A stretch of DNA of 45,066 nt from a bacterium (lineage in GTDB: Bacteria; Bacillota_I; Bacilli_A; Izemoplasmatales; Izemoplasmataceae): positions 1 through 45,066 of the forward strand of contig JAGYML010000005.1 in the NCBI GenBank assembly GCA_018400615.1, read 5' to 3'. This document shows, one piece after another, positions 1-45,066 of the stretch; the first letter of the stretch is position 1; each line of letters begins with the position of its first letter. The notes under the pieces are model-generated. The model was not told where the DNA came from and did not search any database. It was given only the letters and a program-made list of their open reading frames with translations. The position numbers and the translations under genes were made by a program.

Positions 1-1
1 T

Positions 2-1186
2 AAGTTCCGCCCTTGGATATTGATTGGGTCTTTTCTTAACAGCGTTATTTTGGTGATTATTTTTATGAATCCGGATTTGCCTGCGGATTCTCTTAGGATG
101 TATGCCTTTGTGACGGTGTTCTATACTTTATGGGGGATGTCTTATACCCTCATGGATATTCCATTTTGGAGTATGATTCCTGCACTCTCTCAATCACAAA
201 AGGAACGTGAGAGTATTACAGTACTGACAAGGCTATTCACCAGCATAGGGTTTTTCATTATTTCGGCTGGGTATTTGCAACTCTCAGAGATTTTAGGCGG
301 CGGTCAGAATGTCGATGCACAGATACAGGGTTTTTTCTTTTTAGCCCTTATTGTTTCTCTGGTGTTTTTCTTCAGTGAACTGTTGTTGGCGCTCAGAGTC
401 AAGGAAAACGTGGTCCTAAAAAAGGTCAACAAAGTCAGCCTTAAAAGAATGTTCAGTCTATTAAAAGGCAATGATCAGTTACTCGTGGTGATGATTGTGG
501 TGCTCATCTCCAATTTCGTTCTCTATATCACGAGTGGGATGGCAGTCTATTATATACTCTATGATATTGGTCGGCCCGCGCTCTTTGCGATATTCATTGG
601 GATTGGGGGTGCCTTGCAGGTTATTGGGTCACTTGTCTTTCCGCTTTTAAAAAGACGGTTTAACCGCAAACAGATTTTCAATTTCTCTGTTATCTTGCAA
701 ATCAGTGGCTTTGCGTTCCTGCTTATCAACGCTTTCTTTTTCACCAATGTACTTGAAATCACTATGCTGTTTGCATTTGGTGGATTCGTATTCATTGGAC
801 AAGGCTTGCAAATGGTGCTTCAGACTGTATTGGTATCCGATACTGTGGAATATGGAGAATACCATCAAAAAGAACGTTCTGAAGCCTTGGCTTTCAGTGT
901 ACAGACCTTCATTGTAAAACTGGCGATGGGCCTTAGTCTTGGGGTTATTGGAGTCGGACTCGAAATTTTCCAATTTGTGCCAACCATAGACGGTGTACGC
1001 CAGGCACAATCAGATATCACACTGATTGGGTTGCGCATTCTGATGTTTTTGATTCCAATAATCGGCTTGATCATCTCATTGAGTGTGTTTAATAAAAAGC
1101 ATGTACTGGATGAAGAAGCTTACGCGGACATTGTGGATAAGCTAAAGGAGCGTGACCGCTATGCAGAAAACGGCCTTGAACTTTGA
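2..1186 (+). CDS. GPH-family (MelB/UidB-like) Na+/glycoside symporter, 5' truncated by the window edge
   Basis: Frame is open to base 2 (KFRPWILIGSF...); KFRPW and DIPFWSMIPALS motifs typical of the GPH family; multiple TM helices. Confidence 0.85.
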   Translation, partial: KFRPWILIGSFLNSVILVIIFMNPDLPADSLRMYAFVTVFYTLWGMSYTLMDIPFWSMIPALSQSQKERESITVLTRLFTSIGFFIISAGYLQLSEILGGGQNVDAQIQGFFFLALIVSLVFFFSELLLALRVKENVVLKKVNKVSLKRMFSLLKGNDQLLVVMIVVLISNFVLYITSGMAVYYILYDIGRPALFAIFIGIGGALQVIGSLVFPLLKRRFNRKQIFNFSVILQISGFAFLLINAFFFTNVLEITMLFAFGGFVFIGQGLQMVLQTVLVSDTVEYGEYHQKERSEALAFSVQTFIVKLAMGLSLGVIGVGLEIFQFVPTIDGVRQAQSDITLIGLRILMFLIPIIGLIISLSVFNKKHVLDEEAYADIVDKLKERDRYAENGLEL

Positions 1187-3479
1187 TTGGCACTTTAAAT
1201 CAGGCTTTGATGAGAATGATGTGGTGCACCCCATCTCTGCGCAATCAGTCAATTTGCCGCATACGGTGGAAACACTAAGCAAGAACTACTTTGATGAATC
1301 TCTGACTCAAGGGCTTTTTACTTATCAAAAAGCATTCACTTATGAGCTTGAAGAAAATCACCGTCTGTTCATTGAGTTCGAAGGTGTAATGAGTAAAGCC
1401 GATATTTATCTTAATGGTGAACATTTAAAGCACCATGTTGGAGGGTATACGGCTTTTAAAGTCGAACTTACTGACGCACTTGACAAGGAAAATCTTTTGA
1501 CGGTAAAAGTTGATTCAAGAGAAACCCCCGATCATCCACCCTTTGGAAATGTCATTGATTATCTGACGTATGGCGGCATCTACCGTGAAGTCTCCTTGAT
1601 TGAAACCAGAAGCGATGCAGTGGATTATGTATTGGTGGATGGCACTGAGAAAAACATGTCTATCCGAATGATCGTTTTGAAGCAACACAATACTTTGAAG
1701 GTTCGGTTGGATGTCTTGGATGAAACGTCTCTTGTAGAGAGTTTCAAAGCAACGATGCAAAACGATACATTAGCCATAGACGTTCCTCACAGTTTAACAC
1801 TTTGGACGCTTGAACATCCGAAGCTTTATACTTTGAAGATTTATCTGAATGGAGATTTCGCTTATGAGACCACTTTTGGTTTGCGCACTCTAAAAGTGGA
1901 TGCCCATCATTTTTATCTAAACGACGAGCCAATCTTTTTAAGAGGGTTGAACCGTCATCAATCCTATCCTTTTGTAGGGTATGCCATGCCTGCTTCAGCG
2001 CAAAGAAAAGATGCTGAGATACTCAAAGATGACCTTGGGGTAAACATCGTACGCAGTTCCCATTATCCGCCCAGTCGACATTTTCTTGATCGGTGTGATG
2101 AGATTGGCTTGCTGGTGTTCACTGAGTTGCCAGGCTGGCAACACATTGGGGATGAAACGTGGAAAGCGCAGGCGATTAAAGACCTTGAGTCACTGGCCAT
2201 TCACGATTACAACCATCCGAGTGTGGCCATCATCGGTACGCGGATAAATGAATCTCAAGACGACGCTCCCTTCTATAGACGTACCCGGGAGGCATTGAAG
2301 AACATTGATACATCGAGACCAACGGGAGGGGTACGCTTTTTTGGCAAGAGCGAATTGTATGAAGATATTTATACACTGAATGACTTCGTGCACAGGGGAA
2401 AAAACGAAGGGCTTTCCAAGAAGACGAAAATGACCAATAAAAACACCCCCTATCTTATTACCGAATACAATGGACACATGTTTCCAACAAAGGCTTTTGA
2501 TGATGAAATGAAGCGGGTTGAGCATGCCAAAAGACATTTCAAGGTATTGGACGACGCCTATCGAATGAAAGGGGTTATGGGCGCTATTGGATGGTGCATG
2601 AATGATTACAACACCCATAGTGAATTCGGCAGCAACGATCATATCTGTTACCACGGTGTACTTGATATGAACCGCCACACCAAATACGCAGCAGCAGTCT
2701 ATGCTTCTCAGAGAGACAAACCCTACATGAATGTGCTTTCCATGATGCATATTGGTGAAATACCCGGAGGGGAACTCAAAGAAGTGCTGGTCGCAACAAA
2801 CTGCGACAAGGTTGAGCTTTACAAGAATGATACGCTTATAGGAACGCACAAGCCTTCAAGAATGTATAAGCATCTTCCACATCCCCCTGTGATTATAAAC
2901 GATCTCATCGGCAATCAGATTGAGGTTCACGAGTCGTTTTCCAAAAGAGATGCTGCTCGTATAAAGGAGATTATGCTATATATGTTGCGTCATGGTTTAA
3001 AAATGCGACTCAAGCATAAACTTCAGTTTGCCTGGATTCTTTTCAAGTACAAAATGTCTTATGAGGATGCAGTGAAGCTCTATACGAAGTATGTAGGCGG
3101 CTGGGGTGAAAAAGCCACGCAATATACATTTAAAGGCTACAAGGATGGTGAGCTTGTCACAACCTGCTCAAAAGGCTCAAGCGACACCTATGGTTTGGCT
3201 TTGAGTGAAGACCAGAAGACACTGCATCATGACAAGACCTATGATGTGACACGGGTGAATATCGAACTCAAAAACAAGCATGGCGAACGGGCTTTCTATG
3301 CTCAGGAAGCCATTGAAGTGAAGACAGACGGACCTCTTGATGTGATTGGACCTGTAAAACGTCCACTTTCAGGGGGGATCGAAAGTATCTGGCTTAAAAC
3401 CTTGGGTAAAGGTAAGGCAAGTGTCACCGTGTCCAGTGAAAACTATGGCGTTCATAAGAGGGCTTTTGATATAGTGTGA
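1161..3479 (+). CDS. Glycoside hydrolase family 2 (beta-galactosidase/beta-glucuronidase-like)
   Basis: NHPSVAIIGTRINES acid/base region and LITEYNGH nucleophile region; AAGGAG SD upstream of ATG 1161 (ORF track uses GTG 1152). Overlaps the symporter gene end. Confidence 0.85.
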   Translation: MQKTALNFDWHFKSGFDENDVVHPISAQSVNLPHTVETLSKNYFDESLTQGLFTYQKAFTYELEENHRLFIEFEGVMSKADIYLNGEHLKHHVGGYTAFKVELTDALDKENLLTVKVDSRETPDHPPFGNVIDYLTYGGIYREVSLIETRSDAVDYVLVDGTEKNMSIRMIVLKQHNTLKVRLDVLDETSLVESFKATMQNDTLAIDVPHSLTLWTLEHPKLYTLKIYLNGDFAYETTFGLRTLKVDAHHFYLNDEPIFLRGLNRHQSYPFVGYAMPASAQRKDAEILKDDLGVNIVRSSHYPPSRHFLDRCDEIGLLVFTELPGWQHIGDETWKAQAIKDLESLAIHDYNHPSVAIIGTRINESQDDAPFYRRTREALKNIDTSRPTGGVRFFGKSELYEDIYTLNDFVHRGKNEGLSKKTKMTNKNTPYLITEYNGHMFPTKAFDDEMKRVEHAKRHFKVLDDAYRMKGVMGAIGWCMNDYNTHSEFGSNDHICYHGVLDMNRHTKYAAAVYASQRDKPYMNVLSMMHIGEIPGGELKEVLVATNCDKVELYKNDTLIGTHKPSRMYKHLPHPPVIINDLIGNQIEVHESFSKRDAARIKEIMLYMLRHGLKMRLKHKLQFAWILFKYKMSYEDAVKLYTKYVGGWGEKATQYTFKGYKDGELVTTCSKGSSDTYGLALSEDQKTLHHDKTYDVTRVNIELKNKHGERAFYAQEAIEVKTDGPLDVIGPVKRPLSGGIESIWLKTLGKGKASVTVSSENYGVHKRAFDIV

Positions 3480-3563
3480 ATAGATAATTAGCCCCTCAAA
3501 ATAAGGATTTCCAATCTATAATATTTTTTAGGACAATCGTTAGTTTACAATAAAAAAATGCAA

Positions 3564-3596
3564 ATAAAAAACCCAATCAAGTATTGGGTTTTTTTA
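3564..3596. terminator. Bidirectional rho-independent terminator between convergent genes
   Basis: AACCCAAT-CAAGT-ATTGGGTT stem flanked by A and T tracts. Confidence 0.85.
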
Positions 3597-3609
3597 AAAT
3601 TTCATTGAA

Positions 3610-4722
3610 TTATTCAGTGAGGCTTTTCTTTTGTTTTTCTTTATTTGAATACATTGAGGACTCTGCCTGTTCCAGCAACGAGTAGATATTCTGATCAACG
3701 GAGTGTTTGAAAGAGGCCCCTACAGCGAAGTCCATTTCAATATCACCGATGGTATTGCTCCTGCCATAATCAATAATGGCATTCTTGTAATGGTGGGTTT
3801 GTTCAAGTGTTGAATTGTAAAAAATCACGATGAATTCATCCCCGCCAAAACGGCATATTACCCCTTTGTCCTTGACCAGGGTTTCCAAAATACGTGTAAC
3901 CTCAACCAATATGTCATCCCCTTTGCGATGACCTAAGGTGTCATTGACCTGTTTAAAATTATTTAAATCTATAAACAGCAATCCGATATGAATCAAATTA
4001 TCAGATTCTATTTGATCAAAAGCTTCATTCATGAATAAACGGTTGTGTATATCCGTCAAGGGATCATGATAAACCATGTATTCCAATTTGTTTTGCAAAG
4101 TTAGGAAGTCCTCTTTTTGAGTTTGAAAATGAACTTGAATTAAGGACATCCCCATAAACAATCCTAGCATGCCAAGGATGATGTAGCCCCAGGGTAAAAC
4201 CCATGACTGGGTTGCCAAGAAAGGGTAAAAGAATGAAACAATGGCAAAGACAATGATGGTTGAGCCTGTCACTTTGCTCAATATATCCTCTTTTTTGAAA
4301 AACTCAAGTCCGCCAATTAACAAAAACATAGAGGCAGTAATGAAGGCCAGCACAATAGACCAGGCGACCCAATAAGTCAAAATAGTCAACAACCCAATTG
4401 TAAAATAAGCCAACACCAAAACGAATTTAGTAAAGCGCGGTCTGTTAAATTCTAAAAACAGGGCACTTGCCGATAAAAACAGATAACTGTAACTGACAAT
4501 GAGTAATGAATAGAGTCCAAATAATAACGCTATGTCAAAATACAATGCAAAAAACAAGAATTCATAGGCAAAAGATAGCATTAGCCACGCCAATACAAAC
4601 TTTTTCAAGTACAGTTGCTTATTCAAAAAGTACAAGTAATAGAAGAATACCGTTAAAAAGAACGCACCCGAAAAATAAGCGATGGTAATTCCGATTAACA
4701 TTTCCAAACCATTCTCTAACAT
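3610..4722 (-). CDS. Membrane-anchored GGDEF diguanylate cyclase
   Basis: Multi-TM N-terminus; C-terminal DPLTDIHNR, NDTLGHRKGDDIL and RFGGDEFIVIF motifs. Confidence 0.9.
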   Translation of the reverse strand: MLENGLEMLIGITIAYFSGAFFLTVFFYYLYFLNKQLYLKKFVLAWLMLSFAYEFLFFALYFDIALLFGLYSLLIVSYSYLFLSASALFLEFNRPRFTKFVLVLAYFTIGLLTILTYWVAWSIVLAFITASMFLLIGGLEFFKKEDILSKVTGSTIIVFAIVSFFYPFLATQSWVLPWGYIILGMLGLFMGMSLIQVHFQTQKEDFLTLQNKLEYMVYHDPLTDIHNRLFMNEAFDQIESDNLIHIGLLFIDLNNFKQVNDTLGHRKGDDILVEVTRILETLVKDKGVICRFGGDEFIVIFYNSTLEQTHHYKNAIIDYGRSNTIGDIEMDFAVGASFKHSVDQNIYSLLEQAESSMYSNKEKQKKSLTE

Positions 4723-4944
4723 TGTTAGCCCTCCCTTTGGGAGTTACCTGTGATTTTAGTATACCATACTTATTTATAAGTTAGAGTCCTTTAATTAAAG
4801 ACACTGAATGAATCAAATAAAAAACTGAACTGTAAAATTCTGAGTGTTCGCAATAGAAGGAGTCTTTTCAAGCCAAAATCAGACGCTTATGAAGCATGTA
4901 AATCAAGCCATGGTATAATAAAATATATCGTTAGGAGGCGTTTG

Positions 4945-5481
4945 ATGCACTATTTCATTGCACTGGATTTTGATGAAGAATCATGTGAGACAATTCACAG
5001 TTATGCAGCCTTGTTAAAATCTCAAGCCAAAAAGGCCAGGTGTGTAAGAAAACCTCAAATCCATCTCACACTGTCGTTTTTGGGTAAGCTTGAAAACAAT
5101 GAATTAAACAAGGTAAAAAGAATTGTAAAAGGAATTGAACAGTCTGATTTTGTGTTGGAATTCAACCATGTATCTTTTTTTGAGCCCCGTAAAGGAGGGG
5201 TGATTGTATGGGTCGGCCCTACTGAAAATACCGCACTCAAGCATCTTCATGCGTATTTGACAAAGGCATTGAAGAACGCAAATTTAACAGTTGATGACAG
5301 ACCTTTCATACCCCATGTGACATTGGCTAGAGATGTTCGAATCAGTCAGGAAAGGTTCCTCGATTTCAAAAATTCTTTCAAGCCCTTTACCTTGTCGGTT
5401 AACTCAATGAGTCTTGTGTGTTCGTCTTTTAAAGAGGGTCAAGTCACTCATACACCAGTGGTCAGGATACCTTTGAAATAA
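4945..5481 (+). CDS. thpR: RNA 2',3'-cyclic phosphodiesterase (2H/LigT family)
   Basis: Two HxT motifs (HLTLSFLG, HVTLAR); about 178 aa; GGAGG SD before ATG 4945. Confidence 0.85.
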   Translation: MHYFIALDFDEESCETIHSYAALLKSQAKKARCVRKPQIHLTLSFLGKLENNELNKVKRIVKGIEQSDFVLEFNHVSFFEPRKGGVIVWVGPTENTALKHLHAYLTKALKNANLTVDDRPFIPHVTLARDVRISQERFLDFKNSFKPFTLSVNSMSLVCSSFKEGQVTHTPVVRIPLK

Positions 5482-5560
5482 GCACGTAAAACAATACGAC
5501 CGGTTAACTATTTTTCTTCTGATTTACCAAATGCTTATTTTTTTCAATATTTATCTATGC

Positions 5561-5583
5561 TATAATAACACCGAAAACGTTTT
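5561..5583 (+). promoter_or_regulatory. -10 box and LacI-type operator upstream of the GH3 gene
   Basis: TATAAT 5561-5566 followed by the perfect palindrome AAAACGTTTT (5574-5583). Confidence 0.6.
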
Positions 5584-5606
5584 AGTGATGAATCGGAGGA
5601 GATAGG

Positions 5607-7811
5607 ATGAAGAAGATACCATTGAATGAAAAGATCAAATTGACCAGTGGGCAAGCCAACTGGCATTTTTTTGAAAGTGATAATATTGACGGGCGAAAAA
5701 TCAATGTGGCAGATGGACCACACGGGGTAAGAGTGTATGGAAAACCTGTTGAAGGTGGCGACTTTTTAAGCAAACGTTATTTGGAACCTACCACCTTGTT
5801 TCCATGTGCTTCCGCAATGGCCTCGACTTGGAACAAAACCCTGATTGAAGAAGTAGGACGCTCAATCGGAAGGGAATGCCGCCACCATCGAGTAGATGTG
5901 TTGTTGGGCCCAGGCATGAACTTGAAACGCAGTCCACTTGGTGGACGCAATTTCGAGTATTACAGTGAAGACCCTTATCTTACGAGTGAGATGGGGCAGG
6001 GTTTTGTAAAAGGTGTTCAATCGGAAAACGTAGGGGCTTGCATAAAACACTACGGTTTGAATGAGCAAGAAACCATGCGCCGGTTTGTGGATGTAAAGGT
6101 TGATGAGCGGACCATGCATGAGCTGTACCTTTATCCCTTTTACAAAGTCATCAGGAAAGTCAATCCATGGATGATCATGAGCAGCTACAACAAACTAATG
6201 GGGGAGTATGCTTCTGAATCTTCCTATTTGCTTCAGGACATACTTCGCAGGCAGTGGGCATACGACGGTGTGGTTGTCTCTGACTGGGGAGCCGTACAAG
6301 ACAAAGTGAAGTCAATCAAGAATGGCATGAACATAGAAATGCCTGGCCCCTCTTCTTTTGAAGAGGACGTGAAGGAAGCCTTGAACAACGGAACCCTGAG
6401 TGAAAGGGAACTGGATGACAGTCTTAAACCTTTGTTTGATTTGCACGAAAAGGTCAAACCGATTGAAAAACTTGAGACCATTGATCTTGAGAAGCATCAT
6501 GAAGTGGCAAGGAAAGTCGCAAGTGAAGCCATCGTATTGCTTGAAAACGATGGCATTCTCCCCATAAACGATCCATCATTGGAAGTCGGTATCATCGGCC
6601 AGTTTGCGAAAGAACCAAGAACCAATGGCGGTGGGAGTGCCACAGTAAAACCTTACATTCAGGAAATCCCTTATGATGAATTCTCCAAGGTATTCAAAAA
6701 TACCGCTTATGCAAAAGGGTATCAGGAAAATGATACTTCAGAAGCGCTGTTGAATGAAGCTGTACGTGTTGCAAGAGAAAGTGAACTTGTTTTTTTCTTT
6801 ACTGGAACTACAGAAATTATAGAAACCGAGGGCAAAGACCGTGACCATATGGGCTTGCCTAAAGGTCACTTGGAAGTATTTGAGGCAATCCGAAAGGTCA
6901 ATGAAAACATCGTTGTCATTTTAAGTAATGGAAGTGCACTTGACTTGCGTGGCATCATTCCAAATAGCCGTGCCATACTTGAAACTTGGTTTTTGGGAGG
7001 AGCTGCCGCGAAAGCTACTGTAGACATAGTGACGGGGAAGATAAGTCCGAGTGGTAGATTGCAAGAGACATTCCCTTTAAAACTTGAACATACGCCACAT
7101 TATGCTACATTTCCCCCCATGGTGAGTGTCGATTATCACCATGACCTTATCATGAATGGTTACCGTTATTATGATACGCATGAGTATGATGTGCTTTATC
7201 CATTTGGCTATGGCTTGGGTTATGCAACTATCATCTATAAGGCTATTAAATGGTCAGTGGACACTTCAAACGAATCAGCATTCGTAAAAATAGAGGCAAC
7301 CCTGGAAAATGCTAGTAATATAGATACCTATGAAACTCTACAGGTCTATATCGGCGCTTCCATCCAACAAGTGGTTAAACCGAAAAAGGAATTAAAAGGT
7401 TTTGAAAAGGTATGGCTGCCAGCGAAAAAAACAAAAACCGTACACATCACGCTACCTCTTGAATCATTTGAAACATACAGTGAAACACACCATGGATTTG
7501 TGGTGTATAATGGAAACTATGAAATTAGTGTAGGGCGTCACAGTCGTGCAATCCATGATACATTTGAAGTGAAGATTGAGGATCACACCAATTATGCACC
7601 CTGCATAACCTTTGAGTACCCTGTTAAATTTCTTGAGCTTTATTATCCAAAATGGTACACATTCCTAGAAGATAATTTCAGAAAGCTCTGGTGGCATGAA
7701 AAAGAAGAACCTATATGGAGAATGCTAGATCGTTACAAACGGCATCAAAATGTTGATGAGAAAACTATGGAAACCCTGATCAAGCAAATAAAAGCAGATA
7801 TAGAAGTTTAG
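5607..7811 (+). CDS. Glycoside hydrolase family 3 beta-glucosidase
   Basis: GPGMNLKRSPLGGRNFEYYSEDPYL and VVVSDWGAV motifs; C-terminal fibronectin-III-like region. Confidence 0.9.
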   Translation: MKKIPLNEKIKLTSGQANWHFFESDNIDGRKINVADGPHGVRVYGKPVEGGDFLSKRYLEPTTLFPCASAMASTWNKTLIEEVGRSIGRECRHHRVDVLLGPGMNLKRSPLGGRNFEYYSEDPYLTSEMGQGFVKGVQSENVGACIKHYGLNEQETMRRFVDVKVDERTMHELYLYPFYKVIRKVNPWMIMSSYNKLMGEYASESSYLLQDILRRQWAYDGVVVSDWGAVQDKVKSIKNGMNIEMPGPSSFEEDVKEALNNGTLSERELDDSLKPLFDLHEKVKPIEKLETIDLEKHHEVARKVASEAIVLLENDGILPINDPSLEVGIIGQFAKEPRTNGGGSATVKPYIQEIPYDEFSKVFKNTAYAKGYQENDTSEALLNEAVRVARESELVFFFTGTTEIIETEGKDRDHMGLPKGHLEVFEAIRKVNENIVVILSNGSALDLRGIIPNSRAILETWFLGGAAAKATVDIVTGKISPSGRLQETFPLKLEHTPHYATFPPMVSVDYHHDLIMNGYRYYDTHEYDVLYPFGYGLGYATIIYKAIKWSVDTSNESAFVKIEATLENASNIDTYETLQVYIGASIQQVVKPKKELKGFEKVWLPAKKTKTVHITLPLESFETYSETHHGFVVYNGNYEISVGRHSRAIHDTFEVKIEDHTNYAPCITFEYPVKFLELYYPKWYTFLEDNFRKLWWHEKEEPIWRMLDRYKRHQNVDEKTMETLIKQIKADIEV

Positions 7812-7833
7812 TGTTTTTTTACAATTTATCAGC

Positions 7834-7867
7834 AAGTGGGACAGGTACACTCCGGTCCCACTTTTTT
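7834..7867 (+). terminator. Rho-independent terminator after GH3
   Basis: AAGTGGGAC...GTCCCACTT followed by a T run. Confidence 0.8.
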
Positions 7868-8056
7868 GGTTCAGGGATTGTCCATGTTTTGGCCTCAAAA
7901 CAAACCTTGCAATCTGCTAGCCTTTAGCAGGGGGTTTTAATTCATGTGTCCATGTTGGATGAGGATTATTGACTTGCAAAGCGCGCTTTTAGCTGGAATA
8001 GGGGGATGCGATTTCCATAGAATTGTGGTATAATATACAGGATTTGGAGGTCTATT

Positions 8057-9076
8057 ATGGGAAAAACAATCTACGATATTGCCAAAGAACTAAACGTTGC
8101 ACCATCTACGGTTTCCAAGGCATTGAACGATCGAAGTGGCATCAGTGACAGAATGCGAAAAAAAATACAAAAATATGCCGATGAAGTACGGTATTATGCC
8201 AATTCAAATGCATCCAAACTGAAAACGAAAAAAAGCTATTCGATTGGTGTCATTTATTCCGAAGATTTGGATATAGGACTTGAACATTACTTCTTCTCAA
8301 GCATCCTTCAAAGCTTTAAGACTTACGCGGAATCCAAAGGCTATGAAATCACATTTGTGATTACGAACCTCGGAAACCGGAAAATAAGCTACCTCGATTT
8401 CTGCAGACAAAAAAACATTGACGGTGTTTACATCGTCACAAGTGTACCAGGCGACCCTCACCTCGCTGAACTCGTCGAATCCGATGTGGCCTGCGTAACC
8501 ACGGATATCTATTACGAAAATCTCTTTACAGTCATCAGTGACAATATCGAGGGGTCTAAAAAAGCCGTTGATTATCTTCATCAAGTGGGACATAAATCCA
8601 TTGGTATAGTGACAGAATCCCATTATTCTCCCGCGGCACGCGAGAGACTTGAAGGCTATAAAGAAGCCATGAATAAACACGGTCTTACAATAAATGATAA
8701 CTATATTATTGAATCGGCATTTTATTCGTTCGCAAGCGGATATGAAGCCGGCAAAAGGTTTTTGAACCTGAAAGATAGACCTACAGCCATGTTCATCGTG
8801 GCTGATATTGTCGCAATGGGCTTTATCAAGGCACTTAAGGATGAAGGTCTCAAAGTCCCTGAAGACGTATCGGTTATCGGCTTTGATGATATCCCCTTTT
8901 CAGAACATTTCGAACCCCGCCTTACCACTGTGAGTCAGGATACGAAAACTCTTGGTGAAAAAGCAGCCGATAAATTGATTCAATTGATGAATGAAAAAGA
9001 GGATCAGCGAACCGGAGTTGAAAAAATTCCTGTGGATTTAATCGTTCGCGATTCGGTAGAAAGTCCCAAACGGTAG
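8057..9076 (+). CDS. LacI-family transcriptional regulator
   Basis: N-terminal TIYDIAKELNVAPSTVSKALNDRSGIS HTH; periplasmic-binding-like sugar domain with DVSVIGFDDIPFSEHFEPRLTTV. Confidence 0.95.
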   Translation: MGKTIYDIAKELNVAPSTVSKALNDRSGISDRMRKKIQKYADEVRYYANSNASKLKTKKSYSIGVIYSEDLDIGLEHYFFSSILQSFKTYAESKGYEITFVITNLGNRKISYLDFCRQKNIDGVYIVTSVPGDPHLAELVESDVACVTTDIYYENLFTVISDNIEGSKKAVDYLHQVGHKSIGIVTESHYSPAARERLEGYKEAMNKHGLTINDNYIIESAFYSFASGYEAGKRFLNLKDRPTAMFIVADIVAMGFIKALKDEGLKVPEDVSVIGFDDIPFSEHFEPRLTTVSQDTKTLGEKAADKLIQLMNEKEDQRTGVEKIPVDLIVRDSVESPKR

Positions 9077-9095
9077 CCATGGCTACCGTTTTTTT
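9068..9095 (+). terminator. Rho-independent terminator overlapping the lacI-type stop codon
   Basis: Perfect AACGGTAGCCATGGCTACCGTT inverted repeat then T run. Confidence 0.85.
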
Positions 9096-9122
9096 AATGC
9101 AAAAAGAAAAATAAATTAGTCC

Positions 9123-9151
9123 TTTACGGAAACCGGTTTTTGTATTATAAT
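9123..9151 (+). promoter_or_regulatory. Promoter with LacI-type operator in the spacer, upstream of the GH94-type gene
   Basis: TTTACG-N17-TATAAT; palindrome AAACCGGTTT at 9130-9139. Confidence 0.65.
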
Positions 9152-9221
9152 GGCTTTATGTTAAGGCTTGCATACAAATGTGTTTTTTACAGTCATTTCA
9201 AACGGAACGGAGTTAAAAATT

Positions 9222-11897
9222 ATGAATAGCAAATTAACGCTTGAGAGCAACGGCGCGTTTCTTATCGAAAATGTAACGGACCTCAGTTATACCTATTTTC
9301 CCATGTGCAACGCGTTGGATCTGAAGGGTTCTCTGACCCCTTCAATGGGCGGAGATGCGACGATTGATCAGAATGGTTTTCTTTTGACCCCGTCTACGGT
9401 CATGGATCTTGAAAATACTTTAGCGAAAAGAAACGTGTACTTCAGAGTGAACGATGAATTCACCTGGAGCATTACCGGACAAACCCCCAAGCAAACACTT
9501 ACACCCGATAAAGTCAATCTTTACGGGAATTTTCTTGTTCACAGGGTGAAAAGAGAAAATGCGCTTTTCACGTGTGAGATTGAAAGTTTCATCCCTGTCA
9601 ATGACAATCAGGAGCTTCATAAAATCACGATGACAAACACGACATCAAAGAAGCTCACACTCAAAAGTGTTGTTGGGATTCCGCTTTATGGGCGAAGTGC
9701 CGAAAACATTCGTGACCATAGACACGTCACTTCACTTTTAAACAGAGTCAGGATTACCAATAACGGCATTATCAACAAACCGACCTTTTCATTTGATGAG
9801 CGTGGCCACAATCTGAACAAGCGTCTCTACGGATGTTTTGTGCATAGTTCCCATCACGCGTCTGTAAAAAACTACCATCCAACACTTGAAACCTTTACGG
9901 GTGAAGGGCAAACCTTGCTTGATCCAAAAGTCTTGAAAGAAAACATTGAAACGTCTTATAAGCCAGGCGACACCGTAGAAGGCTATGAGGCGATTGGCGG
10001 GATGGAGTATGAGCCCGTCACACTAAAAGAAGGAGAAACGTTCACCCTCGTCGTTTCACTGGGCACCTCACAAAATGAAAAGGCCGTTATGGACAGTGCA
10101 GAGAAACTCAGTGAAAAAACGTTTGATATCTTGAAAAAAGAAACTCTGGATTACTGGGAAAGCGAACTCGCACCGCTTTCTTTCGATACGAAGGATAGTG
10201 CTTTGAATGGCTGGCTCAAATGGGTGACCTTGCAGCCGATGCTAAGAAGAATCTATGGCAACTCCTTCCTGCCTTACCATGACTATGGGCGTGGTGGGAA
10301 AGGCTGGAGAGATCTCTGGCAGGATTTACTCGCACTCATCATCATGAATCCCGCCTCGGTCCGTGGCATGCTCCTTAACAACTTCAAGGGGGTCCGGATT
10401 GATGGAAGCAACGCCACCATCATCGGAGACAAGCCTGGTGAGTTCCTCGCTGATAGAAACAACATCACGAGAATCTGGATGGATCATGGGGCCTGGCCAC
10501 TTATGACGGTGAAACTCTATATCGATCAAAGCGGAGACAGCGACCTTTTGTTTGAAAAAGTCGGCTACTTCCAAGACCAGTTCACCCACTATACCAAAAG
10601 AGCTATCAAGGATTTCAATACACAGAACACACATCTGAGAACACAGGCGGGCACAGTTTACAAAGGCACACTCCTAGAACATCTGCTTGTGCAAAACCTC
10701 GTAGCCTCCCTCAATGTCGGCAGCCACAACAACCTGCGCCTTGAAGATGCGGACTGGAACGACGGGCTTGACATGGCCAAGGAAAACGGAGAATCGGTGT
10801 CCTTCACAGCCTTTTACGCCAAGAACTTGATGGACATGGCTGACTTGTTAAAAACATTGAATAAAAAGGGCATAAAGAAAATCACGCTTCTAAAAGAAAT
10901 AGAAACCCTTCTAAAAGGCGTCTCAACCGATGACCCTGTCGCAAAACACGGTCTGCTTGATACTTACTTCACGTCTGTTGAAGAAACCGTGAGTGGTGAA
11001 ACACAGCAATTCGATACGCTTCAACTGTCTGATACCTTGAGAGAAAAAGGCACTGCCCTTTTGAAGCAAGTCCGTGAAAACGAGTGGCTTGAAGATAAAG
11101 AAGACGGCTGGTTCAATGGTTACTATGACAATGACTCGAATCCTTTGGACAATATAGACAAAAAAGACATGACCCTGACCGGTCAGGTATTCTCTATCAT
11201 GAGTGGCGCCGCCACAAATGAGCAGATAGAAAAGATCATCAAGAGTGCGGACAAGCATCTTTATGATTCTTCTGTGGGCGGGTACCGACTCAATACGAAT
11301 TTCAATGAAGTCAAAACCAACATGGGCAGGCTTTTCGGTTTCGCCTACGGCCATAAGGAAAACGGCGCGATGTTTTCCCATATGGCTTTAATGTATGCCA
11401 ATGCGCTTTACAAACGTGGTTTCGCCCACGCAGGCCACAAGGTCATTGAATCCATCTATACACACAGTATGGATTTGAACGCCTCCAAAATGTATCCTGG
11501 GATTGCGGAATACTACGACCCTACAGGACGCGGGATGTATCCATACCTCACAGGGTCAGCAAGCTGGATGATTCTCACCATGGTGAGGGAAGTCTACGGT
11601 GTCAAAAACGACATGGGGCTTGCGGTGTTCGAACCGAAACTTCTTAAAAAACAGTTCGGTAAAAACAGTGAACTTGCGATTAAAACCGTACTCAATGACA
11701 AACAGGTTGAAGTTGTTTATAAGAATACTTCACACCTTGATTATGGAGACTATCAGATTGATAAAGTATGGATTGACGAAAGCAATGTAGCGTTTACAAG
11801 GACTCCTGATGGCATCAAACTTGAAAAACTGATTTCAGGAAACAAAATTACCATAGTCTTAGGCAGTAAAAAAGCTTTAAAAGAAAGTAGGTCTTAA
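9222..11897 (+). CDS. GH94-type glycoside phosphorylase (cellobiose/laminaribiose phosphorylase-like)
   Basis: GGKGWRDLWQDLLALI and LEDADWNDGLDMAKE (catalytic Asp region) motifs; ATG 9222 with upstream GGAG preferred over the upstream TTG at 9168. Confidence 0.8.
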   Translation: MNSKLTLESNGAFLIENVTDLSYTYFPMCNALDLKGSLTPSMGGDATIDQNGFLLTPSTVMDLENTLAKRNVYFRVNDEFTWSITGQTPKQTLTPDKVNLYGNFLVHRVKRENALFTCEIESFIPVNDNQELHKITMTNTTSKKLTLKSVVGIPLYGRSAENIRDHRHVTSLLNRVRITNNGIINKPTFSFDERGHNLNKRLYGCFVHSSHHASVKNYHPTLETFTGEGQTLLDPKVLKENIETSYKPGDTVEGYEAIGGMEYEPVTLKEGETFTLVVSLGTSQNEKAVMDSAEKLSEKTFDILKKETLDYWESELAPLSFDTKDSALNGWLKWVTLQPMLRRIYGNSFLPYHDYGRGGKGWRDLWQDLLALIIMNPASVRGMLLNNFKGVRIDGSNATIIGDKPGEFLADRNNITRIWMDHGAWPLMTVKLYIDQSGDSDLLFEKVGYFQDQFTHYTKRAIKDFNTQNTHLRTQAGTVYKGTLLEHLLVQNLVASLNVGSHNNLRLEDADWNDGLDMAKENGESVSFTAFYAKNLMDMADLLKTLNKKGIKKITLLKEIETLLKGVSTDDPVAKHGLLDTYFTSVEETVSGETQQFDTLQLSDTLREKGTALLKQVRENEWLEDKEDGWFNGYYDNDSNPLDNIDKKDMTLTGQVFSIMSGAATNEQIEKIIKSADKHLYDSSVGGYRLNTNFNEVKTNMGRLFGFAYGHKENGAMFSHMALMYANALYKRGFAHAGHKVIESIYTHSMDLNASKMYPGIAEYYDPTGRGMYPYLTGSASWMILTMVREVYGVKNDMGLAVFEPKLLKKQFGKNSELAIKTVLNDKQVEVVYKNTSHLDYGDYQIDKVWIDESNVAFTRTPDGIKLEKLISGNKITIVLGSKKALKESRS

Positions 11898-11899
11898 TA

Positions 11900-12850
11900 A
11901 TGGGTAAAAAGAAATCCACAGTTGAGAGTAAGCGTGCGAAATACGGTTACATGTTCGTCGCACCAATGCTCATTGTCTTTATTGTTTTCAGTATCTACCC
12001 TATCCTTTACACACTGTATCTCAGTTTCACAAATTTCGGAGGGTTTCTCGATCCTGAATGGGTAGGCTTTGACAATTACCGTCGTGTGCTTTTTCAAGAT
12101 CCGACCTTTTGGGAATCGCTCGTCAACACGATACGCATCTGGGGTATCAACATCGTGATTCAAGTTGGACTCGCATTTGTCCTTATCATGGTCTTTTCAG
12201 ACCTCAAGTACAAAATCAAGGGACTCAGAGTTTTCAGAATCCTTTTCTATCTTCCGAACCTTATTGCAGCAGCGTCGGTTGCGCTCATCTTCCGCTTGAT
12301 GCTCAATACGGATTACGGTCTGCTCAATACGTTCTTGCTAAGAATCAATCTGATCAGCGATTCTATCCGTTGGCTTGATGGGACCATGCTTGCTCAGATC
12401 TCGGTTGCGAACATTCAGACCTGGATGTGGTTTGGGAACTCATTCATCCTGTTTATGGCAGCCGTTCAGGCTGTGAACAAGGAAGTCATTGAATCTTCAG
12501 TTATTGACGGAGCCGGTCGCATTCAAATGATGCGTCATGTCAAACTTCCGCTCATTAAACCGATTTTGATCTATGTCGGGGTCACCTCGCTTATCGGAGG
12601 GCTTCAGCTCTTCGATGTGCCTTATCTTATTACCGATGGCAGGGGGGCACCTTCAGGTTCACTTAGAACCGTCATCGTATATCTCTTCAACCAGGCATTC
12701 ACGTACAACAACTTCGGCTACGCCTCAGCGATTGCATTTGTGTTATTCATCATCGTCATGATTGTATCGGGTCTTTTCGTACTCATCATGAAACGCGAAG
12801 ATGTCAGGAATTTCCTGGACGCCAGAAAGAGAAAGAAGGCTAAACTATGA
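11900..12850 (+). CDS. Sugar ABC transporter permease (MalF/UgpA-like)
   Basis: AxxDGAGRIQMMRHVKLPLIKP EAA-like loop; six TM helices; operon position. Confidence 0.9.
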   Translation: MGKKKSTVESKRAKYGYMFVAPMLIVFIVFSIYPILYTLYLSFTNFGGFLDPEWVGFDNYRRVLFQDPTFWESLVNTIRIWGINIVIQVGLAFVLIMVFSDLKYKIKGLRVFRILFYLPNLIAAASVALIFRLMLNTDYGLLNTFLLRINLISDSIRWLDGTMLAQISVANIQTWMWFGNSFILFMAAVQAVNKEVIESSVIDGAGRIQMMRHVKLPLIKPILIYVGVTSLIGGLQLFDVPYLITDGRGAPSGSLRTVIVYLFNQAFTYNNFGYASAIAFVLFIIVMIVSGLFVLIMKREDVRNFLDARKRKKAKL

Positions 12851-13731
12851 AATACAATGAAGTAGCATCAAATTTTGGTAAAATGACTCGCAAAGAAAGA
12901 AGCAAACAAACCGCAGTTTATACATCCATCTATGTTGGCCTTGGCCTTCTTGTACTCATTTCGGTCGTACCATTCGTCCTCGTAATGATGAATGCGACCA
13001 GAACAGGGGATGCGATTGTAAGAAGCCCTCTTGCAATATTCCCCGGTGATGCACTCAGAGCGAACTGGGAACTGCTTATGAACCGTACAGATATCGTCAG
13101 AGGGTTCGTAAACTCATCGTTCGTCTCCATTACATCCACATTCCTAAGCGCCTACTTTGGTGCGCTTACCGCGTATGGCTTTTATGCTTACAAGTTTAAA
13201 GGAAACAAACCACTTTTCGTATTCATCATCGTCTTTTTGATGGTGCCACCGCAACTTGCGTTCCTCGGGTTTTACCAGTTCATGGCAAACCTCGGACTCG
13301 TTGATACGTTCATTCCATTGATCGTACCGATGATCGCGAATATCGGAACCATCTTCTTCCTGCGTCAGTACGCAGAAGGCGTCATACCTAAAACCATGCT
13401 TGAATCGGCCAGAATTGATGGGGCCAAAGAGCTCTATATTTTCCATAAAATCGGGGTTCCGATGTTGATGCCTGGGATTGCGACCATGTCGATCTTTACA
13501 TTCATCGGATCATGGAACAACTACCTCATGGCCCGCATCATGCTGAATTCACCAGACAAGTTCACCTTGCCCCTTCAAATCGCAAACCTTAGAGCGGGGA
13601 ACCTCTGGGTCAATAACCAGGGTGCAATTTATTTAGGACTCGCAATCACCATCGTGCCTATCGTGCTTTTCTTCATCATCTTCTCAAGATACCTAGTCGA
13701 CAGCATCGCCGCAGGCTCTGTCAAAGGATAG
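12847..13731 (+). CDS. Sugar ABC transporter permease (MalG/UgpE-like)
   Basis: ESARIDGAKELYIFHKIGVPMLMPG EAA loop; overlaps the previous ORF by 4 nt. Confidence 0.9.
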   Translation: MKYNEVASNFGKMTRKERSKQTAVYTSIYVGLGLLVLISVVPFVLVMMNATRTGDAIVRSPLAIFPGDALRANWELLMNRTDIVRGFVNSSFVSITSTFLSAYFGALTAYGFYAYKFKGNKPLFVFIIVFLMVPPQLAFLGFYQFMANLGLVDTFIPLIVPMIANIGTIFFLRQYAEGVIPKTMLESARIDGAKELYIFHKIGVPMLMPGIATMSIFTFIGSWNNYLMARIMLNSPDKFTLPLQIANLRAGNLWVNNQGAIYLGLAITIVPIVLFFIIFSRYLVDSIAAGSVKG

Positions 13732-13738
13732 TGATTTC

Positions 13739-14362
13739 ATGAAACAGGCATTCGGCACCGCATTTTCAATCTTTGAAATCATTTTGAGCGTCGTGATTGC
13801 GAACGTACTACTCGTCATTGGATCCGTATTGAGCGCATTCTTGCTCTTTCCAATCCTTTTGATCAGCACGCTTTATTATCTAAGAAGAATGTATCTTTAC
13901 CGTGAATTCACAGGCATCATCTTCAACTATACGAATTTCATCAGGGGGAATGTCTTGAAATCCATCAAGTTGCTTTTTCCCCTTGTGCTTTTTGTGGGAT
14001 TTATGCTTCTGAGCGTATTTTATTACAACCAGATATTGCTTGATGTGCTGCACCCTTACTTTATTCTTCTAATATACCTCGTGCAGGCATTCCTGCTTTA
14101 CCAGGCAGTGGGTGTGATGATCGTTTCCGCCATCCTCTATGGCAAGAACCGCGATACCGAAAACAAGGAAATCCTCAACAAGGCATTTATCATTTTCAAC
14201 GCCCATCCAATCCGTGGATTCCTATCCGTTTTATCCCTGGGTGCAGGCTTCATATTCATCGTAGGTGTGTTACCGTTTTCGTATCTGATTGTCTTTCCAG
14301 TTAGTCTTTTCTTCTTTTATGTGGTATTCTCAGATATCATAGAACAGAAAAAATATGCTTGA
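13739..14362 (+). CDS. DUF624 (YesL-like) membrane protein
   Basis: Small four/five-TM protein with the YLRRMYLYREFTGIIFNYTNFIRGN pattern in a sugar ABC operon. Confidence 0.65.
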   Translation: MKQAFGTAFSIFEIILSVVIANVLLVIGSVLSAFLLFPILLISTLYYLRRMYLYREFTGIIFNYTNFIRGNVLKSIKLLFPLVLFVGFMLLSVFYYNQILLDVLHPYFILLIYLVQAFLLYQAVGVMIVSAILYGKNRDTENKEILNKAFIIFNAHPIRGFLSVLSLGAGFIFIVGVLPFSYLIVFPVSLFFFYVVFSDIIEQKKYA

Positions 14363-14378
14363 TTGCATATTTTTTTTA
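14350..14378 (+). terminator. Terminator between DUF624 and the binding protein gene
   Basis: AATATGC-N6-GCATATT followed by eight T. Confidence 0.7.
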
Positions 14379-14421
14379 TAAATTTCCAAACCGTGAAAAC
14401 GGCTACATTTAGGCATTAAAA

Positions 14422-14462
14422 CAACCGGTTTCTTTGTTATATTACAATAGAAAAACCGATTT
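14422..14462 (+). promoter_or_regulatory. Tandem LacI-type operators upstream of the solute-binding protein gene
   Basis: AACCGGTT (14423-14430) and AAACCGATTT (14453-14462), centres about 31 bp apart; core matches the GH94 promoter operator. Confidence 0.6.
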
Positions 14463-14534
14463 CTCTTGTAAACGGTCTCATTTTATTTTATAATGAGTTT
14501 GTTAAATTAAAATACATAGGAGGAAACACGAGAA

Positions 14535-16061
14535 ATGAAAAAATTATTTGCGTTTTTAAGTGTTGCAGTACTAACTTTTTCACTCGCAGCATGTGGCGGG
14601 GGCAATGAGCTCAATGATGACATCATGGACGACCCGGACATTGACTACAGTGAAGAGACTTTGACCATCTGGTCATTCACCGACGAACTTCAGGTACAAG
14701 GCGATGTTGAGTACTTTGAAGAACAGTATACCGCCGAAGGTAAAGAATATGAAGGTATGGAAATCGAGTATGTTGAAATCCCAACGGCTGATTACCTTAC
14801 TACGATTCTCCCGACCCTTCGTACAGGATCAGGGGCACCTGACGTATTCACAGGTGAACTTGACATGCTTCTCAACTTCATGGAAGGTGGTTACCTTGCC
14901 AATCTTGAAGAAATGATGAAAGCGGACGAAGATGTTGATTTTGATGAAACCAAAGATGATTTTGTCGATTTCATCTGGGAAGCCGGACAAGATACTCAGG
15001 ATGAAACACTCAGAAGTCTTTCCTGGCAGGTTACGCCTGGTGGAATTTTCTTCAAAACCGATATGGCTGAAGCCGTATGGGGCAGTGAATCAGGATTCCC
15101 TTCTGACAACACAGCTGATGACTACAACCAACAAGTATCTGACTGGGTAGCCGCTGAGAAATTCGATACCCTTCAAGGCTTGATTGATGCATCTGAAGAA
15201 GTCAAGAACCACGATGCAAACTGGAGACTCTTCCCGAACGACGACGCAATCCGTTGGTTCTCTCAACAATCCGACACACCAGAAAGCTGGCTTGCTGAAG
15301 ACGGACTCATCAATGCGGACCGTCTTGAGAATGAAGAAGTCTACATGGAAGCCGTAGCGGATCTTTACAGTGAAGATCTTGACGATTCTCTTACTGCCAA
15401 TGTCGGTGAATGGTCAGGCGCATGGTACCAAGGCATGGGTAAATCATTCGACTCTGCGGATGGGACTACGTTCCAAACCATGGCGTATTCAATGCCTACA
15501 TGGGGACTCTTTGATGTTCTTGAACCTTCAATTGAACTCGTTGATGACAACGGAGACACTTGTGTTGAAGATGACATGACCGATGAAGAATATGAAGCAT
15601 GCGAACCTAAAGGCAACTGGGGTGTGGCAAGCGGACCTAACAGTTACTTCTGGGGCGGAACTTACCTCAACATCTATCAAGGGTCTGAACTTAAAGAACC
15701 TTCATACGATTTCGTTAAATCCATGCTTTTCGATACAGACAGAATGAGCGAAAGAGCCGAAAACGGTGACGTATACGCAAGAAAATCCATCATGGACGAA
15801 GTCACAGCCGATTACGAAGGCAACCCAGTTCTCGGTGGCATGAACCACTATGAATTCTTCGTTGATGAAGCGGACAAGATTTCTCTTGATTACATCACGA
15901 ACTACGATCGTACACTTGATCAAATCATGGGCGACGCCGTCAATGATTATAAACAAGGTGAAGTCGATACGAAAGATGAAGCTTTCTCTGATTTCTACCA
16001 AGAACTCAGAAGTGCCTACCCTGAACTTTACAGATCAGAAGGTCTTCCTTACCAAGACTAA
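14535..16061 (+). CDS. Extracellular sugar-binding lipoprotein of the ABC transporter, strongly acidic
   Basis: Lipobox FSLAACGGG; type-1 solute-binding protein features (LTIWSFTDE, RTGSGAPDVFTGE). Confidence 0.9.
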   Translation: MKKLFAFLSVAVLTFSLAACGGGNELNDDIMDDPDIDYSEETLTIWSFTDELQVQGDVEYFEEQYTAEGKEYEGMEIEYVEIPTADYLTTILPTLRTGSGAPDVFTGELDMLLNFMEGGYLANLEEMMKADEDVDFDETKDDFVDFIWEAGQDTQDETLRSLSWQVTPGGIFFKTDMAEAVWGSESGFPSDNTADDYNQQVSDWVAAEKFDTLQGLIDASEEVKNHDANWRLFPNDDAIRWFSQQSDTPESWLAEDGLINADRLENEEVYMEAVADLYSEDLDDSLTANVGEWSGAWYQGMGKSFDSADGTTFQTMAYSMPTWGLFDVLEPSIELVDDNGDTCVEDDMTDEEYEACEPKGNWGVASGPNSYFWGGTYLNIYQGSELKEPSYDFVKSMLFDTDRMSERAENGDVYARKSIMDEVTADYEGNPVLGGMNHYEFFVDEADKISLDYITNYDRTLDQIMGDAVNDYKQGEVDTKDEAFSDFYQELRSAYPELYRSEGLPYQD

Positions 16062-16106
16062 TTGTTATGAATGAATGCCTAATATGAGAACTTCCTAAAT
16101 TTTTTT

Positions 16107-16157
16107 GGGGGCTTGAAGAATAGAAATTCACAAGATTTCATTCTTTAGGCCCTTTTT
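16107..16157 (+). terminator. Terminator after binding protein gene
   Basis: GGGGGCTTGAAGAATAGAAAT ... ATTTCATTCTTTAGGCCC followed by T run. Confidence 0.6.
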
Positions 16158-16229
16158 TCATGCATAAAGTCCTCTTCAGTTCTATTTAAACGGCATAACG
16201 ATATGATAAGGAACCCATTTTGAATTATG

Positions 16230-16263
16230 AAAAAAAACCTACCATTTTTCTGGTAGGTTTTTA
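16230..16263. terminator. Bidirectional terminator downstream of the heliorhodopsin gene
   Basis: AAAACCTACCA-N-TGGTAGGTTTT with flanking A/T tracts. Confidence 0.8.
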
Positions 16264-16318
16264 AAATAGTGTGAGAAGGGTGAATTTCAATAATCAAGAG
16301 TTTTTAATCGAATTGGGT

Positions 16319-17083
16319 TTAGGCAAGAAGAATTCCGAGAAACACAAACCAGGCGAGAATTGATTTACCAAACAGGCTCAACCAGACATACATGCGTTCA
16401 CCATATACATAGTCTTTCCAGGGACCGATTTGTTTGTACTGAAAGTATTGGTTGAATGCGAAGAGGTTGAAGGTCAGGAAGTAGAACAAGAGACCTGGAA
16501 TGACAAACCATGGAAGTTGTGACAAGTCCCCGTTGTTGAGCATGTAGATGACAATGAGTACCCAAGGGGTGATGCCGGCAACCCAGCCAAACCAATGGGC
16601 GGTCCAGTCCGTTTTGTTTCTGTTGAGTGGGTTCATTTTTTCCATCAACAGACCATACAGATTCATAAGTGCGTTGATAACGAATATCAGAATGATCGCT
16701 TCGAGTGATAGAAGCCCAAACATTGTAGCAAGTAACACAATCATGATGGATGAAGACAATGCGTATTCATACCAACGGAATGGATTGCTGCCTTTTTCAA
16801 TTTCTGAAAGGTATCGCTCTTTGAACGGTCCTGAAATAAGGAAGTGGAACAATGCACTCAATAAAAGAAAAAGCGCAACCATGATGCCAAAAGGCAAATC
16901 AAAAAGCTCTTGTGTAACCGGCCCATAGCCTCCCATATCATAAGGTTCTAAAAACCGGGCATAAATCGTCGGCTTGAAGTCTCTGAATACTTCGACCGTT
17001 AAAGAAAGAATTAAAATCACGGTCCCTTGAATCAGATGCAAAGCACCCATTTTTCTGTTGAAAAAAATAAGTTTATTATCCAT
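16319..17083 (-). CDS. Heliorhodopsin
   Basis: 254 aa, seven TM; LSALFHFLIS, FRWYEYALSSSIMIVL (counterion Glu106), GERMYVWLSLFGKSILAW (retinal Schiff-base Lys240) align by eye with remembered heliorhodopsin 48C12 (SALFHF, FRWVEYSLSSSVMIVL, GERAYIVLSLVAKSALAW). SD GGAGGG. Confidence 0.93.
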   Translation of the reverse strand: MDNKLIFFNRKMGALHLIQGTVILILSLTVEVFRDFKPTIYARFLEPYDMGGYGPVTQELFDLPFGIMVALFLLLSALFHFLISGPFKERYLSEIEKGSNPFRWYEYALSSSIMIVLLATMFGLLSLEAIILIFVINALMNLYGLLMEKMNPLNRNKTDWTAHWFGWVAGITPWVLIVIYMLNNGDLSQLPWFVIPGLLFYFLTFNLFAFNQYFQYKQIGPWKDYVYGERMYVWLSLFGKSILAWFVFLGILLA

Positions 17084-17115
17084 AAAATCCCTCCATAAGT
17101 TTCTAAATATAATTA

Positions 17116-17124
17116 ATTATAGCA
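17116..17124 (-). promoter_or_regulatory. Extended -10 promoter of the heliorhodopsin gene
   Basis: Minus strand reads TGCTATAAT about 35 bp upstream of the start codon. Confidence 0.5.
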
Positions 17125-17298
17125 TTTTTAAATAGGGATGTATGGACGCATGCCTTTTTAATTATTGAACTGTTTCACTCATCATTGGATGGGGTATTGG
17201 AATTTTGCTTGCCAATATTAATATAAGTATCACACTTCCGCCATTTGTCACAAACAAAAATTATGGTAAAATAGATTAAAAATGAGGGGGAAATCGCT

Positions 17299-17904
17299 AT
17301 GATTGATATTGGTCTGATTGTTATTGCGTATACCGTTGGAATGATACCGAATGCGTATTTTCTACAAGTATTTATAAATAAAGAAAGGCTTGGCTATGTA
17401 CGGTCTGATAAAGTAGGAGCATACAAGATATTGATTCATATCAAAGAGCCAGCATTTTTTCTGACGTTGTTGCTTGATTTACTCAAGGGTGCTGGAGTTG
17501 TTTTTCTTGCTCAGTGGTTGGGGACCTTTCCAGCCATGCCAGCGATTTTGTTGCTTACAGCCGTTATCGCAAGAAATTTCAATCTTGTTATCGGTATACG
17601 AAATGGTGTCGGCTTGAGTATTATCATTGGTGGATTGTTGGTACAAGCGCCACTGGTTATATTGATTTATGGTGTTGTCAGCTTGATTTTTTATATTGCA
17701 GTGCGCGACATGGATACATCAATGGCACTTGGAACGACAACGATCCCCATTACATTTGGACTCATGACTGAATCCCTGCTAACAATATTCATCGGATTTT
17801 TGATGGTTATCATAGTGTTTATACACAAGGCTCTTTACATAAGAGCTGCAGCTTTACGGACGAAATACATCGATTATAAAAGAGACAACCCTTTTGCTAA
17901 ATAG
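17299..17904 (+). CDS. PlsY-like (glycerol-3-phosphate acyltransferase family) membrane protein, divergent
   Basis: Multi-TM with LLDLLKG and a degenerate GIRNGVGLSI version of the PlsY FKGGKGVAT motif. Confidence 0.5.
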   Translation: MIDIGLIVIAYTVGMIPNAYFLQVFINKERLGYVRSDKVGAYKILIHIKEPAFFLTLLLDLLKGAGVVFLAQWLGTFPAMPAILLLTAVIARNFNLVIGIRNGVGLSIIIGGLLVQAPLVILIYGVVSLIFYIAVRDMDTSMALGTTTIPITFGLMTESLLTIFIGFLMVIIVFIHKALYIRAAALRTKYIDYKRDNPFAK

Positions 17905-17912
17905 GGTAAATC

Positions 17913-17937
17913 AAAGCCGGGTTTCCGGCTTTTTTTA
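17913..17937 (+). terminator. Terminator after PlsY-like gene
   Basis: AAAGCCGG-GTTT-CCGGCTTT and T run. Confidence 0.8.
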
Positions 17938-18046
17938 ATAATAAAGAAGTTGGTTGATTCAGATTTGTTTAAAAGATTGACACACGGTATAATGAATGTG
18001 TAGAAATCACTGATGCCTTTCTTGGTGAAGTTTGGAGAAAAAAGAG

Positions 18047-19021
18047 ATGAAGGATTATTCCAAAGCATTAAAAGGTGGCGCCGTTTATATAAAAGATGGC
18101 GATTATAAACAGATGCAATGCATTGGTTTCAGGGACCTTGCCAATGAGATGTCAGTCAATGAAAGTACAAGCTTTCCTACAGCGTCTGCAGGCAAAGTGT
18201 TTGTGGCTGTTGGTATTTTGAAGCTTGTGGAAAAGAATATTCTTAGTCTTGAAACCACGCTTGGTGAGCTCGTGGATTTTCAGTTGCATTCGATTGATCA
18301 AGAAGTTACGGTTTATCAGTTGTTAACCCATACTTCGGGAGTGCCTGATTATTTTGATGAAACCGTTATGGATGACTACAGTGACCTTTGGAAAAATTTT
18401 CCTAATTATAAGATAAGAACCTCTAAAGATCTGCTACCCCTGTTCGTGGATAAACCGATGGCGTATCCCAAGGGAGAGCGTTTTGCTTATAATGATTCAG
18501 GGTTTGTAATGCTTGGCTTGATTATTGAAGCCGTTACCGAAAAACCATTTGATGAATATCTCAGCGAAGTGCTTTTTAAGCCTCTGGACATGTCGAACAC
18601 CGGTTACTATGAACTGGACCGTTTACCTTCAAATTGTGCGAATGCCTACATATATGACGAGAAAAAAGAAACTTATTACATGAATATATACAGTGTGGAC
18701 GTCAAGGGAACCGGTGCCGGTGGTGCGTTTACCAGTGCGCTTGATATACAAAAATTTTGGGATGGATTACTGGGTGGCAAGCTATTGAAAGAAGAAACCC
18801 TCTCTTCCATGCTTGAAAGGCATGTTGATTTGGGTGATCATGGCTATGGTCTTGGTATCTGGTTGGATGCCTACAATCTTCCCTATTTCCAAGGTGTTGA
18901 CCCTGGAGTGACCTGCATGAGTTGGTGTCATCCCGGCAAACGACAATTCATTACCATCATGAGCAACTATCAAGATGACGTGTTTACTCTTTGCGACGAG
19001 TTGAAAAAAGCATTGTTATGA
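18047..19021 (+). CDS. Beta-lactamase-like serine hydrolase (class C/PBP4* fold)
   Basis: SAGK (SxxK) motif in FPTASAGKVFVAVGIL, LLTHTSGVPDYFDE, YNDSGFVMLGLIIE. Confidence 0.85.
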   Translation: MKDYSKALKGGAVYIKDGDYKQMQCIGFRDLANEMSVNESTSFPTASAGKVFVAVGILKLVEKNILSLETTLGELVDFQLHSIDQEVTVYQLLTHTSGVPDYFDETVMDDYSDLWKNFPNYKIRTSKDLLPLFVDKPMAYPKGERFAYNDSGFVMLGLIIEAVTEKPFDEYLSEVLFKPLDMSNTGYYELDRLPSNCANAYIYDEKKETYYMNIYSVDVKGTGAGGAFTSALDIQKFWDGLLGGKLLKEETLSSMLERHVDLGDHGYGLGIWLDAYNLPYFQGVDPGVTCMSWCHPGKRQFITIMSNYQDDVFTLCDELKKALL

Positions 19022-19056
19022 ACCCTTTTTGAAATTAATGGAGGAATCCATGTCCC

Positions 19057-19569
19057 ATGTCACGCGCACATGAGATATACATGACGTATGAAGGAGTGGT
19101 TTATGCAGTGCTTTACAATAGATTCTTAAGGATTGCCAAAACGTTGAACGAAGAATTGAATATAACCCCGTTGCTTTATGGGTCACTGGGTCTGGAAAGA
19201 GCTTCAAACATTTCATTTGATCCACAGGATATAGACATTCTTGTACCAAAAAGGTATCTGAATGGCGAACTTTGGTTGACGTTAAAGGAAACCTTGGAAA
19301 ACATTGGTTATACGCTTGTTGACTTGGAAGAACATGCGTTTTCGAAACAAGCCGTCATGATAGGCATCGCAACCATTGAAGATTTATATCCCTTTGCGGA
19401 AATAGATTACACTGAATTAAGTGTCGTTGATAACGAGGGCATTAAGTACAAGGTGTTGGATTTAAATGATTATCTGAAGGTTTATAACCAGTCTTTGAAA
19501 GATGGCTACAGAAAAACCAAGAATAAACAGGATCAGGATAAGATAGACAAAATCAAGACCTTATTATAA
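19057..19569 (+). CDS. Hypothetical protein with nucleotidyltransferase-like signature
   Basis: LYGSLGLER...DPQDIDILVPKRY resembles GS-x(n)-DxD of MNT-type nucleotidyltransferases; intact ORF with GGAGG upstream. Confidence 0.45.
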   Translation: MSRAHEIYMTYEGVVYAVLYNRFLRIAKTLNEELNITPLLYGSLGLERASNISFDPQDIDILVPKRYLNGELWLTLKETLENIGYTLVDLEEHAFSKQAVMIGIATIEDLYPFAEIDYTELSVVDNEGIKYKVLDLNDYLKVYNQSLKDGYRKTKNKQDQDKIDKIKTLL

Positions 19570-19589
19570 AGAACTGCTGGAGGTATACA

Positions 19590-20060
19590 ATGAATGAGGA
19601 AACCCTGAACGAAAGATTTGAATATTGGAAGACAGTATTGAGATTGAAAGACAGTTGGGATGTCAAGATGGAATTGGTTGACGATTCTTCATTCAATAAG
19701 ACAGGCGATTTCAGAGTGGATCCCGATGATAGAAAAGCCGTGTTATTGATTAATACAAAGAATCCTTACACCCTCAACCTGGAAGAAGTCATAGTCCATG
19801 AATTATTGCATCTCAAACTTTATCCGCTCGACCAGGTGACTGAAGGCTTGATAGAATCACATTATGAAGAAGGCACGAATGCCAAAGATTTTGCGACTTC
19901 TCAGTTCATGACCACGCTTGAACAGACCGTAGCTGAACTGACCAAATGCTTTTTACTGATGCATGGCAAAGACAAGAAGCTGTCATTTGGCAGGGTTGAA
20001 AAGCATGCAAGTTTCAATGAACTTTACAAGGATTTGAAACCATATAACAATGAGGATTGA
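19590..20060 (+). CDS. Putative zinc metallopeptidase-like protein (HExxH)
   Basis: VIVHELLHLKLYP motif in a 156 aa ORF with GGAGG SD. Confidence 0.5.
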   Translation: MNEETLNERFEYWKTVLRLKDSWDVKMELVDDSSFNKTGDFRVDPDDRKAVLLINTKNPYTLNLEEVIVHELLHLKLYPLDQVTEGLIESHYEEGTNAKDFATSQFMTTLEQTVAELTKCFLLMHGKDKKLSFGRVEKHASFNELYKDLKPYNNED

Positions 20061-20068
20061 ATAAGTGA

Positions 20069-20554
20069 ATGGAATTAACCAATATTAGGAGGGATAAAAT
20101 CAAGAAACTGATGGAAGCACCAATTCTAATCGTGCCGCTTGTCATTTTTCTATTCTCAACGATTTTACCATTTTATCAAGGAGAAGGGGTTGAAACTTCG
20201 CTCATCTTGCAAGAGCCAATTGGGCTTGGAGGCATTTCAGGGACCCTTTTCCTCATCACATTCATGGGGCTTTTGGGAACAAAGTTCTATCACATAAAAA
20301 GCCCGGTTTTTTTGGCACTTGGCAAAGGGCTTTATGTGAGTTACGCCACACTGGCTCTATTGATGCTTGTGCAAGCTGTTTTGATGAACGGTGCTCCGAT
20401 GTTTGGGGCCGGGTCAACAGCCACACCCGGCATTGGAATGGTACTTGGATTCGTAGGGGTCGCATTATCGTATGGCGCACTTATCTACCTTGTAGGCTTA
20501 CCCTATATCAAGGCTATCAGGGAAGAAGTCCATCAGGCATCACAAAAAAGGTGA
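20069..20554 (+). CDS. Hypothetical multi-TM membrane protein
   Basis: Intact hydrophobic ORF in the same operon direction, followed by a terminator. Confidence 0.5.
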   Translation: MELTNIRRDKIKKLMEAPILIVPLVIFLFSTILPFYQGEGVETSLILQEPIGLGGISGTLFLITFMGLLGTKFYHIKSPVFLALGKGLYVSYATLALLMLVQAVLMNGAPMFGAGSTATPGIGMVLGFVGVALSYGALIYLVGLPYIKAIREEVHQASQKR

Positions 20555-20578
20555 ATCACTACAGATTCACCTTTTTTT
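20544..20578. terminator. Bidirectional terminator between convergent units
   Basis: AAAAAAGGTGAATC-ACTACA-GATTCACCTTTTTTT. Confidence 0.85.
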
Positions 20579-20622
20579 GAGAAGGGTAATTTTCTTTTTG
20601 TCATAGCTATTTAGATACTTAA

Positions 20623-22119
20623 TCAATCTATACGGAAATGACACCCGATACTTTTGGGACGCTTCAAGGCATCCCTGACTATACTCAGGGACACGTCTAG
20701 CATGTTCAAGGTTTCGTAGTAACGTTTGGTATGATTGGGGTAGCGAATCAATGTATCATAAAGGCCTTTAAGTTCCTTATTGGCTTTTTCAAGACCATGC
20801 TTCCTTCTAACTATGCCAACGTGTTCTTCCATGATGGAGCGAATTTTTTTTCGCACGGGTCCATAGTGGTAACTGGCCGCCTGTCCATAGTTGAAAACGG
20901 GTGCCTGGGTTTCAGTGTGAACCATTGAATTGATTGTATTTGCGATGCGTCTTCCAAATACGACGCACTCCAACAGTGAATTGCTGGCGAGACGGTTTGC
21001 CCCATGCACACCTGTGGATGCACATTCACCAAGTGCGAACAAATGGTTTATATCGGTTTCTCCGTGTAGATTTGTCTTTATGCCACCAATGTTGAAGTGT
21101 TCTACCGGGGCAATGGGAATGAGATCCTTCCCAAGACCGTAACCGCGGGTTTCAAGTTCTTTTTGGATGGTAGGAAAACGTTGTTTCAAATAGTGTGAAT
21201 CGAGGTGGCGCGTATCGAGAAAGACATGGTCACTCCAGGTATCATACATTTCCCTGTGGATGCCTTGAGAGACGATATCTCTGGGCGCGAGATCCGCATT
21301 TTCATGGTATTTTTCCATGAAGGCTTCGCCCTTCATGTTTTTTAACACGGCGCCTTCACCGCGGACAGCCTCGGAAATCAAAAAGCGTCTGCCTTCTGGA
21401 TTTTCCGGATCGAAAAAAGCAGTGGGATGGAACTGTACGAACGCCATTTTTTCAATCGTCGTCCCAGCGCGTTTGGCCATGGCGATGCCATCACCAGTGG
21501 CAATCGGTGGGTTGGTGCTTGCGGCGTAGACTGAACCGATGCCTCCGGTAGCGACGATGATATTGGAAGCTGAAAACAGAACAGTATTGTTGGATTCATC
21601 AAGCGCGCTTAGTCCTTGGACCTCTCCGTTATCAACAGCGAGGTCGATGGCCATGGTCTGTTCGAAGATTCTTATGTTTTTACGTTGTTTGACTTCTTTT
21701 TGCAAGGCGTTCATGATGTCCTTGCCAGTGGCGTCTCCACCACTGTGAAGGACTCTTGAAGTACTGTGTCCGCCTTCAAGGGTAGTCAGGAACCCTCCGG
21801 ATGCGTCCTTGTCGAATTGGACCCCCTCTTTAAGCAACAGCTCGATGTTTTCATGGGCCTCATTGACGAGACACTTTACCGCGTCCATATCATTCAGATG
21901 GTGGCCGGCTGTAAGAGTATCTTCAATATGGGCTTCAAGTAAAGCTTTTTCATGCTTCATTTCAGCGGCAATGCCACCTTGGGCAAGTCTGGAGTTCGAT
22001 TCCTTCAAAGCGGTTTTCACAAGCAAAATGACCGATTTGTCCGGGTCAAGCAGTAAAGCGGTATAAAGGCCTGAAAGGCCGGCTCCGACAATGACAGTAT
22101 CAGCATGTTCATGTCTCAT
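20623..22119 (-). CDS. nadB: L-aspartate oxidase
   Basis: GAGLSGLYTAL FAD motif, SRLAQGGIAAE, HPTAFF, GGIKTNLHGETDINHLFALGECASTGVHGANRLASNSLLE; adjacent to nadA and nadC. Confidence 0.95.
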   Translation of the reverse strand: MRHEHADTVIVGAGLSGLYTALLLDPDKSVILLVKTALKESNSRLAQGGIAAEMKHEKALLEAHIEDTLTAGHHLNDMDAVKCLVNEAHENIELLLKEGVQFDKDASGGFLTTLEGGHSTSRVLHSGGDATGKDIMNALQKEVKQRKNIRIFEQTMAIDLAVDNGEVQGLSALDESNNTVLFSASNIIVATGGIGSVYAASTNPPIATGDGIAMAKRAGTTIEKMAFVQFHPTAFFDPENPEGRRFLISEAVRGEGAVLKNMKGEAFMEKYHENADLAPRDIVSQGIHREMYDTWSDHVFLDTRHLDSHYLKQRFPTIQKELETRGYGLGKDLIPIAPVEHFNIGGIKTNLHGETDINHLFALGECASTGVHGANRLASNSLLECVVFGRRIANTINSMVHTETQAPVFNYGQAASYHYGPVRKKIRSIMEEHVGIVRRKHGLEKANKELKGLYDTLIRYPNHTKRYYETLNMLDVSLSIVRDALKRPKSIGCHFRID

Positions 22120-23030
22120 TGTCGACTGAGTTCCATCATCAAATCAATGGCCTTTTTCGCGTCTTTCATGATGGACTCTTCCACCTCGATTTCATGGGTG
22201 TTGTCCCGCAAGGCTTCATAGACGGTTTGAAGGTCGGTCTTTTTCATGTTTCGACACTTAAGGTCTTCGCTTAGAACCGTGAAACGCTTATCCGGGGCTT
22301 CTTTTTTCATCTGGTGAAGAAGGCCCTTTTCAGTACCAACGATGTAGTGTGCATGGTTGCTTTCTTTGGCAAAGTTGATAAGGCCACTTGTGCCACCAAC
22401 ATAATCGGCTTCATCGATAACGGAGAGCGGGGCTTCGGGATGGACGATGAGCGCGGCATCCGGGTAGGCTTTACGCATGGCATCCACGTCTTTGAGGGTG
22501 AGGTTGTTGTGGATGCAGCAAAATCCCGGCCAGACTTCCATGTCAAGATTGTAAGCTCGCCTGACATAGCTGCCAAGATTCTTATCAGGGACGTAAAGCA
22601 GGGGGTCATTCTTGAAGTGATCAATGACGCGTTCAAAATTCGAACTGGTTACGCATACGTCACTCAAGGCTTTGACGCTTGCAGTGGAGTTTACATAACA
22701 AATGACTTTGCGTTCCGGGTTTTCCTGCTTGTAGGTCTTCAATTGTTCATGGGTGATTGTGTCCGCCATCGGACAGCCGGCGTCGGCTGCGGGTAGAAGC
22801 ACGGTTTTCTCAGGGGAGAGAATCTTTGCGGTTTCCGCCATGAAGTGTACCCCGCAAAACACAATGGTTTTGGCATCCGTCTGACTTGCGGTGACGCTCA
22901 GTTTATAGGAATCCCCGACTACATCGGCGATGTCTTGAACTTCGGGTGGTTGATAATAATGCGCAAGTATGATTGCCTTGCGGTCCTTTTTAAGATGTTT
23001 GATTTCTTTAATGAGGGTTGCGTTATTCAT
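22116..23030 (-). CDS. nadA: Quinolinate synthase
   Basis: ILAHYYQPPEVQDIADVVGDS, VFCGVHFMAETAKIL, HPEAP; 4 nt overlap with nadB. Confidence 0.95.
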   Translation of the reverse strand: MNNATLIKEIKHLKKDRKAIILAHYYQPPEVQDIADVVGDSYKLSVTASQTDAKTIVFCGVHFMAETAKILSPEKTVLLPAADAGCPMADTITHEQLKTYKQENPERKVICYVNSTASVKALSDVCVTSSNFERVIDHFKNDPLLYVPDKNLGSYVRRAYNLDMEVWPGFCCIHNNLTLKDVDAMRKAYPDAALIVHPEAPLSVIDEADYVGGTSGLINFAKESNHAHYIVGTEKGLLHQMKKEAPDKRFTVLSEDLKCRNMKKTDLQTVYEALRDNTHEIEVEESIMKDAKKAIDLMMELSRQ

Positions 23031-23871
23031 GGGTGTCCTCCTCGAATTTCAGACTGATATCGAAAGCGGAAACCGAGTGTGTCAACGCCCCTACAGAGAT
23101 AGCATCTACACCGGTATCGGCGACACTTGAGACGCGCTCGAGGGTCATGTTGCCACTCGCTTCCAAGAACTTGTTTTTCCGGTTCATCTCTACACATGCG
23201 CGCATGGTGTTTAAATCCATGTTATCAAGCATGATGCGATCTGCATCGGTCTTCAAGGCCTCTTTGAACTGTTCGATGGATTCGACTTCAATTTCGATTT
23301 CCTTGCCTTTGCCTACATAATCTCTGGCAGTCTTCACGGCGTTTTGAATGTTGCCGGCCGCACTGATGTGGTTGTCCTTAATCATGACCATGTCGGAAAG
23401 TGAGAACCTGTGGTTGACACCGCCTCCGTCCTTCACGGCGCGTTTGTCAAGCATGCGTAGGTTCGGCAGTGTTTTGCGTGTGTCATAGATCTTGCAGTCA
23501 GTGTCCCTTACGGCGTCCGTGAATTGTCGTGTCATGGTCGCGATGCCCGACATTCTCTGCAAAATATTGAGTGCGGTACGTTCGCCTTTCAGGATCGAGG
23601 CTGTTTTGCCCTTGATGGTGGCGAGTTTCTCTCCTTTTTTAACAAGAGATCCGTTATCGACCATCATGGACATCTCTATGGATGCATCCACCTGTTTCAA
23701 GACTGCTTCGAATATATCAAGTCCCGATACAGTGCCTTCAGCCTTGGCAATTAAGTAAGCCTTTGATTGTTGTGATGTGAATAGCGCGTCCGTAGTCACA
23801 TCGCCATCAGGCATGTCCTCAATCAATGCATTTTCAATGATCAATCTTAACCATTTATCCATGTTTATCAT
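23023..23871 (-). CDS. nadC: Nicotinate-nucleotide pyrophosphorylase (carboxylating)
   Basis: EDMPDGDVTTDAL, RMSGIATMTRQF, DTRKTLPNLRMLDKRAVKDGGGVNHRFSLSDMVMIKDNH. Start may be the internal ATG at 23862. Confidence 0.95.
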   Translation of the reverse strand: MINMDKWLRLIIENALIEDMPDGDVTTDALFTSQQSKAYLIAKAEGTVSGLDIFEAVLKQVDASIEMSMMVDNGSLVKKGEKLATIKGKTASILKGERTALNILQRMSGIATMTRQFTDAVRDTDCKIYDTRKTLPNLRMLDKRAVKDGGGVNHRFSLSDMVMIKDNHISAAGNIQNAVKTARDYVGKGKEIEIEVESIEQFKEALKTDADRIMLDNMDLNTMRACVEMNRKNKFLEASGNMTLERVSSVADTGVDAISVGALTHSVSAFDISLKFEEDTHE

Positions 23872-23895
23872 CCTTTAACAAGTATTCTCAAGAAA

Positions 23896-23931
23896 AATCC
23901 ATAGGTAAGTATGGATTGGACTTCAATTATA
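23896..23931 (-). promoter_or_regulatory. nadCAB promoter with downstream inverted-repeat operator
   Basis: Minus strand extended -10 TGCTATAAT (TATAAT 23926-23931); AATCCATA-N6-TATGGATT (23896-23917) at about the start of transcription. Confidence 0.55.
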
Positions 23932-24022
23932 GCATACAGTCGGGCTGTTATTATAATTAGGAGAGAAAAAGTCATGGATTATTTGTAACTTCTCTATAGT
24001 CATCATGGCTTTTGGGTGGGGC

Positions 24023-25750
24023 TCATGTGGTCTTCAATTGATTTTGAACAAGGCCTGCATAGAGACCTTGTTGATTCATCAAATCATTATGGGATCCTTG
24101 TTCGACGATGCGTCCTTTATCCACCACAAATATGGTATCGACGTGTTTGATGGTGGAAAGTCGGTGAGCGATAATCAGGGAGGTCTTGTTTTTCATCAAC
24201 CTCACCAGGGCTTGTTGAATGATTTTTTCACTGGTGTTGTCAAGCGCACTGGTGGCCTCGTCCAAAAGAAGGATGGGGGCATCTTTCAAGATGGCGCGTG
24301 CAATCGCTATGCGTTGTCTCTGACCGCCTGAAAGGGTTGCGCCATTTTCACCTATCACGGTGTCATACCCGTCTTTCAATGATTTAATGAATTGGTGTGC
24401 GTTTGCGGCTTTGGCCGCTTCCACAATGCTTTCATAATCCTTGTCCAAAGACCCATAGGCAATGTTTTCCTTTACCGTGCCCTCGAATACGTGGGCGTCC
24501 TGAGGCACGTAGCTGATGTGTTTACGGATTTCTTTGAGAGTGAAGGCATTGGCGTTTTCGCCGCTTAAGCCCATTGACCCGGATTTTACTTGATGGAATT
24601 GAAGCAAGACTTTGAATACGGTGGATTTACCGCCTCCCGATGGGCCTACGAGGGCCGCTGATCTCCCCTGTTCAAGTGTTAGGGAGATGCCGTCCAGGAC
24701 ATTTGTCTTGTCATAGGAGAAGACGACATTTTCCATTGCAAGTGCGACTTGTTTTGAAGGGGTAGAGGGATCAAACTCGTGATACGTGGGTTCTTCTTCT
24801 TCATCCAGTGTTTCAAATACACGCTCGCCTGCGGCGAGTGAGGACTGCAGGTTGGAAATGAAGGTGCCAAGGCCGCGAATCAATGTGGTGACACCGTTTT
24901 GAAGCTGGACGATGGCGACGATGACCCCGACACTCGTCATGCCTTTTAAGACGAGGTAGGCACCAAATCCCGTGAGACCGATGAAACTGCCAAAACCAAA
25001 TAAGGTATTGAGTCCATCGATGGAAGCTTGTTTGTTGATTTTGTCTTTGGAATAGGCGTAGACGTCTTCGTTGCTGGAGACGAACTTATCCAGTATCAGG
25101 TTTTGAATGTTGAATATGCGAATGACTCGGATGCCCGATATGATGTTGCTGAGTTTAGTATTGAGGATACCCAGGTGTTTTTGCACATTTCTTGAAACCC
25201 GTCTTAAGCGTTTTGCATATAGTGTGTTGAACACATAGGAAAAACTGGCGCTTAAGACAGCTACGAGGGCGAGTCGCCATTCGATATAGAACATGACGAT
25301 ACCGGTACCCAGACCGGTAATCAGATTGACCATGAATCGTAGAAGGTGCTCAGTGTAGGCACGTTCCATCTCGGCGATGTCATTGGTGAGGCGCGAAGAT
25401 ATTTCCGCGCTGTGGCTGCTTTTGAAATAGGGAATGGGAAGTTTGGTAAGTTTATTAAAGGCTTTTTTTCGGATGAAACCGGTCGTATGTACCGTGGCTT
25501 TCAGTGCCAGATAGGAAAACAGGGGAAAAAGCATGAACATGACAGAAGCAAAAATGAGATACCCGGTGATGTTGTCAATGGCGGCTGAAAAATCACCGGT
25601 TTCAAGCGTATCAAAGAGGGTAAGGAACATGAGGGCTATTTGCGTCTGGAATAAAAACATCGCTCCGCTCATGCCGATGACGCCGATTACATATATTTTT
25701 CTGACACCTTTCATGGCATCAAAGATACGTCTAAAGGTTTTCTTTTTCAT
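24023..25750 (-). CDS. ABC transporter, fused permease/ATPase (exporter half)
   Basis: GPSGGGKST Walker A, LSGGQRQRIAIARA signature, LLLDEATSALD; ATG 25750 has AAGGAG SD. Confidence 0.92.
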   Translation of the reverse strand: MKKKTFRRIFDAMKGVRKIYVIGVIGMSGAMFLFQTQIALMFLTLFDTLETGDFSAAIDNITGYLIFASVMFMLFPLFSYLALKATVHTTGFIRKKAFNKLTKLPIPYFKSSHSAEISSRLTNDIAEMERAYTEHLLRFMVNLITGLGTGIVMFYIEWRLALVAVLSASFSYVFNTLYAKRLRRVSRNVQKHLGILNTKLSNIISGIRVIRIFNIQNLILDKFVSSNEDVYAYSKDKINKQASIDGLNTLFGFGSFIGLTGFGAYLVLKGMTSVGVIVAIVQLQNGVTTLIRGLGTFISNLQSSLAAGERVFETLDEEEEPTYHEFDPSTPSKQVALAMENVVFSYDKTNVLDGISLTLEQGRSAALVGPSGGGKSTVFKVLLQFHQVKSGSMGLSGENANAFTLKEIRKHISYVPQDAHVFEGTVKENIAYGSLDKDYESIVEAAKAANAHQFIKSLKDGYDTVIGENGATLSGGQRQRIAIARAILKDAPILLLDEATSALDNTSEKIIQQALVRLMKNKTSLIIAHRLSTIKHVDTIFVVDKGRIVEQGSHNDLMNQQGLYAGLVQNQLKTT

Positions 25751-27491
25751 CGTCGGATTCTCCTTTGCGCATCTCTTCTTCATAAAGCTTGCTGTAAAGA
25801 CCGTTTTTATGAAGCAGGGTTTCGTGGGTGCCTTGTTCTTTTACTTCTCCGTCACTGATTACATAGATTCTATCGACATTTCTGATAGTGGATAAGCGAT
25901 GCGCGATGATGATGGATGTCTTTTTCTCAAGAAACGGATCAAGAGCCTTTTGGATCATCTGTTCACTTTCACTGTCAAGCGCGCTCGTGGCTTCATCGAG
26001 AAGAAGAATGGGAGCATCCTTGAGCATGGCCCGTGCAATGGCTATGCGTTGTTTCTGCCCGCCTGAAAGTGAATCGCCTAGCTCACTGAGTGGAGTATCA
26101 TAGTCCCGCTCCAAGTCTTCTATGAAGATGTGGGCATAGGCATTTTTAGCGGCGATTCTGATCATCTGGCTATCTGCCGATTCATTCCCATGTCCGATAT
26201 TTTCACGTATTGATTCAGGAAACAAGAACGTGTCCTGTGAGACAAGGGCAAGATGGTCTCTTAGATTTTTCAGTTTCCATTCTCTGATTTCATGGCCCCC
26301 GACACTGACCTCGCCTTCATAGGTATCGTAATAGCCGGTTATCAACTTGGCGAGCGTACTTTTACCCCCACCGGAAGGCCCGACAAGGGCAATGGATTCA
26401 TTTGAGTCCACTGTAAGGTCAAGATTATTGATGACCGGAGTCTTATCTCCCGGATAGGTAAAAGAGACTCGATTGAATTTGATGAGTGGTGAGGTGTTTT
26501 CAAATTCAAATGCGTATCCAGACTGTCGTTCGTCTTCGCTATCAAGGGTTTCGAATATACGTTCTGCACTCGCGAGATCACGTTTGGCTTCACCAATCAT
26601 GACCGACATGTTTGAAAGTGGGAAGGTAAGCAGGTTAAGCAAATTGATGAACGCAAGCAATCCTCCAAGCGTCATTTCACCTTGTGTGACGAAGTAACCA
26701 CCAAGGATGAAAGTGGCGATGAACGGAAGAATCGAGAAGAACATGGAAAAAGCTTCCAGCATGGCGCGCCTTTTGGCGAGCTGCTCCCCACCTTTCACGC
26801 TTTCCTCGACGGCTGCGTGATGTTTGGTTTCAAGGGGGCGTTCCAGGGTGTAGGCCTTGGCGACTTCAACCCCTTTTATGTAGTCTGTAACCGTCTGGTT
26901 GACAAGTCCAAGTTTCTGTTGGACCTTTTTACTTACAGGGCCGATCGGTTTTGAAAGCAATGTGGCCCCGACAACGAGTATGGGAAGCAAGATGAGGGTA
27001 GCGAGTGTGAGTTTCCAGGAAAGAAAAAGCAGTACACCAAATGCGAGGATGGCGGACAAGGGAACTTCAATCAGTTCAGGAAGCAAGGACAATGTGAAGT
27101 TTCTTACCCGGTTCATGTCATTCGTACCGCGAGAAAGCGTATCCCCTGAATGGGAGGATTGCATGGTGTCAATCGAGACGGTATTCATCTTGGCCGCAAA
27201 GCGGTGTCTCAACTCTGCAAGGCCTCTTTCGGTGTACCCACCGAGCAATCGTGTCTTCATGAATTGTAAAAAAGCCAGAAGAAGTCCAACCGAAACTGTA
27301 ATGATGATCAAGTTGAAAAACACAGTTTGAGTTCCTTCGACTGCAGCATCAATCAAGAGTTTCAGGAGATAGCTGGCGCTTACGCTTAATCCCGAAATCA
27401 GAATGGTTGAAAAGACGCCTGCCAAAAGCATGGTCTTTTTAGGAAATAGGGCAACCAGGCGCCTGAGTGCGCTCTTATTCATTGTCTTCAT
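25731..27491 (-). CDS. ABC transporter, fused permease/ATPase (partner half)
   Basis: GPSGGGKSTLAKLI, LSGGQKQRIAIARA; overlaps the downstream partner, suggesting a heterodimer. Confidence 0.92.
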   Translation of the reverse strand: MKTMNKSALRRLVALFPKKTMLLAGVFSTILISGLSVSASYLLKLLIDAAVEGTQTVFFNLIIITVSVGLLLAFLQFMKTRLLGGYTERGLAELRHRFAAKMNTVSIDTMQSSHSGDTLSRGTNDMNRVRNFTLSLLPELIEVPLSAILAFGVLLFLSWKLTLATLILLPILVVGATLLSKPIGPVSKKVQQKLGLVNQTVTDYIKGVEVAKAYTLERPLETKHHAAVEESVKGGEQLAKRRAMLEAFSMFFSILPFIATFILGGYFVTQGEMTLGGLLAFINLLNLLTFPLSNMSVMIGEAKRDLASAERIFETLDSEDERQSGYAFEFENTSPLIKFNRVSFTYPGDKTPVINNLDLTVDSNESIALVGPSGGGKSTLAKLITGYYDTYEGEVSVGGHEIREWKLKNLRDHLALVSQDTFLFPESIRENIGHGNESADSQMIRIAAKNAYAHIFIEDLERDYDTPLSELGDSLSGGQKQRIAIARAMLKDAPILLLDEATSALDSESEQMIQKALDPFLEKKTSIIIAHRLSTIRNVDRIYVISDGEVKEQGTHETLLHKNGLYSKLYEEEMRKGESDDEKENL

Positions 27492-27683
27492 GGTATCAGT
27501 CCTTTGAATGTCTTAAACAAATGTGTGAATGACCATCATCTGTTTGAAATGTTATACAAATAACACTTTGATTTTAACAATTTATGATGAGAAAGTCATC
27601 TTATTTTCAGAATAGATTCATATGAAGTAAAAAATCACTCATAAAAACCGAAATATAGGAATAACATGGTGGGAATGAACCAT

Positions 27684-27709
27684 TAAAAATCCGCCCCAAA
27701 AGGACGGAT
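27684..27709 (-). terminator. Terminator of the rex/hydrogenase minus-strand operon
   Basis: Minus strand ATCCGTCCTTTTGGGGCGGATTTTTAA. Confidence 0.65.
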
Positions 27710-27736
27710 CAATATATTCATGATAGACTTGGATGG

Positions 27737-29149
27737 TTATTTCTGATACTCGAATACACGCACGGATTCTTCAATGGATTTCTCGTAGGCTTCCTTACCG
27801 TAATTATCGACTTCCTTGGCGTTTTTGGGTCCGTGGCTCAGACAACAAGGGCCCCCAATACAGCCACCTTCACAGGCCATGCCTTCAATGAAATTGGCTT
27901 TGAGTTTTCCGGCTTTGAGTTTTAGAAGTGCCCCTCTGGCTTCTTTGATGCCGTTGCAGGCGACGGGTTTGAAATCGAATTCGATAGACTGTTCCTTCAA
28001 GGCTTGTTCAACAGCGTCGCTGAGGCCACCGGATCGCGCAAAGATGCGTCCGTAGAAACTGGCGTTGTCAAGCGTGCTTTCCTTGAGATCAGGTAAGTTG
28101 ATTTCAAATGCGTCAATGAGTGCCTGGAGCTCTTCAAATGTGATGACATGGTCAACTTCTGTGTTCATGGCTTCTCGTTTCTTGGAGATACAAGGGCCTA
28201 TGAACATGATACCGGCATTGGGGTGCAATTCACGGATGAAATCCGCTACGATGGCCATGGGCGATTTGTTGTGGGATACATAGGGCTTGAGTGATGGGAA
28301 GTGTTTGTCGACATAGGCTACGAATGACGGACAACACGAACTGGTGAGGACCCCTTTTTGTGAGAGTTCCTTCGCTTCTTCCATGGCTGCATAATCCGCA
28401 CCAAGGGCCGCTTCAACCACATCGTCCACCCCGAGCATCTTGATACCGGTAATGACTTGTCCAAGAGAAGCGTAGGAAAATTGTGATGCAATGGAGGGTG
28501 CGACAATGGCGAAAATGCGTGTATCCTCCAGAGACTTGTTTTTGAACATCTTTACGGTTTCTGAAATTTCAGAGGTATCGCTGATGGCTCCAAAAGGACA
28601 TTGGTAGACACAGGCGCCGCATTCGATGCATTTTTCTTCATTGATCTTTGCGGCGTTGTTTTCATCCATGGTTATGGCATCCACATTGCAGGCTTTGACG
28701 CAAGGGCGTTCCTGTTTGATGATGGCGCTGTAGGGACAGACTTTCTCACAGCGTCCACACTCAATGCATTTCTCTTTGTCGATGACTGCGCGGTGGTGGA
28801 CATCAAAGCTGATGGCATCTTTGGGACAGGCTTTTTCACATCTGTGTGCGATGCAGCCACGACACGCTGCTGTAACTTCATATCCACCTACGGGACATTC
28901 ATCGCAGGCTTCTTCGATGACTTCGACTTTCAGGTCGCTCTCCTTGCGCCCTCCCAGTGCGAGTGACACGCGTTCTGTAAGGATATGGCGTTCCTTGTAG
29001 ACGCAACATCTGAAATGCGGTGTCTTACCAGGGATAATCTCGAAGGGAATGTCTCGGTAGGCGTTGACAAGGTCATCGTGCATGGCGTGTTTGGCTACGC
29101 CTTTCAAGACTTTGTATTTGAGTTCCTGGACTTTCGTGTCGAATAACAT
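27737..29149 (-). CDS. [FeFe]-hydrogenase, group-B-like, monomeric, with N-terminal ferredoxin-type clusters
   Basis: H-cluster motifs TSSCCPSFV, GPCISKKREA, EGMACEGGCIGGPC; several CxxCxxCxxxCP 4Fe-4S motifs. Confidence 0.88.
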   Translation of the reverse strand: MLFDTKVQELKYKVLKGVAKHAMHDDLVNAYRDIPFEIIPGKTPHFRCCVYKERHILTERVSLALGGRKESDLKVEVIEEACDECPVGGYEVTAACRGCIAHRCEKACPKDAISFDVHHRAVIDKEKCIECGRCEKVCPYSAIIKQERPCVKACNVDAITMDENNAAKINEEKCIECGACVYQCPFGAISDTSEISETVKMFKNKSLEDTRIFAIVAPSIASQFSYASLGQVITGIKMLGVDDVVEAALGADYAAMEEAKELSQKGVLTSSCCPSFVAYVDKHFPSLKPYVSHNKSPMAIVADFIRELHPNAGIMFIGPCISKKREAMNTEVDHVITFEELQALIDAFEINLPDLKESTLDNASFYGRIFARSGGLSDAVEQALKEQSIEFDFKPVACNGIKEARGALLKLKAGKLKANFIEGMACEGGCIGGPCCLSHGPKNAKEVDNYGKEAYEKSIEESVRVFEYQK

Positions 29150-29160
29150 AATAATCGCTC

Positions 29161-30327
29161 CTAAAATTGACTCATGCGGACTGTTTTCCCCATGGTTTCA
29201 AGTGTGGCTTTCAAATCGGTGATGATGCGCATTTTTACAGTATGGTCGATGGGTAAATCGGGATTTTGGTGGGCTGGGTTAATGGCTTTTCCTACAAAGA
29301 AATGGATATCGGTCGCCTCTTCAAATAAAAGGTAACAAAGCTTTGAGACCGTATCGTTTTTACTTTGGAATATGAACCGTTGCGTACCTTCCAGGTGCGC
29401 TTTGGCATTTTTTAAGACGTGAGATAGGGTAATGATGCCTTCACTGACCAAATCAATGCCTTCTATTTTTCCTGCTGGGGGCAGGGATACGCTTGCAGAA
29501 GCCATGTTGACTTCGAGTGGCTTGTCCATATAGCGTGCGAACATTTGAGCCGTGGAGCCACCGCAGATAACACGCTTGCCTTTTTTTGAGAGGTAGAGGC
29601 TCATGGCCTTCTCATCTGAATCCTTGTGAGCGGGCGGTCCGACGAAAAGATTCAGATTTTTGCGCGGGGTGACTTTGAGGGCAAGTGTGGTTGTGTCATC
29701 ACCGGGTTGAAAGTGATAAAGGCTGTCACACTCGTCTATGAGGAGTTCTGCAAGCGTGCGCGCGGAATAGTCATCCATGTACATGGCTTCAAGGTATTCA
29801 ATGATATGGTGTCGTTGCCAGCCAAAATTGAGTTCGGCGCCTACTCCGGCATGTACACATCCATCACTCATGGCAAGGAGTGCATCCCCTGTTTGCAGGC
29901 CATGGGTTGCGATGGAAACCTTGCGTCCACTCATTTCAACGTGTCTGTAGTTCAGTGGATGGTGCTTACCCTGTCTTAGGATGACGGGTTCAGGGTTGTC
30001 ATAGTTGAAGATGGTGACGGTTTTTCCTTTACGAATGTGAAAAACGGTAAACGTTGAATAGGCAATATCTCTGATTTTACAGACAGGAAGGGTTTTGAGT
30101 ACGGTGTCCATGACTTCTTGTAGCGGCACGCCTTTGCCAATCATCGTCGCGATCATGGTACTTGAAAGCGTGGAAAGAATATTGGCCTTGACACCGCTTC
30201 CCAAACCGTCTGAGAGCACGAGGATTTTGTCTTTACCGGCATTTTTTTCAACTACAGTGTCTCCACACAGTTCCTCCCCTAGTTTGTGAAGGGAAAGTGT
30301 ATGGGTTTCTATACTCAGATCATTCAT
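29161..30327 (-). CDS. SpoIIE/PP2C-type serine phosphatase linked to sensory hydrogenase
   Basis: CGDTVVEK, LVLSDGLGSGVKAN, LLAMSDG, PGDDTTTLALKV; ATG 30327 overlaps the upstream ORF end by 8 nt; C-terminal extra domain. Confidence 0.85.
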   Translation of the reverse strand: MNDLSIETHTLSLHKLGEELCGDTVVEKNAGKDKILVLSDGLGSGVKANILSTLSSTMIATMIGKGVPLQEVMDTVLKTLPVCKIRDIAYSTFTVFHIRKGKTVTIFNYDNPEPVILRQGKHHPLNYRHVEMSGRKVSIATHGLQTGDALLAMSDGCVHAGVGAELNFGWQRHHIIEYLEAMYMDDYSARTLAELLIDECDSLYHFQPGDDTTTLALKVTPRKNLNLFVGPPAHKDSDEKAMSLYLSKKGKRVICGGSTAQMFARYMDKPLEVNMASASVSLPPAGKIEGIDLVSEGIITLSHVLKNAKAHLEGTQRFIFQSKNDTVSKLCYLLFEEATDIHFFVGKAINPAHQNPDLPIDHTVKMRIITDLKATLETMGKTVRMSQF

Positions 30328-31990
30328 CTTCGATAACCTTCTTGAGATTACTGAGCGCGCCTTTGGTCTCAGCCGTAGTTTCTCCCAGAAGTGAAGCAAT
30401 CTCATGGACGACACGCATCTGCTTGTCTATCACATCATCGGTGATGGCGATGGTACGTTTGTAGGCGTCTTCCTTCTGGCGTTTATGTTTGATCTCACTT
30501 GTGATGTCTCTGAGAATCGAAATGAAGATATTGAATGAAGCATCGTAGACAACGGTTTCGTCGATGTAAAGGTTATGGTCACTGAGATAGAGTGTATGGT
30601 GATACCGTTTTTTCTTGTTTTCAAGCATAGTCAAATAGGGTTCAGGATCGAGAAGCTCATGAATATGAAGGGTATTTTCTTTGATGTTTGGAACTCCGAG
30701 AAGCTGTTTGGCGGCGGGGTTCATGGTATGGACATTGAAGTCACTGTTGAAGACGAGCACGCCGTTTGGGGTGTTATGGACGATGTTGTCTGAGAAGGAT
30801 TCGGCTTTTTCTTTAAGATAGGGAAGACACATTGTGAGGTCGGCCTTACCTTGATAAACCGCTTTGGCTTTCTCTTTACAGGTATCATAGCCACACGAGC
30901 CACAGTTGAGAATCTTGGCAGGGTCGTCTTTGCCCATGCGCTTGAATATAGCCTGAATTTCTTCTTCACTCGGTTCCTTTTCATTATGAGAAAGGACATC
31001 ATAAGTCATTGTCATATTCTGATATAGAGAATGGATAGGAAAATCGCTTTTTGGGGTGTTTTGTTTGATGTTGATGATGCTTTTGAGTGGTTTTTTGGTG
31101 TGGGTGTTTCTAAGGGGGCCACCCGTACAGGAATTTTCACAGGCGCTCATTTCAATGAAGGCATTGTCAATGATGCCTTCTTCGATGTCATTCAGTGCCT
31201 GTTTGCAGGATTCAATGCCGTCGACGCTTAGGTAGTGATACGTCTCTTCATAGGCATTGAAGCTTTGAATGATGCCACCAGAAACCGGGAATGCGTTGGT
31301 CTTGCCTCTTGGGTTGTCTTTCGATTTCTTTTCCCACTCAACTTCACTGTCTTCAAGCCATGTTTTCAATTCAACGAAACTGATGACGGCGTCCATGGAC
31401 TTGGTCATTTGGGCTTCGTATTTTTTGGAAAGACAAGGGCCTATAAAAACTTTCAAAGCGTCTGGATAACGCTCTTTGAGCATTTCTGCGTGCAAGTGCA
31501 TGGGGCTTGGTGTATTTGAAAGGTAAGGGATTAGAGAAGGGTGGTGTTTTTGTATGAGCAGGTTTACTGTGGGACATGCGGAACTTATGATGATGGGGGA
31601 TGTCCCGTTTTTTATTTCATTTTCATACCGTTGTTTGACAATCGTGGCCGCTTCAGCCGTCTGAAAGACATCGGTGAACCCCAAAGCCATAAGCGCGGCT
31701 TTCATGGTTTGGAAGTCACTTTTGTAAAAATCCGAGAGGAAAGAAGGGGCGATGGACACAACGACTTGTTGCTTTTGCAGTAACCAGTTTTTCACAAAGT
31801 CCATATCACTTTGAACGGCCTTAGCGTCCTGAGGACAGGCGTTTTTACATAGTCCGCAATAGATACAGTCATCACTGATGATCTGCGCTTGGTTGTCCTT
31901 GAAGGAAATGGCTTTGACAGGGCAGGTTCTTATGCACTTGTAACAGTTCTCACAGTCATTGGCGAGGGTTCTTATCAGTTCCATAATCAT
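30320..31990 (-). CDS. Sensory [FeFe]-hydrogenase (group C/HydS-like) with C-terminal 4Fe-4S and PAS domains
   Basis: IISSACPTV (Ala in place of the proton-relay Cys), GPCLSKKYEA, EMSACENSCTGGP; LNCGSCGYDTCKEKA...MCLPY Fe-S domain; PAS-like NTPNGVLVFNSDFNVHTMNPAAKQLLG. Confidence 0.88.
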   Translation of the reverse strand: MIMELIRTLANDCENCYKCIRTCPVKAISFKDNQAQIISDDCIYCGLCKNACPQDAKAVQSDMDFVKNWLLQKQQVVVSIAPSFLSDFYKSDFQTMKAALMALGFTDVFQTAEAATIVKQRYENEIKNGTSPIIISSACPTVNLLIQKHHPSLIPYLSNTPSPMHLHAEMLKERYPDALKVFIGPCLSKKYEAQMTKSMDAVISFVELKTWLEDSEVEWEKKSKDNPRGKTNAFPVSGGIIQSFNAYEETYHYLSVDGIESCKQALNDIEEGIIDNAFIEMSACENSCTGGPLRNTHTKKPLKSIINIKQNTPKSDFPIHSLYQNMTMTYDVLSHNEKEPSEEEIQAIFKRMGKDDPAKILNCGSCGYDTCKEKAKAVYQGKADLTMCLPYLKEKAESFSDNIVHNTPNGVLVFNSDFNVHTMNPAAKQLLGVPNIKENTLHIHELLDPEPYLTMLENKKKRYHHTLYLSDHNLYIDETVVYDASFNIFISILRDITSEIKHKRQKEDAYKRTIAITDDVIDKQMRVVHEIASLLGETTAETKGALSNLKKVIEDE

Positions 31991-32231
31991 CCAGCTTTCT
32001 GAGGACTAAGTCATTAAATACGGAATCGAAGGTTTCCAAGGTGATTTGTTTACAGGGACCCTCATCAATTTTGAAAGAGACGGCATTCATGCAGTTGTTC
32101 AGACAAAAAGAGGCTTTGAGTTCCACGGTGTTCTCTAGTGAATGGGTTTCAATTGCTTGTTTGAATCGTTCAATGATTTCATACGAATTTTTCAAGTGAC
32201 AGCTGCTTCCCACACATACGGCTATAACCAT
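31956..32231 (-). CDS. Thioredoxin-like [2Fe-2S] ferredoxin (NuoE C-domain-like)
   Basis: CVGSSCHLKNS ... CLNNCMNAVSFKID motif; 91 aa. Confidence 0.8.
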   Translation of the reverse strand: MVIAVCVGSSCHLKNSYEIIERFKQAIETHSLENTVELKASFCLNNCMNAVSFKIDEGPCKQITLETFDSVFNDLVLRKLDDYGTDKNPRQ

Positions 32232-32232
32232 G

Positions 32233-32865
32233 TTATTTTTCCTCCTTGTTTCGGAGCTTAGAGGATAAAAAGGCTAGGCTCTCGGCCATGTTTTCGTTGT
32301 AGACAATGACGTCTTCAGGCACAGAAAGGTGGACCGGAGCAAAATTCCAAATGGCTTTGACACCACTGTCAACAAGGGCGTCACACACACCCTGAGCAGA
32401 CTTTGAAGGTGTCACGATGATACCGATTTGTACGTGAAGACGCGTGACGAGCTGCCGGAGCTTGTTGACGTGATAGATTGGCACCCCGCTTTGCATTTCG
32501 GGGGTATGGGCCCGCGTATCAAAGGCCAGCACAATTTTCATGTTGTATTCCCGAAACCCTTCATAAGACAAAAGTGCGGATCCAAGACGCCCTACACCTA
32601 CAAGAACTGCTTGAGAGAAGTCATTATAGCCTAGGAAACCTTCCAAATCATCAATGAGTCGTTTGACATCGCGACCCTGATTTGGAACGCCAGGCGTATC
32701 ACTGACTGTTTGAAGATCCTTTCTCACTTGAATGGAAGAAAGTCCCAGATCTTCTGCAATACGAGAAGAAGAGCAGAACGCAATTCCGGTATCGTGATAC
32801 TTGCGCAAGAGCATCAGATAATTTGGTAGTCGCCTTAACATAGGCTGTGAAACGGTTTTAGACAT
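32233..32865 (-). CDS. rex: Redox-sensing transcriptional repressor Rex
   Basis: RRLPNYLMLLRKY, SSIQVRKDLQ, VLVGVGRLGSALLSY Rossmann motif; GAGGTG SD upstream of ATG 32865. Confidence 0.93.
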   Translation of the reverse strand: MSKTVSQPMLRRLPNYLMLLRKYHDTGIAFCSSSRIAEDLGLSSIQVRKDLQTVSDTPGVPNQGRDVKRLIDDLEGFLGYNDFSQAVLVGVGRLGSALLSYEGFREYNMKIVLAFDTRAHTPEMQSGVPIYHVNKLRQLVTRLHVQIGIIVTPSKSAQGVCDALVDSGVKAIWNFAPVHLSVPEDVIVYNENMAESLAFLSSKLRNKEEK

Positions 32866-32907
32866 AAAGCACCTCGCATACGATATTTTTTTATCGATTT
32901 CAACTTC

Positions 32908-32936
32908 AGTATACACACTGGTAATCTGTATTACAA
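32908..32936 (-). promoter_or_regulatory. rex operon promoter
   Basis: Minus strand TTGTAA-N17-TATACT. Confidence 0.6.
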
Positions 32937-33006
32937 CATTTCATTTTAAGAATACGTTTTCAATCTGAAAATACAAGCGTTTTCCTTAAAAAAATCACGA
33001 AAAAGT

Positions 33007-33065
33007 TTGTGTTAATAACTAAAAAAACCTATAATACAAATTGAAGAATAATCTATAATACAGAT
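33007..33065 (+). promoter_or_regulatory. hydCBA-type promoter region with repeated TATAATACA(A/G)AT boxes
   Basis: TTGTGT-N17-TATAAT (33007-33035); second TATAATACAGAT at 33054-33065. Confidence 0.6.
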
Positions 33066-33087
33066 ACTTGTCTGATGGAGGTTTCGC

Positions 33088-33597
33088 ATGAAAGAAAAAG
33101 TGTTGGATGTATCGAATTTGGATCAAGACGCACTCAAGAGTCTTGACAAGCACATTGATTCTTTAAAAGGGTCGAATGAGAAGGAAACACTTATCCCGGT
33201 CCTTTACAAAGCTCAAGAACTTTTTGGCTATCTTCCTCACAATCTTCAACGTCATATTGCCATGAAGATGGATTTGCCGAGTGCGCATGTCAATGGGGTT
33301 GTGACATTTTACAGTTTCTTCTCCGAGCACCCGACTGGCACCTATACGGTCAGTGTATGCATGGGAACGGCATGTTATGTAAAAGGCGCCAAGGATGTAC
33401 TCGAACGTGTCAAGAAACTTACAGGGGCGAGTGAAGAATCGATGAGTGATGATGGCCTTTTTTCCATTAAAGACGTGCGTTGCATTGGGGCGTGTGGTCT
33501 GGCGCCCGTCATGACCATCAATGATGAGGTTTATGGAAAACTCAAACCTGACGATGTGGATGATATCATTGCGCGATACAAGGAGGACAACCAATGA
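33088..33597 (+). CDS. NuoE-like [2Fe-2S] subunit of trimeric [FeFe]-hydrogenase (HydC/HndA-like)
   Basis: VVTFYSFF, CMGTACYVKGA, CIGACGLAPVMTIND motifs. Confidence 0.92.
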   Translation: MKEKVLDVSNLDQDALKSLDKHIDSLKGSNEKETLIPVLYKAQELFGYLPHNLQRHIAMKMDLPSAHVNGVVTFYSFFSEHPTGTYTVSVCMGTACYVKGAKDVLERVKKLTGASEESMSDDGLFSIKDVRCIGACGLAPVMTINDEVYGKLKPDDVDDIIARYKEDNQ

Positions 33598-35402
33598 AAA
33601 TTGATAGTAGAAAAGCCTTGAAATTCTACAAGGATAAGATCAATGCCAACAATCAATACACCTTGACCCTTTATGTATGTGCTGGGACTTCTTGTGTATC
33701 ATCCAAAAGTGTCGAAATTGCGGATCGTTTAAAGGCTGAGATTGATAAGAAAGGGCTTTCTGTGGAGATGAACGTTGTGAAAACCGGCTGTTTTGGTTTT
33801 TGCGGTCAAGGCCCCATCATTGAGATTGAGCCAGATAAGGTCACCTATGTTCAAGTTACCGTTGATGATGTGGAAGACATCGTAAAAACGCATCTCATGA
33901 ATAGGGAAATCGTGGAAAGACTTACCTATGACATGACGGACGAAGGCGATTATGAGATGGCCTTTTACAAGAAACAAAAAAGAATTGCCTTGAGGCATTG
34001 CGGTGCCATCGATCCTGAAAGTCTCGAGGATGCGATTGCGCATGGAGGCTATGAAGCATTGGCTTACGCTCTTTATGATCTAACCCCTGATGAAGTGATT
34101 GGTATTATCAAGGATTCGGGGCTTCGCGGTCGAGGAGGCGGGGGCTTCCCAACAGGCCTCAAATGGCAGTTTACAAAAGCCGTGGAAGATGAAGAAAAAT
34201 ATGTTATCTGCAATGCGGATGAAGGGGACCCCGGTGCATTCATGGACCGCTCCATTTGCGAAGGGGATCCTCACGCAATCATTGAAGCGATGGCCATAAA
34301 TGGGTACGCCACAGGGGCGAAAAACGGTCTTATCTATATAAGAGCCGAATACACCCTTGCGACCAAACGTCTCTTGAAGGCACTCAAGGATGCAAGAGAC
34401 GCTGGATTCCTCGGTAACAATGTATTTGGAACGGATTTTTCCTTTGATATAGAACTCAAAGCGGGCGCGGGCGCGTTTGTGTGTGGTGAAGAAACTGCAC
34501 TGATTCATTCAATGGAAGGCCTTCGCGGAGAACCGACTGTCAAGCCCCCGTTTCCAAGTGAAAGTGGCTTCAGAGGAAAACCCTCAAACGTCAATAACGT
34601 GGAAACCTATGCAAACATTCCGATTATACTTGTCAAAGGAGCTGAATGGTTCAACAAGATAGGTACTGAGAAATCCAAAGGGACGAAAGTGTTCGCTCTA
34701 GCAGGGAACGTGCGCAATATTGGGCTTGTTGAAGTTCCTATGGGGACGACTTTCCGTGAAATCATTTATGATATCGGAGGCGGTATTCCTGATGATATTC
34801 CTTTCAAAGGCGTGCAGATTGGGGGCCCATCTGGTGGGGTCATCACAGAAGAGTACCTCGATACGCCGATTGATTACGACTCCTTGAAGGAAGTCGGCGC
34901 CATGATGGGCTCAGGCGGTATGATTATCATGGATGAAAAGACCGATATGGTTGAAATCGCGAAGTTCTATCTGGATTTCACCCAGGATGAATCCTGTGGT
35001 AAATGCACACCCTGTAGAATTGGTACGAAAAGGTTGCATGAAATGCTTGAAAAACTCACAAACATGGAAGGCTCGCCTGAAGATCTTGAATTGCTTGAAG
35101 AGCTCGCACTTAATGTACAAAACACTTCCTTGTGTGGGCTCGGACAATCCGCACCCAACCCCGTCCTTTCAACCTTAAGGTTTTTCAGGAATGAATATGA
35201 GGCCTACGCCAACCGGGAAAAACCCCATGGCTACAGAGTCATCGAAGAAGAATGCATTGGATGTACCAAGTGCAAGCGTGTCTGTCCAGTTGACGCCATC
35301 AGCGGTGAAGTCAAGAAACCGCATAGCATCGATCAGTCAATCTGTATTGAATGTGGCGCCTGTATCGAGGCCTGTCCAAAAGGAGCCATTGTCTATGAAT
35401 AA
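33594..35402 (+). CDS. NuoF-like FMN/NADH-binding subunit of trimeric [FeFe]-hydrogenase (HydB/HndC-like)
   Basis: GLRGRGGGGFPTGLKW, NADEGDPGAFMDR, SCGKCTPCRIGTKR, C-terminal 2x[4Fe-4S]. Confidence 0.95.
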   Translation: MKIDSRKALKFYKDKINANNQYTLTLYVCAGTSCVSSKSVEIADRLKAEIDKKGLSVEMNVVKTGCFGFCGQGPIIEIEPDKVTYVQVTVDDVEDIVKTHLMNREIVERLTYDMTDEGDYEMAFYKKQKRIALRHCGAIDPESLEDAIAHGGYEALAYALYDLTPDEVIGIIKDSGLRGRGGGGFPTGLKWQFTKAVEDEEKYVICNADEGDPGAFMDRSICEGDPHAIIEAMAINGYATGAKNGLIYIRAEYTLATKRLLKALKDARDAGFLGNNVFGTDFSFDIELKAGAGAFVCGEETALIHSMEGLRGEPTVKPPFPSESGFRGKPSNVNNVETYANIPIILVKGAEWFNKIGTEKSKGTKVFALAGNVRNIGLVEVPMGTTFREIIYDIGGGIPDDIPFKGVQIGGPSGGVITEEYLDTPIDYDSLKEVGAMMGSGGMIIMDEKTDMVEIAKFYLDFTQDESCGKCTPCRIGTKRLHEMLEKLTNMEGSPEDLELLEELALNVQNTSLCGLGQSAPNPVLSTLRFFRNEYEAYANREKPHGYRVIEEECIGCTKCKRVCPVDAISGEVKKPHSIDQSICIECGACIEACPKGAIVYE

Positions 35403-35440
35403 TTCGTTGAATGACAAACATAACGTGAAGGAGGGTCTTT

Positions 35441-37195
35441 ATGAACTTAATCGATAAAATGGTGTCGGTTTCAATTAATGGCATAAGCGTCAATGTTCAA
35501 AAGGACACAACCGTTCTTGAGGCCGCAAAAAAAGTAGGCGTTGAAATTCCAACGCTTTGTCATATGGATATGCACGAATTTGGTGTAGTGAATCAAAACG
35601 CCAACTGCCGAGTATGTGTGGTTGAAGACAAGAAATCAGGCAGACTCGTTCCTTCATGTGCCCAAAAGGTCTATGACGGCATGGAAGTTGATACGGATAG
35701 CATCAAGGCCGTCATGGGACGCAGAAGCAGTCTTGAACTTCTTTTATCAAATCATCCTCAGGATTGTCTTACGTGCGTGAAGAATCTCGACTGTGAACTT
35801 CAAAAGCTCGCAGATGATATGAACATCCGCAAGATTCACTACGAGGGGGAGAAGATGGATCATCCAATCGACATCTCCTCAGGCGCCATTATCAAAGACC
35901 CCAACAAATGCATCATGTGCAGACGGTGCATCACAATGTGTGATGAAGTACAAACCGTCGGGGTCCTTTCACCCCTCGAAAGAGGGTTTGACGTGGTCAC
36001 CTCTACTGCGTTTTATCTTGACCTCAATCAGACGAGCTGTACCTACTGCGGACAATGTGTTTCGGTGTGCCCTACAGGGGCCCTAGCAGAAGTGGATGCC
36101 ACCCCGAAAGTATGGCGAACTCTCAACAACCCCAACCGTCACACAGTCGTTCAGATTGCGCCGGCTGTACGCGTGGCACTGGGTGAGGAGTTCGGGATGG
36201 AACCTGGAGAAATATCCACAGGTAAAATCATACGAGCCCTTAGAAGACTTGGCTTTGATACGGTTTTCGATACGAATTTCGGGGCAGACCTCACCATAGT
36301 CGAAGAGGCCCATGAATTGATCGACCGTATCGAGAAAGGTGGAAGACTTCCCATGCTGACGTCTTGTTGTCCTGCCTGGGTTCAATTCATCGAACATCAA
36401 TTCCCTGATTTGCTGGATGTGCCATCTTCCTGCAAATCGCCGCAATCGATGGTAGGCACGCTTACCAAGACCTACTATGCAAACAAGACAGGCATCGATC
36501 CCACTAAAATCAGAAACATCGCCGTTATGCCTTGCATAGCCAAAAAGGCCGAGGCCGCACGAGAAGAGTTAAGAGACAATGGCATGAAGAACGTTGACCA
36601 TGTCATTACGACCCGAGAACTCGCGAGAATGATCAAGGAAGCGTCCATTGATTTCACAAGACTCGAAGAGGATACGTTTGACAATCTGCTTGGTGAATCC
36701 ACAGGGGCCTCAAGCATCTTCGGCGCCACGGGTGGGGTTATCGAAGCAGCTACGAGGACTGCCTATGAAATGATTACAGGCAAGGAGTTAGTCAATGTTG
36801 ATTTTAAAGAAATGCGAGGAATGAAAGGTATCAGGAAAGCCTCTATTGATCTGGGTGAGCGGACATTGAATATCGGCATCGCCCACGAACTCGGCAATGC
36901 ACGTAAACTTCTTGAAAGCATTCAAAAAGGTGAAAGTGATTTCGATGCGATTGAAATCATGGCCTGCCCCGGAGGCTGTGTGGGTGGAGGCGGACAGCCT
37001 TATCACCACGGAGACTTCTCCATTGTTGAGAAAAGGCGACAAGCACTTTACAACCTTGACACATCCATGAAGCGCCGTAAAAGTCATGAAAACCGTATGG
37101 TACAGAAACTGTATAAAGACTTTTTGGATAGTCCGGGTAGTGATAAAGCGCATCATTTATTACACACTTCTTATAGTTCCAAAGAACGAATCTAA
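35441..37195 (+). CDS. Catalytic subunit of trimeric, probably electron-bifurcating [FeFe]-hydrogenase (group A, HydA/HndD-like)
   Basis: TSCCPAWVQF, MPCIAKKAEA, EIMACPGGCVGGGGQP; N-terminal [2Fe-2S], His-Cys3 and 2x[4Fe-4S] motifs. Confidence 0.95.
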   Translation: MNLIDKMVSVSINGISVNVQKDTTVLEAAKKVGVEIPTLCHMDMHEFGVVNQNANCRVCVVEDKKSGRLVPSCAQKVYDGMEVDTDSIKAVMGRRSSLELLLSNHPQDCLTCVKNLDCELQKLADDMNIRKIHYEGEKMDHPIDISSGAIIKDPNKCIMCRRCITMCDEVQTVGVLSPLERGFDVVTSTAFYLDLNQTSCTYCGQCVSVCPTGALAEVDATPKVWRTLNNPNRHTVVQIAPAVRVALGEEFGMEPGEISTGKIIRALRRLGFDTVFDTNFGADLTIVEEAHELIDRIEKGGRLPMLTSCCPAWVQFIEHQFPDLLDVPSSCKSPQSMVGTLTKTYYANKTGIDPTKIRNIAVMPCIAKKAEAAREELRDNGMKNVDHVITTRELARMIKEASIDFTRLEEDTFDNLLGESTGASSIFGATGGVIEAATRTAYEMITGKELVNVDFKEMRGMKGIRKASIDLGERTLNIGIAHELGNARKLLESIQKGESDFDAIEIMACPGGCVGGGGQPYHHGDFSIVEKRRQALYNLDTSMKRRKSHENRMVQKLYKDFLDSPGSDKAHHLLHTSYSSKERI

Positions 37196-37197
37196 TG

Positions 37198-37226
37198 AAA
37201 AAGGATCCCGCGGGATCCTTTTTTTT
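37198..37226 (+). terminator. Terminator after the trimeric hydrogenase operon
   Basis: Perfect palindrome AAGGATCCCGCGGGATCCTT followed by T run. Confidence 0.85.
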
Positions 37227-37243
37227 GCCTTATACTGAAAAAG

Positions 37244-37954
37244 TTAATCTTTGTTTGAATCATCGTTATTTTTATAATACGCCTCTTTCAATGGTTTAAT
37301 CATCGGTTCATATGCTTGAAGGGCGTCCTTACCACGACTTGTGATTTCATAGACGCCTCGGCTGACACGGTTGAACCAGCCGTAATGGTTTTTCTGCAGG
37401 ATATCAACGACCTTCTTGCGATTGGTGTAGTCTCTTAATGCCTTGGTGCTTCTTGGCTCATTCTTCATATAATCAAGTGCCAGCAAGGCGAGTTCTCTGT
37501 AAGCGGTCATGATTTTGGTTTTGTGAGACCCTCCGATATTGGTGTCGGTAGTCCTTGCATGGAACTCTTTCAGTAAAGCCTGCTTTTTCTTCTTTCTATT
37601 TCTTACGGTATAGGCAGTAGGATCAAGCCAGAAATTGAGTGTATTGTATTTGGTGTCCACAAGAATAAGTCCCAGTTGCAGATGCTTTAATATCAGACAC
37701 TTGTCTTTGAAAGTTCGTGATTTCAATACCTTGTCTGTGGGTTTTGGAATGCTCAGATACACCAAGTCACCCATGGGGTTCCTTCTGATGCCTTGTGCAA
37801 TAAGCAAAGTGTTGAACGACGTCTTCATTTCTATGAGAACGACTGAATTATTTTTGATTGCCATGAGGTCCACATCATTGACCTCACCTTTGACGGTAAA
37901 GCCTTTGTTCTCAAAATACTTTTTTAAGATAGGGTACATGTCTTTTTCCATCAT
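37244..37954 (-). CDS. DUF2161-like / PDDEXK-nuclease-like protein
   Basis: VNDVDLMAIKNNSVVLIEMKTSFNTLL (D...ExK core) plus C-terminal wHTH-like segment. Confidence 0.6.
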   Translation of the reverse strand: MMEKDMYPILKKYFENKGFTVKGEVNDVDLMAIKNNSVVLIEMKTSFNTLLIAQGIRRNPMGDLVYLSIPKPTDKVLKSRTFKDKCLILKHLQLGLILVDTKYNTLNFWLDPTAYTVRNRKKKKQALLKEFHARTTDTNIGGSHKTKIMTAYRELALLALDYMKNEPRSTKALRDYTNRKKVVDILQKNHYGWFNRVSRGVYEITSRGKDALQAYEPMIKPLKEAYYKNNDDSNKD

Positions 37955-38049
37955 TATCAGCTCCAGCTATGAATAGTATACCGTATTTGAGCCGATGAAG
38001 ATAGTGAGTATAAACTTGGTAATACCATGGTTATAGAGCGTTGGATGAG

Positions 38050-38099
38050 AAAAAAACACTTTGAGAGGCTTAAAACTGTACGCCCTCAAAGTGTTTTTA
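38050..38099. terminator. Terminator downstream of the NDQ rhodopsin gene
   Basis: AAAAACACTTTGAGAGGC ... GCCCTCAAAGTGTTTTT. Confidence 0.75.
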
Positions 38100-38121
38100 A
38101 TATTGGAAATGTTCATGAAAC

Positions 38122-38922
38122 CTAGGCTTCTTCGAAACCCTGTTCTTTTGAAAGCCTTGTTGCTACGACGGTTAAAATCACGCCATAAATGATTTTGGAA
38201 GAGATATCGGCGATGGTATAGATAGCTTGTTGCAAGACGAGTGCCATACCAAGCAGATCTGCATTGTTGGCTGCGATTACCGGGACAATGTACGCGATGG
38301 GATAGATGCTCCATGCTACATAGAATAGCGGTAATATGACGGCGAAAAGCGGTTGTGCGGATGAGCCTTTCATGTTGTTTTTGCCTTCTTTGATGACCTG
38401 AGTGATTTTCATCAATACCACTACATAGAATGCCGTAGAGATAAGCCCCCAGATAATCCACCATAGGATGTTTTCGGTGTCTCTACCCGGTTCAAAGAAC
38501 TGCCCTATGTAACCGGTGATGATCATCAGGGTACCCGAAGTTGCAAAGGCCACGAAATATTTCTTGAAGGCCAAACCGGTAATACCTGCGACGAACAGAA
38601 TCTGAATCAGCAACATAGGCACATCGATGAGCCAGTTCAAGTAGCGGAATCCATTGCTGAATAGTGCGTTTGTAGCCTCGTAACCATCACGGGCCGCATT
38701 TAATACGAACGCATCCTGCCAGCTTTGTTGTTGCATGAATAGTAGGATTGCTGCAGAGACCATAACCACCACACTGAGTACATTTGAAGGGCGGTATTTG
38801 GGTGCACTGTTGTTCTTCGTTAGAATAAAGAAAAACAATGAAGCCGCCATCGCTGCGTAACCCAAAGTCAAAACGTGTGAAACGAATTCAAACTGCCAAA
38901 CTTCTAAACTGATGTTAGCCAA
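38122..38922 (-). CDS. NDQ-type (KR2-like) light-driven sodium-pump rhodopsin
   Basis: Helix C RYLNWLIDVPMLLIQ = N96/D100/Q107 (KR2 N112/D116/Q123); helix G YTIADISSKIIYG with D239/K243 (KR2 D251/K255); H16 = KR2 H30; SNVLSVVVMVSA and MIITGYIGQF match remembered KR2. TTG start with AAGGGGG SD. Confidence 0.95.
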   Translation of the reverse strand: MANISLEVWQFEFVSHVLTLGYAAMAASLFFFILTKNNSAPKYRPSNVLSVVVMVSAAILLFMQQQSWQDAFVLNAARDGYEATNALFSNGFRYLNWLIDVPMLLIQILFVAGITGLAFKKYFVAFATSGTLMIITGYIGQFFEPGRDTENILWWIIWGLISTAFYVVVLMKITQVIKEGKNNMKGSSAQPLFAVILPLFYVAWSIYPIAYIVPVIAANNADLLGMALVLQQAIYTIADISSKIIYGVILTVVATRLSKEQGFEEA

Positions 38923-38961
38923 AATAATGTCCCCCTTATTATTTATACTTATTGTAATTAG

Positions 38962-38990
38962 ATAATACTACGGACGATTAAAGCTATCAA
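38962..38990 (-). promoter_or_regulatory. Sigma-A-type promoter of the NDQ rhodopsin gene
   Basis: Minus strand TTGATA-N17-TATTAT. Confidence 0.65.
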
Positions 38991-39101
38991 CTGAAACACT
39001 ATATTAATTTGAAGTTCAAATGATACAGTATGAAAGTATAATTGACGATTTAGACATTCTGGTTAAGGAATCCCTTAATATTTTATAAATAAAGAGATAC
39101 C

Positions 39102-39138
39102 TTGACAGATTAGGTATGTTCTCCTATACTATACCTAA
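39102..39138 (+). promoter_or_regulatory. Promoter with inverted-repeat operator upstream of the HAAS-padR operon
   Basis: TTGACA-N17-TATACT (39102-39130) overlapped by TTAGGTAT-N13-ATACCTAA (39110-39138). Confidence 0.7.
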
Positions 39139-39166
39139 ACAAACTAGGCATATGACGGAGGGACTC

Positions 39167-40360
39167 ATGGAAGATAAAATCAGAAAGTATGTAGAGTACC
39201 ATTTCAGATTCAAAAAGGGCAAGGAAAAAGATGAACTGGTGGAAGAGGTTTATACCAACTTGCTTGATCGGTTCAATGCACTAAAGGAAGACTACGGAGA
39301 TGAAGAAAAAGCGTACCGTGAAACCATAGCGCGTATGGGGGATTTTTCAAAGATCGAAGCGGATGACAATCCTGAATATTCACTTTTACCAAGGGTGTAT
39401 GATGTGGGGTTGATTGTGGCTTTGGCTTTGAGTGTATTCGGACTGGTAGCTATATTTCTTCATTCCAGTCTGGCATTCATACTCACGGTTGTCTCCATTG
39501 TCATTTTTGTGGCTAGTGCCTACTATATTTATCACAAGGCGCAGTATGAGAAAAATGTGAATGGGGATATAGATACATTTCATCTATACCTCGATAAGAG
39601 CTTTTCGTATTTAAAAACAGTGTTTATTTTTTGGGCCTTGACGTTTACGATATTACTCGGTCTGCTTTTTGCTGGTATATTCACGTTTATGAGTGGTGTG
39701 AATAATGCAATGGAAGCATTTAGCTCCCCAGGACAACTCGTGCTCGCTTATCTTTTGAGTTTTTTGGTGGCGGCAGCACTTATCGGCGGACTCTTTTATC
39801 TGATTTATACGAAAATTATGGAACATTACCGGTATATCAGTGGAAAAAGTCATCTTGAAGGCAGTTTTCAAAAGGGCTTGGGTATGCTTCGTTTACAAAG
39901 AAATACTGTTGATCTTTCGAAGGCCATCAAGCTCTTTGTGCCCTGGTTCATGCTATTAATTGTAGTTATCAGCTTGATGGCGCCCATGATGATTAGGATT
40001 GGATCTATTAGATTGGTTGCTGAAGGGCCGGCCTTAACAATGATGTTTGAGCTTATTCAACCAAGGTATTTCTTCTCTGGTGGACTTTTGCTAATAGCCT
40101 ATGCATTCACACTTTATTCCATTATCAATTCCATAAGACATGAAGGCCAGAAATTATTCTTGGTTCTGATAAGTATGTTAGGCACCTCAGCTGCTTTTAT
40201 TATCGTAGATAAAATAGTGGATATTGTGTCTGATACCAGACGGCTGACGTATCCCTCGCAACCGGATTCATTGAACATTCTTATCATAGGGAGTATTATT
40301 ACAGCAGCATACTTGATATTTCTGAGAATCAAAGGATTCAGCTCAAGGAAGACTGAATGA
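39167..40360 (+). CDS. Membrane protein with N-terminal HAAS/permease-prefactor-like domain
   Basis: KIRKYVEYHFRFKKGKEKDELVEEVYTNLLDRFNAL...YRETIARMGDFSKI followed by multiple TM; SD GGAGGG before ATG 39167. Confidence 0.65.
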   Translation: MEDKIRKYVEYHFRFKKGKEKDELVEEVYTNLLDRFNALKEDYGDEEKAYRETIARMGDFSKIEADDNPEYSLLPRVYDVGLIVALALSVFGLVAIFLHSSLAFILTVVSIVIFVASAYYIYHKAQYEKNVNGDIDTFHLYLDKSFSYLKTVFIFWALTFTILLGLLFAGIFTFMSGVNNAMEAFSSPGQLVLAYLLSFLVAAALIGGLFYLIYTKIMEHYRYISGKSHLEGSFQKGLGMLRLQRNTVDLSKAIKLFVPWFMLLIVVISLMAPMMIRIGSIRLVAEGPALTMMFELIQPRYFFSGGLLLIAYAFTLYSIINSIRHEGQKLFLVLISMLGTSAAFIIVDKIVDIVSDTRRLTYPSQPDSLNILIIGSIITAAYLIFLRIKGFSSRKTE

Positions 40361-40361
40361 T

Positions 40362-40682
40362 ATGGAACTTACTGGTGATCTTTTAAGAGGGCATACGGAT
40401 ATGATTTTACTTGGCATTCTTAGCCGTCAGGATTCTTATGGGTATGAAATCAACAAGAAGATTGAAGTGGTTTCAAGTGGTGCATTCGTATTGACAGAAG
40501 CCACCCTTTATACATCTTTCAAACGCTTGGAGAAAAAAGGCCTTGTATCATCTTATTGGAAAAGTTCCGATACAGGTAAAAGAAGAAAGTACTACTCCAT
40601 TACCCCATTGGGCAGGACTACCTTGGAGTCACTCGAAATAAGCTGGGTTGAAGCCAAACAAATCATCGATGCATTCATCTGA
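40362..40682 (+). CDS. PadR-family transcriptional regulator
   Basis: MILLGILSRQDSYGYEINKKIE, TEATLYTSFKRLEKKGLVSSYW, KRRKYYSITPLGR. Confidence 0.92.
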   Translation: MELTGDLLRGHTDMILLGILSRQDSYGYEINKKIEVVSSGAFVLTEATLYTSFKRLEKKGLVSSYWKSSDTGKRRKYYSITPLGRTTLESLEISWVEAKQIIDAFI

Positions 40683-40864
40683 TGTTGATTAAGTCCATCC
40701 TTAGAAAGTTTCATTGGAATTCATGCCTGGTTAAACACGAAGGTCTTGATAATTGATTATTCACATCAAGTGCCTGGGACACCTCCAACATTTTGAGATT
40801 TTATTTTATAAATAAGCCGTGCTGTAATACCTCTGTAATTATTAAAAAAAGGGGGACATGGATT

Positions 40865-41050
40865 GTGTATATCATTAGACGCCTACGTAGAAAATTCAAA
40901 CGTTTTGTAAGGAAAAAACTCTACAAAAAAGCGGAAAAAGCGATGAAATCACATGAATCTGACACCCAAAATTCGCCGCAACCAAAAGAGTCCGACACCG
41001 CCAAATCGAGTGATGACACCCACCGGAAACACGCCAAAAAAAGCGACTGA
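40865..41050 (+). CDS. Small basic hypothetical protein
   Basis: GTG start after AGGGGGAC; Lys/Arg-rich 61 aa; weak evidence. Confidence 0.3.
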   Translation: MYIIRRLRRKFKRFVRKKLYKKAEKAMKSHESDTQNSPQPKESDTAKSSDDTHRKHAKKSD

Positions 41051-41099
41051 AAGTTTCAATACATCCAATGTTTTATTGATGACCAGGGTATTGGTTGCA

Positions 41100-41149
41100 A
41101 AGAGCTGTAAAGATATTGGAAGTTGTTTATATCATTTTACAGCTCTTTT
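41100..41149 (+). terminator. Terminator
   Basis: AAGAGCTGTAAA ... TTTACAGCTCTTTT. Confidence 0.65.
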
Positions 41150-41251
41150 CTTGCCTTATTTAAGTAAATTCTATGACGCTGTTGAATCAAGGTGGAGCAG
41201 CTTGTTTATCATTGATAAATTTTTCAATACTATGAGTGGGGGGATGGTACT

Positions 41252-41551
41252 GTGTTTTCAAAAATACTGCTTGGGCTAATTTTCGCGTTCTTCGCCTTTG
41301 AGCACTACAAAGGACGCGAATGGATCATCAGCAATAAAATCAAAAACAGATGGACATATAATAAGCGAATCAACTACCAGAAGACACTTGTTCTCCCTTA
41401 CGCATTGCTTGGGTGTCTTTTCATAGTCATGGGGATTGTAGAATACTTGAGCATTTTGAGTGTAACTGATTTTCTCTTGCTTTATATTGGGTTGGCATCT
41501 GTTATTCTCATTTATAGTGCCTTCAAGGTAATACCGTTTTTCAAAGATTGA
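41252..41551 (+). CDS. Small hypothetical membrane protein
   Basis: 99 aa, three hydrophobic segments; GTG start with GGGGGG-rich SD. Confidence 0.5.
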   Translation: MFSKILLGLIFAFFAFEHYKGREWIISNKIKNRWTYNKRINYQKTLVLPYALLGCLFIVMGIVEYLSILSVTDFLLLYIGLASVILIYSAFKVIPFFKD

Positions 41552-41753
41552 TTAGTAGGGGGCTACTCAACCAATCCCATGGTTCAATTCAAGCGAATGC
41601 TTTGTTTGAATTTAGAAATAATAAGTGATAAAATTTAAGTAGATAACAATTTGATGCGTCTAACGCACATACACCCTCGAATACAGCCTATAATGGATGT
41701 GTATTCGATTTTTGTTTTAAAGAGTGTATTATATAAATTTGGAGGTCGGAAAC

Positions 41754-44087
41754 ATGAAAAAGATTTTTACAGCCATCGCCACAATGCTTTTGGCACTGAC
41801 ACTCGTAGCTTGTGATCCAAGCACCGAGGAAGGTTTTGTAGACATTACGTTGCAAAGTGATGTCACAGAAGCGCAGTTGTCACAAAATCCATCCAATGTG
41901 ACTGAAGGCATGGATGTGACTGTGACCGCCAGTGAAGTGGATGGGTATGCATTTTCCGCCTGGGTAAATACGGAAAACGGCACTGAACTTTCAACTGAAA
42001 GGACGTATACTTTCAATGTTGAAGAACCATTGACGCTTGAGGCGGTCTATGAAGAAGCTCAAAACGAAGAGCCCTCACTCAGCCTTTCAAGCAATGTGTC
42101 GGGTGAAAGCTGGACAGTATCAGATCAAGGGCCCTATGAAAATGGGGATGAAGTGCTTGTTGAAGCTGATGAAAAAGATACGTTCACCTTTGTTCATTGG
42201 ATAGACAAGGCGTCTGAGACGGTTGTCAGTGAAGAGAGAAGCTTTACTTACACAATCGATGGAGACACGACCCTTGAGGCCGTGTACGAAGACACTCTTG
42301 AACCGAGCGAACGTACAGCGCAAACCGTAGTCGACGAAGCTACGAGTGATACGGCGTATCTTGATACACTGATGAGTGACTTCAATACGGATGAGGGAAT
42401 GGCTATGAGTATGCACATGGCCTTCGAACAAAAAGACCCAGACACCAGTGAAACTGTTGTGTATGACATGCAGGTTGATTTGAGCACTACCACCAGCGAT
42501 GAAAGTACACTTACCAAGCTGAATATGTCCATGGAAACACCTGACATGCCACAAAGCCCATTGAACATGACGGTGTTCATGGAAGAAAATGCGCAGTCCA
42601 CGACGATTACTATGGATGCACAGATGCTGCTTGACATGATTCAAGACCAGGAAGAAGGCATTGATTTAAGAACGCTTCTGGACTTGAACAGCGATTACAT
42701 CCATTATACGATTCCCCATGATTTGGAGGGAACTGATCAGGAAGTTATCCTCGATCAGTTGATGGATGAACTGTACATTGAATTGTATGGACCCGATTAT
42801 AATGAAGAAGATCTTCCTGATTTGGATCAGGCGAGTTTGAATACGCTTTTTGAAAACATGCGCGACATGATGACGTTCATGAGCTTTGCCCATCTATCAG
42901 AATATGATGATGTTGAACTCACGATGGACCGTGAAGGCGCAATAGCCAAAGGCACCCTTTCCATGGGTGGTGATGCACTTGAAGCTTTCGCAAGAGACTT
43001 GTTTGAAGAAGTCTATACTACTTTGGAATTGCTGGATGAAAACGATGAACTCACGCCTTATTCAGACTACATTACTTCACAGGAATACACTATGGCCATG
43101 GGAATCATTGGGGTCATTCCGGATATCAACATCTTTTTGGATTACGATGCTGAAAATGAAATCATGAACATCGATGTGGATGTTTACACGCTCTTGAATT
43201 TCTTCATGGAAGGCACAAGCGGATTTGAAAATGTGTCTGATATTACCATGGAGATGGCCATGGATAAAGGTGTCACCATTGATGATAGTATAACGGAGTC
43301 TGAAAGCCTTGAAAGCATCGTTGAAGAATTCGTGCAAATCATGACGGTCGTTGACTCAAAGGCTTACTTTGGAGCGGTTGCAAGTGATGGAGAGATTCCA
43401 CTCGGTACCCACACCCTTGAAGAACTGGAAAGTATGGGACACGCTTTTGACATTCCGTATATCGATAAGACAAAGAGCACTTTGGAACTCGTTGAAGAGG
43501 ATTCCACCAGTTCACCAACCTACCTCATTAGACTTTATTATACTCATAGTGGTGAACCGGTATTCGTCAATACACCAATCTCTCTGAGCGCTATTGACAC
43601 GGTTCTTGAAAACGAACCGACCACAAGAGAAGACGTCCTCGATATACTTGCGCTTGTGGACGATGAACATTTTGAACTCTATTCCGTAATGGGCAGCATG
43701 ATTGATCAGTTAATGGAAGAAGCGGTCGTTGAGGAACCCGATGTGCCACTTCCAGAAAGCGACCTGGTCACAGCCAGCGAACCTGATTTCTTTACCCGAT
43801 ATACAGGCTCGATATTGACTGATTTCAACACGCCTGATGATACAACGGACTTGTATTTTTACGCAGTGGACGCAACCCCTGAAGATGTAAAAACATTCTA
43901 TTCGGATTATTACACATCCGCTGATGAATGGAGTGTAGCCCAGGAAGAACAAACCAGCGATGGGTACACGCTGAATTATTATAGTGAAACAGTTGGGTAC
44001 AGTTTACAAATCAATATTTCAAACACCAGTGACTATGATTCAGGTATTCAATACAGCGTGTATGTGATTGATATGTACACGGTTTAG
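41754..44087 (+). CDS. Acidic lipoprotein with two N-terminal InlB B-repeat (Listeria-Bacteroides) domains
   Basis: Lipobox ALTLVACDP; repeats YAFSAWVNTENGTELSTERTYTFNVEEPLTLEAVYEE and FTFVHWIDKASETVVSEERSFTYTIDGDTTLEAVYED; long Met/Asp/Glu-rich remainder. Confidence 0.8.
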   Translation: MKKIFTAIATMLLALTLVACDPSTEEGFVDITLQSDVTEAQLSQNPSNVTEGMDVTVTASEVDGYAFSAWVNTENGTELSTERTYTFNVEEPLTLEAVYEEAQNEEPSLSLSSNVSGESWTVSDQGPYENGDEVLVEADEKDTFTFVHWIDKASETVVSEERSFTYTIDGDTTLEAVYEDTLEPSERTAQTVVDEATSDTAYLDTLMSDFNTDEGMAMSMHMAFEQKDPDTSETVVYDMQVDLSTTTSDESTLTKLNMSMETPDMPQSPLNMTVFMEENAQSTTITMDAQMLLDMIQDQEEGIDLRTLLDLNSDYIHYTIPHDLEGTDQEVILDQLMDELYIELYGPDYNEEDLPDLDQASLNTLFENMRDMMTFMSFAHLSEYDDVELTMDREGAIAKGTLSMGGDALEAFARDLFEEVYTTLELLDENDELTPYSDYITSQEYTMAMGIIGVIPDINIFLDYDAENEIMNIDVDVYTLLNFFMEGTSGFENVSDITMEMAMDKGVTIDDSITESESLESIVEEFVQIMTVVDSKAYFGAVASDGEIPLGTHTLEELESMGHAFDIPYIDKTKSTLELVEEDSTSSPTYLIRLYYTHSGEPVFVNTPISLSAIDTVLENEPTTREDVLDILALVDDEHFELYSVMGSMIDQLMEEAVVEEPDVPLPESDLVTASEPDFFTRYTGSILTDFNTPDDTTDLYFYAVDATPEDVKTFYSDYYTSADEWSVAQEEQTSDGYTLNYYSETVGYSLQINISNTSDYDSGIQYSVYVIDMYTV

Positions 44088-44102
44088 CATTCAATGTTTT
44101 AT

Positions 44103-44138
44103 AACCCCTGAAGCGCTCCTTAGCTTCAGGGGTTTTTA
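44103..44138 (+). terminator. Terminator after lipoprotein gene
   Basis: AACCCCTGAAGC ... GCTTCAGGGGTT followed by T. Confidence 0.85.
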
Positions 44139-44293
44139 TATGGCTGCTTCTTTTCGGGATGATTTTATATATAAACCCCATGATTCCATTTGTGCACTGT
44201 GTTAATATTACTTTATAGGCCGCACGTAATAAAAAAGAACCAACCTTTTGGAGTGAGCCAAATGGAAAAAACGGATGAAAAGGATTTGAGATC

Positions 44294-45066
44294 ATGAACG
44301 ATTCATTATTCAAACAGCTGCTTCATATAAAGTCTCGGGGCTATGTATTCAAGGACTTGAACAAAAGAGCTTTGGTGGATGCAACGCTTGAAGCCATTGG
44401 TCACAAAGACAGTAAGAAGCGCGACGATTTGATTTATCCGGTCTTGGGACATTTGTTAAAGGATGGGCATCTAAGTGAAAATCATTTGAAAGATATATTG
44501 TATGTGTTGCTGGATTCAAACCATTTGATGTATGATTTGGATAATGTCCATGCTTACAGTGTATTGACCAGAAGTTTTTCTGCTTTGCAGATTGGCGTGG
44601 TATTGGAAGTCCACCTCCAGCAGCAGCTTATTGAGAGACCAGCCATTGAATATGCTTTTGATACTTTTCTTGATTACTTTGAAAAAGAACAGGTGTTTGA
44701 CGGCTACAATAAGGAAGTTGGTTGGATGCATTCGATTGCACATAGTGCAGATGTATTCAAAGAGTTTATGCAGATTCCATGGTTGGGTGAAACTAAAATC
44801 AAGCTAATATTTGAAGCCATTGGTCAAAAAATGAAACAAAGCACCCACTGTTTCATTTTCAACGAAGATGAACGGATGGCAGTAGCGCTTAAAAGCGGAA
44901 TTGAAAGACATATACTCTCTGAAAATTATCTGAAGGAATGGATCGACAAAGTTGCTACTTATGACAAGCCATCTACCTTACCTGAACAGATCTATCTTGA
45001 GAACAATGTCAAAAACTTCTTGAGATCATTATATTTTAGATTGGTTGGATGCGAGCATTATAAGGC
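44294..45066 (+). CDS. DUF2785-like protein, 3' truncated by the window edge
   Basis: Read manually (absent from ORF track because no stop is in the window): MNDSLFKQLLHIKSRGYVF...GYNKEVGWMHSIAHSADVFKEFM, a typical DUF2785 motif. Confidence 0.7.
   Translation, partial: MNDSLFKQLLHIKSRGYVFKDLNKRALVDATLEAIGHKDSKKRDDLIYPVLGHLLKDGHLSENHLKDILYVLLDSNHLMYDLDNVHAYSVLTRSFSALQIGVVLEVHLQQQLIERPAIEYAFDTFLDYFEKEQVFDGYNKEVGWMHSIAHSADVFKEFMQIPWLGETKIKLIFEAIGQKMKQSTHCFIFNEDERMAVALKSGIERHILSENYLKEWIDKVATYDKPSTLPEQIYLENNVKNFLRSLYFRLVGCEHYK

Follow-up and report, generated by a model that had tools for sequence, protein, structure and literature searches.

Since oxygen is required to make retinal, retinal phototrophy is usually associated with oxic waters. 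Among the NDQ rhodopsins, an interprotomer Na+ site at D102 of KR2 is typical of subgroup 1, without defining it. Named members of the Bellilinea lineage (Chloroflexi) are anaerobes, and we take the rhodopsin BeNaR, going by its name and authors, to be the Bellilinea protein. BeNaR is cited as an expressed and characterised Na+-pump rhodopsin (Kurihara et al. 2023, ref. 84 in PMC10608830), and a rhodopsin gene of chemotrophic Bellilinea was described from a thermal mat, in which rhodopsin carriers are generally without a retinal-forming enzyme and a supply of retinal from neighbours was proposed (PMC5459899). The rhodopsins of Saccharibacteria, whose hosts lack blh, acquire retinal from outside within 30 s, and neighbours have been proposed as its source there too (PMC9296517).

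Subgroup 1 of the NDQ rhodopsins is recognised by Leu or Ile at the position of KR2 L74, where ErNaR, of subgroup 2, has Glu (PMC11006869). On the extracellular side of KR2, the cluster E11-E160-R243 has been argued to serve stability and not passage, and changes in it do not abolish pumping; at low Na+, KR2 also transports H+ (PMC7195465). The mutation R243Q reduces both pumping and stability of KR2, and the D102N protein retains pumping (PMC10608830).

An NDQ-type rhodopsin gene and its relatives

When analyzing the stretch of 45,066 nucleotides described here (the window), we found an uninterrupted open reading frame of 266 aa with a TTG start at 38122..38922 on the minus strand; the earlier note had named no strand and had rightly described the frame as intact. 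The encoded protein matched the bacteriorhodopsin family in Pfam (PF01036, E=2e-40) and had no match in an NCBIfam search. A phmmer search of the PDB returned IaNaR (8jh0, 2.6e-66) and KR2 (3x3b, 3e-62) at the top, followed by ErNaR (~1e-50), a Cl- pump (~1e-48) and, far lower, xanthorhodopsin (2e-30). The AlphaFold model, built from a four-sequence alignment, reached a mean pLDDT of 48.5, and no fold search was based on it.

Alignment with KR2 from Krokinobacter eikastus revealed a complete R-N-D-Q-D-K set, with R93, N96, D100, Q107, D239 and K243 at KR2 positions 109, 112, 116, 123, 251 and 255, and this set is present in all seven rhodopsins that we found in the order Izemoplasmatales. The earlier note had assigned N96, D100, Q107, D239 and K243 to KR2 N112, D116, Q123, D251 and K255, and H16 to H30, and every position was right. 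The residues S56, L60, Q64, E144 and S242 (S70, L74, Q78, E160 and S254 in KR2) are also kept; KR2 and IaNaR are alike in the whole of this set, including the H30 equivalent.

A maximum-likelihood tree was then computed from the seven Izemoplasmatales rhodopsins and nine references, which were drawn from the hits of the PDB search and had also been used in the alignment. With these nine references, KR2 and IaNaR came out as the sister group of the seven (support 95/97), and ErNaR, the Cl- pump and the H+ pumps lay outside this clade, the H+ pumps being split off at 100/100. Joining ErNaR alone was rejected (p 0.034), while a topology joining the Cl- pump alone had a log-likelihood 7.8 lower and was not firmly rejected (AU p=0.068). 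An NTQ-type Cl- pump would be expected to carry Thr at KR2 D116, where D100 was found instead, and a DTE-type H+ pump of the xanthorhodopsin or GR kind does not fit N-D-Q at positions 112/116/123 or the separate H+-pump clade. The earlier note had called the protein an NDQ sodium-pump-type rhodopsin and asked for a phylogeny, and both motif and tree bear this reading out. Since Leu (L60) stands at the KR2 L74 position, the protein is classed in NDQ subgroup 1 by the published criterion (PMC11006869). ErNaR (8qle/9tbd) resembles the Izemoplasmatales proteins in the NDQ motif and in a long D-E loop beginning with EP, and differs from them in having Glu, not Leu, at that position. We infer from these features that the protein would act as a light-driven Na+ pump of NDQ type.

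The rhodopsin gene looks monocistronic, given that the gene upstream is divergent, that a good Shine-Dalgarno sequence precedes the start codon and that the stop codon is followed by a strong hairpin and a T run. The Shine-Dalgarno-like sequence AAGGGGGAC lies at 38929..38937 (minus strand), the last G of its run standing 8 nt ahead of the TTG, and the terminator-like hairpin at 38052..38098 (minus strand, -22.4 kcal/mol), missed by a simple scan, was recovered by folding energy (z=-6.2). These two of the signals proposed earlier held up; the third, a promoter-like TTGATA-N17-TATTAT at 38962..38990 (minus strand), is present as a string, but this 10/12 consensus match is weak evidence, because the six such sites in the stretch are hardly above the 4.0 +/- 2.0 expected by chance. 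Downstream lies a gene for a DUF2161 (putative PD-(D/E)XK) protein (37244..37954, minus strand) with no evident functional link to the rhodopsin. Elsewhere in the window, positions 41724-44087 encode a probable surface protein of 787 aa, whose InlB B-repeats are divergent.

Host genomes and distribution

The window belongs to a draft genome of Izemoplasmatales ('Ca. Izimaplasma', related to Mollicutes) of 1.37 Mb in 116 contigs, estimated as 72% complete. Rhodopsin genes were found in 7 of 90 genomes of this order, all drafts of 70-96% completeness from one family and four genera: one carrier in each of three genera (in g2, only one of six members), and all four members of a further genus, g9. 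In a draw of 392 genomes across the phylum, none outside this family had a PF01036 match above the curated cut-off, and the matches below it were disregarded. The carriers include 'Mollicutes bacterium B1Sed10_225' and 'Candidatus Izimaplasma bacterium CSBr16_87', of the same family as the window genome. The label B1Sed10 refers to surface sediment from Bitter-1, a salt-saturated soda lake of pH ~10, and soda-lake members of the 'Ca. Izimaplasma' group have been described as living anaerobically by the fermentation of simple sugars (PMC6146748).

The seven rhodopsins form one clade, and their flanking genes differ between genera. Within g9, dN/dS values of 0.035-0.053 indicate purifying selection; between genera pN/pS is 0.15-0.31 (0.15-0.19 among the three other genera), with synonymous sites saturated. 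There was no sign of a mobile carrier, since the phages and viral contigs searched held no relatives of the rhodopsin and plasmids only distant ones. A gene in a draft of 116 contigs and 72% completeness might also have come in from a Bacteroidota through an error of binning or assembly. We regard this as extremely improbable, because the genes from seven genomes form a single clade under purifying selection, six of them in other genomes of the family on contigs of up to 146 kb. The window gene itself is embedded in a 45-kb contig that also encodes a HydA sharing 70-76% identity with the HydA of many members of the family, and the GC and GC3 of the rhodopsin gene match those of its neighbours.

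The three [FeFe]-hydrogenases that had been claimed near the rhodopsin are indeed all in the window: a group A6 NADH-dependent HydA of the bifurcating type, encoded together with NuoE-like and NuoF-like proteins (33088..37195, plus strand), a monomeric group B1 enzyme (27737..29149, minus strand), and a third hydrogenase-like protein, probably sensory, that adjoins a SpoIIE-like protein (30320..31990, minus strand). The redox-sensing repressor Rex is encoded at 32233..32916 (minus strand), and the clustering of the B1 enzyme, the SpoIIE-like protein, the sensory-type hydrogenase and Rex at 27737-32916 likely marks a unit for sensing H2 and redox state. A conserved linkage between hydrogenases and rhodopsin was considered and rejected, as the rhodopsin lies elsewhere in other carriers and HydA found no match in g9, a genus that does carry the rhodopsin; only the window genome shows this hydrogenase neighbourhood. 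The four genomes of g9 (G055-G058) are 0.7-1.0 Mb in size, all with rhodopsin and none with a window-like HydA, unlike most of the family.

Neither cytochrome bd nor a haem-copper oxidase (COX1) was found in the rhodopsin-bearing draft genomes. Together with the three hydrogenases, this agrees with the fermentative host proposed earlier, and the host is apparently an anaerobic fermenter, judging from its gene content. Cytochrome bd does occur in one rhodopsin-free member of the family (G079:C1:131317-132438), so oxygen use varies within the family.

The altered extracellular side

Compared with KR2 and IaNaR, the Izemoplasmatales proteins come from an anaerobic, Mollicutes-related host and share changes where Na+ would leave. 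The position of KR2 R243 is Gln (Q231) in 7/7 proteins, the D102 site is lost (Ala in the window protein, Gln or Ser in the others), the B-C loop is shorter, and an insert EPGR in the D-E loop, at the E160 equivalent E144, is common to all seven. The loop arginine of this insert, R147, might replace the lost arginine partner of E144. A natural variant that combines R243Q with EPGR offers a test case for the disputed Na+ exit path.

These changes could mean that the protein is mainly an H+ pump, or a weak Na+/H+ pump, owing to its altered exit cluster. The presence of Q231 and the loss of D102 in all seven proteins would suit this, as would the lower activity and stability of R243Q in KR2 (PMC10608830) and the movement of H+ by KR2 at low Na+ (PMC7195465). 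We nevertheless consider it distinctly unlikely: the core residues N96, D100, Q107, S56 and D239 are all kept, the change itself is maintained under purifying selection, with EPGR beside E144 as a possible substitute for the arginine, and the habitat of the soda-lake relative is rich in Na+.

Sodium economy, retinal supply and proposed role

The c-ring ligands for Na+ in Ilyobacter are, as we take them from 1yce, Q32, E65, S/T66 and Y70. In the atp operon of the window genome (G000:C21), the c subunit carries GIGQG...AETTGLY, the first helix contributing Gln and the second Glu-Thr-Thr-Gly-Leu-Tyr, so that the Na+ ligand set is complete, and nearly all of the subunit aligns to the c rings known to be specific for Na+ in Ilyobacter (1yce/2wgm) and Acetobacterium (4bem). 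The same ligand residues were read in all 11 other genomes, with or without rhodopsin, and a Na+-driven ATP synthase therefore appears to be the ground state of the family. Because its c subunit has Na+-binding residues, a Na+ gradient made by light would be directly spendable.

The earlier note had suggested that light would bring energy otherwise unavailable to the host. This is too strong, as subunits of the RnfD/NqrB family occur in 11/11 genomes tested; since Rnf/Nqr-type subunits are present, light would only supplement an existing Na+ economy. In g9, an nqrBCDEF-like cluster lies a few kb downstream of the rhodopsin on the same strand, a layout that was read out in one genome, recurs in the arrangement of open reading frames of another and agrees in position across the four; the subunits were recognised from their sequences and a PF03116 match, not from a full family scan. 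Two of these clusters are at L036:12841-16702 (G056:C1) and L038:2285-6163 (G058:C18), with no nqrA seen alongside.

For the supply of retinal, none of the seven rhodopsin-bearing drafts (70-96% complete) had a Blh/Brp (PF15461) or a carotenoid oxygenase of the RPE65 type (PF03055), the Blh result being the softer one because its control was weak (Haloferax only, below cut-off). Given that no retinal-forming gene was found in any carrier, scavenging is the likeliest source, and the host probably obtains retinal from neighbours that produce oxygen or are aerobic. Carotenoid genes showed no special link with the rhodopsin: genes of the phytoene/squalene-synthase family occur in 5/7 carriers and in 25/49 genomes of the family, and a CrtI-family desaturase is found in several carriers, with carotenoid-type genes also in many rhodopsin-free relatives. 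In the synthase of the window genome the first Asp-rich motif is lost, KKAVR standing in place of DDAVD. Three synthase loci (L029:488-2702, L030:1254-5125 and L031:7461-11344), of which L030 and L031 include a CrtI-family desaturase, adjoin two membrane proteins, TIGR00297 (DUF92) and a phytol/dolichol kinase-like protein; such clusters may possibly serve isoprenoid-alcohol salvage feeding carotenoids.

The lack of Blh and RPE65 in these seven genomes, together with the lack of a linked carotenoid cluster in the window, might also indicate that no pumping takes place in vivo, the protein remaining an apoprotein in an anoxic habitat or sensing light or retinal. This reading seems rather unlikely to us, given the strong purifying selection, the conserved retinal lysine and counterions, and the lack of any transducer gene beside the rhodopsin. 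Furthermore, cyanobacteria and Bacteroidetes with rhodopsins live in the lake system whose surface sediment yielded the related genome, and the rhodopsins of Saccharibacteria, with no blh in their hosts, rapidly acquire retinal from outside (PMC9296517). The Saccharibacteria are also alike in combining a fermentative host with a light-driven pump and an ATP synthase, and differ in that theirs is a H+ pump with a H+-type c subunit, whereas the Izemoplasmatales have a Na+-pump signature and a Na+-type c subunit (PMC9296517).

Taken together, we consider it probable that the protein is a KR2-type outward Na+ pump in a Na+-coupled anaerobic fermenter with a Na+ ATP synthase and scavenged retinal. 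This builds on the sequence signature, the phylogeny, purifying selection, the Na+-type c subunit and the lack of a detectable retinal-forming oxygenase or terminal oxidase; Na+ transport, its coupling to ATP synthesis and retinal uptake are the inferred part. In the proposed mechanism, retinal supplied by oxygen-producing or aerobic neighbours would be isomerised by light on K243, and the Schiff-base proton would pass to D100 (KR2 D116). Na+ would then enter past Q107 and S50, bind transiently near N96, D100 and D239, and be released outside. Rnf/Nqr-type complexes and the rhodopsin would both export Na+, and the gradient would be spent by the F-type ATP synthase, whose c ring carries Na+ ligands.

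The broad idea of a Na+-pump rhodopsin in an anaerobe is not new, because BeNaR, as cited in PMC10608830, provides a precedent; like the present proteins it comes from a host lineage regarded as anaerobic, and it differs in its phylum (Chloroflexi) and its thermal mat habitat. Among open-access papers, leaving aside the supplementary list of NDQ sequences in PMC11006869, we found none that reports rhodopsins in Mollicutes or in the order Izemoplasmatales. What sets the present protein apart is a clade-specific variation and an unusual host. We tentatively suggest, as a picture that may or may not hold in full, that obligately anaerobic, Mollicutes-related fermenters are partly fed by light through an all-sodium circuit, with a rebuilt exit (Gln231 and EPGR), a Na+ ATP synthase and scavenged retinal. 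If so, light-driven Na+ bioenergetics would reach the part of the tree around the Mollicutes, and the sharing of retinal by aerobes with anaerobes would become testable.
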